Positions 1-60,800 of a stretch of DNA of 60,800 nt are shown piece after piece. A program made the translations under genes and the position numbers. The stretch comes from an uncultured Oscillospiraceae bacterium (GTDB lineage Bacteria > Bacillota > Clostridia > Oscillospirales > Oscillospiraceae). Positions within the stretch are counted from its first letter, which is position 1; every line of letters starts with the position of its first letter. The notes beneath the pieces are model-generated. The model ran no database searches and had not been told where the DNA came from. It saw only the letters and a list, made by a program, of their open reading frames with translations. The stretch covers positions 1 to 60,800 of the forward strand of contig CANROC010000018.1 in assembly GCA_947632175.1 (NCBI GenBank). The letters run 5' to 3'.

Positions 1-64
1 CTCGCTTACACTGTTTAATTCGCAAGGTGCATCCCCGCTTCGCCTCGCGGCTCAGCGGACTTTT
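1..64 (-). other. probable rRNA operon leader, continuing off the window
   Basis: This stretch lies directly downstream of two tandem minus-strand promoters. Read on the minus strand it contains a GCACCTTG...AATTAAACAGTG motif of the kind found in leaders or spacers of clostridial rRNA operons. No rRNA sequence is inside the window, so the assignment rests on the leader motif and the promoter arrangement. It could instead lead to another highly expressed stable RNA. Confidence 0.5.
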
Positions 65-190
65 AGAATAACATAACTTCGAACCCTTGTCAAGACCTTT
101 TTCAATCTTTTTTTCGAGGATTTTTTGCCATGTCATCCGCTGTTTTTCAACAGCTTGCTTACTATACACCATAGCCGGGGAAAATGTCAA
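65..190 (-). promoter_or_regulatory. tandem SigA promoters reading out of the left edge (probable rrn P1/P2)
   Basis: On the minus strand the upstream promoter has TTGACA (185-190), an 18-bp spacer and TATAGT (161-166). The downstream one has TTGACA (88-93), a 17-bp spacer and TATTCT (65-70). Two near-consensus SigA promoters about 100 bp apart are typical of rRNA operons in Firmicutes. The region is clearly more AT-rich than its surroundings. Confidence 0.7.
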
Positions 191-210
191 CACTTTTTTT
201 ACGATTTTTC

Positions 211-240
211 AAAAAAATTCGCGGGGTGCCCCGACCCCGC
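211..240 (-). terminator. intrinsic terminator of the dpaA-dpaB operon
   Basis: On the minus strand a GCGGGGT / ACCCCGC stem with a short GC loop is followed by seven T residues. It lies 21 bp past the dpaB stop and separates the operon from the tandem promoters beyond. Confidence 0.75.
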
Positions 241-261
241 GAAAGCCGCCGGCGGAACCCA

Positions 262-852
262 CTACATCTTGTGGTTTTCCCTCTCGGCCAGCACAGGCTG
301 GAGCTGCCGCCCCTCCAGCGCCGCCTCCACCGTGGCCTCGATCTTACTGAGGTCGGCGGCCAGGGAGCAGGGCTTGCCCTCCGGGTCGTCCTGGTAGAAG
401 GGCACAAAATAGATGTTCTTCCGGGCCAGGAGCTTTCCGATGTTCTCCGCGTTGGCCCCCAAAGCGTCGTTGGTGGAGACGGCGATGACCACGGGCCGGC
501 CGTTCCTCAGGTGGGCCTTGGCGGCCATGGTGACGGCGGAGTCCGTGACGCCGTTGGCCATCTTCGCGATGGTGTTCCCCGTGCAGGGGACGATGATCAG
601 GACGTCCAGGAGCTTTTTGGGCCCGATGGGCTCCGCCTTGACGACGGAGTCCACGATCTTCTTCCCCGAGGCGGCCTCCAGCCGCGCCCGGAAGTCCTCC
701 GCCATGCCAAAGCGCGTGTCCGTCACGGCGCTTGCTTCCGACATGATGGGCGTCACGTCATATTCGCCGCAAAGCCGCTCAAAGGCGGCCACGGCCTTTT
801 GAAATGTACAGTAGGAGCCGCACAGGGCGACGCCCGCTCTCAACCTTTCCAT
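262..852 (-). CDS. dpaB: dipicolinate synthase subunit B
   Basis: This encodes a 196-residue flavoprotein-like subunit of dipicolinate synthase (SpoVFB). With DpaA it makes dipicolinic acid in the mother cell for loading into the spore. Recognisable stretches include the N-terminal GVALCGSYCTF, the VPCTGNTIAKMANG segment and the C-terminal VPFYQDDP. The start at ATG 850-852 was chosen because it gives the usual family N-terminus; an upstream extension would be translated antisense-like filler. It overlaps the end of dpaA by 13 bp, indicating translational coupling, and a terminator follows. In Bacillus the operon is SigK-controlled; I did not find a convincing SigK promoter. Confidence 0.93.
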   Translation of the reverse strand: MERLRAGVALCGSYCTFQKAVAAFERLCGEYDVTPIMSEASAVTDTRFGMAEDFRARLEAASGKKIVDSVVKAEPIGPKKLLDVLIIVPCTGNTIAKMANGVTDSAVTMAAKAHLRNGRPVVIAVSTNDALGANAENIGKLLARKNIYFVPFYQDDPEGKPCSLAADLSKIEATVEAALEGRQLQPVLAERENHKM

Positions 853-1709
853 TGGCTGCACTCCAATTCCTTCCACATATGATAGATGGTGTCCCGGATG
901 GCCGCCCCGGCGGTCTCCGGCGCGGCCTTGCCCGGGAGTCCCGGGGCCCACAGGGCCCGCAGGCCCAGCTCCTCCGCCGCCGCAAGGTCCGCCCCGCCGG
1001 GCTTGGAGGCCAGGTCCAGAACGAAGCAGTTTTTATCCAGCTCCCCCAGAAGCTCCCAGCCCAGCACCGGCGCCGGGACGGTGTTCACCACGGCGTCAAA
1101 GCCCCGGACCGCCCCGGCAAGCCGCCCGGTGTCCGCCGGCTCCAGCCCCAGGCTCTCGATCCAGGCCCAGTCCTTCGGCTTCCGGGCGGAGACAGTGACG
1201 CGCGCGCCCAGGAGCTGCAATCGCAGGGCCAGGAGCTTGCCGATGCGGCCGAAGCCCACCACGAGGACCTTCGCCCCCAACAGCGTCACCGGCAGCTCCC
1301 GCATCAAAATCTCCAGCGCCCCCTCGGCGGTGACGGCGGCGTTCTTGACCGTCAGCTCCTCCCGGGCGAAATAGTCCGCCACGCGAAGGCCCCGGGCCTC
1401 GGCGGCCTTCGCGAAGACGCCCTCCGGCTTCCCCGCCAGCACCAGCGCGTCCGGCGGGATGGCCTCCGCCAGCGCCCGCGCAGAAATGGGCGCGGCCGCC
1501 AGCGGCGCGTTCAGCTCCTCCCCGCCGCCCGTGGGCAGCGGCAAAATCACCGCCCGCGCCCTCTCCAGCGCCTCTTTAAGGCTCCCGGCACGCGGCAGCG
1601 CCGGGTCCCCGCGCTCCAGGCCAAAGCACCGGACACCGTGCCCGTCCCGGACCAACAGCCCCGCCAGCGCCTCGATCCTCCCGTCCCCGCCAATCACCGC
1701 AGCTTCCAT
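840..1709 (-). CDS. dpaA: dipicolinate synthase subunit A
   Basis: This is a 289-residue subunit (SpoVFA) with a Rossmann nucleotide-binding segment (VLVVGFGRIGK, in the middle of the protein) and the family stretch LDLASKPGG near the C-terminus. It converts the dihydrodipicolinate-pathway intermediate to dipicolinate together with DpaB, late in sporulation. I chose ATG 1707-1709 because AAAGGGGAGG lies 7 nt upstream; a TTG two codons earlier would sit on top of that ribosome-binding site. It is the first gene of a two-gene operon. A single copy of the intergenic hairpin repeat lies just upstream. Confidence 0.93.
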   Translation of the reverse strand: MEAAVIGGDGRIEALAGLLVRDGHGVRCFGLERGDPALPRAGSLKEALERARAVILPLPTGGGEELNAPLAAAPISARALAEAIPPDALVLAGKPEGVFAKAAEARGLRVADYFAREELTVKNAAVTAEGALEILMRELPVTLLGAKVLVVGFGRIGKLLALRLQLLGARVTVSARKPKDWAWIESLGLEPADTGRLAGAVRGFDAVVNTVPAPVLGWELLGELDKNCFVLDLASKPGGADLAAAEELGLRALWAPGLPGKAAPETAGAAIRDTIYHMWKELECSQWKG

Positions 1710-1782
1710 CCCCAAGCCTCCCCTTTCAGCGTTCCCTACATTCTATTCCGGAGGGAGGAGGATGACACAGAGGGGCGCGTGC

Positions 1783-1804
1783 GGGCCGCCGGGGACGGCG
1801 ACCC
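1783..1804. repeat. single copy of the GC-rich hairpin repeat
   Basis: GGGCCGCC, loop GGGGAC, GGCGACCC. The left arm is of the GGCCGCC class and the right arm of the GGCGACC class, so the stem carries one C-A mismatch and looks like a hybrid of two repeat classes. It is the only recognisable feature between dpaA and the next gene. Confidence 0.6.
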
Positions 1805-1844
1805 GCACGGCGTATATGCAAATGCGTTTTTGGCAATACATCGT

Positions 1845-2645
1845 TTACGCATGAACGCGCATTAAGCTGATATAGTCTGCAACAGCGGAATTTAACAGGC
1901 CCATATCAAGGCATTGGTCGAGCCGCAGGGGTTTGTTTTCCTTTACAGCGTTCATCAATTGACCCTGCACGATTTTCAGCTTTTGACTTATCTGAGCTTC
2001 CCCGATCAAATCCAGCATAGTGATTCCATCCAGCAAAATCGCGCGGAACAGCGTATCCATGGACGCCCGGATATCCATCGGGGATCTTTCCTGTGAGCAG
2101 AAGCCGGCGATTTCTTTCGCCAACGACTGAAGGACAACTATGGAGTGCTTTACAATATCTTCAGTTTTAACAGCTTCACAAGCGGTCTTACTTAAAACAG
2201 CCACCATGACTGATTCATCGACCCGCTGCAAAAGCTCCTGCCCTGAAAACAACAGCGTATCAGGCTCGTCAGACTGCTCCCATTTGTTATTGAGCATACA
2301 GAATTTTCCGTCTCTCATTCCTGTGTAAACCACGGCGTGCTTATTCCGCTCGGTTACATAGATGCCCAGCATGGCATACCGTAAATCGCGAAGATACTCG
2401 CAAAGCTGTTCTTTGCGCACTTCCTTTTCCGTCATGGTATAGCCGATGGGCTTTAAGTAGAGATCGAACCATTTCGCGCCTTGAAGCATTGGCCCCGAAA
2501 GATAACATCCATCCTCGTAGTCAAGCAAAAACGGCAGACCCATTTCAAGCGCGATCGTTCTGTCCTCGGTATCTACCCCATAAAGCGACAAAAGATTTGC
2601 GATTCCCGCGTAAGAACACGATGAATTGAACGTCATATACTTCAT
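1845..2645 (-). CDS. C39/BtrH-like N-terminal domain protein, function unknown
   Basis: A 266-residue protein. The first 130 residues (NSSCSYAGIANLL with Cys9, then GLPF, a YEDG turn, and AVVYTGMRDGKFCMLNNKW with a candidate catalytic His) resemble the papain-fold C39-like/BtrH N-terminal domain used by double-glycine peptidases and acyltransferases. The C-terminal half is helical and I do not recognise it. There is no signal peptide. The start has GAAGGAAATGG upstream. Base composition is clearly more AT-rich than the neighbours, which suggests recent acquisition, and there is no partner gene. Peptidase activity is an inference; it could be a non-catalytic fold relative. Confidence 0.55.
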   Translation of the reverse strand: MKYMTFNSSCSYAGIANLLSLYGVDTEDRTIALEMGLPFLLDYEDGCYLSGPMLQGAKWFDLYLKPIGYTMTEKEVRKEQLCEYLRDLRYAMLGIYVTERNKHAVVYTGMRDGKFCMLNNKWEQSDEPDTLLFSGQELLQRVDESVMVAVLSKTACEAVKTEDIVKHSIVVLQSLAKEIAGFCSQERSPMDIRASMDTLFRAILLDGITMLDLIGEAQISQKLKIVQGQLMNAVKENKPLRLDQCLDMGLLNSAVADYISLMRVHA

Positions 2646-2732
2646 AGAACCATTTCCTTCTCAAAAATCTATCATTTTTCAATACAGAAATTATAGCACA
2701 CGATTGTGAAAAAATATATCATCAGCGGAGAC

Positions 2733-2754
2733 GGGCCGCCGTGGGCGGCGGCCC
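2733..2754. repeat. single copy of the GC-rich hairpin repeat next to the MITE
   Basis: GGGCCGCC, loop GTGGGC, GGCGGCCC, followed by CCTACAG. It is the class found as the fourth element of the larger arrays. The MITE starts 11 bp further on. Confidence 0.7.
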
Positions 2755-2765
2755 CTACAGCGTAA

Positions 2766-3023
2766 TACTAATATCTATTTAAAAGGAGACACCGAGCGGC
2801 GAGGATTTTTCGTGTCAGGCAAGGAAGACGCCGCAGGGAATACTGTATGTATTCCCAAGGCGGCTGACGCAACCGGGGTCCCCGGTGGGCAAAGCCCGCC
2901 GGGGAGAGGAGGAGCGAACACAGCGCCTGAGGGCGGCCAAAGGGAGCCCGAAGCAAAGCGTGTTCAGCGACGACGATGCGAAAAAGACCGTCGCGAATGT
3001 CTTGTTTTAATTAGATATTAGTA
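2766..3023. mobile_element. MITE, copy 1 (258 bp)
   Basis: The ends are terminal inverted repeats of about 19 bp with one mismatch (left TACTAATATCTATTTAAAA, right the complement of TACTAATATCTAATTAAAA). They are flanked by a direct TAA repeat (2763-2765 and 3024-3026). The interior has a perfect 8-bp hairpin (GGGAATAC / GTATTCCC) and no credible gene. A second copy at 38234-38392 shares both ends but lacks about 99 bp of the middle. A TNA target duplication is known for the IS1031 group of the IS5 family, so a parent element of that kind is a reasonable guess. No transposase of that type is in the window. Confidence 0.85.
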
Positions 3024-3081
3024 TAAAGCGGTCCGTGTTGTTATCCGTCGTTTCATTCATCTCACCCCAACCCCACGAAAT

Positions 3082-3119
3082 CGCCTCCCCGCACCGGAAC
3101 ACGCCGGTATGGGGAGGCG
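3082..3119 (-). terminator. hairpin after the beta-rich protein gene
   Basis: CGCCTCCCC and GGGGAGGCG pair, with an inner ACCGG/CCGGT stem. It lies 18 bp after the stop of the 3137-4306 gene. The T-run is weak, so termination efficiency is uncertain. Confidence 0.5.
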
Positions 3120-3136
3120 CTCATTATCTTCGCGGC

Positions 3137-4306
3137 TCAGAACTTGTAGGTGCCCGCGTTGATGACCACGGTGTCCGGGTCGTTGGGCTGGGCGAGGGAA
3201 AGGACGCCGGAGCGGATCAGGTCCACCTCCTCGCTGACGGCGCGGACGGCGTCCTCCTGCTCCGGGGCGCAGTCCACCACGTTGCAGTCCCGGATGACAA
3301 GGCCCTTTTCGATCTCCTCCGGCGTCAGGCTCTCCTCCAGGGTCACGAGGCTGCAATCAAGGCACGTAACGGCGCCCTCCCGCTCCAAAAGCGGCCGATC
3401 GACCGCAGCGATGTCCTTTCCCTGCAGGAGCTTCCCCCGGTAAGCAAAGATGTCCCCGCAGTCCGGGTCCAGCTCCTCCAGAAGCTCCCGGCACTCCTCC
3501 GGGACCACGGCCCGGCCCGTCACGTGCAGGCCCTCCACCTTTGAAAGGGCCCCGGCGTCCCGGCGGTCGAGGCACAGGCTCCCGTCGATCCAGAGCCTCT
3601 TTCCCCGGCGAAGCTCCCGTTCGGTGAGGCGGCACTGGCCCTCAAGATACGCCCAGCCGTCGGGGTAGACCGTCAGATCCTCGGGCTTCTCGGGTTCCGC
3701 GACCTTCAGCGCCGCCTCCAGCAGTCCCTCCGGCGCCGCCAGCTTGCCGCAGAGGACCCGCGTCCCGGTCTGTGCCAGGGCCTCCAGCTCCTTGGGATCC
3801 CCCACGGTGACGGTGCCCCGGGCGTAGACCTTCTTCCCGCTAAAGCGCAGGCGGAACACGCGGTCCAGGACGAGCCCACCGTCCACATAGAGATACCCGT
3901 CGGGGTAGACGGTCTCCGACCCCACCACCTCGATCTTCGGGCTCCGGTCGGACCGGGCGCACACCAGCGAGCCGGTGACGTGGACGGCCTCAAAGCTGTC
4001 CGCCGCCGTGCCGGCTCCCGGCTCCAGGGTCAGGGACCCGGTGACGGTCAGGACAGCGGGCCTTGTCTGCACGTCCGCCGCCGTCAGGGTGAAAGCGCCG
4101 GTCCGGCTCATGAGCACAGCCCCGTCGGGGACGGTCACTACGCTCCCACTGTCCAGCTCCACCCCGTGGCGCAGGAGGATCGCCTGGGCGGCGCCCGTCA
4201 CAAAGAGGGTCCCACAGTTGATCTCCACCGCCCCGTACCCCTCCAGCGCCTCCTCCCGGAGGTTCGTCGCGTCGCAGGCGCCGCAGTCGATTTGCAGTTT
4301 CTTCAT
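3137..4306 (-). CDS. beta-rich repetitive protein, co-transcribed with a sigma factor
   Basis: A 389-residue soluble protein that I do not recognise as a named family. It is built of short repeated beta-strand units such as TVYPDGYLYVDGGLVL, TVYPDGWAYLEGQC and VTGSLTLEPG, suggesting a right-handed beta-helix or similar solenoid. It begins MKKLQIDCGACDATN and has no signal peptide or membrane segment. The ATG is 2 bp after the stop of the sigma factor upstream, with GAGCGATAGT before it, so both are one transcript. In that position one would expect an anti-sigma factor, but the protein does not look like a membrane anti-sigma. A regulatory role is only suggested by context. Confidence 0.6.
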   Translation of the reverse strand: MKKLQIDCGACDATNLREEALEGYGAVEINCGTLFVTGAAQAILLRHGVELDSGSVVTVPDGAVLMSRTGAFTLTAADVQTRPAVLTVTGSLTLEPGAGTAADSFEAVHVTGSLVCARSDRSPKIEVVGSETVYPDGYLYVDGGLVLDRVFRLRFSGKKVYARGTVTVGDPKELEALAQTGTRVLCGKLAAPEGLLEAALKVAEPEKPEDLTVYPDGWAYLEGQCRLTERELRRGKRLWIDGSLCLDRRDAGALSKVEGLHVTGRAVVPEECRELLEELDPDCGDIFAYRGKLLQGKDIAAVDRPLLEREGAVTCLDCSLVTLEESLTPEEIEKGLVIRDCNVVDCAPEQEDAVRAVSEEVDLIRSGVLSLAQPNDPDTVVINAGTYKF

Positions 4307-4307
4307 A

Positions 4308-4768
4308 CTATCGCTCCTCAAAGTATTTTTTACGGATGCTCTCCCTGGCCGAGCGCAGTCTTGAGCGGACGGTGGAGGGCGGCAGGTCAAAGAGCCGCCC
4401 CAGCTCCGTGGCGTCGTACCCGGCGAAGTACCTGAGGTAGAAGAGCTCCCGCTCCCCGTCCCCGAGCTCTCCGATGGCCCGCCAGACCTGAGCGCGGGTG
4501 AAGTCCTCCTCGAAGGGCGTCTCCGGGACCTCCCCGCCGGCCCTGCGGTCCCGCCGCACCTGGTCGATAAAAAGGTTCCGCGCCGTCCTTTTCAGCCACG
4601 CCCACCGTCCCCGGTCGTCCAGAGGCGCCAGAACGGTAAAGCTCGTCATGGCCCTCAAGAACGTCTCCTGGGCGATGTCCTCCGCCGCGGCCCTCTCCCC
4701 CGTCAGCCTCTCGCAAAACGAGACAAGCCGCCGCCAATATTTCTCATACAGCTCCGGCGTAAGGTCAT
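4308..4768 (-). CDS. ECF-type RNA polymerase sigma factor, start disrupted
   Basis: The frame encodes sigma region 2 (EDIAQETFLRAMTSF, then WLKRTARNLFIDQVRR) and region 4 (ERELFYLRYFAGYDATELG with the helix-turn-helix PPSTVRSRLRSARE), the layout of small ECF sigma factors. A strong ribosome-binding site (AAGAGGTGAT) and ATG (4766-4768) are present, but ATG ACC is one base out of frame with the rest. Inserting one base would give MT(L/F)TPELYEKYWRRL and a normal protein of about 153 residues. In the sigma frame no ATG, GTG or TTG occurs before an internal TTG at 4656-4658. This is either a real frameshift, an assembly error or a non-canonical start. Confidence 0.65.
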
Positions 4769-4910
4769 CACCTCTTCGTCGTCATGGAAGCCGCTTTACC
4801 TCCCCCTCCCTTCGGTCGGGCTCGGGCGCCGGCTTCATTCCTCCTCTCCCCACACGATCCGCTTCGCTCATAATCGTGTGGGGACCCCTTTAGAGCGCTC
4901 TCACCTGATA

Positions 4911-4937
4911 GACGAATGAGAGGGGGGAAGTGTTGAA
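4911..4937 (-). promoter_or_regulatory. possible ECF autoregulatory promoter
   Basis: On the minus strand CAAC is followed, after 17 bp, by CGTC, matching the AAC / CGTC cores of ECF sigma promoters. It lies about 140 bp upstream of the sigma factor start in an otherwise empty region. Such short motifs occur by chance, so this is weak evidence. Confidence 0.3.
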
Positions 4938-4977
4938 AAAAAGAGAAAATTTGTCCGTACAGCGTGACGGCGTATCG

Positions 4978-5113
4978 GGACCGCTCTGTCCTCCACTCTT
5001 CGCTGCCCCCCTGCCCCCCCTCCTACGAGGAGGGGGCGAAAAAGGTTTGCGCCGCCTTGCGGCGCATTCTTGGATTTGTCCGCGCGGCGGGGACGGGGGC
5101 GGCGACCCCTACA
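4978..5113. repeat. intergenic repeat block R1
   Basis: Contains the CCCCTCCT/AGGAGGGG hairpin module, the AAAAAGGTTTGCGCCG...CGGCGCA module and a CGGGGACGGG tail ending GGCGACCCCTAC. All recur in the larger arrays. It fills the space between the sigma factor promoter and the small RNA promoter. Confidence 0.8.
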
Positions 5114-5142
5114 TATTTTTGCTTACGAATACTAAAAAATAC

Positions 5143-5171
5143 TTGACAAATCACTTAATTTGTGGTATAAT
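5143..5171 (+). promoter_or_regulatory. SigA promoter of candidate small RNA, copy 1
   Basis: TTGACA (5143-5148), exactly 17 bp, TATAAT (5166-5171), with an extended -10 (GTGGTATAAT). A full consensus promoter with no gene behind it on this strand: the next gene on either strand is the convergent PFK. Confidence 0.85.
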
Positions 5172-5177
5172 ACGCAT

Positions 5178-5350
5178 ATCTGAAGAAAGCGGATTGATCC
5201 CCTTATCGAGCATTTTTTCCGGCGGCATGTACGTCGGAAAAAATACCTTTTGTTTTGCGGAGTGTGCGGCTCCTACGAGGCCGTGCGCGGAGCAAAACGG
5301 CAGAAAAGGATTTCGGAAATGTCCGCGGACATTTCCGAAATCCTTTTCGC
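5178..5350 (+). ncRNA. candidate structured small RNA, copy 1
   Basis: About 170 nt from the predicted start. Hairpin 1 is ATTTTTTCCG / CGGAAAAAAT around the loop GCGGCATGTACGT. Hairpin 2 pairs GTTTTGC with GCAAAAC. The 3' end is a perfect 44-nt palindrome (5304-5347) ending in CCTTTT, which can serve as terminator. A homologous copy lies at 19719-19885 with the same promoter, and the 3' stem differs by two compensatory pair changes and one wobble. Both copies converge on a minus-strand gene. I see no ribosome-binding site plus open frame that would make it an mRNA. It does not match tmRNA, RNase P or SRP RNA; a divergent 6S RNA is not excluded. Confidence 0.6.
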
Positions 5351-5361
5351 ACGTTCCCTTT

Positions 5362-5390
5362 GTCGGAAAAGGCCAACGGCCTTTTTCGAC
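5362..5390 (-). terminator. terminator of the PPi-PFK gene
   Basis: A 13-bp stem (minus strand GTCGAAAAAGGCC / GGCCTTTTCCGAC, one wobble) with a 3-nt loop, 5 bp past the stop codon. T-rich arms on both sides make it plausible in either direction. Confidence 0.7.
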
Positions 5391-5395
5391 AGGTT

Positions 5396-6625
5396 TTATG
5401 CCTCCGGGCAGTAGATGTGGTACGGCTGGCCCTCGATGTAGATGGGGGTGAGCTCGGCCTGGATGAGGGGGCGGGCGTAGTTGAGGAAGGCCGGGAGCAT
5501 GTCGGTGAAGTTCTCGTTGACCCACTCCAGCGGGACCTTTTTCTCGAGGTTCGCGACCTCGGAAATGGGGTGGAGCTCGGTGACGCACTGGTAGGGCTTG
5601 TTGGAGACGCGGCGGAGGGCCACCATCTCGCCGGTGTGGCCGTGGAAGGCCGCCTGGGCCGCCGCGCCGCCCACCTGGTAGGCCTCGGTGATGTCCGTGC
5701 GGCTGGTGAGGTGCGAGGCGCAGCGCTGGAGGGTGGAGAGCTCGATGGAACGGGTCTTGGTGTCCAGGCTGCGCTCCACCTGCCCCGCCAGATACCGGGC
5801 CGTGCCGGTGAGGTTCTTGTGTCCGAAAGCGTCCACGCGCCGGGGGTCGTCGGAGAGCTCGCAGACGTAGCGCCCGTCCTCCAGCTTCACGCCCTCGGAG
5901 ACGGCGATGACGATGCTGGGCTTCTTCTCCTGCATGACCCGGACCTTTTCGATGAACCGGTCCACGTGGAAGGGCACCTCGGGCAGGCAGATCATGTCCA
6001 CGCCCTCGCAGTCCTCGCCTCTGGCCAGAGCGGCGGCGGCGGTGAGCCAGCCGGCGTTGCGGCCCATGATCTCCACGATGGTCACGTACTTGGTGCCGTA
6101 GACCGTGGCGTCCCGGATGATCTCCTTCATCACCACGGATATGTACTTGGCGGCGCTGCCGTAGCCGGGGGTGTGGTCGGTGATCATCAGGTCGTTGTCG
6201 ATGGTCTTGGGCACGCCCATGAAGCGGATGTCGGAGCAGACATGCTCGCCGTAGTCGGCAAGCTTGCCGATGGTGTCCATGGAGTCGTTGCCGCCAATAT
6301 ACATAAGGTATCCCACGTCCAGCTCCTCCAGGAGGGCCATCAGCTTCTTGTACGGCTCCTCGTCCTCCCGCCAATCCGGGAGCTTGTAGCGGCAGGAGCC
6401 CAGGTAGCTGGAGGGCGTGCGCTTCAGAAGCTCGATCTCCAGGCCCGTCTTGAATTTCTGGCTGAGATCCACGTACTTGCCCTGCAAAAGTCCCTCCACG
6501 CCGTGGAGCATCCCGTAGACGTGCTCCGCGCCCCGGGCACGGGACGCCTCGTAGACGCCCGCCAGGGAGGAGTTGATGACCGAGGTGGGACCGCCGGACT
6601 GGCCGACCATGACATTCTTACCCAT
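5396..6625 (-). CDS. 6-phosphofructokinase, diphosphate-dependent type
   Basis: A 409-residue cytoplasmic glycolytic enzyme phosphorylating fructose 6-phosphate. The donor-binding loop GQSGGPT is at residues 8-14. The two residues that distinguish donor use are Asp in GGNDS (111-115) and Lys in PKTIDND (139-145), the combination of PPi-dependent enzymes; ATP enzymes have Gly at the first site. MGRNAGW and the YQVGGAA segment are also typical. The start has AAGGAGG 7 nt upstream. The gene is monocistronic with its own terminator. A second PFK of ATP type is at 13490-14578, so the cell could run a reversible PPi step beside the irreversible ATP step. Confidence 0.92.
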   Translation of the reverse strand: MGKNVMVGQSGGPTSVINSSLAGVYEASRARGAEHVYGMLHGVEGLLQGKYVDLSQKFKTGLEIELLKRTPSSYLGSCRYKLPDWREDEEPYKKLMALLEELDVGYLMYIGGNDSMDTIGKLADYGEHVCSDIRFMGVPKTIDNDLMITDHTPGYGSAAKYISVVMKEIIRDATVYGTKYVTIVEIMGRNAGWLTAAAALARGEDCEGVDMICLPEVPFHVDRFIEKVRVMQEKKPSIVIAVSEGVKLEDGRYVCELSDDPRRVDAFGHKNLTGTARYLAGQVERSLDTKTRSIELSTLQRCASHLTSRTDITEAYQVGGAAAQAAFHGHTGEMVALRRVSNKPYQCVTELHPISEVANLEKKVPLEWVNENFTDMLPAFLNYARPLIQAELTPIYIEGQPYHIYCPEA

Positions 6626-6781
6626 GCGATAGCCTCCTTAATCCATTTTTTGTTCCATTTTATCCTGTTTCCGAGGGCACAAGAGCCCAGTTTTGTTTAT
6701 TATACCAGAACCCCTGTAAATTCGCAACAAATTTTCCTAAAAATATCCGCAACTTCTATACATTCTGACGAAATCTCCATA

Positions 6782-6835
6782 TTTATCGTTTTTCGATAAA
6801 TTTTTATTGACAATCAAGAACCCCCGTGCTACACT
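6782..6835 (+). promoter_or_regulatory. promoter and inverted repeat upstream of DUF2975/XRE genes
   Basis: TTGACA (6807-6812), 17 bp, TACACT (6830-6835). Just before the -35 is a perfect inverted repeat, TTTATCG-5 nt-CGATAAA (6782-6800). Its position fits an operator, perhaps for the XRE regulator encoded in the same operon, but this is inference. Confidence 0.6.
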
Positions 6836-6858
6836 ACAGGCGAAAGGAGTTGAAAAAC

Positions 6859-7350
6859 ATGGGACAAAAGGAATTATCCGTTCTGCTGAAGGTCGTCGTC
6901 ATCGTGTTGGGGGTTTTTCTGCTCGCCGTGCTAATCTTCTTCGTCCCGCTCCTGGGGAAGACCGTCTCGGCGTATTATGAGGACGCGCCCGTACAGCGCG
7001 TCATCTTCGGGGCCGTGATCCCCGGCATCGTGGCCGTCTCCTCCCTCCCCGGCTTCGTGGCGCTGGGGCTGGCGTGGGCGATCTTCACCGAGATTGGCCG
7101 CAACAACAGCTTCTGCGAGGCCAACGCCAAGCGTCTGCGCCTCATCAGCCGCCTGGCCCTGGGCGACACCTGCGTCTACGTGGTCCTGGCCGTGGCGGTG
7201 CTGGCGCTGGGGCCTCAGCACCCCTCCGTGCCCCTCATCTTCGTGGCCGTCACGCTCTTCGGCGCCGCCGTCACCGTCGTCTGCGCCGCCCTCAGTCATC
7301 TCACCAAAAAGGCCGCGGACCTCAAGTCCGACAGCGACCTGACCATATGA
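6859..7350 (+). CDS. DUF2975 family membrane protein
   Basis: A 163-residue integral membrane protein with four predicted segments (starting LLKVVVIVLGVFLLAVLIFFV, then GAVIPGIVAVSSLPGFVALGL, VYVVLAVAVLALG and VPLIFVAVTLFGAAVTVV) and a conserved hydrophilic loop around FTEIGRNNSFCEANAKRLRLISR. That loop is typical of DUF2975. Members are almost always encoded next to a small XRE regulator, as here (9 bp downstream). The start ATG has GAAAGGAG upstream. Function is unknown in the family. Confidence 0.85.
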   Translation: MGQKELSVLLKVVVIVLGVFLLAVLIFFVPLLGKTVSAYYEDAPVQRVIFGAVIPGIVAVSSLPGFVALGLAWAIFTEIGRNNSFCEANAKRLRLISRLALGDTCVYVVLAVAVLALGPQHPSVPLIFVAVTLFGAAVTVVCAALSHLTKKAADLKSDSDLTI

Positions 7351-7359
7351 GGCGGCGGC

Positions 7360-7572
7360 ATGGCGATCACGGTAAATCTCGATGTGATGCTGGCCCGGCG
7401 CAAGATGTCCCTGACGGAGCTGTCCGAAAAGGTTGACATCACACTGGCCAACCTGTCCATCCTCAAAACCGGCAAGGCCAAGGCCGTCCGCTTCACCACC
7501 CTGGACGCCCTCTGCCGCGCCCTCCAATGCCAGCCGGGGGACATTCTGGAGTGGACGGAGGACGAGACATGA
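7360..7572 (+). CDS. small XRE-family (YozG-like) regulator
   Basis: A 70-residue protein that is essentially one Cro/CI helix-turn-helix (residues 8-62: LARRKMSLTELSEKVDITLANLSILKTGKAKAVRF in two parts, ending CQPGDILEW). It is the standard partner of DUF2975 proteins and probably regulates its own operon. The stop overlaps the start of the lipoprotein gene (ATGA), so the three genes are coupled. Confidence 0.88.
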   Translation: MAITVNLDVMLARRKMSLTELSEKVDITLANLSILKTGKAKAVRFTTLDALCRALQCQPGDILEWTEDET

Positions 7573-8051
7573 AAAAACGGCTGTTTGCCGTCCTGGCGGC
7601 TTTTCTTCTGCTCACCGGGTGTGCGTGCCAGGACGGTTTGAGCCAGGTCTCCCAGGAGCTGGGCGTCGATGTGACCGGAGCGGCCGCGGTGGAATACTAC
7701 GACACCCACAGCGGCTTCGGAGACGGAACGTCCTGTATCACGTGCCGTTTTGACGATGATACCGTCCTGGAGGAGATCAAAGGCTCTTCGAACTGGCGCG
7801 CGTTTCCTCTGGACGATACGGCGCGGGCGCTGGTTTACGGCTTGTCCGATGGGTCGCGGCAAATCGGGCCCATGCTGAATGACAACGCGGGGCATCCCAT
7901 CGTCCCGGAGATCCGGCACGGCTATTACCGGCTCATTGACCGGCAAAGGGACGCCGAGGGGGCGCTTTTGGAGCGGTATTCCTTTAACCTGACCCTGGTG
8001 CTCTATGACGCGGATACGAACACCTTATATGTCTGCAAGCTGGACACCTGA
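7569..8051 (+). CDS. lipoprotein, paralogue 1
   Basis: A 160-residue secreted lipoprotein: signal peptide MKKRLFAVLAAFLLLTGC with the lipobox LLTGC, so Cys18 would be lipidated. The mature part (THSGFGDGTSCITCRFDDDTV ... IGPMLNDNAGHPIVPEIRHGYY ... LYDADTNTLYVCKLDT) is closely similar to the product of 9754-10242. I do not recognise the domain. It overlaps the XRE gene by 4 bp and belongs to that operon. High-GC codon use contrasts with the AT-richer paralogue. Confidence 0.8.
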   Translation: MKKRLFAVLAAFLLLTGCACQDGLSQVSQELGVDVTGAAAVEYYDTHSGFGDGTSCITCRFDDDTVLEEIKGSSNWRAFPLDDTARALVYGLSDGSRQIGPMLNDNAGHPIVPEIRHGYYRLIDRQRDAEGALLERYSFNLTLVLYDADTNTLYVCKLDT

Positions 8052-8188
8052 CAGGCAGGCGCGGCGGGGCTGAGAGCTCGCTGCTCCTCATCCCGGCGGT
8101 CCTGTGGGCCGCAAGCGCCGCGCTTGCGCTTATCCTGCTGTTGGTCCTATGCGTTAAGAAAGGAGCATTTTATGGAAAACGAGAATAA
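8051..8188 (+). other. start-less open frame encoding one membrane segment (possible gene remnant)
   Basis: The frame reads SSLLLIPAVLWAASAALALI and continues LLLVLCVKKGAFYGKRE before a stop. It has the look of a membrane helix with a positively charged cytoplasmic end, but there is no start codon or ribosome-binding site. It overlaps the start of the next gene. It may be the tail of a decayed gene or chance. Confidence 0.25.
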
Positions 8189-9593
8189 GAATCCCGATCC
8201 CCTGCCGTCGGCGGAAACTCCCGCCCAGGTCCCCGCCCAGATCCCCGTGCCGGGTTCCCCGGCTTTCTCCCCCTTTGACTGGCTGGCGGTGGCTTTAGGC
8301 GTCGCCCTGTCGGCCCTGTGGTTCCATGTCTTCTCCCTGGAGAGCCTGCTGAACGTCCCCGGCCTCGGCACCGCGGCCTTCGTGCTGGGGGCGCTGGGGG
8401 CCGAGTGCGTCTATTTACGCCGCCGTATCCGCCCCACCGGGCGGGGGCTCCTTCTCGTCTCCTGCACCGTCCTTTTGGCCGTCTCCTGCGGACTTTTCGG
8501 GGACTACGTTGTGCGGATGATCAATCTGGCGCTCCTGGCGTTCCTGACCCCCGCCTCAGCGCTGGCCCTGGCCGGACGGGACTTCCCGGCGCTGGAGCTT
8601 CGGGCGGCGCCGGAGACCTTCCGGCTCTTCTTCCCCAACCTCTTCGCCCACTTTGTGAAGCCTTTCCGGGCCCTCCGCCGGAAAAAGCGGAGCTTCAAGG
8701 GCTTCTGGACCGTGGTGCTGACGCTGATGATTGTCTTCCCGGTGCTGGCGGTGATCCTCGCCCTGCTCATGAGCGCCGACCAGGTCTTCTCCGGCCTGCT
8801 GGGGGACGCCGCCGAGGGGTTCCTCCGGTTTCTGGACCGCGGCTGGTTCCTGGTGCGGTGGGTGAAGATCGCCGTCCTGGGGCTGATGCTCTTCTCCTTC
8901 CTCTACTCCCTGGCCCGCCCCGCCGATAAGCGCCGGACCCCCGCGCCGGACCCCGTCGTCCTCCCCTGCCTGCCCTGCGCCGCCGTCCTTACGGTGCTGG
9001 ACCTCCTCTACGCCGTCTTCGCCGCCGTCCAGTTCATCTACCTCTTCGGCGGGACCGAGACGGTGTCCATGCAGGGCGGCTACGCCCAGTACGCCCGCCA
9101 GGGCTTCTTCCAGCTCATGGCCGTGGCTGCCATCAACCTCCTGGCGGCCTTCACCGCCGTCCGTGCCTCCGGGCGCGGCAAGCGGGCGGTGAACGCCCTC
9201 CTCTGGCTGCTCCTGGCCCTCACCGCCGTCATCCTGGCCTCCGCCGCCACGCGCATGTGCCTCTACATCGGCTCTTACGGTCTGAGCCTCCTGCGGGCCA
9301 TGACCCTGCTCATCATGCTTTGGATCGCCCTGGCGCTCCTGCTGGCCGTCTACAAGTCCCTGCGCCCGGACAAGCACGTCTTCCCCGCCCTCTTCGCCGC
9401 CTTCCTCATCCTCTGGACGGCCCTCAGCCTCTCTGACATCGACGCCCGCATCGCCCACTTCAACCGCGCGGCCTTTGATCGCGGCCTCATCGCCGAATAC
9501 GACGCGGCGTACATCGAAAGGCTCGCCCCGTCGGCGGAGGAGAACGAGGGCCTCCCGTGGGCGGACCGGGTCCTTGTACCGGCGGCGAAGTAA
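8172..9593 (+). CDS. DUF4173/DUF4153-like polytopic membrane protein
   Basis: A 473-residue protein with a Pro-rich hydrophilic N-terminus (residues 1-35) and about ten to twelve predicted membrane segments. The stretch YAQYARQGFFQLMAVAAINL is the hallmark of DUF4173. The C-terminal tail (DIDARIAHFNRAAFDRG, then EYDAAYIERL) is also typical. The start ATG follows AGAAAGGAGC. It is flanked by two paralogous lipoproteins, which suggests a shared envelope role; the biochemical function of the family is not known to me. Confidence 0.8.
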   Translation: MENENKNPDPLPSAETPAQVPAQIPVPGSPAFSPFDWLAVALGVALSALWFHVFSLESLLNVPGLGTAAFVLGALGAECVYLRRRIRPTGRGLLLVSCTVLLAVSCGLFGDYVVRMINLALLAFLTPASALALAGRDFPALELRAAPETFRLFFPNLFAHFVKPFRALRRKKRSFKGFWTVVLTLMIVFPVLAVILALLMSADQVFSGLLGDAAEGFLRFLDRGWFLVRWVKIAVLGLMLFSFLYSLARPADKRRTPAPDPVVLPCLPCAAVLTVLDLLYAVFAAVQFIYLFGGTETVSMQGGYAQYARQGFFQLMAVAAINLLAAFTAVRASGRGKRAVNALLWLLLALTAVILASAATRMCLYIGSYGLSLLRAMTLLIMLWIALALLLAVYKSLRPDKHVFPALFAAFLILWTALSLSDIDARIAHFNRAAFDRGLIAEYDAAYIERLAPSAEENEGLPWADRVLVPAAK

Positions 9594-9753
9594 GCCCGCC
9601 GCCGCGCCAAAGCCCCTCCCGGGTCGGGGCGGCGCGAAGCGCCGGGGCGGTTCCGAAGGTCGTTTCCCGGAGGCGTCAGTCTCAGAAAACAGCGGATTTC
9701 TTCACACGCGGGCGGCTGTTTGGTAAATTGGTGTGAAAAAAGGAGAGCTCCTT

Positions 9754-10242
9754 ATGAAAAAAGTCATACCGTCGTTCTTGATTCTACTCCTTTTCCTATC
9801 TGTCCTGACGGCCTGCGGCGCAAAGAGCGGCGAAGTTGCAAGGGTGTTGGGGCTTGACGTATCCAAGGGGAAAGAAATCTCAAATTACGATACCCACGGC
9901 GGCTCTTATGGAGACGGAACAACCTGCATCGCGTATCGTTTTGACGATGATACCGTTCTGGAAGAAATCAAAAGCTCTTCGGAGTGGAGTGAATTTCCCC
10001 TTGATGATACGGTACAGGCATTGGTTTACGGTTTGTCCGATGGGACAACGCACGTTGGGCCTATGTTGAATGATAATGAGGGACATCCGATCGTCCCGGA
10101 AATCCGGAACGGATATTATCTGCTGATCGACAGGCAAAATGATACAACGGCGGACATTTTACATAGATATTCATTCAACTTTACATTAGGGCTCTATGAT
10201 ACCGATACGAATACATTCTATCTCTGTGAACTGGATACTTAA
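9754..10242 (+). CDS. lipoprotein, paralogue 2
   Basis: A 162-residue lipoprotein with signal peptide and lipobox LTAC. It shares blocks such as YGDGTTCIAYRFDDDTVLEE, VYGLSDGT, GPMLNDN(E)GHPIVPEIR and LYDTDTNTFYLCELDT with the product of 7569-8051. The gene is visibly more AT-rich than paralogue 1, so the pair either diverged in composition or one copy was imported. The start follows AAAAGGAGAGC. No known domain recognised. Confidence 0.8.
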   Translation: MKKVIPSFLILLLFLSVLTACGAKSGEVARVLGLDVSKGKEISNYDTHGGSYGDGTTCIAYRFDDDTVLEEIKSSSEWSEFPLDDTVQALVYGLSDGTTHVGPMLNDNEGHPIVPEIRNGYYLLIDRQNDTTADILHRYSFNFTLGLYDTDTNTFYLCELDT

Positions 10243-10264
10243 TGCACCATATAGGAGGCACAAC

Positions 10265-10723
10265 GTGAAAAGCAACAAGAGCAAATTCCTTTGGGTGCTG
10301 TTTGGAGCATACTGTATAGCCCTGTTCTTCATACTCTTTGTGAGGAGAAAATTTGAAATTTGGCTTCCGTACTGGGAAGAAGTGAAAATGAGTATCAATC
10401 TCGTTCCGTTTCGGTCGATTCGCGGAAACGTATTCTATATCATAGAGGGAACCGACAGGTATATGATCCGCCATTCCGTCATCAATCTCTTGGGGAATAT
10501 CGCGCTGTTTATGCCCTATGGCTTTTGCGTCCCGCGGCTGTTTGAAAGATTCCGGCGGTTTGGGATGTTTGTCCTGCTTTCCCTCGGGATCCTGCTGTCT
10601 GTTGAAACGATCCAGGTATTAACGTTAAGGGGAAGCTTTGACATAGACGATATTATCCTGAATATGTTGGGGGCCGTTATCGGTTTTTTCTTGTCAAAAA
10701 TATCGATGCCCCGCAGGGTATAA
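10265..10723 (+). CDS. VanZ-like membrane protein
   Basis: A 152-residue protein with four membrane segments. It has the VanZ-family pattern: NLVPFRSI, then NLLGNIALFMPYGF after the first loop, SVETIQ in the third segment and FDIDDIILNMLGAVIGFF at the end. VanZ relatives have been linked to teicoplanin resistance, but most are uncharacterised. The start is GTG with AGGAGG upstream. It follows the AT-rich lipoprotein gene by 22 bp and has similar composition. Confidence 0.85.
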   Translation: MKSNKSKFLWVLFGAYCIALFFILFVRRKFEIWLPYWEEVKMSINLVPFRSIRGNVFYIIEGTDRYMIRHSVINLLGNIALFMPYGFCVPRLFERFRRFGMFVLLSLGILLSVETIQVLTLRGSFDIDDIILNMLGAVIGFFLSKISMPRRV

Positions 10724-10726
10724 ACA

Positions 10727-11375
10727 CCGCCGTAGGGGCCGCCGTCCCCAGCGACCCCTACGGCGTAATTGGAGCTGGTTCGATTTGTCGGAACCGCTCT
10801 GTCATCCAACGCTCGCTTCCCCCCTGCCCCCCTCCTACGAGGAGGGGGCTCCGAGACGGGGGCGGGCGCGATTTTTCGGAACCGTTGCGACAACGCACCT
10901 TTTTTGCCCCTCCCTCCGGGAGGGGTGCCCGAGCGCAGCGATGGGCAGGGTGGGGGCGTCTATTTTGCCAATTTGCGTTATCCGCCGTAGGGGCCGCCGC
11001 CCACGGCGGCCCTTTTTCGTTGACCGATGTTTTCCGTTTTATCGGACCCGTTCCCGTCACGAAACGTGGGCACGGGCGGACACATGGGTCCGCCCGTGCG
11101 GGGGATGTGGGAGGTCATCCCATTCAACCGACATGGGAGGATTTCGAAACGCGGGCCGCCAGGAGTGGCGGCCCCTACGGCGTTGATGGAACGTGATTTG
11201 GAAACCGTAGGGGCGGACCCATGTGTCCGCCCGTTCCCCGTCCCCGCCGCAGCGGGTAAATCCAAGAATGCGCCGCAGGCGCAAACCTTTTAAAAAGCCC
11301 CCTCCTCGTAGGAGGGGGGCAGGGGGGGGCAGCGAGCGTTGGGGGGATTGCGCGGTTCCGTCAAGCCGCTTGTTT
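10727..11375. repeat. intergenic hairpin-repeat array R2
   Basis: Between two convergent genes. It holds a hybrid hairpin (GGGCCGCC-GTCCCC-AGCGACCC), the CCCCCTCCT/AGGAGGGGG module in both orientations, the CTCCCTCCGGGAGGGG module, GGGCCGCC-GCCCAC-GGCGGCCC, GGGCGGAC-type hairpins facing both ways, GGGCCGCC-AGGAGT-GGCGGCCC, and the GCGCCGCAGGCGC module. Linkers such as CGGAACCG and GATAAAAC-like runs recur. Apparent long Arg-rich frames here are repeat translation, not genes. Confidence 0.85.
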
Positions 11376-11385
11376 CCCTCCCCTT

Positions 11386-12021
11386 TCACCCCATCTCCCC
11401 AAACTCCCGCACGTACACGTCCGCCATTGCTCTCAGCGTCGCCTCGTCGGCGGCGTAGGAGGGGTCGTAGACGGCGGCGGTGAGGAAGCCGGCGGCGTGG
11501 GCGGTCTTCAGGGCGTGGGGGGCGTCCTCGAAGACGCAGGTGTCCTGGGGGGCGGCGCCCAGGCGGCGGGCGCACTCGTAGAAGATGTCGGGCTTGGCCT
11601 TCCCCGAGCCGAACTCCGCGCAGGGGAGGATGAAGTCAAAATACTCCGCGACGCCCAGCCGCCCCAGCAGGTACTCCACCAGCGGGCGGGCGGTGTTGGT
11701 GGCCACGCACATGGGCACGCCGCGGCTTTTGAGCCTTTGGAGGTAGTCCAACGCCCCCGGCTTGAGCTCCACGCGCCCGTACCCCTCCCGCACCAGATCG
11801 TTGACGGCGGCGCAGATTTCCTCCGGCGTGTCGGCAAGGCCGTAGTTGGTCCGGTAGTAGTCCGCCGCCTGAGTCAGCGTCAGGGCCTTATACTTGCTGG
11901 TGATGTCCGGGTCCGGGGCGATGCCGCGCCGCTCCAGAAACAGCGCCCAGACCCCGTCCCACACGGGCATGGAGTCCGTCAGCGTCCCGTCCATATCGAA
12001 GATCGCGGCCTTAAATTCCAT
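11386..12021 (-). CDS. HAD-family phosphatase (beta-phosphoglucomutase-like subfamily)
   Basis: A 211-residue HAD-IA hydrolase. Motif I is FDMDGTLTDS (nucleophile and acid Asp, residues 8-17), motif II is ATNT, motif III is in GSGKAKPDIF and motif IV is FEDAPHAL. A helical cap follows motif I. Substrate cannot be inferred; close relatives act on sugar phosphates or nucleotides. It overlaps thiN by 11 bp as the last gene of a three-gene operon. Confidence 0.88.
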   Translation of the reverse strand: MEFKAAIFDMDGTLTDSMPVWDGVWALFLERRGIAPDPDITSKYKALTLTQAADYYRTNYGLADTPEEICAAVNDLVREGYGRVELKPGALDYLQRLKSRGVPMCVATNTARPLVEYLLGRLGVAEYFDFILPCAEFGSGKAKPDIFYECARRLGAAPQDTCVFEDAPHALKTAHAAGFLTAAVYDPSYAADEATLRAMADVYVREFGEMG

Positions 12022-12640
12022 GGTTCTCCCTCCCCTGATTATCCCAGATCACCACCGCCGTGCCCTGATGGACGGTGACGGCGGCGTCCGCGCCGGTAAA
12101 TTCGTTGCTCACGCCCCGGGGCAGGTCGTCGGGCAGGGGGAACCTGTCCAGGCCGTAGAGAAGCCCCGTCTCGCTGACCGTGGCGGTCCCGCCCCAGGCG
12201 AAGACGCTGACGCGGCCCCGGTAGGAGGCGTCAAAGCGCAGGACCCCGTCCGTCACGGCGGCCGCCGTCTCCCGCCGGCCCACCAGGAGCCCCTCCACGC
12301 CTTTCCGGGAAAGGGACACCAGAAGCTGGAGATTGGCGAGGCTGTGGTCCAGCCGCCCGCCCAGGGCGCCGTAAATGACGATACGCCCCGCCCCCCGGCG
12401 CAGCGCCTCCGCCACGGCCAGGGCCGTGTCCGTGTCGTCCTTCATCACCGGGTGGCGCACCACGGGGACGCCCTCGGGAAGCGCGCCGGCGTAGGAGTCG
12501 AAGTCCCCCACGATGAGGTCGGGCCGCCGGCCCATCCTTTTTAGCGCCGCAAGCCCGGCGTCGGCGGCGATGACGAAGCCCTCCCCGATCGCCGGGATCT
12601 CCCCGTACTCCCCGGCGGCGAAAATGTAGCATGTCCTCAT
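12011..12640 (-). CDS. thiN: thiamine pyrophosphokinase
   Basis: A 209-residue enzyme transferring pyrophosphate from ATP to thiamine to give thiamine diphosphate. Family motifs: AADAGLAALKRMG near the N-terminus, LIVGDFDS, KDDTDTALAVAEAL, and GGRLDHSLANLQLL. The C-terminal half is the thiamine-binding beta domain ending GLDRFPL and VSNEF. The start overlaps the end of the SGNH hydrolase gene by 4 bp and the 3' end overlaps the HAD gene. Confidence 0.92.
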   Translation of the reverse strand: MRTCYIFAAGEYGEIPAIGEGFVIAADAGLAALKRMGRRPDLIVGDFDSYAGALPEGVPVVRHPVMKDDTDTALAVAEALRRGAGRIVIYGALGGRLDHSLANLQLLVSLSRKGVEGLLVGRRETAAAVTDGVLRFDASYRGRVSVFAWGGTATVSETGLLYGLDRFPLPDDLPRGVSNEFTGADAAVTVHQGTAVVIWDNQGRENHGI

Positions 12641-13335
12641 GCTTCCGCCTCCATAGCCGCCGCCACCGCGTGGGCGGCGATGGTCGCGGACCGGGTGTTG
12701 AAGTGGACGCCGTCCACCGTCAACTCCAGGCCCCGCCGCCGGGAGTACCGGTCCTTGGCGGGGGGACAAAGGCCCATGGTGAGGATGTCCAGCGCCCGCC
12801 GGAGGCCCAGACGGCCGAAATCGTACTGCATCCCCGGCTCCGGCACGGCCTCGAGCTCCGCGCCCATCACGTCGGCAAAGGGAAGCCCGCGCCGCGATGC
12901 CAGGTCCCGCAAAATCTCATTGCGGGCACGGAGCTCGTCCAGGGGGTAGTCCTTGAGCTGCATCAGCGGCAGGCCCATGAGGACGCACCGCTTCCCGTCG
13001 GCCAATATCTCATCCACGATCCCGTCCATGACGGAGGCGTACTCCTTTTCGTCCGCCCAGCGCTTCCAGCCGCGCCGCCAGCCGAAAACAAGCCGCCAAA
13101 CAAGGGCCCTGCCCATGAGAAAGGGCTGTAAAAGGTCGTTGGTGCCGATGCCCACCACCACCGTGCGAACGTCCGGGTACCATTTTGTCTTGCGGTAGAC
13201 GTGGAGCCGCCGCAGGGCCCCGTGGGCGGTGTCGCCGTCCAGCCCGCCGTTTTTGTAGGGCTCCTTTGGCATAAAGCGGATATACGACCAGCCCACAATG
13301 CCGCGGGTCAGGCTGTCGCCCAGGTACAGGATCAT
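12637..13335 (-). CDS. SGNH/GDSL-type hydrolase
   Basis: A 232-residue esterase-type protein. Block I is YLGDSLTRG with the catalytic Ser near residue 8, block III is GIGTNDLLQPF, and block V is DGVHFN with the Asp/His pair near the C-terminus. There is no signal peptide, so it is probably cytoplasmic. The start has GAGGTGA 7 nt upstream. Substrate is unknown. It heads the operon with thiN and the HAD gene and is divergent from the ATP-type PFK gene. Confidence 0.85.
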   Translation of the reverse strand: MILYLGDSLTRGIVGWSYIRFMPKEPYKNGGLDGDTAHGALRRLHVYRKTKWYPDVRTVVVGIGTNDLLQPFLMGRALVWRLVFGWRRGWKRWADEKEYASVMDGIVDEILADGKRCVLMGLPLMQLKDYPLDELRARNEILRDLASRRGLPFADVMGAELEAVPEPGMQYDFGRLGLRRALDILTMGLCPPAKDRYSRRRGLELTVDGVHFNTRSATIAAHAVAAAMEAEA

Positions 13336-13424
13336 GGCATTCACCTCAATGAAAACCAGTATACCACATTTTTCGCCGCCGTTGGGGCTTTTCCAGAAAA
13401 TTTCGCGAAATACCCAAAAAAGTC

Positions 13425-13452
13425 TTTCAAACCGAAAATAGTATGGTATAAT
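13425..13452 (+). promoter_or_regulatory. promoter of ATP-type PFK gene
   Basis: TTTCAA, 16 bp, TATAAT, with an extended -10 (ATGGTATAAT). It is 38 bp upstream of the start codon in the divergent intergenic region. Confidence 0.7.
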
Positions 13453-13489
13453 GTGGACATCTACTTCAATGAAAAAGGAGATCTGTCCT

Positions 13490-14578
13490 ATGAAACGTGT
13501 GGGCATCCTCACCTCCGGCGGCGACTGTCAGGCGCTGAACGCCACCATGCGCGGCGTGGCCAAGGGGCTTTACGGCATCTACGGCGGGGACGGCGTAGAG
13601 ATCATCGGCTTCATCGACGGCTACAAGGGCCTCATCTACGAAAAATACCGGGTCATGACCCCCCGGGACTTCACGGGCCTCCTCACCGTGGGCGGCACCA
13701 TCCTGGGCTCGTCCCGGACGCCCTTCAAGCTCATCCGGGAGCCGGACAAGAACGGCCTCGACAAGGTCAAGGCCATGAAAGAGACGTATAAAAAGCTGAA
13801 GCTCGACTGCCTGGTGGTCCTGGGCGGCAACGGCAGCCAGAAGACGGCCAACCTCCTCTCCGAGGAGGGGCTGAACGTCATCGGCCTGCCCAAGACCATC
13901 GACAACGATCTGTGGGGCACGGACACCACCTTCGGCTTCCAGTCCGCCATCGCCTGCGCCACCAACGTCATCGACTGCATCCACACCACCGCCGCCAGCC
14001 ACAACCGCATCTTCATCGTGGAGGTCATGGGCCACAAGGTGGGGTGGCTGACCTTAAACGCCGGTATCGCCGGCGGCGCGGACATCATCCTCATCCCCGA
14101 GATTCCCTACAAGGTGGAGTCCGTGGTGAACAAGATTAAGGAGCGCGGCGAGACGGGCCACGACTTCACCATCCTGGCCGTGGCCGAGGGCGCCATCTCC
14201 AAGGAGCGGGCGGACATGCCCAAAAAGGAGCGGAAAAAGGCCCTGGCGGACCTGGCCCAGGCTTATCCCTCCGTGAGCTACGAGCTGGCGGCCCAGATCA
14301 CCGCCGCCACGGGCAAGGAGGTGCGCGTCACCGTCCCCGGGCACATGCAGCGCGGCGGGATGCCCGTGGCCTACGACCGGGTGCTGTCCTCGCGTCTGGG
14401 CGCCCAGGCGGCCCTCAACATCTCCAAGGGGAAGTACGGGGACCTGGTGGCCATCCACAACCACAAGATCGTCTCCGTCCCCCTCAAGGAGATCGCCGGC
14501 AAGCTCAAGATGGTGGACCCCCAGGACGACATCATCACGGAGGCCCGTCTTCTGGGCATCAGCTTTGGCGATGAATGA
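13490..14578 (+). CDS. pfkA: 6-phosphofructokinase, ATP-type signature
   Basis: A 362-residue PFK. The donor-site residue is Gly in GGNGS (112-116), as in ATP-dependent enzymes, while Lys is in PKTIDND (134-140). This Gly/Lys combination is known from actinobacterial-type ATP PFKs. GILTSGGDCQ is the N-terminal loop, MGHKVGW the substrate segment and GHMQRGGMPVAYDR the fructose-6-phosphate site. The start ATG follows AAAAAGGAG by 9 nt. It catalyses the committed step of glycolysis and complements the PPi-type enzyme at 5396-6625. Confidence 0.92.
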   Translation: MKRVGILTSGGDCQALNATMRGVAKGLYGIYGGDGVEIIGFIDGYKGLIYEKYRVMTPRDFTGLLTVGGTILGSSRTPFKLIREPDKNGLDKVKAMKETYKKLKLDCLVVLGGNGSQKTANLLSEEGLNVIGLPKTIDNDLWGTDTTFGFQSAIACATNVIDCIHTTAASHNRIFIVEVMGHKVGWLTLNAGIAGGADIILIPEIPYKVESVVNKIKERGETGHDFTILAVAEGAISKERADMPKKERKKALADLAQAYPSVSYELAAQITAATGKEVRVTVPGHMQRGGMPVAYDRVLSSRLGAQAALNISKGKYGDLVAIHNHKIVSVPLKEIAGKLKMVDPQDDIITEARLLGISFGDE

Positions 14579-15065
14579 GTCTATCCGCTGTGAATACCCC
14601 CTCACCTGGGAGCGCTACTGCTCCTGGGTGAAAGCCGACCAGTTCCGGGGCGGGAGGCTGGTGGTCAATCTCCTCCTCTTAGCCCTGGGCCTGGCGTGCC
14701 TGGTGCTGGCCTTTCCCCTGAACTTCATGTCCATCATGATGATCGGGCTTTTCATCATGTGCGTCTACGTGGTCTTCTTCAACTGGCGCTACAACGCCAG
14801 GACCCAGTACCGCCTCACCGCCCGGAAAAAGGGCGGCGAGAACTGGACCCGCCGCATCGTCTTCGAGGAGAACTCCATCACCTTCTCCGACGGCGGCTCC
14901 AGCCGCAGCGTCTCCTACGGGGACCTGACCGGGATGAAGGAAAAGCCCAACGAGATTTCCCTCTACTTCGGCCGCAAGCTCAAGCTCGTCCTCTACCCCG
15001 ACGCCTTCACCCAAGGCTCCTGGCCCGAATGCCGCGCGCTGTTGAAGGCGAAAACCAGAAAATGA
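14571..15065 (+). CDS. YcxB-like membrane protein
   Basis: A 164-residue protein with two membrane helices (LVVNLLLLALGLACLVLAF and MIGLFIMCVYVVFF) and a C-terminal beta domain (IVFEENSITFSDG ... GDLTGMKEKPNEISLYFGRKLKLVL) of the YcxB type. The start overlaps the PFK stop by 8 bp and so depends on coupling. Function is unknown. Confidence 0.75.
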   Translation: MNESIRCEYPLTWERYCSWVKADQFRGGRLVVNLLLLALGLACLVLAFPLNFMSIMMIGLFIMCVYVVFFNWRYNARTQYRLTARKKGGENWTRRIVFEENSITFSDGGSSRSVSYGDLTGMKEKPNEISLYFGRKLKLVLYPDAFTQGSWPECRALLKAKTRK

Positions 15066-15126
15066 CACGGGCGCCGATACACTCCCGATGATTGGCCAGC
15101 TTCAATAGACCCGTACATTTGGGTGG

Positions 15127-15132
15127 TATAAT
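15127..15132 (+). promoter_or_regulatory. extended -10 promoter of the interrupted GNAT gene
   Basis: GTGGTATAAT with no good -35 (AATAGA at 17 bp). It lies 54 bp before the original start of the acetyltransferase. Confidence 0.5.
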
Positions 15133-15185
15133 GTTCAGCGTCGAGTGTGTGACTGTTCGCCAAATCGGAATTTGATGGAAGATAG

Positions 15186-15249
15186 ATGATGAAAATAGAA
15201 TTTGACAACATTATTCTTCGCGATATGATCGAGTCCGACATTGAGGACT
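15186..15249 (+). pseudogene. 5' fragment of GNAT acetyltransferase cut by an insertion sequence
   Basis: ATGATGAAAATAGAATTTG starts a frame reading MMKIEFDNIILRDMIESDIED and then runs into the insertion sequence. Joined to 16356 onward it would restore a normal RimJ/RimL-type acetyltransferase. The last 27 bp are repeated at 16329-16355 as the target duplication. Confidence 0.85.
15223..15249 (+). repeat. target-site duplication, left copy (26-27 bp)
   Basis: The 27 bp from 15223 are identical to 16329-16355. The first base may belong to the element end, so the duplication is 26 or 27 bp. Confidence 0.85.
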
Positions 15250-16328
15250 TGTAGGTTTGTCAATGAAGTGTTACACAAAAAGGGAACGAAGAAAGCACGC
15301 GAATCGGCGGTTGCCAGTTAAGGGGACGCATGGGGAAGTGGTTGTAGGCTCTGTTCCAACGGGCAAGCTGAGTTTTGAAATCATCGAAAGAGTAGAACTT
15401 GTGGGCAGCATAGAAATCCTCGTTGTCCTTGCGGTGACTTCGCTCCACCTTGCCGTTGTGCCGGGGCGTGTACGGGCGGATGAGCTTGTGACGGATGCCC
15501 AACTCACTCAGTGCCGCCTCAAACAGCGTCTTTTTCTTTGAACACTGAGGGATGAGCCTGTTGGTGAACTCGGTGCCGTTGTCCGTCTGTACGCACTCGA
15601 TGGCATACGGGAACTTCTTCACACAATGCCTGATGAACACGGCGGAAGAGTATGTATTGTGTTCCTTGAATGCCTCAAGATAGCGAAAACGGCTGTATTC
15701 ATCAAGGAAAGTGTACTGGAAATAGCCGCCGCACTCTTTTGCCTCCTGTGCCGCCTCGCCCACAAGGCAGGAGGCAGGGACGAACTTCACGTCTATCTGC
15801 ACCCTCTGGCCGGGATGGTCCATCTGCTCATAGGGCTTGGGGACATACTTGGGGTTGGGCGGTTTCACGGCCATCTGGCCGCGCTTTCGCAGGAACCGGT
15901 ACAGGCCGGAGATAGACCGCTTGTACCCCTTTTGCCGCAGCTTGACCCAGAACACCACGAGGCCGGCGTTGGGGTTGCGGCGGCGCATGTTGTCTATGAG
16001 CCGGATTTCCTCGGGTCGGTGCTGGTTGGGGTGGCTGTGGGGACGGTGGGAGCGGTCCTCCAGGGAGGCCAGCGTGCCGTCATAGCGTTTCATCCAGCGG
16101 TAGATATATTGTCGGTTCGTCCTGTACCGGATCGCCGCTTTCGTTACGCCATGTTTCTGTGCATATGAAATTAATGCTTGCCTATACCGCGCTGTTTGTG
16201 TTATCTTATCCATAGCGAATAGGTCTACCCGCCTTTCGGTTTGGTCTCGGCAACTTTACCTTAACTCGGGTACTCCCTATTCGCTACCTTTTTTCTTGCT
16301 AACTGTTACACATCATTGTAAACCCTAC
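15250..16328 (-). mobile_element. insertion sequence, about 1.08 kb, inside the GNAT gene
   Basis: It has imperfect terminal inverted repeats of about 25 bp (left TGTAGGTTTGTCAATGAAGT, right complement TGTAGGGTTTACAATGATGT, both followed by a GTGTNACA-like end). It holds one transposase gene and is flanked by a 26-27 bp direct repeat of the target. The transposase is of the IS481/IS3-like DDE integrase type. A duplication this long is unusual for those families and recalls the IS1202 group. Confidence 0.88.
15260..16213 (-). CDS. DDE transposase (IS481-like integrase core)
   Basis: A 317-residue transposase. The N-terminal 60 residues form a helix-turn-helix (KHGVTKAAIRYRTNRQYIYRWMKR, given in part). 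The catalytic core has Asp in VQIDVKFV, Asp in CVQTDNGTEF and Glu in HNGKVERSHRKDNE, with the usual spacing of rve-fold enzymes. PRHNGKVERSH is characteristic of IS481-like proteins. The frame is intact. The stop is 10 bp from the element end, so the terminal repeat is partly coding. It reads opposite to the disrupted host gene. Confidence 0.93.
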   Translation of the reverse strand: MDKITQTARYRQALISYAQKHGVTKAAIRYRTNRQYIYRWMKRYDGTLASLEDRSHRPHSHPNQHRPEEIRLIDNMRRRNPNAGLVVFWVKLRQKGYKRSISGLYRFLRKRGQMAVKPPNPKYVPKPYEQMDHPGQRVQIDVKFVPASCLVGEAAQEAKECGGYFQYTFLDEYSRFRYLEAFKEHNTYSSAVFIRHCVKKFPYAIECVQTDNGTEFTNRLIPQCSKKKTLFEAALSELGIRHKLIRPYTPRHNGKVERSHRKDNEDFYAAHKFYSFDDFKTQLARWNRAYNHFPMRPLNWQPPIRVLSSFPFCVTLH

Positions 16329-16355
16329 ATATGATCGAGTCCGACATTGAGGACT
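16329..16355 (+). repeat. target-site duplication, right copy
   Basis: Identical to 15223-15249. It contains an in-frame ATG (16331-16333) of the interrupted gene right beside the element end. Confidence 0.85.
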
Positions 16356-16861
16356 ATGTGCGTTGGTTCACCACCGAAACCGAATGGTCAAAGTCCGACG
16401 CGCCATGGGAGCCTATCGAATCGGGCGAGGAAACCGAGCGCGCCTCTTGGCGTGAATACTATGAGTCCGTGAAAGCTCTTCCCGACGATGTTCGCCGCTG
16501 GAAGTTTGAGATCGAATGGAACGGCAGACACATTGGCTGGGTAAGCTCCTATCCCATTGACGAGAATTACGAATGGATTGGCGAGATCAAGGACGGTCAG
16601 ACCGTTTATCGTGCTGTTGGCATTGACATTTGCGAATCCGATGTTTGGGGTAAAGGTATCGGCACAAATGCTCTCCGTGCCTTTGTGAACTATTACTTTG
16701 AGAACGGCGTGGACGAGCTTTACACACAAACCTGGTCGGGTAACGTCCGTATGCTCCGCTGTGCCGAAAAGCTCGGCTTTGTGGAGTGCAACCGCAACAT
16801 CGGCACACGAGAGGTTGACGGGCAGAAATATGGTGGGCTAACTTTCATGATAAAAAAATGA
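16331..16861 (+). CDS. GNAT acetyltransferase, RimJ/RimL-like, N-terminally truncated by the insertion
   Basis: 176 residues remain from a RimJ/RimL-type N-acetyltransferase. The acetyl-CoA motif A is AVGIDICESDVWGKGIGTNAL and motif B is WSGNVRMLRCAEKLGFVE. The native N-terminus (MMKIEFDNIILRD) is separated by the insertion. Because the target duplication contains ATG, an almost complete frame begins at the element edge. There is no ribosome-binding site before it, so expression would need a promoter and initiation signal from the element. Low GC content compared with the neighbours suggests earlier acquisition of the gene. Confidence 0.8.
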   Translation: MIESDIEDYVRWFTTETEWSKSDAPWEPIESGEETERASWREYYESVKALPDDVRRWKFEIEWNGRHIGWVSSYPIDENYEWIGEIKDGQTVYRAVGIDICESDVWGKGIGTNALRAFVNYYFENGVDELYTQTWSGNVRMLRCAEKLGFVECNRNIGTREVDGQKYGGLTFMIKK

Positions 16862-17065
16862 TGACGCACAGATACTTTCACATTTGTCGAGACGTTGCAA
16901 GCCCCTTTAGAAACGAAATGGCGCACTTTTATACATAGGTCTGGCGACCATATATCGTGCGCTCGGAAAGCTCTCTCTGACGGCAGAAAGCCAACCTCTG
17001 AGAGGCTTCGTCGCTTCGTTCCGTCAAGTACACCGGTAGCTCCGGTAATGCTCCACAAGCTCAAA

Positions 17066-17100
17066 CCCCCCCGCCGTGAAAAATTCGCGGCGGGGGATTT
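17066..17100 (+). terminator. hairpin in the 16862-17174 gap
   Basis: CCCCCGCCG / CGGCGGGGG with an AT-rich loop, followed by ATTTTC. It is the only feature I see in this 313-bp gap apart from a weak TATGAT about 37 bp before the next gene. Confidence 0.5.
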
Positions 17101-17174
17101 TCTGCCCTTTTTCGGCAGCGTTTTCACGGGAAGCGTGGTATGATTTGGAAAATGCTGTATGGAGGCGATGGGTT

Positions 17175-17483
17175 ATGGAGATCGAGGCGCTTTTGGCCGG
17201 GGCGGGGCTGTCGGAGGGGGCGCGGAGGCAGGTGGAGCGGATCCGGGAGCCCCGGCTGCGGGCGCTGGCGGCGGTGGAGGCCGCGTACCGGGGGCTTTCG
17301 GAGGCGGACGCCGGGGCGTATGTGGACGAGGTGCTGGCCGCCACCTTGCCGGAGAACGCCCGCCGGGTGGTCACGGCTGTGGCGGGGGCGGTGGAGAAGT
17401 ACCGGGCCATCGGCGGCGAGGCCCAGCTTTTCCGGGAGGACGCGGACAACGGCGTGAAGCTGACGGTGCGTCTTTCCCGGTGA
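17175..17483 (+). CDS. small protein of unknown function
   Basis: A 102-residue soluble, helical, acidic protein (MEIEALLAGAGLSEGARRQV ... AIGGEAQLFREDADNGVKLTVRLSR) I do not recognise. GGAGGCGAT lies 6 nt before the ATG, which supports it being real. It is convergent with the alanine symporter gene and overlaps its 3' end by 113 bp, so one of the two frames has an abnormal end. Confidence 0.55.
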   Translation: MEIEALLAGAGLSEGARRQVERIREPRLRALAAVEAAYRGLSEADAGAYVDEVLAATLPENARRVVTAVAGAVEKYRAIGGEAQLFREDADNGVKLTVRLSR

Positions 17484-18789
17484 GCCGCCGAAGCTCCGGC
17501 GTCAGGAGGACCAGGGAGACGAGGTTCGGCAGCATCATGAGCACGTTGAGGCTGTCGCCCAACGCCACCACCGCCGGGAGGCTCACAAAGGCGGAGACGA
17601 AGGTCACCGCCGGGTAGACGAGCCGGTAGACCTCCCCGCCCCGCTCCCCGGCCAGGAATTGGGCGCACCGCTCCCCGTAAAGGGACCAGCCCACGATGCT
17701 GGAGAAGGCGAAGAGCGCCATGGCCAACGCCATGAAAATTTCCGCCGTCCGAAAGCCGAACACCGTCGCCAGCGCGCCGGTACACAGCGCCGCCCCGGCG
17801 GGGACGCCTTGTGGGATAGGGACGCCGGAGGTCAGGACCATGAGGCCCGTCAAGGTGCAGATGACGCCGGTATCCACGAAGACCTCGAAGATGCCCATGA
17901 GGGCATACCCCGCCGGGTCCTCCGCCTCGGCGGAGGCGTGGGCGATGGGGGACGAGCCCAGGCCCGCCTCGTTGGAGACAAGCCCCCGCCGGACCCCCCA
18001 GCGCATAGCCTCCGACACCCCTGCGCCTATGCTCCCACCTATGGCCGGACCCCATCCGAGGGCCCCCCGAAGGATGTCCGACAGGGCTCCGGGCAGGGCA
18101 TTCAAATGCGTCAGGATCACCGCCAGCGCCCCCAGGACGTACATCCCCGCCATGAAGGGCACCAGCAGCGCCGCCGCCCTCCCCCGGCCCTTGGCCCCGC
18201 CCCGGCAGGTGACGGCCACGGCAACGGCCATGCCCAGCGCCAGGGGCAGGAGGGTCTTGGAGCTTTGGAACGACCCGAGGGAGACAATGCCGGCCATCTG
18301 GGTCATGTTCCCCACGCCCAGGCCCGCCAGGACCCCGGCGGCGCTGAACACCACGGCCAGCGGGAGGAATTTCGGCCCCAGGCCGTTTTTCACGGTGTAC
18401 ATGGGCCCGCCCACGTACTCCCCGCCGCGTTTTTCGCGGAACCGGAGGGCCAGGGCGATCTCACAGTATTTGAGCCCCATGCCCACGGCCATGGAGACCC
18501 ACATCCAAAAAAGCGCGCCGGGGCCGCCCATGGAGAGGGCGATGGCCACGCCGGCGATGTTCCCGGTACCCACGGTGCCGGCCAGAGCCGTGCAGACCGC
18601 CTCAAAGGCGCTGGTCCCCGCCCCCTCGCCCCGTCGGAAAAGCCGCCCGAGGCACGCGCGCATAGCCGGGAGGAACCGACGCACCTGAATAAACCCGGTG
18701 TTGGCCGAAAGCCACACCCCCACCCCCACCAGCGCCGCCGCCGTAGGCCACCCCCACGCCGCCGCCTGGAGAGCTTCCAGAAAAGCCAT
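17371..18789 (-). CDS. sodium:alanine symporter (AGCS family)
   Basis: A 472-residue transporter with about ten to eleven membrane segments. It carries the family stretches GTVGTGNIAGVAIA, GGPGALFWMWVSM, GGPMYTVKNGL, and RGLVSNEAGLGSSPIAHASAE. It imports alanine or glycine with Na+. The start gives the usual N-terminus. The last 35 or so residues are Pro/Arg-rich, unlike the family, and lie inside the convergent 17175-17483 gene. The native stop seems to have been lost and the frame runs on. Confidence 0.92.
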   Translation of the reverse strand: MAFLEALQAAAWGWPTAAALVGVGVWLSANTGFIQVRRFLPAMRACLGRLFRRGEGAGTSAFEAVCTALAGTVGTGNIAGVAIALSMGGPGALFWMWVSMAVGMGLKYCEIALALRFREKRGGEYVGGPMYTVKNGLGPKFLPLAVVFSAAGVLAGLGVGNMTQMAGIVSLGSFQSSKTLLPLALGMAVAVAVTCRGGAKGRGRAAALLVPFMAGMYVLGALAVILTHLNALPGALSDILRGALGWGPAIGGSIGAGVSEAMRWGVRRGLVSNEAGLGSSPIAHASAEAEDPAGYALMGIFEVFVDTGVICTLTGLMVLTSGVPIPQGVPAGAALCTGALATVFGFRTAEIFMALAMALFAFSSIVGWSLYGERCAQFLAGERGGEVYRLVYPAVTFVSAFVSLPAVVALGDSLNVLMMLPNLVSLVLLTPELRRLTGKDAPSASRRCPRPPGKAGPRRRWPGTSPPPPPQP

Positions 18790-18838
18790 AGCATCACCGG
18801 ATAAGCGTATGCCGGAAAGGGGGCGGGGATGACTGGGG

Positions 18839-19655
18839 GAAGAGTTTGGGGGAAACGGTCTGTCATCCCACGCTCGCTGCCCCCCTGCCCCCCTCCTACG
18901 AGGAGGGGGCGAAAAAGGTTGCGGCTTCGCCGCAGATTTTGATTTTCCCGCGCGGCGGGGACGGGGGATACGGGCGGGTTTGGAACCCGCCCCTACCATT
19001 TTTGGGATGCGTATCCATTCACGCCGTAGGGGTCGCCGTCATCTCCGGCCCGCGTTGCGATGATTTCCGGCGTCGGTTGAATGGAACAACTTCCCAAATC
19101 CCCCGTAGGGGCGGACCCATGTGTCCGCCCGTGGCACGTGGCGGGATGGGAATGGTTCCGATAAAACGGTACATGTCGGTCAACCGGGGAAAAGGGCCGC
19201 CGCGGGCGGCGGCCCGTACGGCGGTGGTCGGAACGGGTCGATAGACGCAACGCGGGCCGCCAGGAGTGGCGGCCCCTACAAGGTACGTTGTCGGAACGGT
19301 TCCGATAAATTGCATCGCCCCCCGTCTCGGAGCCCCCTCCTCGTAGGAGGGGGGCAGGGGGGCAGCGAACGTTGGATGACAGAGCGGTTTCGGTAAAATG
19401 GAAAATGGCCATTATTGGGAGGTGTGGGCCGCTGTGGGCAGCGGCCCGTACGGCGTTGTTCGAATTGTGTCAATAAACGGGGGGCGGGTCGCCGGGGACG
19501 GCGGCCCGTACGGCGGATTTCGCAGGCCGGTGGCGCGGCGGCGGGGGCGGGCGGGCGGGGGATATAAAGAATGCGGCGCAAGCCGCAAACCTTTTTCCCG
19601 CCGCCGCGCGGACCCTTCCGGCGCTTCGCGCCACCTCCCCCAGGGGGGAGGTTAA
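18839..19655. repeat. intergenic hairpin-repeat array R3
   Basis: Order on the plus strand: CCCCTCCT/AGGAGGGG module, a GCGGGTTT/AACCCGC copy, GTAGGGGTCGCC class, GGGCGGAC-CCATGT-GTCCGCCC, GGGCCGCC-GCGGGC-GGCGGCCC (reverse), GGGCCGCC-AGGAGT-GGCGGCCC (reverse), AGCCCCCTCCT module, GGGCCGCT-GTGGGC-AGCGGCCC, GGGTCGCC-type (reverse), and one copy of the GCGGCGGGGGCGGGCGGG...GCCACCTCCCCC module. It separates the symporter gene from small RNA copy 2. No gene seen. Confidence 0.85.
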
Positions 19656-19683
19656 AATTAATTTTGCTTTACTTAAAAAATAC

Positions 19684-19712
19684 TTGACAAATTACTCATT
19701 TTGTGGTATAAT
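19684..19712 (+). promoter_or_regulatory. SigA promoter of candidate small RNA, copy 2
   Basis: TTGACA (19684-19689), 17 bp, TATAAT (19707-19712), extended -10 GTGGTATAAT. The spacer and flanks resemble copy 1 at 5143. Confidence 0.85.
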
Positions 19713-19718
19713 ACGCAC

Positions 19719-19885
19719 ATCAGAAGAAAGCGGACAAAACTCTCTGTCGAGCATTTTTTCTGGCGGCATGTACGTCGGAAAAAATTCCTTTTGTTTTGCG
19801 GAGTGGGAAGCGTTGCGAGTGCGCGGAGCAAAACGGCAGAAAAAGATTTTGGAAATGTCTGCGGACATTTCCAAAATCTTTTTCG
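19719..19885 (+). ncRNA. candidate structured small RNA, copy 2
   Basis: Same layout as copy 1: the hairpin ATTTTTTCTG / CGGAAAAAAT with the identical GCGGCATGTACGT loop, the GTTTTGC / GCAAAAC stem, and a 3' stem of about 20 bp (19840-19883) ending in CTTTTT. Against copy 1 the 3' stem shows G-C to A-T and C-G to T-A replacements on both arms and one C-G to T-G wobble, which is what selection on pairing would give. The middle (about 19735-19745) and the tip of hairpin 2 are variable. Confidence 0.6.
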
Positions 19886-19906
19886 CCAGGGGCGTTCCCC
19901 TTGGCA

Positions 19907-19930
19907 TTTGAAGCCCGTCAGGGCTTCAAA
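19907..19930 (-). terminator. terminator of the coaD operon
   Basis: TTTGAAGCCC, GTCA loop, GGGCTTCAAA: a perfect 10-bp stem 11 bp after the last stop codon of the minus-strand operon. Confidence 0.65.
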
Positions 19931-19940
19931 GCCGGTTGTG

Positions 19941-20447
19941 TTACATTTCTACGTCCACGCTGCTGGCCTGGTCCTTTTGGGGCATGGCGGCGGCGGAGGC
20001 GGTGCGGAAGCGGGAGCGGGAGTCGCGGACCTCGGTGAGGGCCTCGGTGATGGCCTCCTCGGTGCGGCGGAGGGCGTCGTCGGCGTAGTCGTTGGCCACG
20101 CGGCGAAGCTCGGCGGATTTCTGCTCGGCGGCGGCGACGATCTCGGTGGCGCGCTGGCGGGCGGCGCGGACGATCTCCTCCTGGTCCACCATCTGGCGGG
20201 CCTTCTGCTCCGCCACGCGGCGCAGGGACTCGGCCTCGCGCTTGGCGTTGTTCACATACTCCGCCCTGGCCGCCACAAGACGCCGGGCCTCGGCAAGCTC
20301 GCCGGGGAGCTGGGCCTTGATCTCGTCCAGCAGGTCCAGGACCTTGTTGCGTTCGATGACGCACTTCTCCGCCCCCAGAGGCAGGCCCCAGGCGTCCGTG
20401 ATCATATTGTAGAGCATGTCCAACAGTTCCTGAACATCGTTACCCAT
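19941..20447 (-). CDS. coiled-coil protein, ATP synthase b-subunit-like
   Basis: A 168-residue protein, nearly all of it one long charged coiled coil (residues about 45-135, rich in Ala, Glu, Arg). The N-terminus MGNDVQELLDMLYNMITDAWGLP is followed by ERNKVLDLLDEIKAQLP, a pattern of DivIVA/SepIVA-like proteins often annotated as ATPase in Clostridia. There is no membrane segment. It is the last gene after coaD. A cell-envelope scaffolding role is only a guess. Confidence 0.65.
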   Translation of the reverse strand: MGNDVQELLDMLYNMITDAWGLPLGAEKCVIERNKVLDLLDEIKAQLPGELAEARRLVAARAEYVNNAKREAESLRRVAEQKARQMVDQEEIVRAARQRATEIVAAAEQKSAELRRVANDYADDALRRTEEAITEALTEVRDSRSRFRTASAAAMPQKDQASSVDVEM

Positions 20448-20469
20448 ACGTAAGTACCTCTTTCTTCAT

Positions 20470-20949
20470 TTATTTTGTGAGCTTATCCAGGACGTCCCGG
20501 GCAATCTCCCGGGGGACGACCTTGGAGATATCCGCGTTGTACATAGCCATCTCCCGGGCGATGGTGGAGGAGAGGTATGTATACTTCTCGTCCGCCGTCA
20601 AAAAGACCGTCTCGATCTCCGGGGCCAGCTTTTTGTTGAGGAGGGCGATCTGGAACTCCATCTCGAAGTCCGACACGGCCCGCAGGCCCTTGATGATGAA
20701 CGTGGCCCCCTGGGCTCTGGCGAAGTCCACCAGAAGGCCGTCAAAGGAGGCGGCCTCCACGTTGCCGTACTTGCCGATGACCCGGCGGACGAAGTCCGTC
20801 CGCTCCTCCATGGAGAAGTGGGGGCGCTTGGAGGAATTCACCGCCACGCAGACGATGACCTTGTCGAAAAGGCGGGAGGCCCTTTTGATGATGTTCAGGT
20901 GCCCCAGGGTGATGGGGTCGAAGGAGCCGGGGTAGACGGCGATCTTCAT
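20470..20949 (-). CDS. coaD: phosphopantetheine adenylyltransferase
   Basis: A 159-residue enzyme adenylating 4'-phosphopantetheine to dephospho-CoA in coenzyme A synthesis. The nucleotidyltransferase motif is GSFDPITLGH (HxGH-type, residues 8-17), with KGLRAVSDFE and the C-terminal TYLSSTIARE substrate segment. The length is normal. It overlaps rsmD by 4 bp, the common rsmD-coaD arrangement. The start has GGAGG upstream. Confidence 0.96.
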   Translation of the reverse strand: MKIAVYPGSFDPITLGHLNIIKRASRLFDKVIVCVAVNSSKRPHFSMEERTDFVRRVIGKYGNVEAASFDGLLVDFARAQGATFIIKGLRAVSDFEMEFQIALLNKKLAPEIETVFLTADEKYTYLSSTIAREMAMYNADISKVVPREIARDVLDKLTK

Positions 20950-21491
20950 AGGTCGTTCCTCCCGTAAACGGTGAGCTTTACCCGGCCGTAAAGGTACTCC
21001 CGGCGGGTATAGCGGTCCCCCGGCAGCTCCGGCAGGGTCCGGGTCCTGTCGCTTTCACACATAATTATACCATTTTTATTGAGAATGTCAAACCTCTCCA
21101 CGAGATTCAGGGCGGTTTCCAGAAATTTCTCGGCGTAGGGCGGGTCCATGAAGATGAGGTCGAAGCCCCGGGCCCCCTCCAGATACGTGAGGGAGTCGCT
21201 TTTGACCACCGTTGCCCGGTCCTCCAGGCCCGTGGCGCGCAGATTCTCCCGGACGAGCTTTAAGCTCTCCGGCGAGCGGTCCACGAAGACGCAGGAGGCG
21301 GCCCCGCGGCTCAGCGCCTCGATGCCCAGCTGGCCCGTGCCGGCGAAGAGGTCCAGGACCCGGGCGTTCTCCAGCCGGAACTGGAGGATGTTGAACATGG
21401 CCTCCTTCACCTTGTCCGTGGTGGGGCGGACGTCCATATTGGCCGGCTCCCGCAGCTTGCGGCCCCGGGCCGTGCCGGTGATGACTCTCAC
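20946..21491 (-). CDS. rsmD: 16S rRNA (guanine-966-N2)-methyltransferase
   Basis: A 181-residue SAM-dependent methyltransferase. Motif I is VLDLFAGTGQLGIEALSRGA and the catalytic motif IV is FMDPPYA, both in the order typical of RsmD, with the N-terminal ITGTARGRKL. The start is GTG with GGAGG 5 nt upstream. It overlaps uvrC by 4 bp (GTGA) and coaD by 4 bp. Confidence 0.94.
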   Translation of the reverse strand: MRVITGTARGRKLREPANMDVRPTTDKVKEAMFNILQFRLENARVLDLFAGTGQLGIEALSRGAASCVFVDRSPESLKLVRENLRATGLEDRATVVKSDSLTYLEGARGFDLIFMDPPYAEKFLETALNLVERFDILNKNGIIMCESDRTRTLPELPGDRYTRREYLYGRVKLTVYGRNDL

Positions 21492-23329
21492 GGTTCCTCC
21501 TCCTTTTCCCGCTTGTGGAAGTGCTCATAGACGGCTTTGGCGGCGTTTTGGGGGACCACGGCGGACAGGTCCTCAAGGCTCGCCGCCTCGATGGCCTTGA
21601 GGCTCTTGAATTTCCTGAGAAGCTCCGCCTTGCGCTTCTCCCCCACGCCGGGGATACCGTCGAGGCCGGATTTTTTCACGCGCCTGGAGCGCAGGGACCG
21701 GTGGTACTCGATGGCGAAGCGGTGGGTCTCCTCCTGGATGTTCCCGATGAAGGCGAAGGCCGCCGGGTTTGCCTGGATGGAGATCTCCCGCCCCTCGGGG
21801 GTCACCAGGGCGCGGGTGCGGTGGCGGTCGTCCTTCACCATGCCGAAGATGGGCACGGTGACGCCTAAACTGTCCAGCGTCTCCCTGGCCACGGTGGCGT
21901 GCCTGTCCCCGCCGTCGATGAGGAGGAGGTCCGGGAGGGCGGAAAAGCCCGGGTCCCCGGCGACGTACCGGGCGAAGCGGCGGCCCACGGCCTCCCGCAT
22001 GGAGCCGTAGTCGTCCTGGCCCTCCACGGTCTTCATCTTGAATTTCTTATAGTCGCTCTTTTTAGGCTTTCCGCCCACGAAAACCACCATGGAGGCCACC
22101 ACGTCGTCCGCGCCGGTGTTGGAGATGTCGAAGCTCTCCACACGCTCCGGCGGGGCCGCAAGGCCCAGGGCCTCCCCCAGCCACTGGGCGGTCTTGGATA
22201 CCCGCTCCGTGGCGGTGGTGTTGCGCTCGACTTCCTCCCGGGCGTTGTCGGCGGCGGCGGTGAGAAATTCCCGGTACATCCCCCGCTGGGGGACGGTGAC
22301 GGCCACGGCGTGGCCGGCCTTCTCGGTGAGAAATTGCTGGAGCTCCTCCATGTCCTCCGTCTCCGCCGGGAGGAGCACACGGGAGGGGATGAGGTCCGCG
22401 TCGCCGTAATACTGGCGCACCAGGAGGGACAGGCTCTCGGAAAGCTCCCCCAGGGGGTCGTCAAAGAGCTCGCAGTCCTTGGCCAGGAGCTGGCCCTGGA
22501 CGTAGTGGAGGACGGCGAAAGCGGACTTGACCTGGCCGGAGAAGACGCCCAGGGCGTCGGTGTCCGAGGCGCCCTTGTTGAGCACCGTCTGGCGCGTCTC
22601 CAAAAGGGCCAGGGCCTTCACGGTGTCCCGCAGACGTGCCGCCTCCTCGAAGCGCAGATCCTCGGCGGCGGCGTTCATGCGCTCCGTGAGCCGGGCCGTC
22701 AGCTCCCGGCCGCGGCCCTTGAGGACCATGACGGCCTCGTCCACACGGGCGCGGTACTCCTCCTCGGTGAGCACGCCCCGGCACCAGGCGTCGCAGACGC
22801 CCATGTGGTGGTTGAGGCAGGGCCTCTCCCGCCCCAGGTCCCGGGGGAAGCGTTTGGAGCAGGTGGGGAGCTTGAGGGCCTTCAAAAGCATCTCCAGCGC
22901 GGCCTTGGTATTGCCTCTTGAGCCGAAGGGGCCGAAATACTCCGCCCCGTCCTTGGCGCGCCGGGAGGCGATGGAGAAGCGGGGATACCGGGACTTCACG
23001 TCCAGGCGCACAAAGGGGTAGCCCTTGTCGTCCTTTAGGAGGATGTTGTACTTGGGCGTGTGGTGCTTGATGAGGGAGTTTTCCAAAACCAGCGCCTCGA
23101 ACTCGGACTTGGCGATGATGACCTCGAAGGTGTCGATGTTGGCGATCATGGCCTCGGTCTTGGCGTTGTGGGAGCCGTGGAAGTAGGAGCTGACCCGGTT
23201 TTTGAGGGCCTTGGCCTTCCCCACGTAGATGACCGTGCCGTCCTTGGCGCGCATGATGTAGCAGCCGGGCTTTAAGGGGAGCGCCGCGGCCTTCTCGCGC
23301 AGCTCCGGAAGCTTTGGATTCAGTTCCAC
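21488..23329 (-). CDS. uvrC: excinuclease ABC subunit C
   Basis: A 613-residue nuclease that makes both incisions in nucleotide excision repair with UvrA and UvrB. Domains in order: GIY-YIG nuclease (residues about 14-95, GCYIMRAKDGTVIYVGKA), Cys-rich part (CLNHHMGVCDAWC), UVR motif (about 205-240), RNase H-like endonuclease (ESFDISNTGADDVVASMVVF, LLLIDGGDRH), and a C-terminal helix-hairpin-helix (LDGIPGVGEKRKAELL). The start is GTG after GGAGGG. It overlaps rsmD. Confidence 0.96.
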   Translation of the reverse strand: MELNPKLPELREKAAALPLKPGCYIMRAKDGTVIYVGKAKALKNRVSSYFHGSHNAKTEAMIANIDTFEVIIAKSEFEALVLENSLIKHHTPKYNILLKDDKGYPFVRLDVKSRYPRFSIASRRAKDGAEYFGPFGSRGNTKAALEMLLKALKLPTCSKRFPRDLGRERPCLNHHMGVCDAWCRGVLTEEEYRARVDEAVMVLKGRGRELTARLTERMNAAAEDLRFEEAARLRDTVKALALLETRQTVLNKGASDTDALGVFSGQVKSAFAVLHYVQGQLLAKDCELFDDPLGELSESLSLLVRQYYGDADLIPSRVLLPAETEDMEELQQFLTEKAGHAVAVTVPQRGMYREFLTAAADNAREEVERNTTATERVSKTAQWLGEALGLAAPPERVESFDISNTGADDVVASMVVFVGGKPKKSDYKKFKMKTVEGQDDYGSMREAVGRRFARYVAGDPGFSALPDLLLIDGGDRHATVARETLDSLGVTVPIFGMVKDDRHRTRALVTPEGREISIQANPAAFAFIGNIQEETHRFAIEYHRSLRSRRVKKSGLDGIPGVGEKRKAELLRKFKSLKAIEAASLEDLSAVVPQNAAKAVYEHFHKREKEEEP

Positions 23330-23389
23330 CGGCGGCCCTCCTTTCCACGTTCAGTGTTTTCCCACACAGGCACAGGTATAGCAAAGCGA

Positions 23390-23415
23390 CCTGTTTCAGG
23401 TTCTCATGAAACAGG
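23390..23415 (-). terminator. hairpin between HPr-like gene and uvrC
   Basis: CCTGTTTCA / TGAAACAGG with an 8-nt loop, 22 bp past the HPr-like stop codon. There is no strong T-run, so it may attenuate rather than terminate. Confidence 0.5.
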
Positions 23416-23437
23416 CCGTTTTATGCTTGATTGTAAA

Positions 23438-23701
23438 TTACTCGGCAAAATCCCGGGAGATGAGCTCGCACAGGGTCTCCACGGCGCGTTCCTCGTCCTC
23501 GCCGTCGGCGACGATGGACACGGTCATGCCCTTGATGACGCCCAGGGAAAGGACGCCCAGAAGGCTCTTGGCGTTGACGCGGCGGTCACCCTTCTCGATC
23601 CAGACCTGGCACTTAAATTCGTTGGCCTTCTGGGTAAAGAACGTTGCGGGACGAGCGCGAAGGCCGACCTGGTTTTTGACCTCTACTGTCTTAACAAACA
23701 T
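23438..23701 (-). CDS. HPr/Crh-like protein without the active-site histidine
   Basis: 87 residues with the HPr fold signature along the whole length. The phosphorylation site normally read as His15 in GxHARPA is Arg15 here (GLRARPAT), so it cannot pass phosphate from enzyme I to PTS sugar permeases. Ser46 is present in NAKSLLGVLSLGV, the site used by HPr kinase. This is the pattern of Crh, in which Gln replaces His15 and the protein acts only in carbon catabolite control with CcpA. It has its own promoter and a hairpin behind it. No PTS gene is nearby. Confidence 0.88.
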   Translation of the reverse strand: MFVKTVEVKNQVGLRARPATFFTQKANEFKCQVWIEKGDRRVNAKSLLGVLSLGVIKGMTVSIVADGEDEERAVETLCELISRDFAE

Positions 23702-23762
23702 GGATGCCCCTCCTTAATTTCGCGCGGCTTGACCACGCGGCTCCATCAACATTGCTGACCAC

Positions 23763-23792
23763 ATTTTATCAAAAAGGGGCTCGTCCAGTCAA
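23763..23792 (-). promoter_or_regulatory. promoter of the HPr-like gene
   Basis: On the minus strand TTGACT (23787-23792), 18 bp, TAAAAT (23763-23768). It lies about 60 bp upstream of the start codon, in the gap after mutS2. Confidence 0.6.
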
Positions 23793-23873
23793 TGAATAAT
23801 AGTGTTGAATATTGGCCTCAAAACTGAAAATTTTAGTGCGATTTTGACAAAACCGCTTGAACATAGCCGTTTT

Positions 23874-26240
23874 TCATTTGATCTCCACGATGGTGACGCC
23901 GCTCTCGCCCTCCCCGAAGCGGCCCAGGCGGTAGCTCTTCACCTGCTTGGAGCGCTTGAGGGTGTCCTGCACGGCCTTGCGCAAAACGCCGGTGCCCTTG
24001 CCGTGGATGACCGTCACCTGATTGAGGTGCCGCAGCTGGGCGTTGTCGATGAAGCGCTCCAAAAGGGCCACCGTCTCGTCCGCCGTCATGCCGCGCACGT
24101 CCAGCTCCGCCTTGGCGCTGCCGCCGGAGGCGGGGACGGAGACGGCGGCGGGCTTGAATTTCACCTTTTCGCCCTCCACCACGCGGACCTCGCTCTGGCG
24201 GGCGGTGATCTTCATGATGCCGGCCTGGAGCTCCAGGGTCCCGTCGGGCTTGACGTTCAGGACCTCGGCCTTGGAGCCGATGGAGAGGATCTCCACCGTG
24301 TCGCCCTTCACCGCGTCCCGTGTGCGCTCCCGCTCCACCGGGGCGGCGCGCTCCGGCGTCACCTTCTCCTGGGCCGCGTTCAGGCCCTGCCTGAGCTGGG
24401 CCTTGGCCTCGTTGAAGCGCTGCCAGTCGGTGTCGGACGCCGCCTCCCGGCGCAGGCGCTCGATGTCCCGGAAGGCCTCGTCGGCGGCGCGCTTGGCGTC
24501 CTCCAGGATGCGGTCGGCCTCGCTCCGGGCGTTTTTGGTGAATTTAAGCCGCTCCTCCTCGGCGCGCCGGCGGGTCTCCTCGGCGCTGTCCAGCGCCGCT
24601 TTCGCCTGCTTGAGGGCGGCGGCGGCCTCCTCGCGCTTGGCTTCCGCGTCCTTGCGGTTCTCCTCCAGCTTGGTCAGGGCCTCCTCGAAGTCCACGTCCC
24701 CCTTGTCCATGCGCCGGCGGGCGTCGTCGATGATGTGACCGGGCAGGCCGAGGCGTTCGGAGATGGCGAAGGCGTTGGACTTGCCGGGGATGCCCATGAG
24801 GAGCTTGTAGGTGGGCTTGAGGGTCTTTACGTCAAACTCGCAGGAGGCGTTCATGACGCCCTTCTCCGTCATGGCGTAGATCTTCAGCTCCGCGTAGTGG
24901 GTGGTGGCGGCGATGCGCGCCCCCACGGACCGGGCGTACTCGATGATGGCCACGGCCAGCGCCGCGCCCTCCGCCGGGTCGGTGCCCGCGCCCAGCTCGT
25001 CAAAGAGCACCAGGGACCCCTCCCCGCACTCCGAGAGGATGCCCACGATGTTGGTCATGTGGGAGGAGAAGGTGGACAGGGACTGCTCGATGGACTGCTC
25101 GTCGCCGATGTCCGCCAAAATCTTGTCAAAAAGGGGCACGCGGCAGCCGTCCCCGCCGGGGATGTGGAGGCCGCACTGGGCCATGAGGCAGGAAAGCCCC
25201 AGGGTCTTGAGGCTCACCGTCTTGCCGCCGGTGTTGGGGCCGGTGATCACCAGCGTGTCGAAGTCCCCGCCCAGCGCGATGTCGATGGGCACGGCCTCGG
25301 ACTGCTTCAAAAGGGGGTGGCGGGCCTTTTTGAGGACCAGCTCGCCCCTCTCGGAAAGCTCCGGGCAGACGCAGTTGAGCTTGTAGCTCAGCTTAGCCTT
25401 GGCGAAGATGAGGTCGAGCTGGGTGAGGAGGTTATAGTCGAGGGCGATGCTCTCCCCGAAGTCCGACGCCTCTGCACTGAGCTCGCGCAGGATGCGCTCG
25501 ATCTCCCGCTCCTCACGGGCCAGGAGCTCCCGGATCTCGTTGTTGGCCTTCACGGCGCTCATGGGCTCGATGAACAGGGTCTGGCCGGAGGCGGAGATGT
25601 CGTGGGTCAGCCCCGGCACGGCCCCCTTGTGCTCGGCCTTTACCGGCACCACGTAGCGGCCGTTTTTCACGGTGATGATGGGCTCCTGGAGGGCCTTTTG
25701 GTAGGACGGGGAGGTGATGATCTTCTGCAGGGCCTCCCGGACCTTGCTCCCGGCTACGCGCATGGCGCGGCGGATGTCCGCAAGCTCCGGGGAGGCGGAG
25801 TCGGAAAGCTCGTTCTCGCCGATGATGGAGTTGGTGATCTTCTCCTCCAGATATTTGTTGGCGTGGAGGGAAGAGAAGAGGTAGCCGATGGACCCGGCGC
25901 CCTTCTCGCTTCCCGAGGCGTAGGCGATGGCGCCCCGGGCCTCCCGGAGGACCTGGGCGATCTCGGTGAGCTCACGGGTGTTCAGCATCCCGCCGGCGTC
26001 GGCGCGCTTTAAGCTGTCCCGGATGTCCTTGACGCCGGCGAAGGAGGGCGCGGCATAGAGCGTCATCATCTCCCGGGCGTCCGTGGTCTCCTGCAGCCGC
26101 CGCTCCGCCTCCGCCCGGTCGGACGTAGGCGACAGCGAGAGCGCGGCCTCCTTGGCCCCGTCGCTGACGGCCTCGGCGGCCAGCATCTTGAGCACCGCCG
26201 GCAGCTCCAATATCGCCTGGGATTTTTCATATAACGTCAT
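23874..26240 (-). CDS. mutS2: MutS2 family ATPase/endonuclease
   Basis: 788 residues. MutS-type core and clamp precede the ATPase with Walker A GPNTGGKT (334-341), Walker B LVLFDELGAGTDP and the STFSSHM region. A long coiled coil (about 510-620) follows, then a KOW-like part and a C-terminal Smr endonuclease domain (AELDVRGMTADE ... VTVIHGKGTGVLR). In Bacillus, MutS2 acts on collided ribosomes and recombination intermediates, not mismatch repair. The start was set at the ATG with GGAGGTG upstream; an upstream ATG would add 17 atypical residues. Confidence 0.95.
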   Translation of the reverse strand: MTLYEKSQAILELPAVLKMLAAEAVSDGAKEAALSLSPTSDRAEAERRLQETTDAREMMTLYAAPSFAGVKDIRDSLKRADAGGMLNTRELTEIAQVLREARGAIAYASGSEKGAGSIGYLFSSLHANKYLEEKITNSIIGENELSDSASPELADIRRAMRVAGSKVREALQKIITSPSYQKALQEPIITVKNGRYVVPVKAEHKGAVPGLTHDISASGQTLFIEPMSAVKANNEIRELLAREEREIERILRELSAEASDFGESIALDYNLLTQLDLIFAKAKLSYKLNCVCPELSERGELVLKKARHPLLKQSEAVPIDIALGGDFDTLVITGPNTGGKTVSLKTLGLSCLMAQCGLHIPGGDGCRVPLFDKILADIGDEQSIEQSLSTFSSHMTNIVGILSECGEGSLVLFDELGAGTDPAEGAALAVAIIEYARSVGARIAATTHYAELKIYAMTEKGVMNASCEFDVKTLKPTYKLLMGIPGKSNAFAISERLGLPGHIIDDARRRMDKGDVDFEEALTKLEENRKDAEAKREEAAAALKQAKAALDSAEETRRRAEEERLKFTKNARSEADRILEDAKRAADEAFRDIERLRREAASDTDWQRFNEAKAQLRQGLNAAQEKVTPERAAPVERERTRDAVKGDTVEILSIGSKAEVLNVKPDGTLELQAGIMKITARQSEVRVVEGEKVKFKPAAVSVPASGGSAKAELDVRGMTADETVALLERFIDNAQLRHLNQVTVIHGKGTGVLRKAVQDTLKRSKQVKSYRLGRFGEGESGVTIVEIK

Positions 26241-26307
26241 GGCGCACCTCCGGGAAAGTTCTTGATAGGGATAAGATACCATATTCCCCACGGGATTGCA
26301 AGGGGCC

Positions 26308-27276
26308 TCAGGCCCTGACCTCCATTCGGATGTCTCCCGTGGCCGTTTTGATCTGGCATTTGCCGCCGGCGGCGGAGCTCGGGACGCTGACGCGGCCCGT
26401 ATCGGTGTTTGTGAGGAAGATTTTGTCTGACAGCAGCCGGCCCGTGACGTCGCCGGTGTCGGTTTGAAGGGAGAGCTCCTTAGCGTCGCAGTCGTTCAGC
26501 GCTATGTCGCCGGTGTCGGTCTCGACGGTCAGTTTCCCGGAGGCGATGACGTTTGTAAGGGTTACGGAGCCGGTGTCGCTCTTCGCGTCGAGGGTTTGGC
26601 AGGTCACATCCTCCAGCGTCACTTTGCCCGTGTCCGTCTCGACCCGGATGCCCTCGCCGGCCGCCGCGCGGCGCACACGGACGCGGCCCGTGTCCGTTTT
26701 CAGCCGCATTTGCCCCGCCGTCACGCCCTCCAGCGTGATCGCGCCGGTGCTCAGGTCGATCTCCACCCGCTCCCCGGCGGACGCGAGGCAGGTCACATCA
26801 CAGGTGTCGCCTTCAACGGTGAGTGTGTTAAAAGAGAAATCCTCCGGGACCGTCACGTCGCCGGTATCCGTTTTGATTGCCAGGGATTCGTAGGCGCTTT
26901 GCGGCAAATAAACCGTCAGCTTCGGGCTTGTGAAGGAGACGGAGATGTGTTCATACCACTTGCGGGTATCCACCGTTTTGACGGTCAGCGTGCCGTTTTG
27001 GACGGAGACGGCGTGCTTGACCCTTTCGTCCTCAAAGCAGACGACCCTGCAGGTCCCGTCCTCCGAGGGGATGAACTCGATCTCGGAGGTGTCCACGTCT
27101 ATCGAGATATGTTGAAAATCGCCGCCGGGCTCGTAGGTGTTGGTGGTATACGTGACCGTCCCCAGCTTGTTCAAATCCCAGCCGCCGGCGGCCATGGCGA
27201 ATATAAAAAGGGCCACGCCGAGTAAAATGAGGATCGCGGCGACGGTCAGCCAGATCTTTGCCGTTTTGTTCATCAT
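26308..27276 (-). CDS. DUF4097 beta-helical membrane-anchored protein
   Basis: A 322-residue protein with a short cytoplasmic end and one N-terminal membrane segment (IWLTVAAILILLGVALFIFA). An extracellular right-handed beta-helix of repeated DTGDVT-like turns follows (KTDTGDVTVPEDF, KTDTGRVRVRR, ETDTGKVTLED, KSDTGSVTLTN, ETDTGDIALND, QTDTGDVTGRL, NTDTGRVSVPS). This is the DUF4097 repeat. It overlaps the DUF1700 gene by 4 bp and is the last gene of a PadR-DUF1700-DUF4097 operon, a common Firmicutes envelope-stress module. Confidence 0.88.
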   Translation of the reverse strand: MMNKTAKIWLTVAAILILLGVALFIFAMAAGGWDLNKLGTVTYTTNTYEPGGDFQHISIDVDTSEIEFIPSEDGTCRVVCFEDERVKHAVSVQNGTLTVKTVDTRKWYEHISVSFTSPKLTVYLPQSAYESLAIKTDTGDVTVPEDFSFNTLTVEGDTCDVTCLASAGERVEIDLSTGAITLEGVTAGQMRLKTDTGRVRVRRAAAGEGIRVETDTGKVTLEDVTCQTLDAKSDTGSVTLTNVIASGKLTVETDTGDIALNDCDAKELSLQTDTGDVTGRLLSDKIFLTNTDTGRVSVPSSAAGGKCQIKTATGDIRMEVRA

Positions 27277-27872
27277 GCCGTCTCCTTTCTTATGAACAGA
27301 TGTTTGACGCCTGAGGCCGTCTTTTTCGTCAGCCACAGGGCCCCTTTTGTGAACGCCCTGCATCCGAAAAAGCAGAAGATCGCCAGGCCGGCGCAGCACA
27401 GGCCAGCCGCCAGCATGACCGCCGCCGTGAGGCCGTTCCCCCGGAGGACAAACGCCGCGGCGGAGACGGCCCCGCCGAGGGCGCACCCCAACAGAGAGGC
27501 GTCCACCGCCCACAGCGACACGACCAGCGACCACAGGACGATGACCGCCGCGAGGACCACCGCGAAGGCGGCGAGCAGCAGGGGGAACCACACGGGGAAG
27601 CCCAGGATCAAAAGGACGATCTCCCATGCCCGTACACGTCCGCGGAACCCGGTCTTTTCCCGGACAGGCTCTGCGGGCGGCGTGTCCGCCAAAATCTGGG
27701 CAACGACGTCGCCCACCGGGCCCAGCTTGCCGACCGCCTCGGCCTCCGACAGGCCCTCCTCCAGGCCCTCGTCGATCATTTCGCTGTAAAAGATGACCCG
27801 CTCCTCAACATCCTCCCGGGGCAGGCCGCGCAGGCCCGCGCGGAGCCGCGCCAAAAATTCCCGCTTATTCAT
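27273..27872 (-). CDS. DUF1700 family membrane protein
   Basis: A 199-residue protein: an N-terminal helical domain (MNKREFLARLRAGLRGLPRED ... YSEMIDEGLEEGLSEAEAV) typical of DUF1700/HAAS proteins, followed by three to four membrane segments from residue 85. The start at 27870-27872 has AAGGAGG 6 nt upstream. It overlaps padR by 8 bp. DUF1700 proteins are thought to work with the neighbouring PadR regulator. Confidence 0.88.
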   Translation of the reverse strand: MNKREFLARLRAGLRGLPREDVEERVIFYSEMIDEGLEEGLSEAEAVGKLGPVGDVVAQILADTPPAEPVREKTGFRGRVRAWEIVLLILGFPVWFPLLLAAFAVVLAAVIVLWSLVVSLWAVDASLLGCALGGAVSAAAFVLRGNGLTAAVMLAAGLCCAGLAIFCFFGCRAFTKGALWLTKKTASGVKHLFIRKETA

Positions 27873-28182
27873 CTTCATCCTCCTTGACCACAAACCGATA
27901 GATGGACAGGATCTCCTGCCAATCCTCCCGGAACTCCCGGATGCGCCGCAGGCCCTCGCCGGTGATGTGGTAATATTTCCGGAGCCTGCCGCCGTGCTCG
28001 GCGGTGCGGACAGTCAGCATACCGGCCGTCTCCAACCGCTTCAAAATGGTATACAAGGTCGATTCGGAGAGCTCCAGATACGGCTTGAGGTCGTTCATGA
28101 TCCGGTATCCGTAGGAGTCCCCGTTCTTGATCGCCGCCAAAACGCACACATCCAACAGCCCACGCTTCAACTGACTGTCCAT
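27865..28182 (-). CDS. PadR family transcriptional regulator
   Basis: A 105-residue winged-helix protein: RGLLDVCVLAAIKNGDSYGYRIMNDL, LSESTLYTILKRLETAGMLTV, GRLRKYYHITGEGLRRI. This is the PadR N-terminal domain with a very short C-terminal helix (PadR-s1 type). It probably represses its own operon. The start ATG follows AGGAGG. Confidence 0.92.
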   Translation of the reverse strand: MDSQLKRGLLDVCVLAAIKNGDSYGYRIMNDLKPYLELSESTLYTILKRLETAGMLTVRTAEHGGRLRKYYHITGEGLRRIREFREDWQEILSIYRFVVKEDEDE

Positions 28183-28267
28183 AGCATACCTCCTATCATG
28201 GAATACATCATATCACGAGGTATCGAGGCTGTCAAGGGGAGATTGTGCGTTGCGGGGCATTTTGGGC

Positions 28268-28299
28268 AAAAAAAGACCGGGAGGTTGGAAAACTCCCGG
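28268..28299 (-). terminator. terminator of the small XRE gene
   Basis: On the minus strand CCGGGAG / CTCCCGG with a 9-nt loop is followed by TCTTTTTTT. It lies 12 bp after the stop codon. Confidence 0.85.
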
Positions 28300-28310
28300 C
28301 TTGTTCGCGG

Positions 28311-28544
28311 TTATGAGCGGGGTTCGGAGGCCGGTGGGACATACTCCACCAGGTCCCCCACCCCCACATGGAGGTAGGAGCACAGCTTGCAGAGGAAGAG
28401 GGAGTCGATGCGCTGAAACTCGTTACGATAATAGCGGTTGAAATTCGGGCGCGGGATATCCAGGTCCTTGCAAATTCTGTTTTTTGAAATACCGCGCTCT
28501 GTCAGTATATCCGCAATCCTGAGCCGAATCTCACCGTATTCCAT
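28311..28544 (-). CDS. small XRE-family regulator
   Basis: A 77-residue single-domain helix-turn-helix protein: RIADILTERGISKNRICKDLDIPRPNFNRYY then LFLCKLCSYLHVGVGDLVEYVPP. It matches the Cro/CI type with a tail carrying the DLVEY motif. It is divergent from the 28714 gene, with an AT-rich 169-bp region between them, and has its own terminator. It may regulate both genes. Confidence 0.85.
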   Translation of the reverse strand: MEYGEIRLRIADILTERGISKNRICKDLDIPRPNFNRYYRNEFQRIDSLFLCKLCSYLHVGVGDLVEYVPPASEPRS

Positions 28545-28612
28545 ATCTTCAGCCCCTTACGATTTGATAAGTAGATTATATATGAATTACCTGAAAAATA
28601 TAATATTCTGTA

Positions 28613-28641
28613 TTGTACTTTTCGATTTCTAATGGTATAAT
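28613..28641 (+). promoter_or_regulatory. promoter upstream of the 106-residue protein gene
   Basis: TTGTAC, 17 bp, TATAAT with extended -10 ATGGTATAAT. It is 72 bp before the start, leaving a leader that includes a run of short AT-rich sequence. Confidence 0.7.
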
Positions 28642-28713
28642 ATCTGTAGGTCATTTATCGTAATTGTTCGGATAGCATCAACATACTTTTCAAATCTGAA
28701 TGGAGGAGGACTC

Positions 28714-29034
28714 ATGATGACGGAAATAGAGCTTGAAGAGGACGAAAACGTGGACCTGCTGACCGTGTTGAGAGAGGAAATGGACGACACAACACTGCTC
28801 ATCATCTACAAATGGGAGATTCTCGACATGCCGGTGGAGCATCACGACAAGATCATGAATGACGCGCTTTTGCAGGTCATGCAGGAGCGGGGCATCCAGC
28901 CCCCCACCGTCCTCCCGAACGGCGAGGTGGACTACGGGAAATACGAATATCTCAAGGACTACGATTTTGCGACGGTTATGAAGAGATTGGAAATGTTGGG
29001 GGCGTTAGAGACAGGGGATGGGAGTATAAAATGA
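28714..29034 (+). CDS. acidic 106-residue protein of unknown function
   Basis: A small soluble protein with a strongly acidic N-terminus (MMTEIELEEDENVDLLTVLREEMDD) and a conserved-looking middle (ILDMPVEHHDKIMNDALLQVMQERGIQPP). No family recognised. GGAGGAGG precedes two adjacent ATG codons; the second (28717) has the better spacing. It is divergent from a small XRE regulator, and repeat array R4 begins right after the stop. Confidence 0.65.
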   Translation: MMTEIELEEDENVDLLTVLREEMDDTTLLIIYKWEILDMPVEHHDKIMNDALLQVMQERGIQPPTVLPNGEVDYGKYEYLKDYDFATVMKRLEMLGALETGDGSIK

Positions 29035-29044
29035 GCGCCCAGGA

Positions 29045-30533
29045 CGGAGGTTCGGGCGCTTTCGCTATAAGGTACCCGCCTCCGATACGGTTGCCCCTCC
29101 CTCCGGGAGGGGGCAAGGGGTGGGTACGGGTTGTCGGGACCGCGCAGTCATCCCACGCTCGCTTCCCCCCTGCCCCCCTCCTACGAGGAGGGGGCTTTTT
29201 AAAAGGTTTGCGCCGCTTTGCGGCGCATTTTTTTATAAAGGCGGCGCGCAGCGCCGCAACCTTATTCCCCGACCCCTTTTTCGGAAAAAGGGGTGCCGCC
29301 GCGGCGGCGGGGTATTCGAGCCCGTGGGGCGTAACTGGGGCTTCCGGTAAACGAAACTTACTGCGTGCGGGCCGCCAGGAGTGGCGGCCCCTACAAGGTA
29401 CGTTGACGGAACTGGTCCGAAAATTCGCGCATCGCCTCCGTCTCAGGGCCCCCTCCTCGTAGGAGGGGGGCAGGGGGGAAGCGAGCGTGGGATGACAGAG
29501 CGGTTTCGATAAAACGAATCCGTCCCAATTACGCCGTACGGGCCGCCGCCCACGGCGGCCCGCGTTGCAGGGTTCGGATTGCCCCGGTAAACGCCGTAGG
29601 GGTCGCCACTCCTGGCGGCCCGCGTTTCGATAACCTCCCATATCGGTTGGATGGGATAACCTCCCATATCCCCCGTAGGGGCGGACCCATGTGTCCGCCC
29701 GTGGCGCGGTTGCGGGACGGGAACGGTTCCGATTAAACGGAAATTGGTGATTATCGGGGGCATGGGCCGCTGTGGGCAGCGGCCCGTACGGCGGTGTTCG
29801 GAACGTGTCAATAAACGATAGGCGGGTCGCCGGGGACGGCGACCCCTACGGCGTTGATTGGGCCGTGTCAATAGACGATGGGCGGGTCGCCGAGACGGCG
29901 ACCCCTACGGCGGATAACGCAAGCCGGTGAAATAGACGCCCCCACCCTGCCCATCGCTTCGCTCGGGCACCCCTCCCGGAGGGAGGGGCAAAAGAGGTTG
30001 CGATATCGGAAAGGTTCCGATAAAACGTACCCGCCTCCGTCTCGGAGCCCCCTCCTCGTAGGAGGGGGGCAGGGGGGAAGCGAGCGTTGGATGACAGAGC
30101 GGTTTCGATAAAACGCGTCCGCCCCCGATACGTTGCCCCTCCTAGGTCGTGGACAGCCGCGCAAGCGGCAGGGGTAGTGGCGCGGCGGCGGGGGCGGGCG
30201 GGTGGGAAATATAAAGAATGCGGCGCAAGCCGCAAACCTTTTTCCCGCCGCCGCGGGGGACCCTTTCGGCGCTTCGCGCCACCTCCCCCAGGGGGGCGAG
30301 CGGGTGGGGAAATATAAGAATGCGGCGAAGCCGCAAACCTTTTTCCTGCCGCCGCGGGGGACCCTTCTGGCGCTGCGCGCCACCTCCCCCAGGGGGGGCG
30401 GGCGGGTGGGGAAATATAAAGAATGCGGCGCAAGCCGCAAACCTTTTCCCCGCCGCCGCGCCCCTTTCGGCGCTTCGCGCCACCTCCCCCAGGGGGGGAG
30501 GTTATGAAGAAAGGGCCGCCTCTGTTGGCGGCC
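29045..30533. repeat. intergenic hairpin-repeat array R4, the largest in the window
   Basis: About 1.5 kb between convergent genes. Contents in order: CTCCCTCCGGGAGGGG, CCCCCTCCT module, GCGCCGCTTTGCGGCGC module with the CCCCTTTTTCGGAAAAAGGG hairpin, GGGCCGCC-AGGAGT (reverse), CCCCTCCT module, then the six-hairpin series (29540-29900), the CCCTCCCGGAGGGAGGGG module, CCCCTCCT module, and three tandem copies (about 30177-30505) of a 105-117 bp module with ATGCGGCG(C)AAGCCGCA and GGCGCTTCGCGCC hairpins. The second hairpin of the series (29600-29621) has mixed arms. No gene found. Confidence 0.88.
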
Positions 30534-30545
30534 CTTTGGATTCCC

Positions 30546-31442
30546 TTATTTCTTCACGCTCTCCACGATGCCCTCGGCTAAACCGGCGAGGCCCTGGATC
30601 TCGGAGGGGATGATGATCTTGGTGGCCTGGCCGTTGGCGGCGGCGGCGAAGGCCTCTAAGGCGCGGATTTTGATGACGGAGTCGGTGGGGTTGGCGTCGT
30701 TTAAGAGCTTCAGGCCCTCGGCGGTGGCCTGCTGGACCTTTAAGATGGCCTCGGCGCGGCCCTCGGCCTCTAAGATCGCGGCCTGCTTCTTGGCGTCGGC
30801 GCGGAGGATGGCGGACTCCTTTTCGCCCTCGGCGGAGAGGATGGCGGCGCGCTTTTCGCCCTCGGCCTTCAAAATGGCCTCGCGGCGCTCGCGCTCGGCC
30901 TTCATCTGCTTCTCCATGGCGTTCTGAATCTCCTTGGGAGGCAGGATGTTCTTGAGCTCCACGCGGTTGACCTTGATGCCCCAGGGGTCCGTGGCCACGT
31001 CCAGGATGGAGCGCATCTTGGAGTTGATGATGTCGCGGGAGGTGAGGCACTGGTCCAGCTCCAGGTCGCCGATGATGTTCCGGAGGGTCGTGGCGGAGAG
31101 GTTCTCAATGGCGGTCATGGGGTTCTCGATGCCGTAGGTGTAGAGCTTGGGGTCGGTGATCTCGAAGTAGACCACGGTGTCGATCTGCATGGTGACGTTG
31201 TCCTTGGTGATGACGGGCTGGGGCGGGAAGTCCGCCACCTGCTCTTTAAGAGAGACGATCTTGGCGACCCGCTCGATGAAGGGGATCTTGAAGTGCAGGC
31301 CCACGCTCCAGGTGGTGCTGTACGCGCCCAGGCGCTCCACCACGTAGGCCTTGGCCTGCTGGACGACCCGGATGTTCCGGGCGATGATGACGATGACGAT
31401 GAGGACGATGGCGATGAGGACGATGATGATAGGATCAGGCAT
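30546..31442 (-). CDS. SPFH/Band 7 family membrane protein (stomatin/QmcA-like)
   Basis: A 298-residue protein: one N-terminal membrane helix (IIIVLIAIVLIVIVIIA), the SPFH domain from about residue 25 (RVVQQAKAYVVERLGAY ... VDVATDPWGIKV), and an Ala/Glu-rich coiled coil (about 190-245) ending in EIQGLAGLAEGIVESVKK. Such proteins form oligomeric microdomain scaffolds. It is encoded 41 bp after an NfeD gene, the usual partner in bacteria. Confidence 0.92.
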   Translation of the reverse strand: MPDPIIIVLIAIVLIVIVIIARNIRVVQQAKAYVVERLGAYSTTWSVGLHFKIPFIERVAKIVSLKEQVADFPPQPVITKDNVTMQIDTVVYFEITDPKLYTYGIENPMTAIENLSATTLRNIIGDLELDQCLTSRDIINSKMRSILDVATDPWGIKVNRVELKNILPPKEIQNAMEKQMKAERERREAILKAEGEKRAAILSAEGEKESAILRADAKKQAAILEAEGRAEAILKVQQATAEGLKLLNDANPTDSVIKIRALEAFAAAANGQATKIIIPSEIQGLAGLAEGIVESVKK

Positions 31443-31483
31443 GATTCTCCCTCCAATAAAATGATTTTTTGTGGACTTACGGG

Positions 31484-31927
31484 TTATTTCGTCTCCGCGG
31501 GCCGGCGCGCCGGCTCCACGATGAGCTTCACGCCCTGGATGGACATGACCTGCGCCAGGGCGCCCTTGGGGATGGGCTCACCGGTGAGACTGCGGGCGGT
31601 CCACTCCTTTCCCCCGGCGGAGACGGCGCCGGTGGCGTGGATGTTGTCGATGTCCTCCGTGACGGGGCAGACCACGCCCAGGAGGCGGTCGGCGTTGGTG
31701 GGCTTGGCGCCCACCTTAAAATATTTGACGGCCACGGGCTTCAAAACGGCCAGCGCCACGGCGCTCACCGCCAGGAAGAGGACGACCTGCAGCCAGACCT
31801 CCGCCCCCAGCGCCGCGCCGATGAGAGCGGCGGCGGACCCCAGGGCGAACCAGACGGACACAAGCCCCACCGTGGCCGCCTCCAGCGCGATAAAGGCAAC
31901 CGTGGCGACGATCCAGAAATAGAGCAC
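31484..31927 (-). CDS. NfeD-like protein (short form)
   Basis: A 147-residue protein with three to four membrane helices (residues 1-75) and a C-terminal OB-fold (GAVSAGGKEWTARSLTGEPIPKG ... VQGVKLIVEP-like). GTG at 31927 was chosen because it is 10 nt after AAGGAG; a GTG 9 bp upstream would be too close to it. NfeD partners the SPFH protein downstream. Confidence 0.88.
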   Translation of the reverse strand: MLYFWIVATVAFIALEAATVGLVSVWFALGSAAALIGAALGAEVWLQVVLFLAVSAVALAVLKPVAVKYFKVGAKPTNADRLLGVVCPVTEDIDNIHATGAVSAGGKEWTARSLTGEPIPKGALAQVMSIQGVKLIVEPARRPAETK

Positions 31928-32084
31928 ATGCCTCACGCTCCTTTTTCGATAGATGCATCTATTATATCACACTTCCGATAAAAATGGTAGTGGTTTTATT
32001 GGGCAAATCCGTCAAACGGTGAAAAAAAACGCAAAATCCCGCGCTCCCGCCCGCCGGAAGAGAGGTTTTTGGGCGGGTTCCCTC

Positions 32085-32118
32085 TTCGACTGCATTTTCA
32101 TCCGCCCCGCCCTATAAT
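32085..32118 (+). promoter_or_regulatory. spoIIG-type promoter with putative Spo0A box
   Basis: TATAAT (32113-32118) is 24 bp before spoIIGA. There is no -35 at 17 bp. Instead TTCGACT (32085-32091), one base from the Spo0A box TTCGACA, ends 21 bp before the -10. In Bacillus the spoIIG promoter has a similar long spacer with a Spo0A box at the -35, so SigA/Spo0A control is likely conserved. Confidence 0.55.
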
Positions 32119-32141
32119 CTCCCGTGAGGGGGGGAAAAGAC

Positions 32142-32975
32142 ATGCCCGTTGTTTACGCGGACGCGGTGTTTTTGGAAAACCTGGCGGTGGATTACATACT
32201 TTTGGTGGCTTGCGCGCGGATTGCCGGCGTGCCGGCGCGGCGGTGGCGGGCCGCCCTGGCGGCGGCGGTGGGGGCGGTGTACGCGCTGGTGAGCGTCCTT
32301 ATATCCCGGCCGGTGCTCACGTCCCTGGCGGTGAAGGCGGCGGTGGGGCTCTTGATGGTGGTGGTGGTTTTCGGGTTCGACCGGCGGCTTTTGCGGCTGG
32401 CGGTGGTGTTCTTCGCCGTGTCGGCGGCCTTCGCCGGGGCGGTGATGGCGGCGTGTCTCGTCAGCGGCCGGCGCGTGGATCTCGCCTCCGGTGTGAGCTT
32501 CGGGACGCTTCTTTTGTCCTTCGCCGTCTTCTACGGCCTCTTCACCGCCGTCTTCCGGGCCGTGGGGCGGCACCGGGTACGGGGGGAGATCCGGACCCTC
32601 ACCGTGACCTACCGGGGCCGCCAGGTCAGGGTCCCGGCGCTGGACGACACGGGCAACGGGCTCAGGGAGCCGGTGTCCGGCCTCCCGGTGACGGTCTGCT
32701 CCCTGGAGGCCGTCTCTCCCCTGCTGGACCCGGCGGTGCTGGAAATTCTCCGGGCCCATCCGGACCCGGCGGAGGCGGTGGAGGCGCTGGGGGAGCGGGA
32801 AATTTACAGCTTCTTCCTGGTCCCCTACCGGGCCGTGGGGGTAAAGGGCGGGTTTCTCCCGGCCTTCCGGCCCGACTCGGTTCGGGTGGGGTCCCGGGAG
32901 TTGACCACGCTCATCGCCATCGACGCCGGGGGGCTCAGCGTGGGCGCGGGGTACTGCGCCGTGACGGCGGCATGA
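32142..32975 (+). CDS. spoIIGA: sigma-E processing peptidase SpoIIGA
   Basis: A 277-residue membrane protease that activates pro-SigE in the mother cell. Five to six membrane segments fill residues 1-145; the C-terminal half is an aspartic protease domain with the active Asp in [12 protein letters not shown] and the conserved [11 protein letters not shown] and RPD segments. GAGGGGGG lies before the ATG. The gene is directly followed by sigE (13 bp), the canonical spoIIG operon. Confidence 0.95.
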
Positions 32976-32988
32976 AAGGGAGGCAGGT

Positions 32989-33708
32989 ATGAAACGAATT
33001 TTTTGGAGGCTTCGGGCGCTCCTGGCGCGGCTTTGGGAACGGCTCGCGCCCACGGAGGGCGTCTATTACATCGGCGGGGCGGACACGCTGCCGCCGCCGC
33101 TCAGCCGGGAGGAGGAGCAGGAGGCGGTGCGGGCGCTGACGGAGGGGTCGGAGACGGCGCGGAAGACCCTCATCGAGCACAATCTGCGGCTGGTGGTCTA
33201 CATCGCCCGGAGGTTTGAGAACACCGGCGTCAATCTGGAGGATCTCACCGGCATCGGGGCCATCGGCCTCATCAAGGCCATCAGCACCTTCGACCCGGCC
33301 AAGAACATTAAGCTGGCGACCTACGCCTCCCGGTGCATCGAGAACGAGATTTTGATGCACCTTCGGAAGATCGCGCCCCAGCGCACGGAGGTGTCCCTCT
33401 CGGAGCCGCTGAACACCGACTGGGACGGCAACGAGCTGCTGCTCTCGGACATCCTGGGCACCGACAACGACATGGTCATGCGCCCCCTGGAGGACGACGT
33501 GGACCGCCAGCTTCTGCGGGAGGCGCTGGAGAAGCTCTCCGACCGGGAGCGGACCATCATCTCCCTGCGCTTCGGCCTCGCCGGCCGCCGGGAGCTGACC
33601 CAAAAGGAGGTCGCCGATAAGCTGGGCATCTCCCAGTCCTACATCAGCCGCCTGGAAAAGCGGATCATATCCAGGCTGAGGCGGGAGATGACGAGGAGGA
33701 TGGGGTGA
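32989..33708 (+). CDS. sigE: sporulation sigma factor SigE
   Basis: A 239-residue mother-cell sigma factor. It has an N-terminal pro-sequence ([19 protein letters not shown]) followed by the processing region [15 protein letters not shown], sigma region 2 ([32 protein letters not shown]) and region 4 ([23 protein letters not shown]). SpoIIGA cleaves the pro-sequence after septation. In many Firmicutes sigG follows; here a repeat array follows instead. Confidence 0.96.
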
Positions 33709-33717
33709 AACGGAAAG

Positions 33718-34568
33718 GGGGAAGCAATGACCAACGCTCGCTTCCCCCCTGCCCCCCTCCTACGAGGAGGGGGCTTAAAAAGGTTTGCGCCTGCGGCGCA
33801 TTCTTTGATTCCCCGCGCGGCGGGGACGGGGGACGAAGGACGGGGGCTTGAATCCCCCTGCCCCCTTTGCCGCAACAGGGGGTCAAAAAGGTTTTGCGCC
33901 GCTTTGCGGCGCAATTTTTTATAAAGGCGGCGCGAAGCGCCGCAACCTTATTCCCCCGACCCCTTTTTCGGAAAAAGGGGTGCCGCCGCGGCGGCGGGGT
34001 ATTCGAGCCCGTGGGGCGTCGCTGGGGTTGCCGGTGAACGAAACTTACTGCGTGCGGGCCGCCAAGACTGCGCCCGCAGGCGCGCATCACGAGCGCAACC
34101 GCCGCAAAGCGGCAGCTCTTAGCGCGGAGATGTGGCGGTCCCTACAGGGTATGTTGTCGGAACGGTTCCGATAATTCGCTCCCGCCCCCGTCCCAGAGCC
34201 CCCTCCTCGTAGGAGGGGGGCAGGGGGGAAGCGAGCGTGGGACGACAGAACGGTTCCGATAAAACAAATCCGCCCTAATCACCGCCGTACGGGCCGCCGC
34301 CCACGGCGGCCCTCGTTGCAGGTTTCGGATTGCCTCCGATAAACGCCGTAGGGGTCGCCGTCTCGGCGACCCGCGTTTCGATGATTTCTGGTGTCGGTTG
34401 AATGGGATAACCTCCCATATTCCCCGTAGGGGCGGGTTCTAAACCCGCCCGTGCCACGTTGCGTGAGGGAACGGTTTCGATAAAACGGTACATGTCGGTT
34501 ATCGGGGGCATGGGCCGCCGGGGGGACCCTTCCGGCGCTTCGCGCCACCTCCCCCAGGGGGGGGAGGT
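33718..34568. repeat. intergenic hairpin-repeat array R5
   Basis: Between convergent sigE and the phosphodiesterase gene. Order: CCCCTCCT module, GCGCCTGCGGCGC and GCGCCGCTTTGCGGCGC modules, CCCCTTTTTCGGAAAAAGGGG, a GGGCCGCC half followed by unrelated sequence, CCCCCTCCT module, GGGCCGCC-GCCCAC-GGCGGCCC, GGGTCGCC-type, GGGCGGGTT-CTA-AACCCGCCC, then an abrupt switch to GGCGCTTCGCGCC and CCTCCCCC. The third hairpin uses a different stem from other arrays but is still fully paired. No gene found. Confidence 0.85.
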
Positions 34569-34581
34569 CAACGGTGCGTGC

Positions 34582-35043
34582 TCACACCTGCTTGGCCTCA
34601 TACCGCATCTGCCCTGCCTCGATGGTGAGGACGCCGTAGGTGCGGGCTCCCATGCCGACGGTGCCGGGGTTGATGACCAGGAGGCCGTTGACCTCGGCGT
34701 AGTAGGGGGTGTGGGTGTGGCCGAAGAGGGCGGCGTCGGCGCCGGCGGCCAGGGCGGTGTTGATGAGGGAGGCGAGGCCCATTTTCACGCCGTAGTGGTG
34801 GCCGTGGGTGAGGAAGAGCTTCCGGCCGGCGAAGGTGATGAGCTTATACCTGGGCTCGGCGGTAACCCAGTCGCAATTTCCCGGCACGGAACACACGGGA
34901 ATGGCCGGGAAGAAGCGGCCCAGGTCCTCGGCGTCGGACTGGTGGTCGCCGAGGTGGATGATCTGGTCCGGCTTTTCCGTGAGGACCGCCGTCTCCATGG
35001 GCGGCAGGTTGCGGTGGGAGTCTGACAAAACAAGGATCTTCAT
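34582..35043 (-). CDS. metallophosphoesterase, YfcE/MJ0936-like
   Basis: A 153-residue calcineurin-like phosphodiesterase. Metal ligands are in VLSDSHRN, HLGDHQSDAED, VPGNCDW, THGHHYGV and FGHTHTP, the complete set for the YfcE family. Probably cytoplasmic and acting on a cyclic nucleotide or phosphodiester; the substrate is unknown. It is divergent from a three-gene set of small proteins, only 57 bp apart. Confidence 0.92.
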   Translation of the reverse strand: MKILVLSDSHRNLPPMETAVLTEKPDQIIHLGDHQSDAEDLGRFFPAIPVCSVPGNCDWVTAEPRYKLITFAGRKLFLTHGHHYGVKMGLASLINTALAAGADAALFGHTHTPYYAEVNGLLVINPGTVGMGARTYGVLTIEAGQMRYEAKQV

Positions 35044-35100
35044 GTGGCACCTTTCCTCTCCGGGCGGAATATACTGGGTTGATGGCAAGGAGTGGTAGCT

Positions 35101-35367
35101 TTGGAAAACGATTTGACTAAGAAGGCCCAGGAGTTCCTCTCCGGCGAGGAGGGCCGCCGGATCCAGGGCAAGCGGGCGGAGATCGAGCGTCTCGCCGCCT
35201 CCGAGGACGGCCAGCGGGTGAAGACCATGCTGGAGCGCGGGGGCTTTGAGGACGCGGTGAAGCGGGGCGACGCCGCCGCGCTGAAAAACGCCATGGGAAG
35301 CCTCATGCAGACGGACTCCGGGCGGCAGCTCATCGGGCGGCTCCGGGAGCTCATGGGGCAGAAGTAG
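35101..35367 (+). CDS. small acidic protein, first of a three-gene set
   Basis: An 88-residue helical protein (MENDLTKKAQEFLSG ... QTDSGRQLIGRLRELMGQK) not recognised. The start was set at TTG 35101-35103, 8 nt after AAGGAG; a GTG 9 bp upstream overlaps that site. It is followed after 10 bp by the next gene. No SigA-like promoter is visible in the 57-bp divergent gap, so a sporulation sigma factor is possible. Confidence 0.6.
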   Translation: MENDLTKKAQEFLSGEEGRRIQGKRAEIERLAASEDGQRVKTMLERGGFEDAVKRGDAAALKNAMGSLMQTDSGRQLIGRLRELMGQK

Positions 35368-35377
35368 GTGGGACGCC

Positions 35378-35752
35378 GTGGCCGAGTTTGAGGAGATGCT
35401 CGATTCCATCCTCTCCTCCCCCGAGGAGATGGAGAAGATCATGGGCCTTGCCAGGGAGCTGTCCGGCTCCGCCCCGCCGCCGGAAAAGCCGGCGGAAGCG
35501 CCGGCGGAGAAGGCGTCCGTCCCCGGCCTCGGGGACCTGAGCCCCAAGATGCTGGGCTCTCTGGGGAAGCTCCTGGGGAAGCTGAACGGCGACAAGGGCG
35601 ACGACAAGGCCGCCCTCATGCGGTCCGTGAAGCCCTATCTCAAGCCCGAGCGCCGGGAGGCGCTGGACAGGGCCGTGAAGATCGCCCGCATCGCCCATGT
35701 GGCGCGGGCGGCCCTGGATGAATTCGGAGGTGAGTTGGATCTTGGCCTATAA
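35378..35752 (+). CDS. small protein of unknown function, second of the set
   Basis: A 124-residue protein. The N-terminal helix (FEEMLDSILSSPEEMEKIMGLAREL) resembles small clostridial proteins containing the SPEEMEKIM motif. A Pro/Ala/Glu linker and a C-terminal helical part with KPYLKPERREALDRAVKIARIA follow. The start is GTG. It overlaps the next gene by 11 bp. I cannot assign a function. Confidence 0.65.
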   Translation: MAEFEEMLDSILSSPEEMEKIMGLARELSGSAPPPEKPAEAPAEKASVPGLGDLSPKMLGSLGKLLGKLNGDKGDDKAALMRSVKPYLKPERREALDRAVKIARIAHVARAALDEFGGELDLGL

Positions 35753-36029
35753 CCGCTACACGCCGCCGGCCTGGGCCGCCCCAAGGCCCCGGCCTCAGCC
35801 CCGCCAACAGCCCCGCCGGGAGGCGCCGGGACCGGCCCGGACCGCGCCGGCAGACGCCGCCGCAAGGCCCCACCGACCGGCGGGACGCCCGGGCCCTTTG
35901 CCCGCGGGTCTGGACGCCGGCGACCTCTTCCTGGCGGCGATGCTGCTCTTCCTCTACTCCGAGAGCCATGACGAGGACTTCCTCATCATCCTCATCGTCG
36001 TGGGGCTTTCCGTCTTTCAAAAGAAATGA
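35742..36029 (+). CDS. small membrane-tail protein, third of the set
   Basis: A 95-residue protein: N-terminus MAYNRYTPPAW, a long Pro/Arg/Ala linker, then a hydrophobic tail (DLFLAAMLLFLYSESHDEDF followed by LIILIVVGLSVF) with a central acidic turn. This tail pattern occurs in short clostridial proteins of unknown role. TTG at 35742 has GGAGGTGA 8 nt upstream, inside the preceding gene, so it is coupled. A terminator follows. Whether this set is sporulation-linked is a guess from the tail pattern and lack of a SigA promoter. Confidence 0.6.
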   Translation: MAYNRYTPPAWAAPRPRPQPRQQPRREAPGPARTAPADAAARPHRPAGRPGPLPAGLDAGDLFLAAMLLFLYSESHDEDFLIILIVVGLSVFQKK

Positions 36030-36033
36030 AAAC

Positions 36034-36060
36034 CGACGGGGAGGTCATGCCTCCCCGTCG
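36034..36060. terminator. bidirectional terminator between convergent genes
   Basis: CGACGGGGAGG, TCATG, CCTCCCCGTCG: an 11-bp perfect stem followed by CTGTTTGTTT. The stop codon of the minus-strand tagO-like gene lies in the loop, so this gene ends inside its own terminator. Confidence 0.85.
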
Positions 36061-37175
36061 CTGTTTGTTTCGTCGGAAACCTCCGTCTGCTTCTCCGCCT
36101 CGGCTTTCTTTTGCTCCTCCAGGCGGGCTACGTGGTCGTCGTGGGATTTGAGGAGGGCAATGCCGATGACGATGGCGACGCAGCAGGCGAAGACGAAGAT
36201 GAGGGCCTTCATCTCGTCGGTGGTGGTGATGAGCACCGCCGAGAGGCCCAGGACGGCGGAGATGGCGTAAAGCACCGCCACCGCCTGCTTCTGACTAAGG
36301 CCCATGTCGATGAGCCGGTGGTGGAAGTGGCCCCGGTCCGGGCTCATGGGGTTCTGGCCTTTCAAGAGACGGCGGATGATGGCGAAGGTGGTGTCGAAAA
36401 TCGGCAGGGCCAGGGCCAGAATGGGCACCGCGAAGGAGATGAAAGCGTAGGACTTCAAAAGCCCCGTCACCGACACGGTGGACAGGATATAGCCAAGAAG
36501 CAGCGCCCCGGTGTCGCCCATGAAGATCTTGGCGGGGTTGAGGTTATAGGGGATGAACCCCAGGCACGCGCCCAGCACCGCCGCCAGGAGGACGGCGACG
36601 TTCCCCTGCCCCAGCACCAGGGCGATGACCAGGATGGACAGGGACGAGATGGCGGAGACGCCGCAGGCCAGCCCGTCCAGCCCGTCGATGAGGTTGATGG
36701 AGTTGGTGATGCCCACGATCCAGAAGATGGTGACGGGGATGGACCAGGCCCCGAAGCTGATGGTGGCCGTGTCGCTCCAGAAGACAGGGTTGGCGATAAA
36801 TTCGATGCGCACCCCGAAAGCCACTGCCACGCCGGCGGCGGCGATCTGCACCGCGAATTTCAAAAGCGCCGGCAGGGGCACGATGTCGTCGATGGCCCCC
36901 ACGGTGACGATGATGACCGTGCCTAAAAGGATGCCCTGGACCTGGCGGTCAAGGTCGGCAAAGAGCACCACCGCCACCAGGAACCCCAGGAAAATGGCAA
37001 GGCCTCCCTGGCGGGGGATGGGGTGGTCGTGCATCCGCCGGTTGTCCTTCGGCACGTCCACGGCCCCCACCTTCACGGCGAAGGCCCGCACCAGGGGCGT
37101 CATGGCGAAGCACACCGCCGTGGAAACAAGCAGCGCCGCGCCGATTTTAATGAGTTCGCTCGTCTCAATGTTCAT
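36045..37175 (-). CDS. tagO: undecaprenyl-phosphate N-acetylglucosaminyl-1-phosphate transferase (TagO/WecA-like)
   Basis: A 376-residue polytopic enzyme with about eleven membrane segments. It transfers GlcNAc-1-phosphate to undecaprenyl phosphate, the first step of wall teichoic acid or other envelope glycopolymers. Motifs: DVPKDNRRMHDHPIPRQGG, GAIDDI, NSINLIDGLDGLA, NPAKIFMGDTGALLLG, and RGHFHHRL. The His-rich last motif distinguishes GlcNAc-type enzymes from MraY. A charged C-terminal tail ends in the terminator. It sits next to trpS with no functional link. Confidence 0.92.
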   Translation of the reverse strand: MNIETSELIKIGAALLVSTAVCFAMTPLVRAFAVKVGAVDVPKDNRRMHDHPIPRQGGLAIFLGFLVAVVLFADLDRQVQGILLGTVIIVTVGAIDDIVPLPALLKFAVQIAAAGVAVAFGVRIEFIANPVFWSDTATISFGAWSIPVTIFWIVGITNSINLIDGLDGLACGVSAISSLSILVIALVLGQGNVAVLLAAVLGACLGFIPYNLNPAKIFMGDTGALLLGYILSTVSVTGLLKSYAFISFAVPILALALPIFDTTFAIIRRLLKGQNPMSPDRGHFHHRLIDMGLSQKQAVAVLYAISAVLGLSAVLITTTDEMKALIFVFACCVAIVIGIALLKSHDDHVARLEEQKKAEAEKQTEVSDETNSDGEA

Positions 37176-37190
37176 AGCCGCGTGATCCCT

Positions 37191-38204
37191 TTATTTCTGG
37201 ACAAAGCCGATCTTTTTGTATACCTTCCGGAGGGTCTTTTCGGCAACGAAGGAGGCCCGCTCCGCCCCGGCGCGGTAGACGCTCTCGAGATACGCCTTGT
37301 CCTTCAAAAGGCGCTCCGTCTCCTCCCGGATGGGGCGGAGAGTCTCGATGACCGCCTCGCCCACGGCGGGCTTGAAAGCGCCGTAGCCCTGGCCCACAAA
37401 CTCCCGCTCCACGTCCTCCGGGGACTTTCCCGTGGCGGCGGCGTAGATCTGGATGAGGTTGGAAACCCCCGGCTTGGCCTCCGGGTCGTAGCGGACGCAG
37501 TTTTCCGTGTCGCTGTCCGTCACGGCGCGCTTGAATTTCCGGGCGATGTCCTCCGGCTTTTCCAGCAGGAACACGCAGCCGTCGGGCTGGGACTTGGACA
37601 TCTTGCTCTCCGGGGCGTTCAGGGACATGATGCGCGCGCCCACCTTCTGGATATAGGGCTCGGGCATTTTGAACACGTCGCCGTAGATGCCGTTGAAGCG
37701 CTGGACGATGTTCCGGCACAGCTCCACGTGCTGGCGCTGGTCCTCCCCCACGGGCACGAAGTCCGGCTGATAGAGGAGGATGTCCGCCGCCATGAGGCAG
37801 GGGTAGGTGAAGAGCCCGCCGTTGACGTTCTCCGCGTGCTTGGCGGACTTGTCCTTGAACTGGGTCATGCGGGAAAGCTCCCCGAACATGGCGTAGCAGT
37901 TGAGGACCCAGCCCAGCTCCGCGTGCTGGTGGACGTGGGACTGGATGAACAGCGTACACTTCTCCGGGTCCAGGCCGCAGGCGATGTAGTTGGCCAGCAG
38001 CGTCAGCGTCTGTCTCCTGAGCGCCGCCGGGTCCTGGCGCACGGTGATGGTGTGCAGGTCGGCGAGGAAGAAGTAGCAGTCAAAGTCCTCGATCATCTGG
38101 GGCCAATGCCGGAGCGGGCCCAGATAGTTGCCCAGGTGCAGTTCCCCGCTGGGCTGGATGCCGGACAGCATCACTTTTTTCGGTGTATTTTCAACGTTTT
38201 CCAT
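37191..38204 (-). CDS. trpS: tryptophanyl-tRNA synthetase
   Basis: A 337-residue class I aminoacyl-tRNA synthetase of normal length. The HIGH motif appears as HLGNY near residues 20-24 and KMSKS as KMSKSQPDG near 200. GADILLYQ-like MAADILLYQPDFVPVGEDQ is the tryptophan-binding region. The start follows GAGGAAAAACC. No T-box leader can be seen upstream: the space to the aminotransferase gene is filled by the second MITE copy. Confidence 0.96.
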   Translation of the reverse strand: MENVENTPKKVMLSGIQPSGELHLGNYLGPLRHWPQMIEDFDCYFFLADLHTITVRQDPAALRRQTLTLLANYIACGLDPEKCTLFIQSHVHQHAELGWVLNCYAMFGELSRMTQFKDKSAKHAENVNGGLFTYPCLMAADILLYQPDFVPVGEDQRQHVELCRNIVQRFNGIYGDVFKMPEPYIQKVGARIMSLNAPESKMSKSQPDGCVFLLEKPEDIARKFKRAVTDSDTENCVRYDPEAKPGVSNLIQIYAAATGKSPEDVEREFVGQGYGAFKPAVGEAVIETLRPIREETERLLKDKAYLESVYRAGAERASFVAEKTLRKVYKKIGFVQK

Positions 38205-38233
38205 GGTTTTTCCTCGAAATCTTTCTTATTTCA

Positions 38234-38392
38234 TACTAATATCTATTTAAAAGGAGACACCGAGCGGCGAGGATTTTTCGCGTCAGGCAAGGAAGACGCC
38301 GCAGGGAATACTGTATGTATTCCCAAGGCGGCTGACGCAGCCTGGCGCGAAAAAGACCGTCGCGAATGTCTTGTTTTAATTAGATATTAGTA
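38234..38392. mobile_element. MITE, copy 2 (159 bp), inserted at the end of the aminotransferase gene
   Basis: It has the same terminal inverted repeats and the same GGGAATAC / GTATTCCC hairpin as the element at 2766-3023. It is flanked by TCA direct repeats (38231-38233 and 38393-38395). Removing the element and one TCA would make the aminotransferase frame end ...EYGLK-stop. As it stands, the element supplies the last five codons and the stop. This shows the insertion is real and recent enough to reconstruct. Confidence 0.9.
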
Positions 38393-39578
38393 TCAGGCCG
38401 TACTCCGCCGCCAAAGCCCGGAAGGCCGGGAGGGAGCGGAGGATCATGTCGTGGCTGACGCAGTAGGCGATGCGCACATAGCCCGGGCAGGCGAAGCTGG
38501 TCCCCGGGACCACCAGGATGTTGTGCTTCTTGGCCCGGTCGGAGAACTCCCTGTCGTCCCCCGGGGTCTTCATCCACATGTAGAAGGCCCCGTCGGGGTA
38601 GACGCAGGTGAAGCCCGCGTCCGTCAGGCCCTCGTAGAGGGCTTTCCGGTTCCTGTCGTAGGCCGCCACGTCGGTGCGCTCGTCCAGGCACTCCGCCACC
38701 AGCTTTTGCTGGAGGCTGGGGGCGTTGACGAAGCCCAGGATGCGGTTGGCGATGACGGCGGCGTCGAAAATGAGCTTCGCGTCGTCGCACTGGGACGGGA
38801 CGACCACGTAGCCGATGCGCTCGCCGGGGAGGGACAGGGACTTGGACCAGGAGTAGCCCACCAGGGTATTGCGGTAAAGCTTGGTGAGCCAGGGGACCTC
38901 CTTTCCGTCGTAGGCCAGCTCCCGGTAGGGCTCGTCGGAGATGAGGTAGATGGGGTGTCCGTATTCCGCCTGCTTCTCCTCCAGCACGGCGGCCAGGGCG
39001 CGGATGCTGGCTTTCGTGTAGATGACGCCGGTGGGGTTGTTGGGGTTATTGAGAAGAAGCGCCTTGGTTTTCGGCGTGACGGCGGCGCGCAGGGCCTCCG
39101 GGTCGGGCTGGAAGCTCCCGGCGATGTTGGCGGGGATGGCCTTCAAAACGCCGTCGAAGTTGGCGACGTAGTTGCCGTACTCCAGGAAGTAGGGCGCGAA
39201 GACCAGCACCTCGTCGCCGGGGTCCAGGAGGGTCTTCAAGAGCACGTTGAGCCCGCCGGCGGCGCCCACGGTCATGAGGATATTGTTCTCGTCAAAGTCC
39301 GTGCCGAACCGCCGGTTCAGGGACGCGGCCACCTTGGCCCGCACCTCGGGGTAGCCGGCGTTGGACATGTAGCCGTGGAGCTCCATGGGGTCCGTCTCGG
39401 CGGCGATGCGGAGGATGGACTCCCGCACCCGCTCCGGCGCGGGGATGTTGGGGTTGCCCAGGGAGAAATCGTAGACGTTCTCCCGCCCGAACTGCGCGGC
39501 CATCCGCGCCCCCTCCTCAAACATCGCCCGAATGGCGCTCCCGCCCTCGGTCATCTTCACCATCTTCGCGGAGATCAC
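38376..39578 (-). CDS. class I/II pyridoxal-phosphate aminotransferase
   Basis: A 400-residue aminotransferase. Conserved parts: SLGNPN near the N-terminus, GAAGGLN at the cofactor phosphate site, NNPNNPTG with the active Asn, SDEPY, the PLP-lysine motif SWSKSLSLPGERIG, and VPGTSF and R-containing VRIAYC near the end. It is likely an aspartate-type enzyme, but substrate cannot be fixed. GTG 39576-39578 was taken as start (AAGGGGG upstream, family-like MISAKMVKM). The last residues ILISN come from MITE copy 2. Confidence 0.9.
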   Translation of the reverse strand: MISAKMVKMTEGGSAIRAMFEEGARMAAQFGRENVYDFSLGNPNIPAPERVRESILRIAAETDPMELHGYMSNAGYPEVRAKVAASLNRRFGTDFDENNILMTVGAAGGLNVLLKTLLDPGDEVLVFAPYFLEYGNYVANFDGVLKAIPANIAGSFQPDPEALRAAVTPKTKALLLNNPNNPTGVIYTKASIRALAAVLEEKQAEYGHPIYLISDEPYRELAYDGKEVPWLTKLYRNTLVGYSWSKSLSLPGERIGYVVVPSQCDDAKLIFDAAVIANRILGFVNAPSLQQKLVAECLDERTDVAAYDRNRKALYEGLTDAGFTCVYPDGAFYMWMKTPGDDREFSDRAKKHNILVVPGTSFACPGYVRIAYCVSHDMILRSLPAFRALAAEYGLILISN

Positions 39579-39682
39579 GGAAACCCGCCCCCTTACGCAC
39601 ATAGTTGGATGTATTTTAGCACAACCGCCGTCCTTTTTCAACCGCAAAACCTCTGAATTTTTAAATCCTTCCTCTTCCTCGG

Positions 39683-39711
39683 TTGAAAATCCCGCCGCGG
39701 TGTGCTATAAT
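39683..39711 (+). promoter_or_regulatory. promoter of hicAB unit 1
   Basis: TTGAAA, 17 bp, TATAAT, followed by GGCGTCAG. It is 25 bp before the hicA start. The same promoter is repeated at 40414-40442. Confidence 0.75.
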
Positions 39712-39735
39712 GGCGTCAGAAAGAGGGTATGGCCC

Positions 39736-39990
39736 TTGGGGAAGAAGGAAAAACTGATAGCGCGGCTCATGACCGAGCCCGCGGACTTCACCTTTGACGA
39801 GGTGGAGACGCTTCTGGGGTATCTGGGCTATGAAAAGGACAACAAGGGCAAAACCAGCGGGTCGCGGGTCAAGTTTACATGTCCCGGCCACAAACCGTTT
39901 TTGATGCACCGCCCTCACCCGTCAAACATCATGCGTCCCTATCAGGTCAAGGACCTTGTCACGGAGCTGGAAAAGGAGGGTCTAATATGA
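39736..39990 (+). CDS. hicA: HicA-family toxin, copy 1
   Basis: An 84-residue putative mRNA interferase: MGKKEKLIARLMTEPADFTF, VETLLGYLGY, GKTSGSRVKFTCPGHK, LMHRPHP, and a C-terminal VKDLVTELEKEG helix. This is the HicA double-stranded-RNA-binding-like fold in which the usual GSHxxF reads GSRVKF and the His lies in the HRPHP segment. The start is TTG; an ATG 6 bp upstream is out of frame. The stop overlaps hicB (ATGA). Confidence 0.85.
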   Translation: MGKKEKLIARLMTEPADFTFDEVETLLGYLGYEKDNKGKTSGSRVKFTCPGHKPFLMHRPHPSNIMRPYQVKDLVTELEKEGLI

Positions 39991-40319
39991 CAAATCTGCT
40001 GGAATACAAAGGTTTTTTTGGAACGATCGAATATTCGAAGGAGGACGGCGTGCTGTTTGGGCATCTTCTTGTGGACGACGCCTGCGCCTCCTATGAGGGG
40101 ACCACGCTGGAGGAGCTTTTAGGCGATTTCCACGACTGCGTGGACGACTATCTTGAGGGCCGCGACGGCCAGGAGCCGGGCGACAGCCCCCGCTTTACGC
40201 AAAATGTCGCTCTCCCCTCCCAGCTTTATAAAAGCGCCTCGCAATGCGCCGCCAGCCACAGCCTCTCCATGAACGCTTTCATCGAGGACGCCATCGCCAA
40301 AGCCGTCGCCGCCGGGTGA
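39987..40319 (+). CDS. hicB: HicB-family antitoxin, copy 1
   Basis: A 110-residue protein: a degenerate RNase H-like N-terminal domain (YKGFFGTIEYSKEDGVLFGHLL ... YEGTTLEELLGDFHDCVDDYLE) and a C-terminal ribbon-helix-helix-like segment (LYKSASQCAASHSLSMNAFIEDAIAKAV). It should bind and neutralise HicA and repress the operon. ATG follows GGAGGG inside hicA. Confidence 0.88.
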   Translation: MTNLLEYKGFFGTIEYSKEDGVLFGHLLVDDACASYEGTTLEELLGDFHDCVDDYLEGRDGQEPGDSPRFTQNVALPSQLYKSASQCAASHSLSMNAFIEDAIAKAVAAG

Positions 40320-40340
40320 CGCCGGTACGCAAAAAACATC

Positions 40341-40360
40341 GCCGCTCCGAAAGGGGCGGC
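40341..40360 (+). terminator. hairpin after hicB copy 1
   Basis: GCCGCTCC, GAAA, GGGGCGGC with a weak T-run. The same hairpin follows copy 2 at 41081-41100. Confidence 0.5.
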
Positions 40361-40413
40361 GGTGGTGTTTATGAAGCTAAACCTCTGAATTTTTAATTCT
40401 TCCCTTTCCTCGG

Positions 40414-40442
40414 TTGAAAATCCCGCCGCGGTGTGCTATAAT
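40414..40442 (+). promoter_or_regulatory. promoter of hicAB unit 2
   Basis: TTGAAA, 17 bp, TATAAT, identical to unit 1, so both toxin genes should be equally expressed unless cross-repressed. Confidence 0.75.
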
Positions 40443-40466
40443 GGCGTCAGAAAGAGGGTATGGCCC

Positions 40467-40724
40467 TTGGGGAAGAAGGAAAAACTGATAGCGCGGCTCA
40501 TGACCGAGCCCGCGGACTTCACCTTTGACGAGGTGGAAACGCTTCTGGGGTATCTGGGCTATGAAAGGGACAACAAGGGCAAAACCAGCGGGTCGCGGGT
40601 CAAGTTTTTCCGTCCCGGAACCTCGCAGGTCGTTTATCTGCACAGGCCCCATCCCGGAAATATCCTGCCAAGGTATCAAGTCAAGAACATTGTTCGGTCC
40701 CTGAAGGAGGCGGATCTGATATGA
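40467..40724 (+). CDS. hicA: HicA-family toxin, copy 2
   Basis: An 85-residue paralogue. Residues 1-49 differ from copy 1 by one residue (YERDN for YEKDN). From there on the sequence is different (FFRPGTSQVVYLHRPHPGNI, then PRYQVKNIVRSLKEADL). The TTG start and ribosome-binding site are the same. The stop overlaps hicB copy 2 by 4 bp. Confidence 0.85.
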   Translation: MGKKEKLIARLMTEPADFTFDEVETLLGYLGYERDNKGKTSGSRVKFFRPGTSQVVYLHRPHPGNILPRYQVKNIVRSLKEADLI

Positions 40725-41059
40725 CAAAAACCATGACCTATAAGGGCTACACCGGCTCCGTTGAGCGTTCCGAGGAGGACGGCATTTTCTTCGGTAAGGT
40801 GCTCGGCATACGCTCCCTGCTTCTCTATGAGGGAAACACAGTTGAAGAGCTCGAGGCGGATTTTCACGAATTTGTGGACGATTACCTCCAGACCTGCAAG
40901 GAAAACGGAGTCGAGCCGGAAAAGCCGTTTCAGTCCCCGATCTTCGTGAATGTATCCCCCGACAACTACAAAAAGGCGTCTCTTTACGCCCTTGAACACA
41001 GTCTCCCCATCGATTCCCTGATCGACCAGGCCATCGCCAACTTCGTCGCCGCCGGGTGA
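40721..41059 (+). CDS. hicB: HicB-family antitoxin, copy 2
   Basis: A 112-residue antitoxin with the same two-domain layout (YKGYTGSVERSEEDGIFFGKVL ... LEADFHEFVDDYL; then NYKKASLYALEHSLPIDSLIDQAIANFVAAG in two parts). It is clearly more divergent from copy 1 than the toxins' N-termini are from each other, suggesting separate toxin-antitoxin specificity. Confidence 0.88.
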   Translation: MTKTMTYKGYTGSVERSEEDGIFFGKVLGIRSLLLYEGNTVEELEADFHEFVDDYLQTCKENGVEPEKPFQSPIFVNVSPDNYKKASLYALEHSLPIDSLIDQAIANFVAAG

Positions 41060-41080
41060 CGCCGGTACGCAAAAAAGCTC

Positions 41081-41100
41081 GCCGCTCCGAAAGGGGCGGC
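41081..41100 (+). terminator. hairpin after hicB copy 2
   Basis: GCCGCTCC, GAAA, GGGGCGGC, as after copy 1. Transcription may still continue into the GNAT gene. Confidence 0.5.
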
Positions 41101-41166
41101 GGTGGTGTTTATGAAATGACGGGGCCGCTGTGGACAGCGGCAGAAGCGTTTTGGGAGGTGATCGGC

Positions 41167-41715
41167 ATGGGTGAGGTCGCGATTCGTTTGAGCGATCCGC
41201 GCACGGATGAGGGCGTGATCGGCGAGCTTATGAGGATTGAGGAGGACGTATTCCCGCCGGAATACCGGGGCGAATACGGGTCGATCCGCGCCAGGTTCCG
41301 CAAAAACAGGGAGATGTTCGTCCTGGCCCGCGAGGGCGGGCGTATCGTCGGGTCTTTGTGCTTTTTCCCCATCTCCGAACGGCTCCACAGCGAAATGCTC
41401 CGCGAGCCGGTTTTTCACGACGACGATATCCTCCCGGAGGATGTGATGGCGTTTGGGGAGAGGAACCACATCTATCTTCTGTCCGTCGCCCTCTATAAAA
41501 GCTGTCAGGGAAGAGGCATCGGCAGCATGATGATGGACGCCTTTTTCAACGCCCTGCGGGACCGGCGGCTTCGCGGACAGGAGACCGTGGACATTTTAGC
41601 CTCCGTAGTCTCGGAACAGGGCCGGCGGCTCGTGGAGAAATACGGCTTCTCCCTCGTCCGGACGCCCACCGAAAAGGAGCGCTTCCTGCTCTACAAAAGG
41701 GAGGGCGCCCTGTAA
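41167..41715 (+). CDS. GNAT family N-acetyltransferase
   Basis: A 182-residue acetyltransferase with IYLLSVALYKSCQGRGIGSMMM as the acetyl-CoA binding motif A and a C-terminal VVSEQGRRLVEKYGFSLVRTP. GGGAGGTGATC lies 4 nt before the ATG, which sets the start. It is just downstream of the second hicAB unit and unrelated to it. Substrate unknown. Confidence 0.85.
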   Translation: MGEVAIRLSDPRTDEGVIGELMRIEEDVFPPEYRGEYGSIRARFRKNREMFVLAREGGRIVGSLCFFPISERLHSEMLREPVFHDDDILPEDVMAFGERNHIYLLSVALYKSCQGRGIGSMMMDAFFNALRDRRLRGQETVDILASVVSEQGRRLVEKYGFSLVRTPTEKERFLLYKREGAL

Positions 41716-41840
41716 GGGGGCGGCGTCCGCGTTGCGATGACCTCCGATGCCGGGCAGCGGCCCGTACGGCGTTGTGCGGGGCGGGTCAATCATCGTTGGG
41801 CGGGTCGCCGGGGACGGCGACCCCTACGGTTTTGGGAATG
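41716..41840. repeat. short deleted hairpin-repeat array R6
   Basis: Contains GCGTTGCGATGACCTCCGAT, which elsewhere follows hairpin 2, joined directly to the right arm of hairpin 4 (GCAGCGGCCCGTACGGCG), then GGGTCGCC-GGGGAC-GGCGACCC. This is the same order as the large arrays with hairpin 3 deleted, between two convergent genes. Confidence 0.75.
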
Positions 41841-41863
41841 CCTTCAGCAGATGCCGTCCGGGC

Positions 41864-43288
41864 TTATTCTCCCTCGAACATATCCCGCTTCGTCTCCTCC
41901 GGGATGCGGGTTTTGTAGTCGCCGGTGAAGCAGGCGGTGCAGTAGGTGTGGCCGGGGATGCCGGGAAGCTCGTTGAGGTGCCGGACATCCAGGTAGCCCA
42001 AGCTGTCCGCGCCGATGAGCTTGCAGATCTCGGGGACGGAATACTTGCAGGCGATGAGGTTTTCGCGGGAGTCGATGTCCACGCCGTAGTAGCAGGGATT
42101 CAAATACGGCGGCGCCGTGACGCGCACGTGGACCTGGGTGGCGCCGGCCTCCCGGAGGATGGCCACGGTGCGGGCGATGGTGGTGCTCCGGACGATGGAG
42201 TCGTCCACCAAAACCACGCGCTTGCCCTCCACCGTCTCCCGGACGGCGTTTAATTTGATGCGCACGCCCGTCTCCCGGGACTTCTGGCCGGGGCTTATGA
42301 ACGTGCGGCCGATGTACTTATTCTTGATAAGGCCGATGTCGTAGGGGATGCCGCTCTCCTTGGCGTAGCCGATGGCCCCGTCGGTGCCGGAGTCGGGCAC
42401 GCCGATGACGATGTCCGCCTCCACCGGGTAGTCCTGCGCCAGGAATTTCCCGGCCCGCAGGCGCGCGTGGTGGATGGAAGCGCCGTAAAGGCGGGAGTCC
42501 GGCCGGGAGAAGTAGATATACTCAAAGATGCACAGGGCCTCCGGGGCCTTATCGCAGTTGTCCGCGAGGCTGCGGACACCGGACTTGTCGAAGACCACCA
42601 CCTCGCCGGGGCGGATGTCCCGGATGTACTCCGCGCTGACGGAGGATAGCGCGCAGGTCTCCGAGGCGATGATGTAGTCCCCGTGGCCGTTGCGGCCGTA
42701 GCACAGGGGCCGGAAGCCGTTCTTGTCCCGGACGGCGATGAGCTTGTCCTCCAGCATCAAAATGAGAGAGTAGGCGCCCTTGAGGCGGTTCATGGTCCGC
42801 AGCACCGCGTCCTCGGCGGTGTACGTCTCCAGCCGCTCCTGGGTGAGGACATAGGAGATGATCTCCGTGTCACTGGTGGTGTGGAAGATGGCCCCGCGGC
42901 TTTCCAGCTCGTGGCGCAGTTCGCCGGCGTTGGTGAGATTGCCGTTGTGGACGGTGGCCAGGTTCCCGGTGAAGTGGCTGACCACGATGGGCTGGGCGTT
43001 TTCGCGCCCGGAGTTGCCGGTGGTGCCGTAGCGCACGTGCCCCACGGCCATGGTCCCCTCCCCCAGCTTTGAAAGCTCCTCGGGGGTGAAGACGTCGCTC
43101 ACCAGCCCCAGGTCCTTGTGGGTGGTGAAGCGGCCGTTATGGGAGACGGTGATGCCGCAGCTCTCCTGCCCCCGGTGCTGGAGGGCGTAGAGGCCGTAGT
43201 AGACCGTGTCCCCCACATGAAAAGGATTTGCGGCGTATATCCCGAATACGCCGCACTCCTCATGGATATGTGTCTCGCAACTATCCAT
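41864..43288 (-). CDS. purF: amidophosphoribosyltransferase
   Basis: 474 residues; catalyses the first step of purine synthesis from PRPP and glutamine. Cys12 follows an 11-residue propeptide (MDSCETHIHEE), as in the Bacillus enzyme, and is the glutaminase nucleophile after cleavage. The PRPP loop is VVLVDDSIVRSTT. Cys residues at ALCIF, LIACKYS and YCTACF match the ligands of the [4Fe-4S] cluster type. It is the last gene of the purine operon. Confidence 0.96.
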   Translation of the reverse strand: MDSCETHIHEECGVFGIYAANPFHVGDTVYYGLYALQHRGQESCGITVSHNGRFTTHKDLGLVSDVFTPEELSKLGEGTMAVGHVRYGTTGNSGRENAQPIVVSHFTGNLATVHNGNLTNAGELRHELESRGAIFHTTSDTEIISYVLTQERLETYTAEDAVLRTMNRLKGAYSLILMLEDKLIAVRDKNGFRPLCYGRNGHGDYIIASETCALSSVSAEYIRDIRPGEVVVFDKSGVRSLADNCDKAPEALCIFEYIYFSRPDSRLYGASIHHARLRAGKFLAQDYPVEADIVIGVPDSGTDGAIGYAKESGIPYDIGLIKNKYIGRTFISPGQKSRETGVRIKLNAVRETVEGKRVVLVDDSIVRSTTIARTVAILREAGATQVHVRVTAPPYLNPCYYGVDIDSRENLIACKYSVPEICKLIGADSLGYLDVRHLNELPGIPGHTYCTACFTGDYKTRIPEETKRDMFEGE

Positions 43289-43302
43289 AAATGTTCCCTC
43301 TT

Positions 43303-44016
43303 TTACTCGGCCAGCCCGAGCCTTTTCATCATTTCGTGGTACGCGTCCTCCACATTGCCCAGGTCCCGGCGGAAGCGGTCCTTGTCCAGCTTCTCATTGG
43401 TGTTCACGTCCCAGAACCGGCAGGTGTCGGGGCTGATCTCATCGGCCAGGACAATTTGACCCTCGGCGGTCTTGCCGAACTCCAGCTTGAAGTCCACGAG
43501 ACGCACGCCGCAGGAAAGCATCTCCGCCTTCAAAAAGTCGTTGACGGCAAAGGCGTACTTCTTGATAAGCTCGATCTCCTCCCAGGTGGCCAGCTTCAAA
43601 GCCACGGCGTGGTAGGCGTTGAGAAGCGGGTCGTGGAGGTCGTCGTTTTTATAGCTGAACTCGATGGTGGGCTCGTCGAAGACGATGCCCTCGGGCACGC
43701 CGTACTTCTTGGAGAAGGACCCGGCGGAGACGTTGCGGATGATGACCTCCAGGGGCACGATGCTGACCTTCTTCACGAGGGTGTCCCTGTCGGAAAGCTC
43801 CTCCACCAGGTGGGTGGGGACCCCGGCGGCCTCCAGCTTCTTCATAAGGAAGTTGCTCATGCGGTTGTTGACCACGCCCTTGCCCACGATGGTGCCCTTC
43901 TTGAGCCCGTCAAAGGCGGTGGCGTCGTCCTTGTAGCTGACGATGACGAGGTTGGGGTCGTCGGTGGCAAAGACCTTCTTGGCCTTGCCCTCATAGAGCT
44001 GTTCGCGCTTTTCCAT
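43303..44016 (-). CDS. purC: phosphoribosylaminoimidazole-succinocarboxamide synthase
   Basis: A 237-residue SAICAR synthetase that joins CAIR with aspartate using ATP. Typical sequence: QLYEGKAKKVFATDD, SYKDDATAFDG, NVSAGSFSKKYG, EFSYKNDDLHDPLLN, ADEISPDTCRFWD. Normal length; GGAGG precedes the ATG. It lies between a small orphan gene and purF with 14 bp to purF. Confidence 0.96.
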   Translation of the reverse strand: MEKREQLYEGKAKKVFATDDPNLVIVSYKDDATAFDGLKKGTIVGKGVVNNRMSNFLMKKLEAAGVPTHLVEELSDRDTLVKKVSIVPLEVIIRNVSAGSFSKKYGVPEGIVFDEPTIEFSYKNDDLHDPLLNAYHAVALKLATWEEIELIKKYAFAVNDFLKAEMLSCGVRLVDFKLEFGKTAEGQIVLADEISPDTCRFWDVNTNEKLDKDRFRRDLGNVEDAYHEMMKRLGLAE

Positions 44017-44039
44017 GTTTTGTAAAACCTCCTGGGTTT

Positions 44040-44264
44040 TTATTTTTCTGTTTGTGCAGGGTCTAAGCTCGCGTCCTCGTTTTGCGCCCTGAAGGCCGCA
44101 AATTCATCAACCAGGTAATGCTCCCAGACATAAAAATGGCAGGCACGGATAATCTCCTCATCGGTCATGTCGGAGATCTTTTTCAGGTGATAGCGGTAGA
44201 CTTTCTTGAGTTTGAGAAATTTTTTCGAGCTGTCCAACAAAAGCGGATCAACAACGTTTCTCAT
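44040..44264 (-). CDS. small conserved-looking protein inside the purine operon
   Basis: A 74-residue soluble protein (MRNVVDPLLLDSSKKFLKLKKV ... MTDEEIIRACHFYVWEHYLVDEF). No family recognised. The chosen ATG has GAGGCG 6 nt upstream. A GTG four codons earlier overlaps the purA stop. The tight spacing between purA and purC suggests co-translation. It could modulate purine enzymes, but nothing in the sequence proves that. Confidence 0.6.
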   Translation of the reverse strand: MRNVVDPLLLDSSKKFLKLKKVYRYHLKKISDMTDEEIIRACHFYVWEHYLVDEFAAFRAQNEDASLDPAQTEK

Positions 44265-44272
44265 TCCGCGCC

Positions 44273-45544
44273 TCACATCTCAAAATACTCGTCCCGCCCC
44301 GCGCCGACGGAGACGTATTGGATGTGGGTGTTGGTGGACTCGGCGATGAAGTTTACATAATCCTGCGCCTCTTTGGGGAGGTCGTCGAAGGAGCGGCAGG
44401 CGGAGATGTCCTGATGCCAGCCGGGGAGGTACTCCACCACGGGCTTGGCCGCCTCCAGCTCGTCGCCGGTGGGGAAATGGTCCACGATTTGGCCGTTCAC
44501 GTCGTAGTGGGTGACCACGGGGATCTTGTCGAGGTAGCTGAGCACGTCCAGCTTGGTCAAAGCGATCTCCGTCGCGCCCTGGACGAGACAGCCGTAGCGG
44601 GAGGCCACCACGTCGAAGCCGCCCACACGGCGGGGACGGCCCGTGGCCGCGCCGTACTCGCCGCCGGCCTCGCGGAGCGCCTCGGCCTCCGCGCCGAACA
44701 TCTCGCAGGTGAAGGGGCCCGCGCCCACGCAGCTGGAGTAGGCCTTCATGATGCCCACCACGTTATCAAGCCGCTTGGCCGGGATGCCCGCGCCGATGGG
44801 GGCGTAGGCGGCGATGGTGCTGGAGCTGGAGGTGTAGGGGTAGATGCCAAAGTCGATGTCCCGCAGGGCCCCCAGCTGGGCCTCGAACATCACGGACTTG
44901 CCGCCGTCAATGGCCTCCGTGAGGTACTGGGTGGTGTCCTTCACGTAGGGAAGCAGGGGAAAGCCGTACTTCTCTAGCCACGCGTAGATCGCGTCCGGGT
45001 CCACCGGCTCATGGGCATATCCGCCGGCGACGGTGAGGTTTTTCCACTCACAGAGGTCCTTGAGGTGGGCCTTCAGCGTCTCGGGGTGCGCAAGGTCGCC
45101 CACGCGGACGGTCTTCTTCATATACTTGTCGGCGTACACCGGGGCGATGCCGCGCCGGGTGGAGCCGTAGGCCTTGCCGCCCAGGCGCTCCTCCTCCAGA
45201 ATGTCCATCATCTTGTGGTAAGGAAGACAGACGGTGGCCCGGTCGGAGATGACGAGATGCTCGGGGCTTATCTCGATGCCCTTTTCCCGGAGGGCGGCCA
45301 TCTCGTGCGTCAGGTGCTCTAAGTCGATGACCATGCCGGGGCCCATGACGTTCACCGTCTCGTCCCGCAAAATGCCGGAGGGCAGGAGGTTTAAGATGAA
45401 CTTGCCCTTTTCGTTGATGACCGTGTGGCCGGCGTTGTTGCCGCCCTGATAGCGGATGACGATGTCATACCGGGAGCTTAAGAGGTCCACCATGCGGCCC
45501 TTGCCCTCGTCTCCCCAGTTGATGCCTACGACAGCTGTTAACAT
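44273..45544 (-). CDS. purA: adenylosuccinate synthetase
   Basis: 423 residues; GTP-dependent joining of IMP and aspartate toward AMP. GTP loop VVGINWGDEGKGRMVDLL, then YQGGNNAGHTV, GPGMVIDLEHL, and the C-terminal nucleotide-recognition part TKLDVLSYL. The normal GDEGKG core is intact. The start follows AAGGAG. It lies 12 bp after purB, which acts next on its product. Confidence 0.96.
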   Translation of the reverse strand: MLTAVVGINWGDEGKGRMVDLLSSRYDIVIRYQGGNNAGHTVINEKGKFILNLLPSGILRDETVNVMGPGMVIDLEHLTHEMAALREKGIEISPEHLVISDRATVCLPYHKMMDILEEERLGGKAYGSTRRGIAPVYADKYMKKTVRVGDLAHPETLKAHLKDLCEWKNLTVAGGYAHEPVDPDAIYAWLEKYGFPLLPYVKDTTQYLTEAIDGGKSVMFEAQLGALRDIDFGIYPYTSSSSTIAAYAPIGAGIPAKRLDNVVGIMKAYSSCVGAGPFTCEMFGAEAEALREAGGEYGAATGRPRRVGGFDVVASRYGCLVQGATEIALTKLDVLSYLDKIPVVTHYDVNGQIVDHFPTGDELEAAKPVVEYLPGWHQDISACRSFDDLPKEAQDYVNFIAESTNTHIQYVSVGAGRDEYFEM

Positions 45545-45556
45545 TTCAAACTCTCC

Positions 45557-46987
45557 TTATACCCGCACCTGGGCCTCTAAACCCAACAGCGCGGCGTTTT
45601 CCTGAAGTACGGGGGCGACGACGGCGGCCAGAAACTCCTCCGTCTGCTCCGGGGCGCGGCCCACAAATTTGCGGATGTCCAGGACCTCCTTCAAGCTCTC
45701 CTCGGTGAGGCCGAACTTCTCGTCCTCGAGAAGAAGCTCCAGGAGGTTGTTGTCCCCGCCCTCCAGCTTCACTTTCGCGGCGGCCTTCTGGGACGCCTGC
45801 CGGATGTGCTCGTGGAGCTCCTGGCGGTCCCCGCCGCGCTCCACCGCGTCCATGAGGATATTTTCGCTGGCCATGAAGGGCAGCTCCTCCATGAGGTGCT
45901 TTTCCATGACCTTGGGGTAGAGGCGGCCGTTTTTGACAACGTTGATGACGAGGGTCAAAATGGCGTCCACCGCCAAAAACGCCTCGGGGATGGCGATGCG
46001 CCGGTTGGCGCTGTCATCCAGCGTCCGCTCCAGCCACTGGGCGGCGGCGGTGTCGGAGGCGTTCTTCGCGTCGTTGATGACGTACCGCGCGAGACTCACC
46101 ACCCGCTCACACCGCATGGGGTTGCGCTTGTAGGCCATGGCGGAGGAGCCGATCTGGTTAGCCTCAAAGGGCTCGTCGAACTCCTTCATGTGGGCGAGAA
46201 GCCGGATGTCCGTGGCCATTTTGGCGCAGGAGACGGCGATATCCGAAAGGACGTTGAGGATGTAGGCGTCCACCTTCCGGGAGTAGGTCTGGCCGGAGAC
46301 GGGCATGCACGCCGAGAAGCCCATCTTGGCGGCGATGCGGCGCTCCAGGTCCTTCACCTTCTCGTGGTCGCCGTGGAAGAGCTCTAAAAAGCTGGCCCCG
46401 GTGCCGGTGGTGCCCTTACAGCCCAGGAGCTTGAGGCTGGAAAGCTCAAAATCCAGGCGCTCCAGGTCCATGCACAGGTCCTGGGTCCAGAGGGTCGCGC
46501 GCTTGCCCACGGTGGTGGGCTGGGCGGCCTGGAAGTGTGTGTAGGCCAGCGTCGGCACGTCCTTGTGCTCACGGGCGAAGTCCGCGAGGGCGGCAATGGC
46601 GTTTATGAGCAGCTTCTTCACCTGCAAAAGGCCGTCGCGCATCTGGATGACGTCGGTGTTGTCCCCCACGTAGCAGCTGGTGGCCCCCAGGTGGATGATG
46701 GGCCTTGCCTTGGGGCAGGCGTCGCCGTAGGTGTGGACATGGGCCATCACGTCATGGCGCAGCTTGTGCTCATACCGGTCGGCCAGGTCGTAGTCGATGT
46801 CCGTGACATGGGCGCGCATCTCGTCGATCTGCTCCTGCGTAATGGGCAGGCCCAGCTCCTTCTCGCTCTCCGCCAGGGCGATCCACAGCCTGCGCCAGGT
46901 GGAGAACTTGAAGTCCGGTGAGAAAATGGCCTGCATCTCTTTGGAGGCATACCGGCTGCAAAGGGGGTTTTCGTAGCGGTCTTTCAT
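45557..46987 (-). CDS. purB: adenylosuccinate lyase
   Basis: 476 residues of the fumarase/aspartase superfamily. It splits SAICAR (product of PurC) and adenylosuccinate (product of PurA). The signature GSSAMAYKRNPMRCER is near residue 290, and HLGATSCYVGDNTD and TTGTGASFLELF carry other active-site residues. It is the first gene of the operon purB-purA-orf-purC-purF. Confidence 0.96.
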   Translation of the reverse strand: MKDRYENPLCSRYASKEMQAIFSPDFKFSTWRRLWIALAESEKELGLPITQEQIDEMRAHVTDIDYDLADRYEHKLRHDVMAHVHTYGDACPKARPIIHLGATSCYVGDNTDVIQMRDGLLQVKKLLINAIAALADFAREHKDVPTLAYTHFQAAQPTTVGKRATLWTQDLCMDLERLDFELSSLKLLGCKGTTGTGASFLELFHGDHEKVKDLERRIAAKMGFSACMPVSGQTYSRKVDAYILNVLSDIAVSCAKMATDIRLLAHMKEFDEPFEANQIGSSAMAYKRNPMRCERVVSLARYVINDAKNASDTAAAQWLERTLDDSANRRIAIPEAFLAVDAILTLVINVVKNGRLYPKVMEKHLMEELPFMASENILMDAVERGGDRQELHEHIRQASQKAAAKVKLEGGDNNLLELLLEDEKFGLTEESLKEVLDIRKFVGRAPEQTEEFLAAVVAPVLQENAALLGLEAQVRV

Positions 46988-47014
46988 AGGTGTATCGTCC
47001 TTTCACCCTGTTAC

Positions 47015-47083
47015 ACGGGCGGGTTTGGAACCCGCCCCTACAAGGGGTATTGGGAAGTAGGGGCGGGTTCTAAACCCGCCCGT
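47015..47083. repeat. head-to-head pair of hairpin repeats forming a long inverted repeat (R7)
   Basis: Two 27-bp arms (47015-47041 and 47057-47083) are reverse complements except for one base, and each arm is itself the GGGCGGGTT / AACCCGCCC hairpin. They could form two small stem-loops or one 27-bp stem. They lie between the glmS stop and the purB start and may terminate or insulate. Confidence 0.85.
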
Positions 47084-47093
47084 TCATGCGGTT

Positions 47094-48920
47094 TTATTCC
47101 ACCGTCACGGATTTCGCCAAATTCTTGGGCTTGTCGATGTCGCAGCCGCGCTCGCGGGCGATGTGGTAGGCGAAGAGCTGGAGGGGGATGACCTGGGCGA
47201 TGGGGTTTAAGATGGGCTCGGTGCGGGGGACCTTCAGGAAGTAGTCGGCCTTGGAGACGATCTGCTTGTTGTCCTCCAGCGCCACGGCCAGCACCTCCGC
47301 GCCCCGGGCCTTGACCTCCTCGATGTTGGACATGGTCTTGTCAAAAAGGGGCTCGTGGCAGGCAAGGGTCACCACTAAGCTCCCCTGGTCGATGAGGGCG
47401 ATGGTGCCGTGCTTGAGCTCCCCGGCGGCGTAGGCCTCGGCAAAGATGTAGCTGATCTCCTTGAGCTTCAGCGCCCCCTCCATACAGACGGCGTAATCGA
47501 GGTTGCGCCCGATGAAGTAGATACTGCTCTGGTTTTTGAATTGTTTGGCAAGCTTCTTGATGTTGCGGTTGAGGTCGAGGGCCCGCTGGAGCTTCCCCGG
47601 CATACTGTGCAGAGCCTCGATAAGGGCGTCGTAGCGGGCCTTCTCCATGAGGCCCAGCCGGTCGGCCAGATAAATAGCCAGCATATCGAGCACCGCCACC
47701 TGAGTGGTGTAGCCCTTGGTGGTGGCCACGGCGATCTCGGGGCCGGCCCAGGTGTAGATGACGTGGTCGGCAAGCTTGGCGATGGTGCTCCCGACGACGT
47801 TGACGATAGCCAGGACCCGCGCGCCCCTTTGCTTGCACTCGCGCATGGCGGCGATGGTGTCCGCCGTCTCGCCGGACTGGGAGATGACGAGGAGGAGCGT
47901 ATGAGAGTCGATGATGGGGTTGCGGTAGCGAAGCTCGCTGGCCAGCTCCACCGCCACGGGGATTCGGCAAAGCTCCTCCAGCACGTACCGGCCCACCTGC
48001 CCGGCGTACCCCGCCGAGCCGCAGGCGGTGATGATGATGCGGTTTATGCTCCTGAGCTCCTCGTCGGAGAGGTCGAAATTTTCAAAGACGATGCGCCCGT
48101 CCTGGATGCGCGGCTCCACGGTGGCCTTGAAGCAGGCCGGCTGCTCCATGATCTCCTTGAGCATGAAGTGCTCGTAGCCGCCCTTCTCGGCGGCCTCCAC
48201 GTCCCAGGTGACGCGGCTGACGGATTTGGCGACCTCGCGGCCCCGCACGTCGTAGACGGTGACGGCGTCGGGGGTGAGCTCGGCAAACTCCCCGTCGTCC
48301 AGGTAGATGACGTTCTTGGTGTGGGGCACCAGCGCCGCCACATCGGAGGCGAAGTAGTTCTCCCCTACCCCGAGGCCTAAAATCAGCGGGCTCTGCTCCC
48401 GCATGGCGAAGAGCCGCCCGGACCCCTCCAGGCACACCACGCCCAGGGAGTAGGACCCCTCCAGCCGCGCGGCGGTCTTCATGAAGGCCCGCTTGGCGTC
48501 GCCGTCGTAGTAGAGCTCCAAAAGGTGCGCCACCACCTCGGTGTCCGTGTCCGAGAGGAATTTGACGCCCCGGGCGGTGAGCTCTGAGCGCAAAGCGGCG
48601 TAATTTTCGATGATGCCGTTGTGGACAACGGCGAAGCGCCCGTCGGCGGACATATGGGGGTGGGCGTTTATATCGTTTGGCGCCCCGTGGGTGGCCCAGC
48701 GGGTGTGGCCCACGCCAAGACAGCCCTCGATGTCCGCGCCGTCGTGGGTCATGTCCGAAAGGTTTTTCACATAGCCCTTGACCTTGGCGACGTTGATCCT
48801 TTCCCCGTCCGCCACGGCGATGCCGGCGGAGTCGTAGCCTCTGTACTCAAGCCGCCGCAGGCCGTCGATGAGCACGGGCGCGGCCTTGCGCGTACCGGTG
48901 AATCCCACTATACCGCACAT
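47094..48920 (-). CDS. glmS: glucosamine-fructose-6-phosphate aminotransferase
   Basis: 608 residues: an N-terminal class II glutaminase (MCGIVGFTG with Cys after Met as nucleophile, LRRLEYRGYDSAGIAV, and HTRWATHG) and two SIS sugar-isomerase domains (ITACGSAGYAGQVGRY; SQSGETADTIAAM), ending in LAKSVTVE. It makes glucosamine 6-phosphate for peptidoglycan. Only 11 bp separate it from pyrG, so there is no room for a glmS ribozyme. Confidence 0.97.
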   Translation of the reverse strand: MCGIVGFTGTRKAAPVLIDGLRRLEYRGYDSAGIAVADGERINVAKVKGYVKNLSDMTHDGADIEGCLGVGHTRWATHGAPNDINAHPHMSADGRFAVVHNGIIENYAALRSELTARGVKFLSDTDTEVVAHLLELYYDGDAKRAFMKTAARLEGSYSLGVVCLEGSGRLFAMREQSPLILGLGVGENYFASDVAALVPHTKNVIYLDDGEFAELTPDAVTVYDVRGREVAKSVSRVTWDVEAAEKGGYEHFMLKEIMEQPACFKATVEPRIQDGRIVFENFDLSDEELRSINRIIITACGSAGYAGQVGRYVLEELCRIPVAVELASELRYRNPIIDSHTLLLVISQSGETADTIAAMRECKQRGARVLAIVNVVGSTIAKLADHVIYTWAGPEIAVATTKGYTTQVAVLDMLAIYLADRLGLMEKARYDALIEALHSMPGKLQRALDLNRNIKKLAKQFKNQSSIYFIGRNLDYAVCMEGALKLKEISYIFAEAYAAGELKHGTIALIDQGSLVVTLACHEPLFDKTMSNIEEVKARGAEVLAVALEDNKQIVSKADYFLKVPRTEPILNPIAQVIPLQLFAYHIARERGCDIDKPKNLAKSVTVE

Positions 48921-48931
48921 AGAAACTCTCC

Positions 48932-50623
<1,692 letters not shown>

Positions 50624-50625
50624 TT

Positions 50626-50654
50626 ATTATACCTGAACCAGCGACGCAAATCAA
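50626..50654 (-). promoter_or_regulatory. promoter of pyrG-glmS
   Basis: On the minus strand TTGATT (50649-50654), 17 bp, TATAAT (50626-50631). The leader includes a CCAATGGCG...CGCCGTTGG inverted repeat; I do not see the G-run start used in Bacillus pyrG attenuation. Confidence 0.75.
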
Positions 50655-50709
50655 GCCGCAACTCTACTCTTTTTTTGGCCCTCAGGCGCGCCGGCGTGGT
50701 TCTTTTTGA

Positions 50710-51960
50710 CTAATCCCGGGCCGCCTGTCTGGCCTCCTCCAGGATGTAGAGGGACCCCAGGGCGCACACCGCCCCCCGCTCCCCCGCAAGCGCCATGGCC
50801 AGCCTCGCCCCCTCGGCGACGCTCATGGCCGTCTCGGCCTCCACGCCGCGCCGGCGGACCTTCGCGGCCAGCTCCGCCGCCGCCAGCGCCCTCGGGACCG
50901 GCGGGGCCACGCAGACGAAGCGCTCGGCCAGCGGCAAAAGCCGCTCCAGGATGCCGTCCGCGTCCTTGTCCCGCATGACGCCCATGAGGAAGACGAATTT
51001 CCGCCCCGGATAGACCTCCCGAAGCGACCGGGCCGTGGCCTCCACCGCCGGGGGATTGTGCCCGCCGTCGATGATGAAAAGGGGCCGCTCCCGCACCGTC
51101 TCGAACCGCCCCGGCCATTGGACACCGGCCAAACCGGCGCGGATGTGCTCCTCGCTGACCGCCCAGCCGCGCTTTTGAAGGACGCCCATGACCGTCACCG
51201 CCAGGGCGGCGTTTCGCGGCTGATAGGAGCCGGCCAGGGGGACGCGCAGGTCCCGGAGGCCCCCGAAATCGAAGACCGCGCCCCGCGGGCCGACGGATTT
51301 GACGTGCAGAGCGTCAAAATCCGTCCGCGTGAGCTCCACGCCCATCCGCCGGCAGGCACCGCCGATCACGCCGCCGGGGTCCATATACGCCACGGCGTGG
51401 GTCCCCGGCTTGAGGATGCCCGCCTTCACGGCGGCGATCTCCTCCACGGTGTTCCCCAGATACTGCGTGTGGTCAAGCCCGATGGCGGTGAACACCGCCG
51501 CCTCGCTTGTCTCGATGACGTTGGTGGCGTCGTGGACGCCGCCCATGCCCACCTCCAGCACCGCCACATCACAGCGGCGATCGGCAAAATACGTAAGCCC
51601 GATGAGGGTCACCAGCTCAAACTCCGCGACCTTGTCCGCAAACTCCCCCAGCGCGTCCCTCACGCGCTCCGTCACCGCCGCGAGGTCCCCGTCCGGGATG
51701 TCCTCCCCGTCCACCCGAATGCGCTCATTAAACCGCCGGACGTAGGGGGAGGTGAACATCCCCACCTTATATCCCGCCGCGCGCAGCATAGCGTCGCACA
51801 TGGCCGTCACGGACCCTTTCCCGTTGGTCCCCGCCACATGCACGTACTTCACCCGCCGGTCCGGGTCCCCGAGCCTATCCAGCACCGTCCTCATCCGCGC
51901 AAGCTCCGGCCCCCCGTGCCGCCGCCCGTGAATAAACCCCAGCGCCTCTTCATATTCCAT
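50710..51960 (-). CDS. folC: folylpolyglutamate synthase / dihydrofolate synthase
   Basis: A 416-residue Mur-ligase-like enzyme adding glutamate to folates. P-loop AGTNGKGSVTAM (about residue 44), FTSPYVRRFNERI, the second motif DHTQYLGNT, and the C-terminal IIDGGHNPPAV. ATG 51958-51960 was chosen because AAAGAGGG is 8 nt upstream; a GTG 9 bp earlier adjoins that site. The gene is monocistronic, ending 56 bp before the pyrG promoter. Confidence 0.94.
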   Translation of the reverse strand: MEYEEALGFIHGRRHGGPELARMRTVLDRLGDPDRRVKYVHVAGTNGKGSVTAMCDAMLRAAGYKVGMFTSPYVRRFNERIRVDGEDIPDGDLAAVTERVRDALGEFADKVAEFELVTLIGLTYFADRRCDVAVLEVGMGGVHDATNVIETSEAAVFTAIGLDHTQYLGNTVEEIAAVKAGILKPGTHAVAYMDPGGVIGGACRRMGVELTRTDFDALHVKSVGPRGAVFDFGGLRDLRVPLAGSYQPRNAALAVTVMGVLQKRGWAVSEEHIRAGLAGVQWPGRFETVRERPLFIIDGGHNPPAVEATARSLREVYPGRKFVFLMGVMRDKDADGILERLLPLAERFVCVAPPVPRALAAAELAAKVRRRGVEAETAMSVAEGARLAMALAGERGAVCALGSLYILEEARQAARD

Positions 51961-52019
51961 CGACCGCACCCTCTTTCTCCCCAGAACATATACCCAATTG
52001 GGCCGGTTGTCAATAAAAA

Positions 52020-53275
52020 AGAGCGGCGGGGACGGGGGACGGGACAGGTCGATTGACGAAAGGCGTGTCGCCGGGGACGGCGACCCCTACGGCGGATAAC
52101 GCAAACCGACAAAATAGACGCACCCACCCTGCCCATCGCGACCCTCGGGCACCCCTCCCGGAGGGAGGGGCAAAAAAGGTGCGTTGTCGGAACTGGTTCC
52201 GATAAATGGCACCCGCTTCCGTAACGCCGTAGGGGCCGCCACTCTTGGCGGCCCGCGTTGCAAGGCTCGGATTGCCCCCGATAAATGCCGTAGGGGTCGC
52301 CGTCCCCGGCGACCCGCGTTGCGACAATATCCAATGTCGGTTAAATGGGATAACATTCCACATCCCCCGTAGGGGCGGACCCATGTGTCCGCCCGTGGTA
52401 CGTGGTGGGACGAAAACGGGTCCGATAAAACGGTACATGTCGGTCAACCGGGGCATGGGCCGCCGTGGGCGGCGGCCCGTACGGCGGTGTTCGGGGCGTG
52501 TCAATAGACGATAGGCGGGTCGCCGAGGACGGCGACCCCTACGGTGGTGTTCGGAACGAGTCGATAGACACAACGCGGGCCGCCAGGAGTGGCGGCCCCT
52601 ACAAGGTGCGTTGTCGCAACGGTTCCGATAAATCGCACTTGCCATCGTCCAAGTGCCCCCTCCTCGTAGGAGGGGGGCAGGGGGGCAGCGAACGTTGGAT
52701 GACAGAGCGGTCCCGATAAAACGAATCCGCCCAAATTACGCCGTAGGGGCCGCCACTCTTGGCGGCCCGCGTTGCAGGGCTTGGATTGCCCCCGAACACC
52801 GCCGTAGGGGTCGCCGTCCCCGGCGACCCGCGTTGCGACAACATCCAATGTCGGTTAAATGGGATAACCTCCCACATCCCCCGTAGGGGCGGACCCATGT
52901 GTCCGCCCGTGGCACGTGGTGGGACGGGAACGGTTCCGAAAAAAACGGTACAAATCGGTTATTGGGGGCAAGGGCCGCCGTGGGCGGCGGCCCGTACGGC
53001 GTTGATTGGGGCGGGTCAATAGACGAGGGGCGGGTCGCCGAGGACGGCGACCCCTACGGCGGTGTTCGGAACGGGTCGATAGACACAACGCGGGCCGCCA
53101 AGAGTGGCGGCCCCTACAAGGTGCGTTGTCGGAACTGGTTCGGAAAACCGCGCCCGCCCCCGTCTCGGAGCCCCCTCCTCGTAGGAGGGGGGCAGGGGGG
53201 AAGCGAACGTTGGACATGAGAGCGGTTCCGGCAAATCAAACCAGCTCCATTTACGCCGTACGGTCCCCCCAAAGA
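52020..53275. repeat. intergenic hairpin-repeat array R8, a 514-bp unit in tandem
   Basis: After a partial unit, two units start at 52225 and 52739. In unit 1 the hairpins are: 1 GGGCCGCC-ACTCTT (52233), 2 GGGTCGCC-GTCCCC (52294), 3 GGGCGGAC-CCATGT (52373), 4 GGGCCGCC-GTGGGC (52457), 5 GGGTCGCC-GAGGAC (52517), 6 GGGCCGCC-AGGAGT (52577), then GCCCCCTCC...GGAGGGGGGC (52655). Flanks show 1-3 in one orientation (GTAGG on the left) and 4-6 in the other (CCTAC on the right). The region lies between divergent folC and the bofA-like gene. No gene found. Confidence 0.9.
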
Positions 53276-53281
53276 AAACAT

Positions 53282-53310
53282 TTGCCTTTTTCTCCCCCAT
53301 GGGGTATAAT
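53282..53310 (+). promoter_or_regulatory. promoter of the bofA-like gene
   Basis: TTGCCT, 17 bp, TATAAT (GGGTATAAT). It is 29 bp before the start codon, immediately after repeat array R8. Confidence 0.65.
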
Positions 53311-53339
53311 AGGCTCATTCTAAGCGAGGAGGAGTTCCT

Positions 53340-53711
53340 ATGATATCGGATCTGGGCGGCCTGGGGGATCTGGGCGAGCTGGGCGGCAAGGCGGATGAGA
53401 TCATCGAGGGCGCCGAGGGGGCGCTGGAGAAGGTGAGCGAGCTCACCGGCTTCTCGCCGTGGGTCTGCGGCATCGCCATCGTGGCGCTGGTGCTGCTGGC
53501 CGTTTACCTCTTCACAAAGCCCATCCGCTTCGTACTGAAGATCGCCATCAACACCGTCGCGGGCTACGCCGCGCTGCTGCTGGTCAATTGGCTGGGGGCG
53601 CGGTTCGGCATCGGCCTCGATCTCACCTGGCAGAACGCCGTGGTCACCGGCATCTTCGGCCTGCCCGGCGTGGCGGTGCTGCTGGGGCTCAGGTGGGGCG
53701 GCATCCTGTGA
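53340..53711 (+). CDS. bofA: BofA-like pro-sigma-K processing inhibitor
   Basis: A 123-residue protein: a Gly/Glu-rich N-terminus (residues 1-38) not found in Bacillus BofA, then membrane helices CGIAIVALVLLAVYLF, IAINTVAGYAALLLVNWL and a C-terminal VTGIFGLPGVAVLLGLRW. The last part matches the BofA signature. In Bacillus BofA holds the SpoIVFB protease inactive. GAGGAGGAG precedes the ATG. It overlaps the SDR gene by 4 bp (GTGA). Confidence 0.75.
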   Translation: MISDLGGLGDLGELGGKADEIIEGAEGALEKVSELTGFSPWVCGIAIVALVLLAVYLFTKPIRFVLKIAINTVAGYAALLLVNWLGARFGIGLDLTWQNAVVTGIFGLPGVAVLLGLRWGGIL

Positions 53712-54409
53712 CGGCCCTGGTCTCCGGCGCCTCCCGGGGCATCGGCGCGGCCTGCGCGAGAGCGCTGGCGCGTCAGGGGCACACCGTGGCCGTGAACTAC
53801 CGGGAGAGCCGGCCTGAGGCCGAGGCTCTGGCCCGGGAGATCGGCGGCGTGGCCGTCCGGGCCGACGTGGCCGACGGCGCGGCGGTGGAAAACATGTTGA
53901 AAGCCGTGGGGAACGTGGGGATTCTGGTGGTCAACGCCGGCATCGCCCTCCAGAAGCTCTTCACGGACACGACGTATGAGGAGTGGCGGCGGCTCTTCGC
54001 CGTCAACGTGGACGGGGCCTACCACCTCATCCGGGGCGTCCTCCCCGGTATGATCCACGAAAAGCGGGGGCGGATCGTGCTCATAAGCTCCGTCTGGGGC
54101 GTCCACGGGGCCAGCTGTGAGGCGGCCTACTCCGCCGCCAAGGCCGCCCTCATCGGGCTCACAAAGGCCCTCGCCCGTGAGCTGGGCCCCTCCGGCGTCA
54201 CCGTCAACTGCGTGGCCCCCGGCGTCATCGACACGGACATGAACGCCGCTTTCGACGCGGAGACCCTGGCCTCCCTCACCGACGCCACGCCCCTCTGCCG
54301 CCTGGGCACCCCCGAGGACGTGGCCGATGCCGTGGCCTTCCTCTGTTCCGACAAAGCCTCCTTCATCACCGGCCAGGTTTTAGGCGTGGACGGCGGCTTC
54401 CCGGCGTAA
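53708..54409 (+). CDS. short-chain dehydrogenase/reductase (FabG-like)
   Basis: A 233-residue NAD(P)-dependent SDR. Cofactor motif SGASRGIGAA (residues 5-14), NAGI, catalytic Ser in VLISSVWG, Tyr and Lys in YSAAKAAL, and C-terminal ITGQVLGVDGGF. It resembles 3-oxoacyl-ACP reductase, but no other fatty acid gene is nearby, so the substrate is open. The start is GTG overlapping the bofA-like stop, and translation is probably coupled. Confidence 0.9.
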   Translation: MTALVSGASRGIGAACARALARQGHTVAVNYRESRPEAEALAREIGGVAVRADVADGAAVENMLKAVGNVGILVVNAGIALQKLFTDTTYEEWRRLFAVNVDGAYHLIRGVLPGMIHEKRGRIVLISSVWGVHGASCEAAYSAAKAALIGLTKALARELGPSGVTVNCVAPGVIDTDMNAAFDAETLASLTDATPLCRLGTPEDVADAVAFLCSDKASFITGQVLGVDGGFPA

Positions 54410-54423
54410 ATTTATGAAAAGCG

Positions 54424-54460
54424 CCGCCCGCGGACAGCTCCGCGGGCGGTTTCTTCTTTA
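54424..54460. terminator. bidirectional terminator between convergent genes
   Basis: CCGCCCGCGGA, CAGC, TCCGCGGGCGG: an 11-bp stem followed by TTTCTTCTTT on the plus strand. It serves the SDR gene and probably also the convergent carboxypeptidase gene. Confidence 0.85.
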
Positions 54461-55657
54461 GAAGAGGATATTCATCATGTCCTTCACCACGTCCCACCAG
54501 GTGATGCGGCGGGCGCCGTCGGGGGTGAGGATGGGGACCTGGGCCAGGACCTCCTCCCCCAGCTTCACCGTCATGGTGCCCACCTGGGACCCCGGCTCCA
54601 CGGGGGCGGTGAGGGAATCGGCCAGCTCCACCTCCGTGACGACGTTCCCGGCGTCGCTCTTGCGGATGAGGAGCCTGCTCCCCTCCCCCAACACCGGCTG
54701 GACGTAGTCCACCTTCCCCAGCTTCACCGGGATCACCGGCAGGACCTCGGCGGGCTTGGGCTCGATGAGCGTATAGGCCCCGAAAGCGTAGCCCAGGAGG
54801 GTCTTGGCGCTCTCGAAGCGCTCGGCCGAGCTTGCGCAGTGGAGCACCACGGCGATGTACTCCACACCGTCCCGCATGGCCGTGGCGGCTAGACAGTGGC
54901 CGGCGGCGGAGGTGTAGCCGGTCTTGAGGCCCGTGGCGCCGTCAAAGAAGCGGACCAGCTTGTTGGTGTTGGAAAGTCCGAACTGTCCATCCCGGATGGT
55001 GTCCATCCAGATGGTGGTGTATTCCTTGATCCAATCGTGCTTTATGAGCTCCCGGCTCATGATGGCGATGTCCCGGGCGGTGGTCAGATGCTCCGGATCG
55101 TCCATAAGCCCCGTGCAGTTGGTGAAGTGTGTGTTGGCCATGCCCAGCTCCCGCGCCCGCTCGTTCATCCGGGCGGCGAAAGCGGCCTCGGACCCGGCCA
55201 TGTGCTCCGCCACCGCCACGGCGGCGTCGTTGGCGGAGGACACCACGATGCACTTGAGCATCTCCCGGAGGGGCATCTGCTCCCCCTCCTCCAAAAAGAC
55301 CTGGCTCCCGCCCATCCCGGCGGCGTTGGCCGAGCAGGTGATCACGTCGTCCAGGTTTAGCGCCCCGGCATCCACCGCCTCCACGATGAGCAGGATGGTC
55401 ATGACCTTCGTCACCGAGGCCGGGCGCAGGCGCTCGTCGGCGTTTTTCTCCCACAGCACCGTCCCCGTCTCCTTCTCCATGAGAATGGCGGAGGGCGCGG
55501 GCACATCCAGCCCCTCGGCGCTGGTGGGGATATACGAGTCGTCGAAAACGCTCTCGTCCACCTCCTCGTCCGGCTCCGACTCCAGCTCCAGCTCCGCCCT
55601 CGCGGACACCGACAGCACCATCGCCAGGGCCAGCACCCCGGCCACCTTTTTCCACAT
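54458..55657 (-). CDS. serine-type D-Ala-D-Ala carboxypeptidase (DacF/DacA-like)
   Basis: A 399-residue penicillin-binding protein 5-type enzyme trimming peptidoglycan stem peptides. Signal peptide WKKVAGVLALAMVLSVSARA, then catalytic SVTK (81-84), SAN (141-143) and KTG (LKTGYT) motifs, and a C-terminal PBP5 beta domain. The C-terminus ends WWDVVKDMMNILF, a possible amphipathic membrane anchor. AAAAGGAGG lies before the ATG. Whether it is vegetative or sporulation-specific (DacB, DacF) cannot be decided. Confidence 0.92.
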   Translation of the reverse strand: MWKKVAGVLALAMVLSVSARAELELESEPDEEVDESVFDDSYIPTSAEGLDVPAPSAILMEKETGTVLWEKNADERLRPASVTKVMTILLIVEAVDAGALNLDDVITCSANAAGMGGSQVFLEEGEQMPLREMLKCIVVSSANDAAVAVAEHMAGSEAAFAARMNERARELGMANTHFTNCTGLMDDPEHLTTARDIAIMSRELIKHDWIKEYTTIWMDTIRDGQFGLSNTNKLVRFFDGATGLKTGYTSAAGHCLAATAMRDGVEYIAVVLHCASSAERFESAKTLLGYAFGAYTLIEPKPAEVLPVIPVKLGKVDYVQPVLGEGSRLLIRKSDAGNVVTEVELADSLTAPVEPGSQVGTMTVKLGEEVLAQVPILTPDGARRITWWDVVKDMMNILF

Positions 55658-55714
55658 ATCGACCCCTCCTTTTCGGCTACAAAAGAATATGTGGTCAAGT
55701 TTTAAATATTCCTC

Positions 55715-55743
55715 TTGAAATTTTCCGCGGGATGTGGTATAGT
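55715..55743 (+). promoter_or_regulatory. promoter of tRNA-Gly(CCC)
   Basis: TTGAAA, 17 bp, TATAGT (extended GTGGTATAGT), 9 bp before the mature tRNA 5' end. Confidence 0.85.
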
Positions 55744-55752
55744 AAGGACGAT

Positions 55753-55826
55753 GCAGATATAGTTCATCGGTAGAACGACGGCTTCCCAAGCCGTAGAGGT
55801 GGGTTCGATTCCCATTATCTGCTCCA
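55753..55826 (+). tRNA. tRNA-Gly (anticodon CCC)
   Basis: 74 nt including an encoded CCA. The acceptor stem GCAGATA / TATCTGC, anticodon stem ACGGC / GCCGT with loop TTCCCAA, and T loop GGTTCGATTCC are all intact. It has its own promoter and a strong terminator, so it is a single-gene transcription unit. Confidence 0.96.
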
Positions 55827-55829
55827 TCG

Positions 55830-55860
55830 CCCCCGGCGCTTACGCGCCGGGGGCTTTTTT
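55830..55860 (+). terminator. terminator of tRNA-Gly(CCC)
   Basis: CCCCCGGCGC, TTAC, GCGCCGGGGG, then CTTTTTT. Confidence 0.93.
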
Positions 55861-55902
55861 GGTTTCCGGAAAAAATTTTTTAGAATACTTAGAAAATAAT
55901 AC

Positions 55903-55931
55903 TTGACATTTGCTTATTTTTATGGTATAAT
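55903..55931 (+). promoter_or_regulatory. promoter of the phage-type replication protein
   Basis: TTGACA, 17 bp, TATAAT (ATGGTATAATACGC). The -10 and its surroundings closely resemble the two small RNA promoters at 5143 and 19684. Confidence 0.85.
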
Positions 55932-55967
55932 ACGCTTATCTTCAAAGAAACAGAAGGAGTGTTGACC

Positions 55968-56781
55968 ATGGCGGAGAAGAAAGCGCCGGGGGTGCTCATC
56001 TATTTTGAAATGGCGCCGTGCCTGGAGCTGTTGACGGACGAGGAGTGCGGGGCGCTGATGAAGGGCATGCTGCGCTACGCCATGACCGGCGCGGAGCCGG
56101 AGCTGAAGGGCTCGGCCCTCTCCATGGCCTGGTGCATCCTGAAGCCCCGCGTGGACGCCGACCGCGTTGCCTACGAGCGCAAGGTGGAAAAGGCCCAGGC
56201 CGCCGCTCTCGCCCGCTGGACCCAGGAGGCGGACATGCATACGGATGCGGACGCATCGCCAAGCATCGCCAAGCATCCGGACGCAATGCTTGGAATGCCA
56301 ACTACAACTTCAACTCCAACTTCAACTCCAACTGCAACTCCAACTACAACTCCAACCTCAACTACAACAACAAAATCATCTCCATCACAAGATATTTTTT
56401 CAAATCCCGCGCGTGAGGAGGACGGGACCGTGGAAAAAACCGGAGGACAAAAAAATTTTGTGGAGAAGGATGATTTTGTTTTTGAGCCTCCGACGTTGGA
56501 GGAGGTGGAGGCGTACGTCAAAAAGCGCCACAGCCCGGTGGACCCCAAGGTGTTCGTGGACTTCTACGCCAGCAAGGGCTGGCGGGTAGGGACCGCGCCC
56601 ATGGCCGACTGGCGCGCGGCCCTGCGCGGCGCGGAGTCCTGGTCCCGTTGGAAGAAACAGCCAGACAAGCCCTCCTTCCACCCCTCCAACGCCCCGCCCT
56701 CCCCGGACTTCCCCCCCCATCACCGAGGACGACATCGCCCGCACCCGCGCCGCGATAGAAAAAATGCGCAGCGGGGCGTAG
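55968..56781 (+). pseudogene. phage-type replication protein (DUF6291/DnaD-like), frameshifted at a C8 tract
   Basis: The N-terminal part (FEMAPCLELLTDEECGALMKGMLRYAMTG) matches the DUF6291-type domain of prophage replication proteins. A Thr/Pro-rich linker (about residues 108-140) follows, then a DnaD-like C-terminal segment (VDPKVFVDFYASKGWRVG, MADWRAALRGAESW). After a run of eight C (56711-56718) the frame turns into repeat-like Arg sequence. Removing one C gives the natural end ITEDDIARTRAAIEKMRSGA and a 270-residue protein. It stands alone with no other phage gene. Sequencing error or poly-C phase variation could explain the tract. Confidence 0.75.
56299..56372 (+). repeat. ACTCCA/ACTTCA-type microsatellite coding a Thr/Pro linker
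   Basis: About twelve imperfect copies of a six-base AACT(C/A)(C/A)-like unit encode TPTSTPTATPTTTPTS within the phage-type protein. The copy number of such tracts can vary by slippage without changing the frame, since the unit is six bases. Confidence 0.75.
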
Positions 56782-56813
56782 GGGGACGCTCGGACACAAT
56801 GGGTCCGCCCCTG

Positions 56814-57740
56814 CTAACGGTCCTCTCGGGAAAGCTCGCGGGCTTTTTTGAGGGCGTCGCGGGGGGCGGTGAGCTCGTGGACATAGCCGCGCCCGGCGAG
56901 CCAGTCGATGACGCGCTCCCAGGCGGCGGCCTCCTCCCCGTATTTGCCCTGCTCGTGGAGGCAAAAGGCCATGGAGAAGAGGGGGTCCGCCGCGTCGGGC
57001 GTGAGCTTCGCGGCCCGCTCCCAGTGGGAGAACGCCTGGTCAAACCTGCCCAGCTTCCGGCAGGCGTCCCCGGCGTAGAGGGCGAACATTCCCGCCAGGG
57101 GCTCGTCGCCGCGGGCCGCGGCGCACAGCTCCAGGACCTCCTCATACCGGCCCGTCCAGTAGAGGGCGGCCGTCAGGGCCAGGCGGTTCTCCGGGTCCTC
57201 CGGGGCGGCGTCAAAGCGCGCCCGCTCCTCCTCCAGGGCCTGCTCCCCCCGTCCGATCCGGGAGAGCATAAAAAGCCGCTGCTGCCGGGCGCCGCGGGCG
57301 GCCTCGTCCCGCTCAGGCCCCGCCAGGACCTGCTCGTACTGCCTGAGGGCGATGTCCCGGCAGTCGTACATCTGGTACTCGTTCAGGACCCCGTAGGCGC
57401 GCACGTCGTCCCGCGTAAATTCGCCGCTGTCAAAGAGCTTTTTGAACTCCGCGTCGGCGCGGATGAAGTCGTTCCGGTCGTGGCTGGCCTCGTACACCGC
57501 CAGCAGCCGCTGGGCGTTGTTGGCGTAGGCGTTGACCTCCGGCCTGAAGAGGTCGTCCACGGCGACGCCGAAAAATCCGGCGATGGCCGGGAGCGTCAGC
57601 GTATCCGGCACGCTGACGTCGTTCTCCCACTTGCTCACGGCCTGGGCGGTGACAGAAAGCGCCTGTGCCAGCTCCTCCTGAGTGGAGGCGCGAAGCTCCC
57701 GCAGCCGTTTGATGTTGCGTCCGATGTTCGATGTTGTCAT
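56814..57740 (-). CDS. XRE-family regulator with tetratricopeptide repeats
   Basis: A 308-residue protein. The N-terminal helix-turn-helix (residues 5-60: IKRLRELRASTQEELAQAL, VTAQAVSKWENDVSVPD) is of the Cro/CI type. The rest is helical with TPR-like units (ALTAALYWTGRYEEVLEL, FALYAGDACRKLGRFDQAFSHWE, FSMAFCLHEQGKYGEEAAAWE). This layout is common for regulators that sense a peptide or protein through the TPR part. AAAGGA precedes the ATG. It is convergent with the phage-type gene, but a functional tie is not shown. Confidence 0.88.
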   Translation of the reverse strand: MTTSNIGRNIKRLRELRASTQEELAQALSVTAQAVSKWENDVSVPDTLTLPAIAGFFGVAVDDLFRPEVNAYANNAQRLLAVYEASHDRNDFIRADAEFKKLFDSGEFTRDDVRAYGVLNEYQMYDCRDIALRQYEQVLAGPERDEAARGARQQRLFMLSRIGRGEQALEEERARFDAAPEDPENRLALTAALYWTGRYEEVLELCAAARGDEPLAGMFALYAGDACRKLGRFDQAFSHWERAAKLTPDAADPLFSMAFCLHEQGKYGEEAAAWERVIDWLAGRGYVHELTAPRDALKKARELSREDR

Positions 57741-57859
57741 GATATCCGTCCTTTCCTCTTTCGGGCCCGTAAGTCCAGTATAGCCGGTTTTCGAGAAAAC
57801 GCAATGACCGCTCCGGCAACCGCGGGTCAACCGGCGGTTGATTGGATGAAAACGCCGGT

Positions 57860-59190
57860 TTTCCGATGCCGTTTGAATGGGATACCTTTCCACATTCCCT
57901 GTATGGGCGGACCCATGTGCCCGCCCGTGACCGCGTGGCGGGACGGGAACGGGTCCGATAAACCGGGAAATGTCGGTCATCTGGGGAAAAGGGCCGCTGT
58001 GGGCAGCGGCCCGTACGGCGGTGATTGGGGCGGGTCAATGGTCGATGGGCGGGTCGCCCGGGAGGGCGACCCCTACGGCGATGTTTATACCATGCGGGTC
58101 ATCGATACCGCCCTGTCGCCCCACGTTCGCTGCCCCCCTGCCCCCCTCCTACGAGGAGGGGGCGAAAAAGGTTGCGCCTGCGGCGCAGGCTCGATTTTAT
58201 TGCGCCGGAGGCGCAATGGAATATAAACGCGGCGAAGCCGCAACCTTATTCCCCACGACCCCTTTTTCGGAAAAAGGGGTGCCGCCGCGGCGGCGGGGTA
58301 TTCGAGCCCGTGGAGCGTAACTGATGTTTCCGGTAAACGAAACCTACTGCGTGCGGGCCGCCAGGAGTGGCGGCCCCTACGGGGTGCGCTGTCGCAACGG
58401 TTCCGGAAATTCGCACCCGCCTCCGTTTCGGAGCCCCCTCCTCGTAGGAGGGGGGCAGGGGGGAAGCGAGCGTGGGATGACAGGGCGGTTCCGATAAACC
58501 GAATCCGCCCCAATATTGCCGTAGGGGCCGCCACTCCTGGCGGCCCGCGTTGCAGGGTTCGGATTGCCTCCGATGAACGCCGTAGGGGTCGCCGTCCCCG
58601 GCGACCCGCGTTGCGATGACCTCCGGTGTTGATTGAATGGGACAACATTCCATATCCCCCGTAGGGGCGGACCCATGTGTCCGCCCGTGGTACGTGTCGG
58701 GACGGGAACGGGTCCGATAAAACGGGAAATGTCGGTCATCTGGGGAAAAGGGCCGCTGTGGGCAGCGGCCCGTACGGCGGTGTTCGAGGCGTGTCAATTA
58801 TCGATGGGCGGGTCGCCGGGGACGGCGACCCCTACGGCGGTGTTCGGGGCGGGTCAATAGACGAAAGGCGGGCCGCCAGGAGTGGCGGCCCCTACGGGGT
58901 GTGTTGTCGGAGCGGTTCCGAAAATTCGCGCATCGCCCCCGTCTCGGGGCCCCCTCCTCGTAGGAGGGGGGCAGGGGGGAAGCGAGCGTGGGATGACAGA
59001 TTGGTTTCGACAAATGGCACCGCCCCCGACACGTTAGCCCCTCCCAGGTCGGGGACAGCCGCGAAGCGGCAGGGGTGGTTTCGCGGCGGCGGGGGCGGGC
59101 GGGAATCAAAGAACGCGGCGCAAGCCGCGAACCTTTTTCCGCCGCCGCGACCCTTCCGGCGCTGCGCCACCTCCCCCCAAGGGGGGGTTG
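57860..59190. repeat. intergenic hairpin-repeat array R9
   Basis: A partial series (GGGCGGAC-type, GGGCCGCT-GTGGGC-AGCGGCCC, GGGTCGCC reverse), the CCCCTCCT module, GCGCCTGCGGCGC and CCCCTTTTTCGGAAAAAGGGG modules, GGGCCGCC-AGGAGT reverse and CCCCTCCT again. Then comes a complete six-hairpin series from about 58519 to 58890: ACTCCT, GTCCCC, CCATGT, GTGGGC, GGGGAC, AGGAGT loops. It ends with the CCCCTCCT module and one AACGCGGCGCAAGCCGC module. Loops 2 and 5, and 1 and 6, are exact reverse complements. No gene found. Confidence 0.88.
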
Positions 59191-59194
59191 GGCG

Positions 59195-59228
59195 CAAAAA
59201 AACACCGTCTCCAAAAGAGACGGTGTTG
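59195..59228 (-). terminator. terminator of tRNA-Gly(GCC)
   Basis: On the minus strand AACACCGTCTC / GAGACGGTGTT with a short T-rich loop, followed by T7. Confidence 0.93.
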
Positions 59229-59229
59229 A

Positions 59230-59305
59230 TGGAGCGGCCTACGAGGCTCGAACTCGCTACCTCCACCTTGGCAAGGTGGCGCTCTACCAGATGAGCTAAG
59301 GCCGC
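59230..59305 (-). tRNA. tRNA-Gly (anticodon GCC)
   Basis: 76 nt including an encoded CCA. The acceptor stem GCGGCCT / AGGCCGC, anticodon stem CCACC / GGTGG with loop TTGCCAA, and T loop AGTTCGAGCCT are all intact. It is the second tRNA-Gly of the window; CCC and GCC anticodons complement each other for GGG and GGC/GGU codons. Confidence 0.97.
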
Positions 59306-59322
59306 GGCGCGGAACGTGATTG

Positions 59323-59351
59323 ATTATAAACGCTCCGGCGCGGTTTGTCAA
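59323..59351 (-). promoter_or_regulatory. promoter of tRNA-Gly(GCC)
   Basis: On the minus strand TTGACA (59346-59351), 17 bp, TATAAT (59323-59328). It occupies most of the gap between the topoisomerase gene and the tRNA. Confidence 0.9.
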
Positions 59352-59370
59352 GGGTAAACTTGAATTTTTT

Positions 59371-60800
59371 TCACTGGCCCAGGAGGGTCAGCTGCTCCTC
59401 GCCACGGTCCTCCTCCTTCAAAAGGGCCCCGGCGGCGGGGACGGTGCGGACGCGGTAGCGGGCGGGGTTTTTGATGGGCGTATCGGCAAGGCGGGCGAGG
59501 GCGGTGACGGCGCGGTTCTTCTTGAGGGTCACCACCGCCACGCCCTGGGTATTTTTGGTGGGCTTGGGGGCCAGGAGGGCGGTGGAGAAGACGACGCACC
59601 GGCCGTCGGAGGTCATGGCCGCGGCCTCGAAGTCCTCGCTGACCGGCAGGAAGCCCACCAGGGGGCTTTTGTCGGAGTAAGCGCCGGTGAGCTTTTTCCG
59701 GTTGGTCTTCGTCTCAAAGCCGGCAAGGGATATCCGGGCGGCCTTGCCGTTTTCGAACATGAGAAAGAGGCTCCCGGAGTAGTCGCCGGGGTCGGCGATA
59801 TACAGGGCGTTCTCCCCCTCGTCCATCTTGAGCTGGTTGGGCAGGTACACGCCCAGGGCGGAGGCCTTGGCGTCGGGGATGTCGGAAAGGCGGGTCTTGT
59901 AGCACTGGTACCGGTCGGTGAAGACCAGGAGCTCCGAGGAATTTTTCGCCTCGAAAGCAGTGAGCAGGCTGTCACCCTCCTTGAATTTCTGCTCGCCGGA
60001 CATGCGCAGGGACTGGGGCGTGATCTTCTTGAGATACCCGCCCCGGGAGAAGAAGACGGTGACGGGGTAGTCCTCCGCCTCCGGCTCCTCGGCGCTCTCC
60101 ACGATCTCGTGGGGGTAGACGATGCCGGTGCGGCGCGGCTCGGCGTACTTCTTGATGACGTTCTCCAGCTCGTGCCGGATGATGGTCCGAACGCGGCGGC
60201 GGTTTTTCAGGATGTCCTCCAGGTCCGCAATCTCGCCCTCCAGCTTGTCGATGTCCTCCAGGCGCTTTAAGATGTACTCCTTGTTGATGTTCCGAAGCTT
60301 GATCTCCGCCACGAACTCGGCCTGCGTCTCGTCGATGCCGAAGCCGATCATGAGGTTGGGCACCACCTCCCGCTCCTCCTCGGTTTCCCGGATGATCTTA
60401 ATGGCCTTGTCGATGTCCAGCAGGATCTTGCCCAGGCCCTTCAAAAGGTGGAGCCGGTCCTTTTTCTTGGAAAGGTCGGCGAAGACCCGGCGGCGGACGG
60501 ACTCCTCCCGCCAGGCGGTCCACTCGCCTAAGATCTCCCGGATGCCCATGACCCGGGGCGTGCCGGCGATGAGGATGTTGAAGTTGCAGGCGAAGGCGTC
60601 CTGGAGGGGCGTGAGCTTGAAGAGCTTGGCCATCAGCTTTTCCGGGTCCACCCCGCGCTTGAGGTCGATGGTGAGCTTGAGGCCGGAGAGGTCCGTCTCG
60701 TCCCGCATGTCGCTGATCTCCCGGAGCTTGCCGGTCTTGACCAGGTCCTCCACCTTGTCCATGATGGCCTCGGCGGTGGTGGTGTAGGGGATCTCGTAGA
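59371..60800 (-). CDS. type II topoisomerase subunit A (GyrA/ParC family), 3' part
   Basis: The last 476 or so residues of a topoisomerase A subunit; the 5' part, including the catalytic Tyr, lies beyond the right edge. Visible: end of the breakage domain (YEIPYTTTAEAIMDKVEDLV, SGLKLTIDLKRGVDPEKLMAKLF), the coiled coil ending RTIIRHELENVIKKYAEPRR, and the beta-propeller C-terminal domain (SRGGYLKKITPQSL, FTDRYQCYKTRLSDIPDAK, NTQGVAVVTLKKN). I do not see a clear GyrA box, so it may be a ParC-like subunit. It ends right before the tRNA promoter. Confidence 0.9.
   Translation of the reverse strand, partial: YEIPYTTTAEAIMDKVEDLVKTGKLREISDMRDETDLSGLKLTIDLKRGVDPEKLMAKLFKLTPLQDAFACNFNILIAGTPRVMGIREILGEWTAWREESVRRRVFADLSKKKDRLHLLKGLGKILLDIDKAIKIIRETEEEREVVPNLMIGFGIDETQAEFVAEIKLRNINKEYILKRLEDIDKLEGEIADLEDILKNRRRVRTIIRHELENVIKKYAEPRRTGIVYPHEIVESAEEPEAEDYPVTVFFSRGGYLKKITPQSLRMSGEQKFKEGDSLLTAFEAKNSSELLVFTDRYQCYKTRLSDIPDAKASALGVYLPNQLKMDEGENALYIADPGDYSGSLFLMFENGKAARISLAGFETKTNRKKLTGAYSDKSPLVGFLPVSEDFEAAAMTSDGRCVVFSTALLAPKPTKNTQGVAVVTLKKNRAVTALARLADTPIKNPARYRVRTVPAAGALLKEEDRGEEQLTLLGQ

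Follow-up and report, generated by a model that had tools for sequence, protein, structure and literature searches.

Introduction

Insertion of IS1272, a member of the IS1182 family, is directed to stem-loops, and the element takes their place (Wan et al. 2017, PMC5678879). The model set out in the part of that paper drawn on here includes a branch in which the whole stem-loop is duplicated, an outcome that this part does not report for IS1272 itself. Folded, non-coding repeats are described from several other bacteria. The pneumococcal BOX, RUP and SPRITE families are small interspersed repeats with folded transcripts; BOX and RUP have terminal repeats and duplications, and all three are overrepresented between convergent genes (PMC3049150, in the portion used). 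The bcr1-bcr18 repeats of the Bacillus cereus group, as outlined in the sections of PMC3446304 used here, often lie in UTRs, some being MITE-like and some having conserved RNA structure. Correia elements and other promoter-bearing MITEs have sigma70-type promoters, and Correia elements sit upstream of genes and can drive them (PMC10969869, in the portion used).

Here we analyse two loci in a window of 60,800 nucleotides from an uncultured Oscillospiraceae bacterium (contig CANROC010000018.1). As in the IS1272/IS1182 system, there is an IS1182-family transposase, targets are palindromic and some insertions lie just downstream of genes. Unlike IS1272, for which the available part of PMC5678879 describes replacement of the stem-loop and no duplication, full elements and MITEs here are both found with the whole hairpin duplicated, and the mobile unit is non-coding. 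The likeness to BOX, RUP and SPRITE and to bcr1-bcr18 is one of description rather than sequence: the organisms differ, and the parts of PMC3049150 and PMC3446304 considered do not describe whole-terminator duplication and terminator targeting, respectively. As in Correia elements there is a promoter, but in our case it mostly faces the 3′ ends of genes. We think it highly probable, judging from the sequence comparisons below, that both loci belong to a genus-wide family of non-autonomous MITEs of about 110-430 bp, moved by IS1182-family transposases and targeting terminators, with a promoter joined to a subset.

Results

Two related loci in the window

Read directly from the window sequence, copy 1 occupies 5143-5350 and copy 2 19684-19886, both on the + strand (table 1). 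The initial annotation described two related stretches, each a promoter followed by a structured RNA region, and reading, alignment and comparison of the folds with shuffled sequences bore this out. Across query positions 1-208 the two copies share 85% identity, in an alignment that takes in the promoter and the whole RNA region. The consensus SigA promoter that had been claimed is present in each copy as TTGACA-17-TATAAT, matching at 12/12 positions with TG preceding the -10 (extended -10), where 0.3-0.4 promoter-like sites would be expected per region. Single-strand folding gave z-scores of -7.8 for copy 1 and -6.5 for copy 2 against 200 shuffles. Pairwise alignment also reproduced the identical hairpin-1 loop, GCGGCATGTACGT, and the 3′ stem differs, just as described, by two compensatory exchanges and one wobble. 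The proposed three-part structure was correct as far as it went: the three hairpins are there, and a fourth is also part of the unit in both copies, its end lying 3-6 bases from the opposing ORF.

The convergent genes had been given as PPi-PFK and the coaD operon. The first stands; at copy 2 the nearest opposing ORF is one of 168 aa that adjoins coaD. Copy 1 is flanked by PFK and by a 417-aa minus-strand ORF, the latter without a family match, and copy 2 by minus-strand ORFs, agcS on one side and the coaD side on the other. Other hairpin-like intergenic repeats lie beside both copies (4990-5080 and 19330-19600; CCCCTCCTACGAGGAGGGGG and GCGGC..GCCGC types), and repeats of these types recur in the flanks of other family copies.

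At the gathering threshold, Rfam models, 6S RNA included, matched the window only at two tRNAs, 55753-55823 (+) and 59233-59305 (-), in agreement with the statement that no known family fits. Relaxed Rfam scans of both places yielded sub-threshold matches only, mostly microRNA models on the near-perfect hairpin 3 (the best, a microRNA model, at E 0.0003 and 32.6 of 86 bits). Rfam scans of 15 further loci of the repeat family or its promoter gave no match.

Table 1. Features of the two window copies and their convergent neighbours.
Feature	Position	Strand	Remarks
Copy 1 A-tract and SigA-type promoter, extended -10; member of a dispersed module	5131..5171	+	TTGACA 5143-5148, TATAAT 5166-5171
Copy 1 5′ leader	5172..5211	+	start site expected near 5178
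Copy 1 hairpin 1, loop region GGCATGTACG nearly invariant	5212..5244	+	helix 1: 99.9% of cells paired
Copy 1 hairpin 2: lower stem variable, middle stem conserved and G-U rich, tip variable	5251..5299	+	helices 2 and 3
Copy 1 hairpin 3: long near-perfect palindrome, entire stem varies among copies	5300..5350	+	helix 4: two-sided changes at 13/15 pairs
Copy 1 hairpin 4, right terminal repeat TTTTTCGACAGG at end, then TTTTA; terminator-like	5359..5393	+	
PPi-dependent phosphofructokinase (PPi-PFK), 3′ end abutted by copy 1	5396..6625	-	NF010675, 470 bits
Copy 2 SigA-type promoter, 12/12, extended -10	19684..19712	+	
Copy 2 hairpin 1	19753..19785	+	
Copy 2 hairpin 2	19792..19835	+	
Copy 2 hairpin 3	19836..19886	+	
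Copy 2 hairpin 4 (TTGGCATTTGAAGCCC..GGGCTTCAAAGCCGG)	19901..19935	+	
168-aa ORF opposing copy 2	19941..20447	-	V-type ATPase subunit E match weak, far below cut-off
coaD, adjoins the 168-aa ORF near copy 2	20470..20949		

A dispersed family in the host genome

Querying the host genome (3.54 Mb, 82 contigs) with copy 1 gave 72 matching segments, with several segments belonging to one copy. There are 59 exact occurrences of the 14-mer GGCATGTACGTCGG, and 64 at no more than one mismatch, compared with one for the reversed control. When hairpin 1 was searched with mismatches at the fetched places, 63 rows were obtained, one pair of which is the same copy, leaving 62 distinct members; this figure counts copies with a recognisable hairpin 1 and leaves out those lacking it, such as L197. 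The initial annotation was right that the element is structured, non-coding and preceded by a promoter, but ‘duplicated’ is the wrong description, because the two copies belong to a dispersed mobile family. An ordinary two-copy sRNA gene is rejected.

Classified by left end, 28 host copies have a left terminal repeat (class T), 11 a promoter (class P) and 23 something else (class X; 24 rows including the duplicate). Both window copies fall into class P. Six places in the host genome with a right end not assigned to any copy were read, and none of them contains an autonomous element: L192 and L196 are solitary hairpin 4 sequences, L197 is a further copy of the element that the hairpin-1 search missed, and the matches at L193, L194 and L195 contain no element and are apparently coding.

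Some copies contain additional sequence. In five (L036, L038, L039, L040 and L186) the tip of hairpin 2 accommodates another structured repeat, about 100-220 bp long, near CGGGGTCCCCGGCGGGC..GAGCGATGCCAGCGCC. Three others (L074, L086 and L088) contain internal sequence resembling the IS1182-type end GGGGCTGTGAAAA, which suggests that the element is itself a target.

Terminal repeats and duplicated terminator hairpins

The 28 host T copies have the terminal repeat CAG..TGTCAAAAA; they start like CAGGTTGTCAAAAAACTC and finish like TTTTTCGACAGGCTG. The ends of this mobile form, CAG..TGTC(A/G)AAAAA, are like those of full IS1182-family elements in genomes of the same genus. The commonest length is 213 bp (8/26 copies with both ends), within a range of 112-434 bp. 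Immediately outside both ends of many T copies stands the same palindrome, 14-35 bp long and specific to the site, which reads as a terminator hairpin.

Across all genomes there are 64 T rows (28 own, 36 from other genomes), and the right end is recognisable in 53. A direct repeat is present at both ends in 33 of these 53 (18/28 own and 15/36 other-genome rows), and each of the 33 repeats can form a hairpin with 5 pairs or more; left and right flanks taken from different copies passed the same duplication rule in only 13 of 2756 pairings. The 18 host T copies are each bracketed by a duplicated, entire terminator hairpin of the host. The remaining 20 of the 53 rows fail the rule, and failing rows include truncated and contig-end copies and the coding insertion L187. 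The last, on the minus strand at about 5940, is a T copy beside a 5-bp repeat (AACCT) rather than a hairpin, seemingly within a putative helix-turn-helix regulator gene, as judged from the reading frame. In 6/33 duplications (L013, L039, L042, L062, L094 and L097) an inverted loop is clearly the better fit, which plain staggered insertion does not predict. The orientation of T copies relative to flanking genes is unbiased (8 upstream only, 6 downstream only, 18 both and 1 neither; n = 33).

Sites with and without the element could be compared at the terminator occupied by host insertion L007, where the neighbouring gene was matched in 13 other genomes. At this position G015 and G017 lack the element and have a single similar hairpin, and G002 and G013 likewise have a single hairpin. 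G019 and G011 contain separate insertions with their own hairpins duplicated, that of G011 in the opposite orientation; an insertion in G001, of which one side was seen, is likewise in the opposite orientation. The remaining genomes are unclear, without the element, or cut at this point.

The family as a whole is short, non-coding and multi-copy, with target duplications and empty sites, and its T copies share terminal inverted repeats with an autonomous element. The window copies have neither the left terminal repeat nor a duplicated hairpin, and no empty site was seen for them; the right end of copy 1 is T-like, TTTTTCGACAGG, and lies beside the PPi-PFK stop codon. Because the left repeat and the duplication are absent there, we infer the arrival of the window copies by transposition from the rest of the family.

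IS1182-family partners

IS1182-family transposase genes are present in 19/60 genomes searched (E <= 1e-20), and 30 such loci were scanned for ends. Seven (L202-L207 and L209) are bounded on either side by CAG..TGTC ends at a spacing of 1496-1648 bp, encode transposases that score over the NF033551 cut-off, and are each surrounded by a complete duplicated palindrome (7/7). Their ends are of two types, TGTCAAAAAA in the L205 group and TGTCGACAAAC in the L202 group. L217/L224 (751 bp) and L223 (989 bp) have matching end types but a different hairpin on each side; at the remaining loci the ends are of another kind or present singly, often GGGGCTGTGAAAA. At the 33 T rows and the seven IS elements we do not observe loss of the stem-loop without duplication, as in IS1272-type replacement, since the stem-loop is found twice; the window copies, which stand in the place of the terminator, could be of either kind.

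In the host assembly, which is split into 82 contigs, we found no IS1182 element whose ends match. The two IS1182 pieces found there end in GGGGCTGTGAAAAAAGTCCC and were rejected as the direct partner; IS1634 was likewise rejected as the mover, having no match in the host genome. Taken together, the ends, the hairpin duplications and the empty sites argue for an IS1182-type MITE that targets terminators, and we infer that an IS1182-family transposase moves it. In the mechanism we envisage, the transposase would join the element ends at the two feet of a terminator stem-loop, and repair would then duplicate the whole hairpin, leaving one on each flank.

Distribution and the PFK site

A covariance-model search, which the initial annotation had proposed as a check, found further homologues with covariation: the body is present in 33/60 genomes, comprising 31/34 of the same genus (including the host) plus G034 and G042. 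Copy numbers within the genus reach at least 54 per genome, the highest number of candidates scored in any one. Outside it, G034 has one weak match and G042, from another family, has 48; a second search found 61 weaker matches in G042. Of 20 loci read from these two genomes, 18 share a hairpin 1 of similar form, in most cases next to an additional 5′ hairpin, and the other two lay off-centre in the sequence read. The G042 loci L322, L324-L330, L332 and L333 and the G034 locus L323 represent a distant related repeat, in which the additional 5′ hairpin lies near GCCTCGCAGAGTTTCGC and the hairpin-1 loop is again similar, in most loci GGCGTGTACG.

Among the matches listed are Oscillospiraceae, Clostridia and Eubacteriales assemblies; most are isolates called Lapin, a name that points to rabbit, and there is a single Dysosmobacter and a single Oscillibacter. 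Plasmid and phage collections gave no match to the element, an exact-pattern search of IMG/VR gave none, and no title or opening of an abstract among the open-access papers listed in our searches described this repeat family.

The PFK site was compared in 13 other genomes with a PFK at least 94% identical. A form of the element is present in five (L229, L235, L236, L237 and L238), a short relic in one (L232), the end of another IS1182-type element in one (L234) and a simple hairpin in six. On this comparison, the element occupies the place otherwise taken by a terminator. In the nearest relative, G015 (99%), hairpin 4 is nearly the same, hairpins 2 and 3 differ and there is no promoter, so modules have been exchanged at one site.

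Conserved fold and strand asymmetry

For the fold we gathered 179 rows (63 own, 116 from other genomes). The core is complete and free of large inserts in 105, and from these we aligned the 81 rows (25 own) with mutual identity below 93%. The consensus has four helices in three hairpins. Two-sided changes occur at 31/44 pairs and 96.7% of cells are paired. The covariation score is 0.467, compared with 0.164 for shuffles and at most 0.136 when partners are slid; none of 500 shuffles reached any of five covariation measures, and sliding the partners destroys the signal. Entire stems of hairpins 2 and 3 are swapped between copies with pairing retained, while the hairpin-1 loop is almost invariant and the stems vary.

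Palindrome correction during replication can yield paired changes. Two-sided changes alone are for this reason no proof of an RNA role, and the two exchanges in a perfect palindrome that had been taken as evidence of selection on RNA structure are insufficient. Strand-specific G-U pairing in hairpins 1 and 2 is stronger evidence. On the promoter strand, G-U cells outnumber A-C cells 339:31 over all hairpins of the 81 copies, which falls to 77:31 once the count is restricted to pairs that are Watson-Crick in the majority of copies; within hairpins 1 and 2 the figures are 303 and 6. The promoter strand is also the better folder for 40/42 distinct hairpin-1, 97/100 hairpin-2, 87/102 hairpin-3 and 84/120 hairpin-4 sequences. 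This excess of G-U over A-C suggests that RNA of the promoter strand is likely the selected form of the fold, although the asymmetry is not fully independent evidence because the copies share ancestry.

The same data bear on the possibility that only the DNA palindromes matter, as cruciform targets or transposase sites, with paired changes arising by palindrome correction and no role for RNA. Hairpin 3, a near-perfect palindrome with little strand bias (36 G-U, 25 A-C), would suit such a reading, as would a transposon family that targets palindromes, seen in the duplications here and in the available part of PMC5678879. We nevertheless consider it improbable: correction would be expected to turn G-U into Watson-Crick pairs, yet hairpins 1 and 2 keep theirs on one strand.

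Two further proposals can be settled from the alignment. An alternative fold had been suggested in which two CCTTTT segments compete for one AAAAGG; CCTTTT is present in 63/81 copies and AAAAGG in just 1/81, and this fold switch is rejected. A small protein starting at the ATG in the hairpin-1 loop would have an open frame in copy 1 and several others, but the length modulo 3 of the stretch that runs from this ATG to where hairpin 3 ends divides 35/25/20 in 80 copies, 25/80 contain a stop and no ribosome-binding site was seen preceding the ATG. The unconserved frame and the stops exclude coding, as the initial annotation had maintained, and the chance of such a protein is negligible.

A separate promoter module

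The promoter is a dispersed unit in its own right, with 32 host sites at no more than 3 mismatches and none in the controls. A second pattern found 37 host sites, mostly antisense into the 3′ ends of genes and with or without the RNA body. Host examples include L261, L270, L271, L277, L280, L284, L285 and L286 and, in the window, 5143-5171 and 19684-19712. In 39 module copies (<=4 mismatches), the hexamers have 4 mismatches over 468 positions and the other positions 85 over 741, mostly at the spacer centre, within the bounds that the search pattern sets on visible divergence. Only 4/34 genomes have the module (33 searched besides the host): the host, G015 (5), G017 (7) and G013 (1). It appears to be lineage-specific and joined to a subset of elements that includes both window copies.

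We examined 37 promoter sites from the host and its sisters. At 29, an opposing ORF of 170 aa or more has its stop 9-266 nt ahead of the promoter; at five of these sites the longer ORF is the co-oriented one, which is not decisive because the DNA is GC-rich. The other eight either cannot be read clearly or go against this pattern, and the promoter at L266 drives a peptide deformylase gene in its own orientation. We tested 18 of the opposing ORFs for protein families: at the E limits used, 14 have a match and four have none; the matches include EF-Tu (tuf), EF-Ts (tsf), RpoC, Spo0A, SpoVT, citrate synthase, adenosylhomocysteinase (ahcY), RNase Y, MnmE and ArgRS (argS).

This arrangement raises the possibility that the promoter copies insulate gene ends, with strong hairpins and a convergent promoter together blocking read-through from a highly expressed gene. 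The position of the opposing ORFs and the identity of genes such as tuf, tsf, rpoC, spo0A, citrate synthase, argS and ahcY are consistent with this, as is the simple hairpin that relatives without the element carry at the PFK site. In 19/35 P or X rows (one a duplicate), the opposing stop lies 30-60 nt past the box GCACGTTCCC, at about the end of hairpin 4, a count made by an automatic rule with some ORFs misassigned. On the other hand, hairpin 4 of most printed copies lacks a T tract on the gene’s strand, and the longer co-oriented ORFs at 5/29 sites fit less well. We regard an insulator function as quite possible, at slightly short of an even chance.

Alternatively, the promoter copies could be functional genes for trans-acting small RNAs, with the hairpin-1 loop as the contact site and the promoterless copies as mobile derivatives. 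A consensus promoter with near-invariant hexamers would be expected of such genes, and a loop that stays almost constant over 81 copies while the stems change, with a similar loop in the distant genome G042, points the same way. However, the promoter module is confined to 4/34 genomes whereas the body is found in 33/60, the promoter also occurs without the body, and G015, the closest relative, has the body without the promoter at the PFK site. Genes of this kind seem unlikely to us, and a trans-acting role is less likely than one at gene ends.

Discussion

On the reading we prefer, that of MITEs inserted at terminators, the body, as promoter-strand RNA, would fold into three conserved hairpins and the end hairpin, and a strong, lineage-specific SigA promoter module would have become joined to a subset of the elements. 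The window copies stand at the 3′ ends of host genes in the place of the terminator, where their product is probably an RNA of about 200 nt directed against the end of the neighbouring gene. The net effect is most likely that of a selfish repeat that is tolerated and, in part, has been put to use as a gene-end boundary. A bolder idea, which we think rather doubtful, is that the convergent promoter module and the mobile structured RNA together form a new gene-end unit that fixes the transcript ends of highly expressed genes.

If true, dozens of genes, including many core genes, would have received at their 3′ ends a near-consensus promoter pointing antisense. The family itself links conserved RNA folds with transposons that read DNA hairpins, subjects that are usually treated separately, and its elements offer natural, replicated evidence for whole-hairpin duplication. 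They also represent a large RNA-structure family in gut bacteria that has no Rfam entry and that may be mistaken for regulatory RNA or small proteins.
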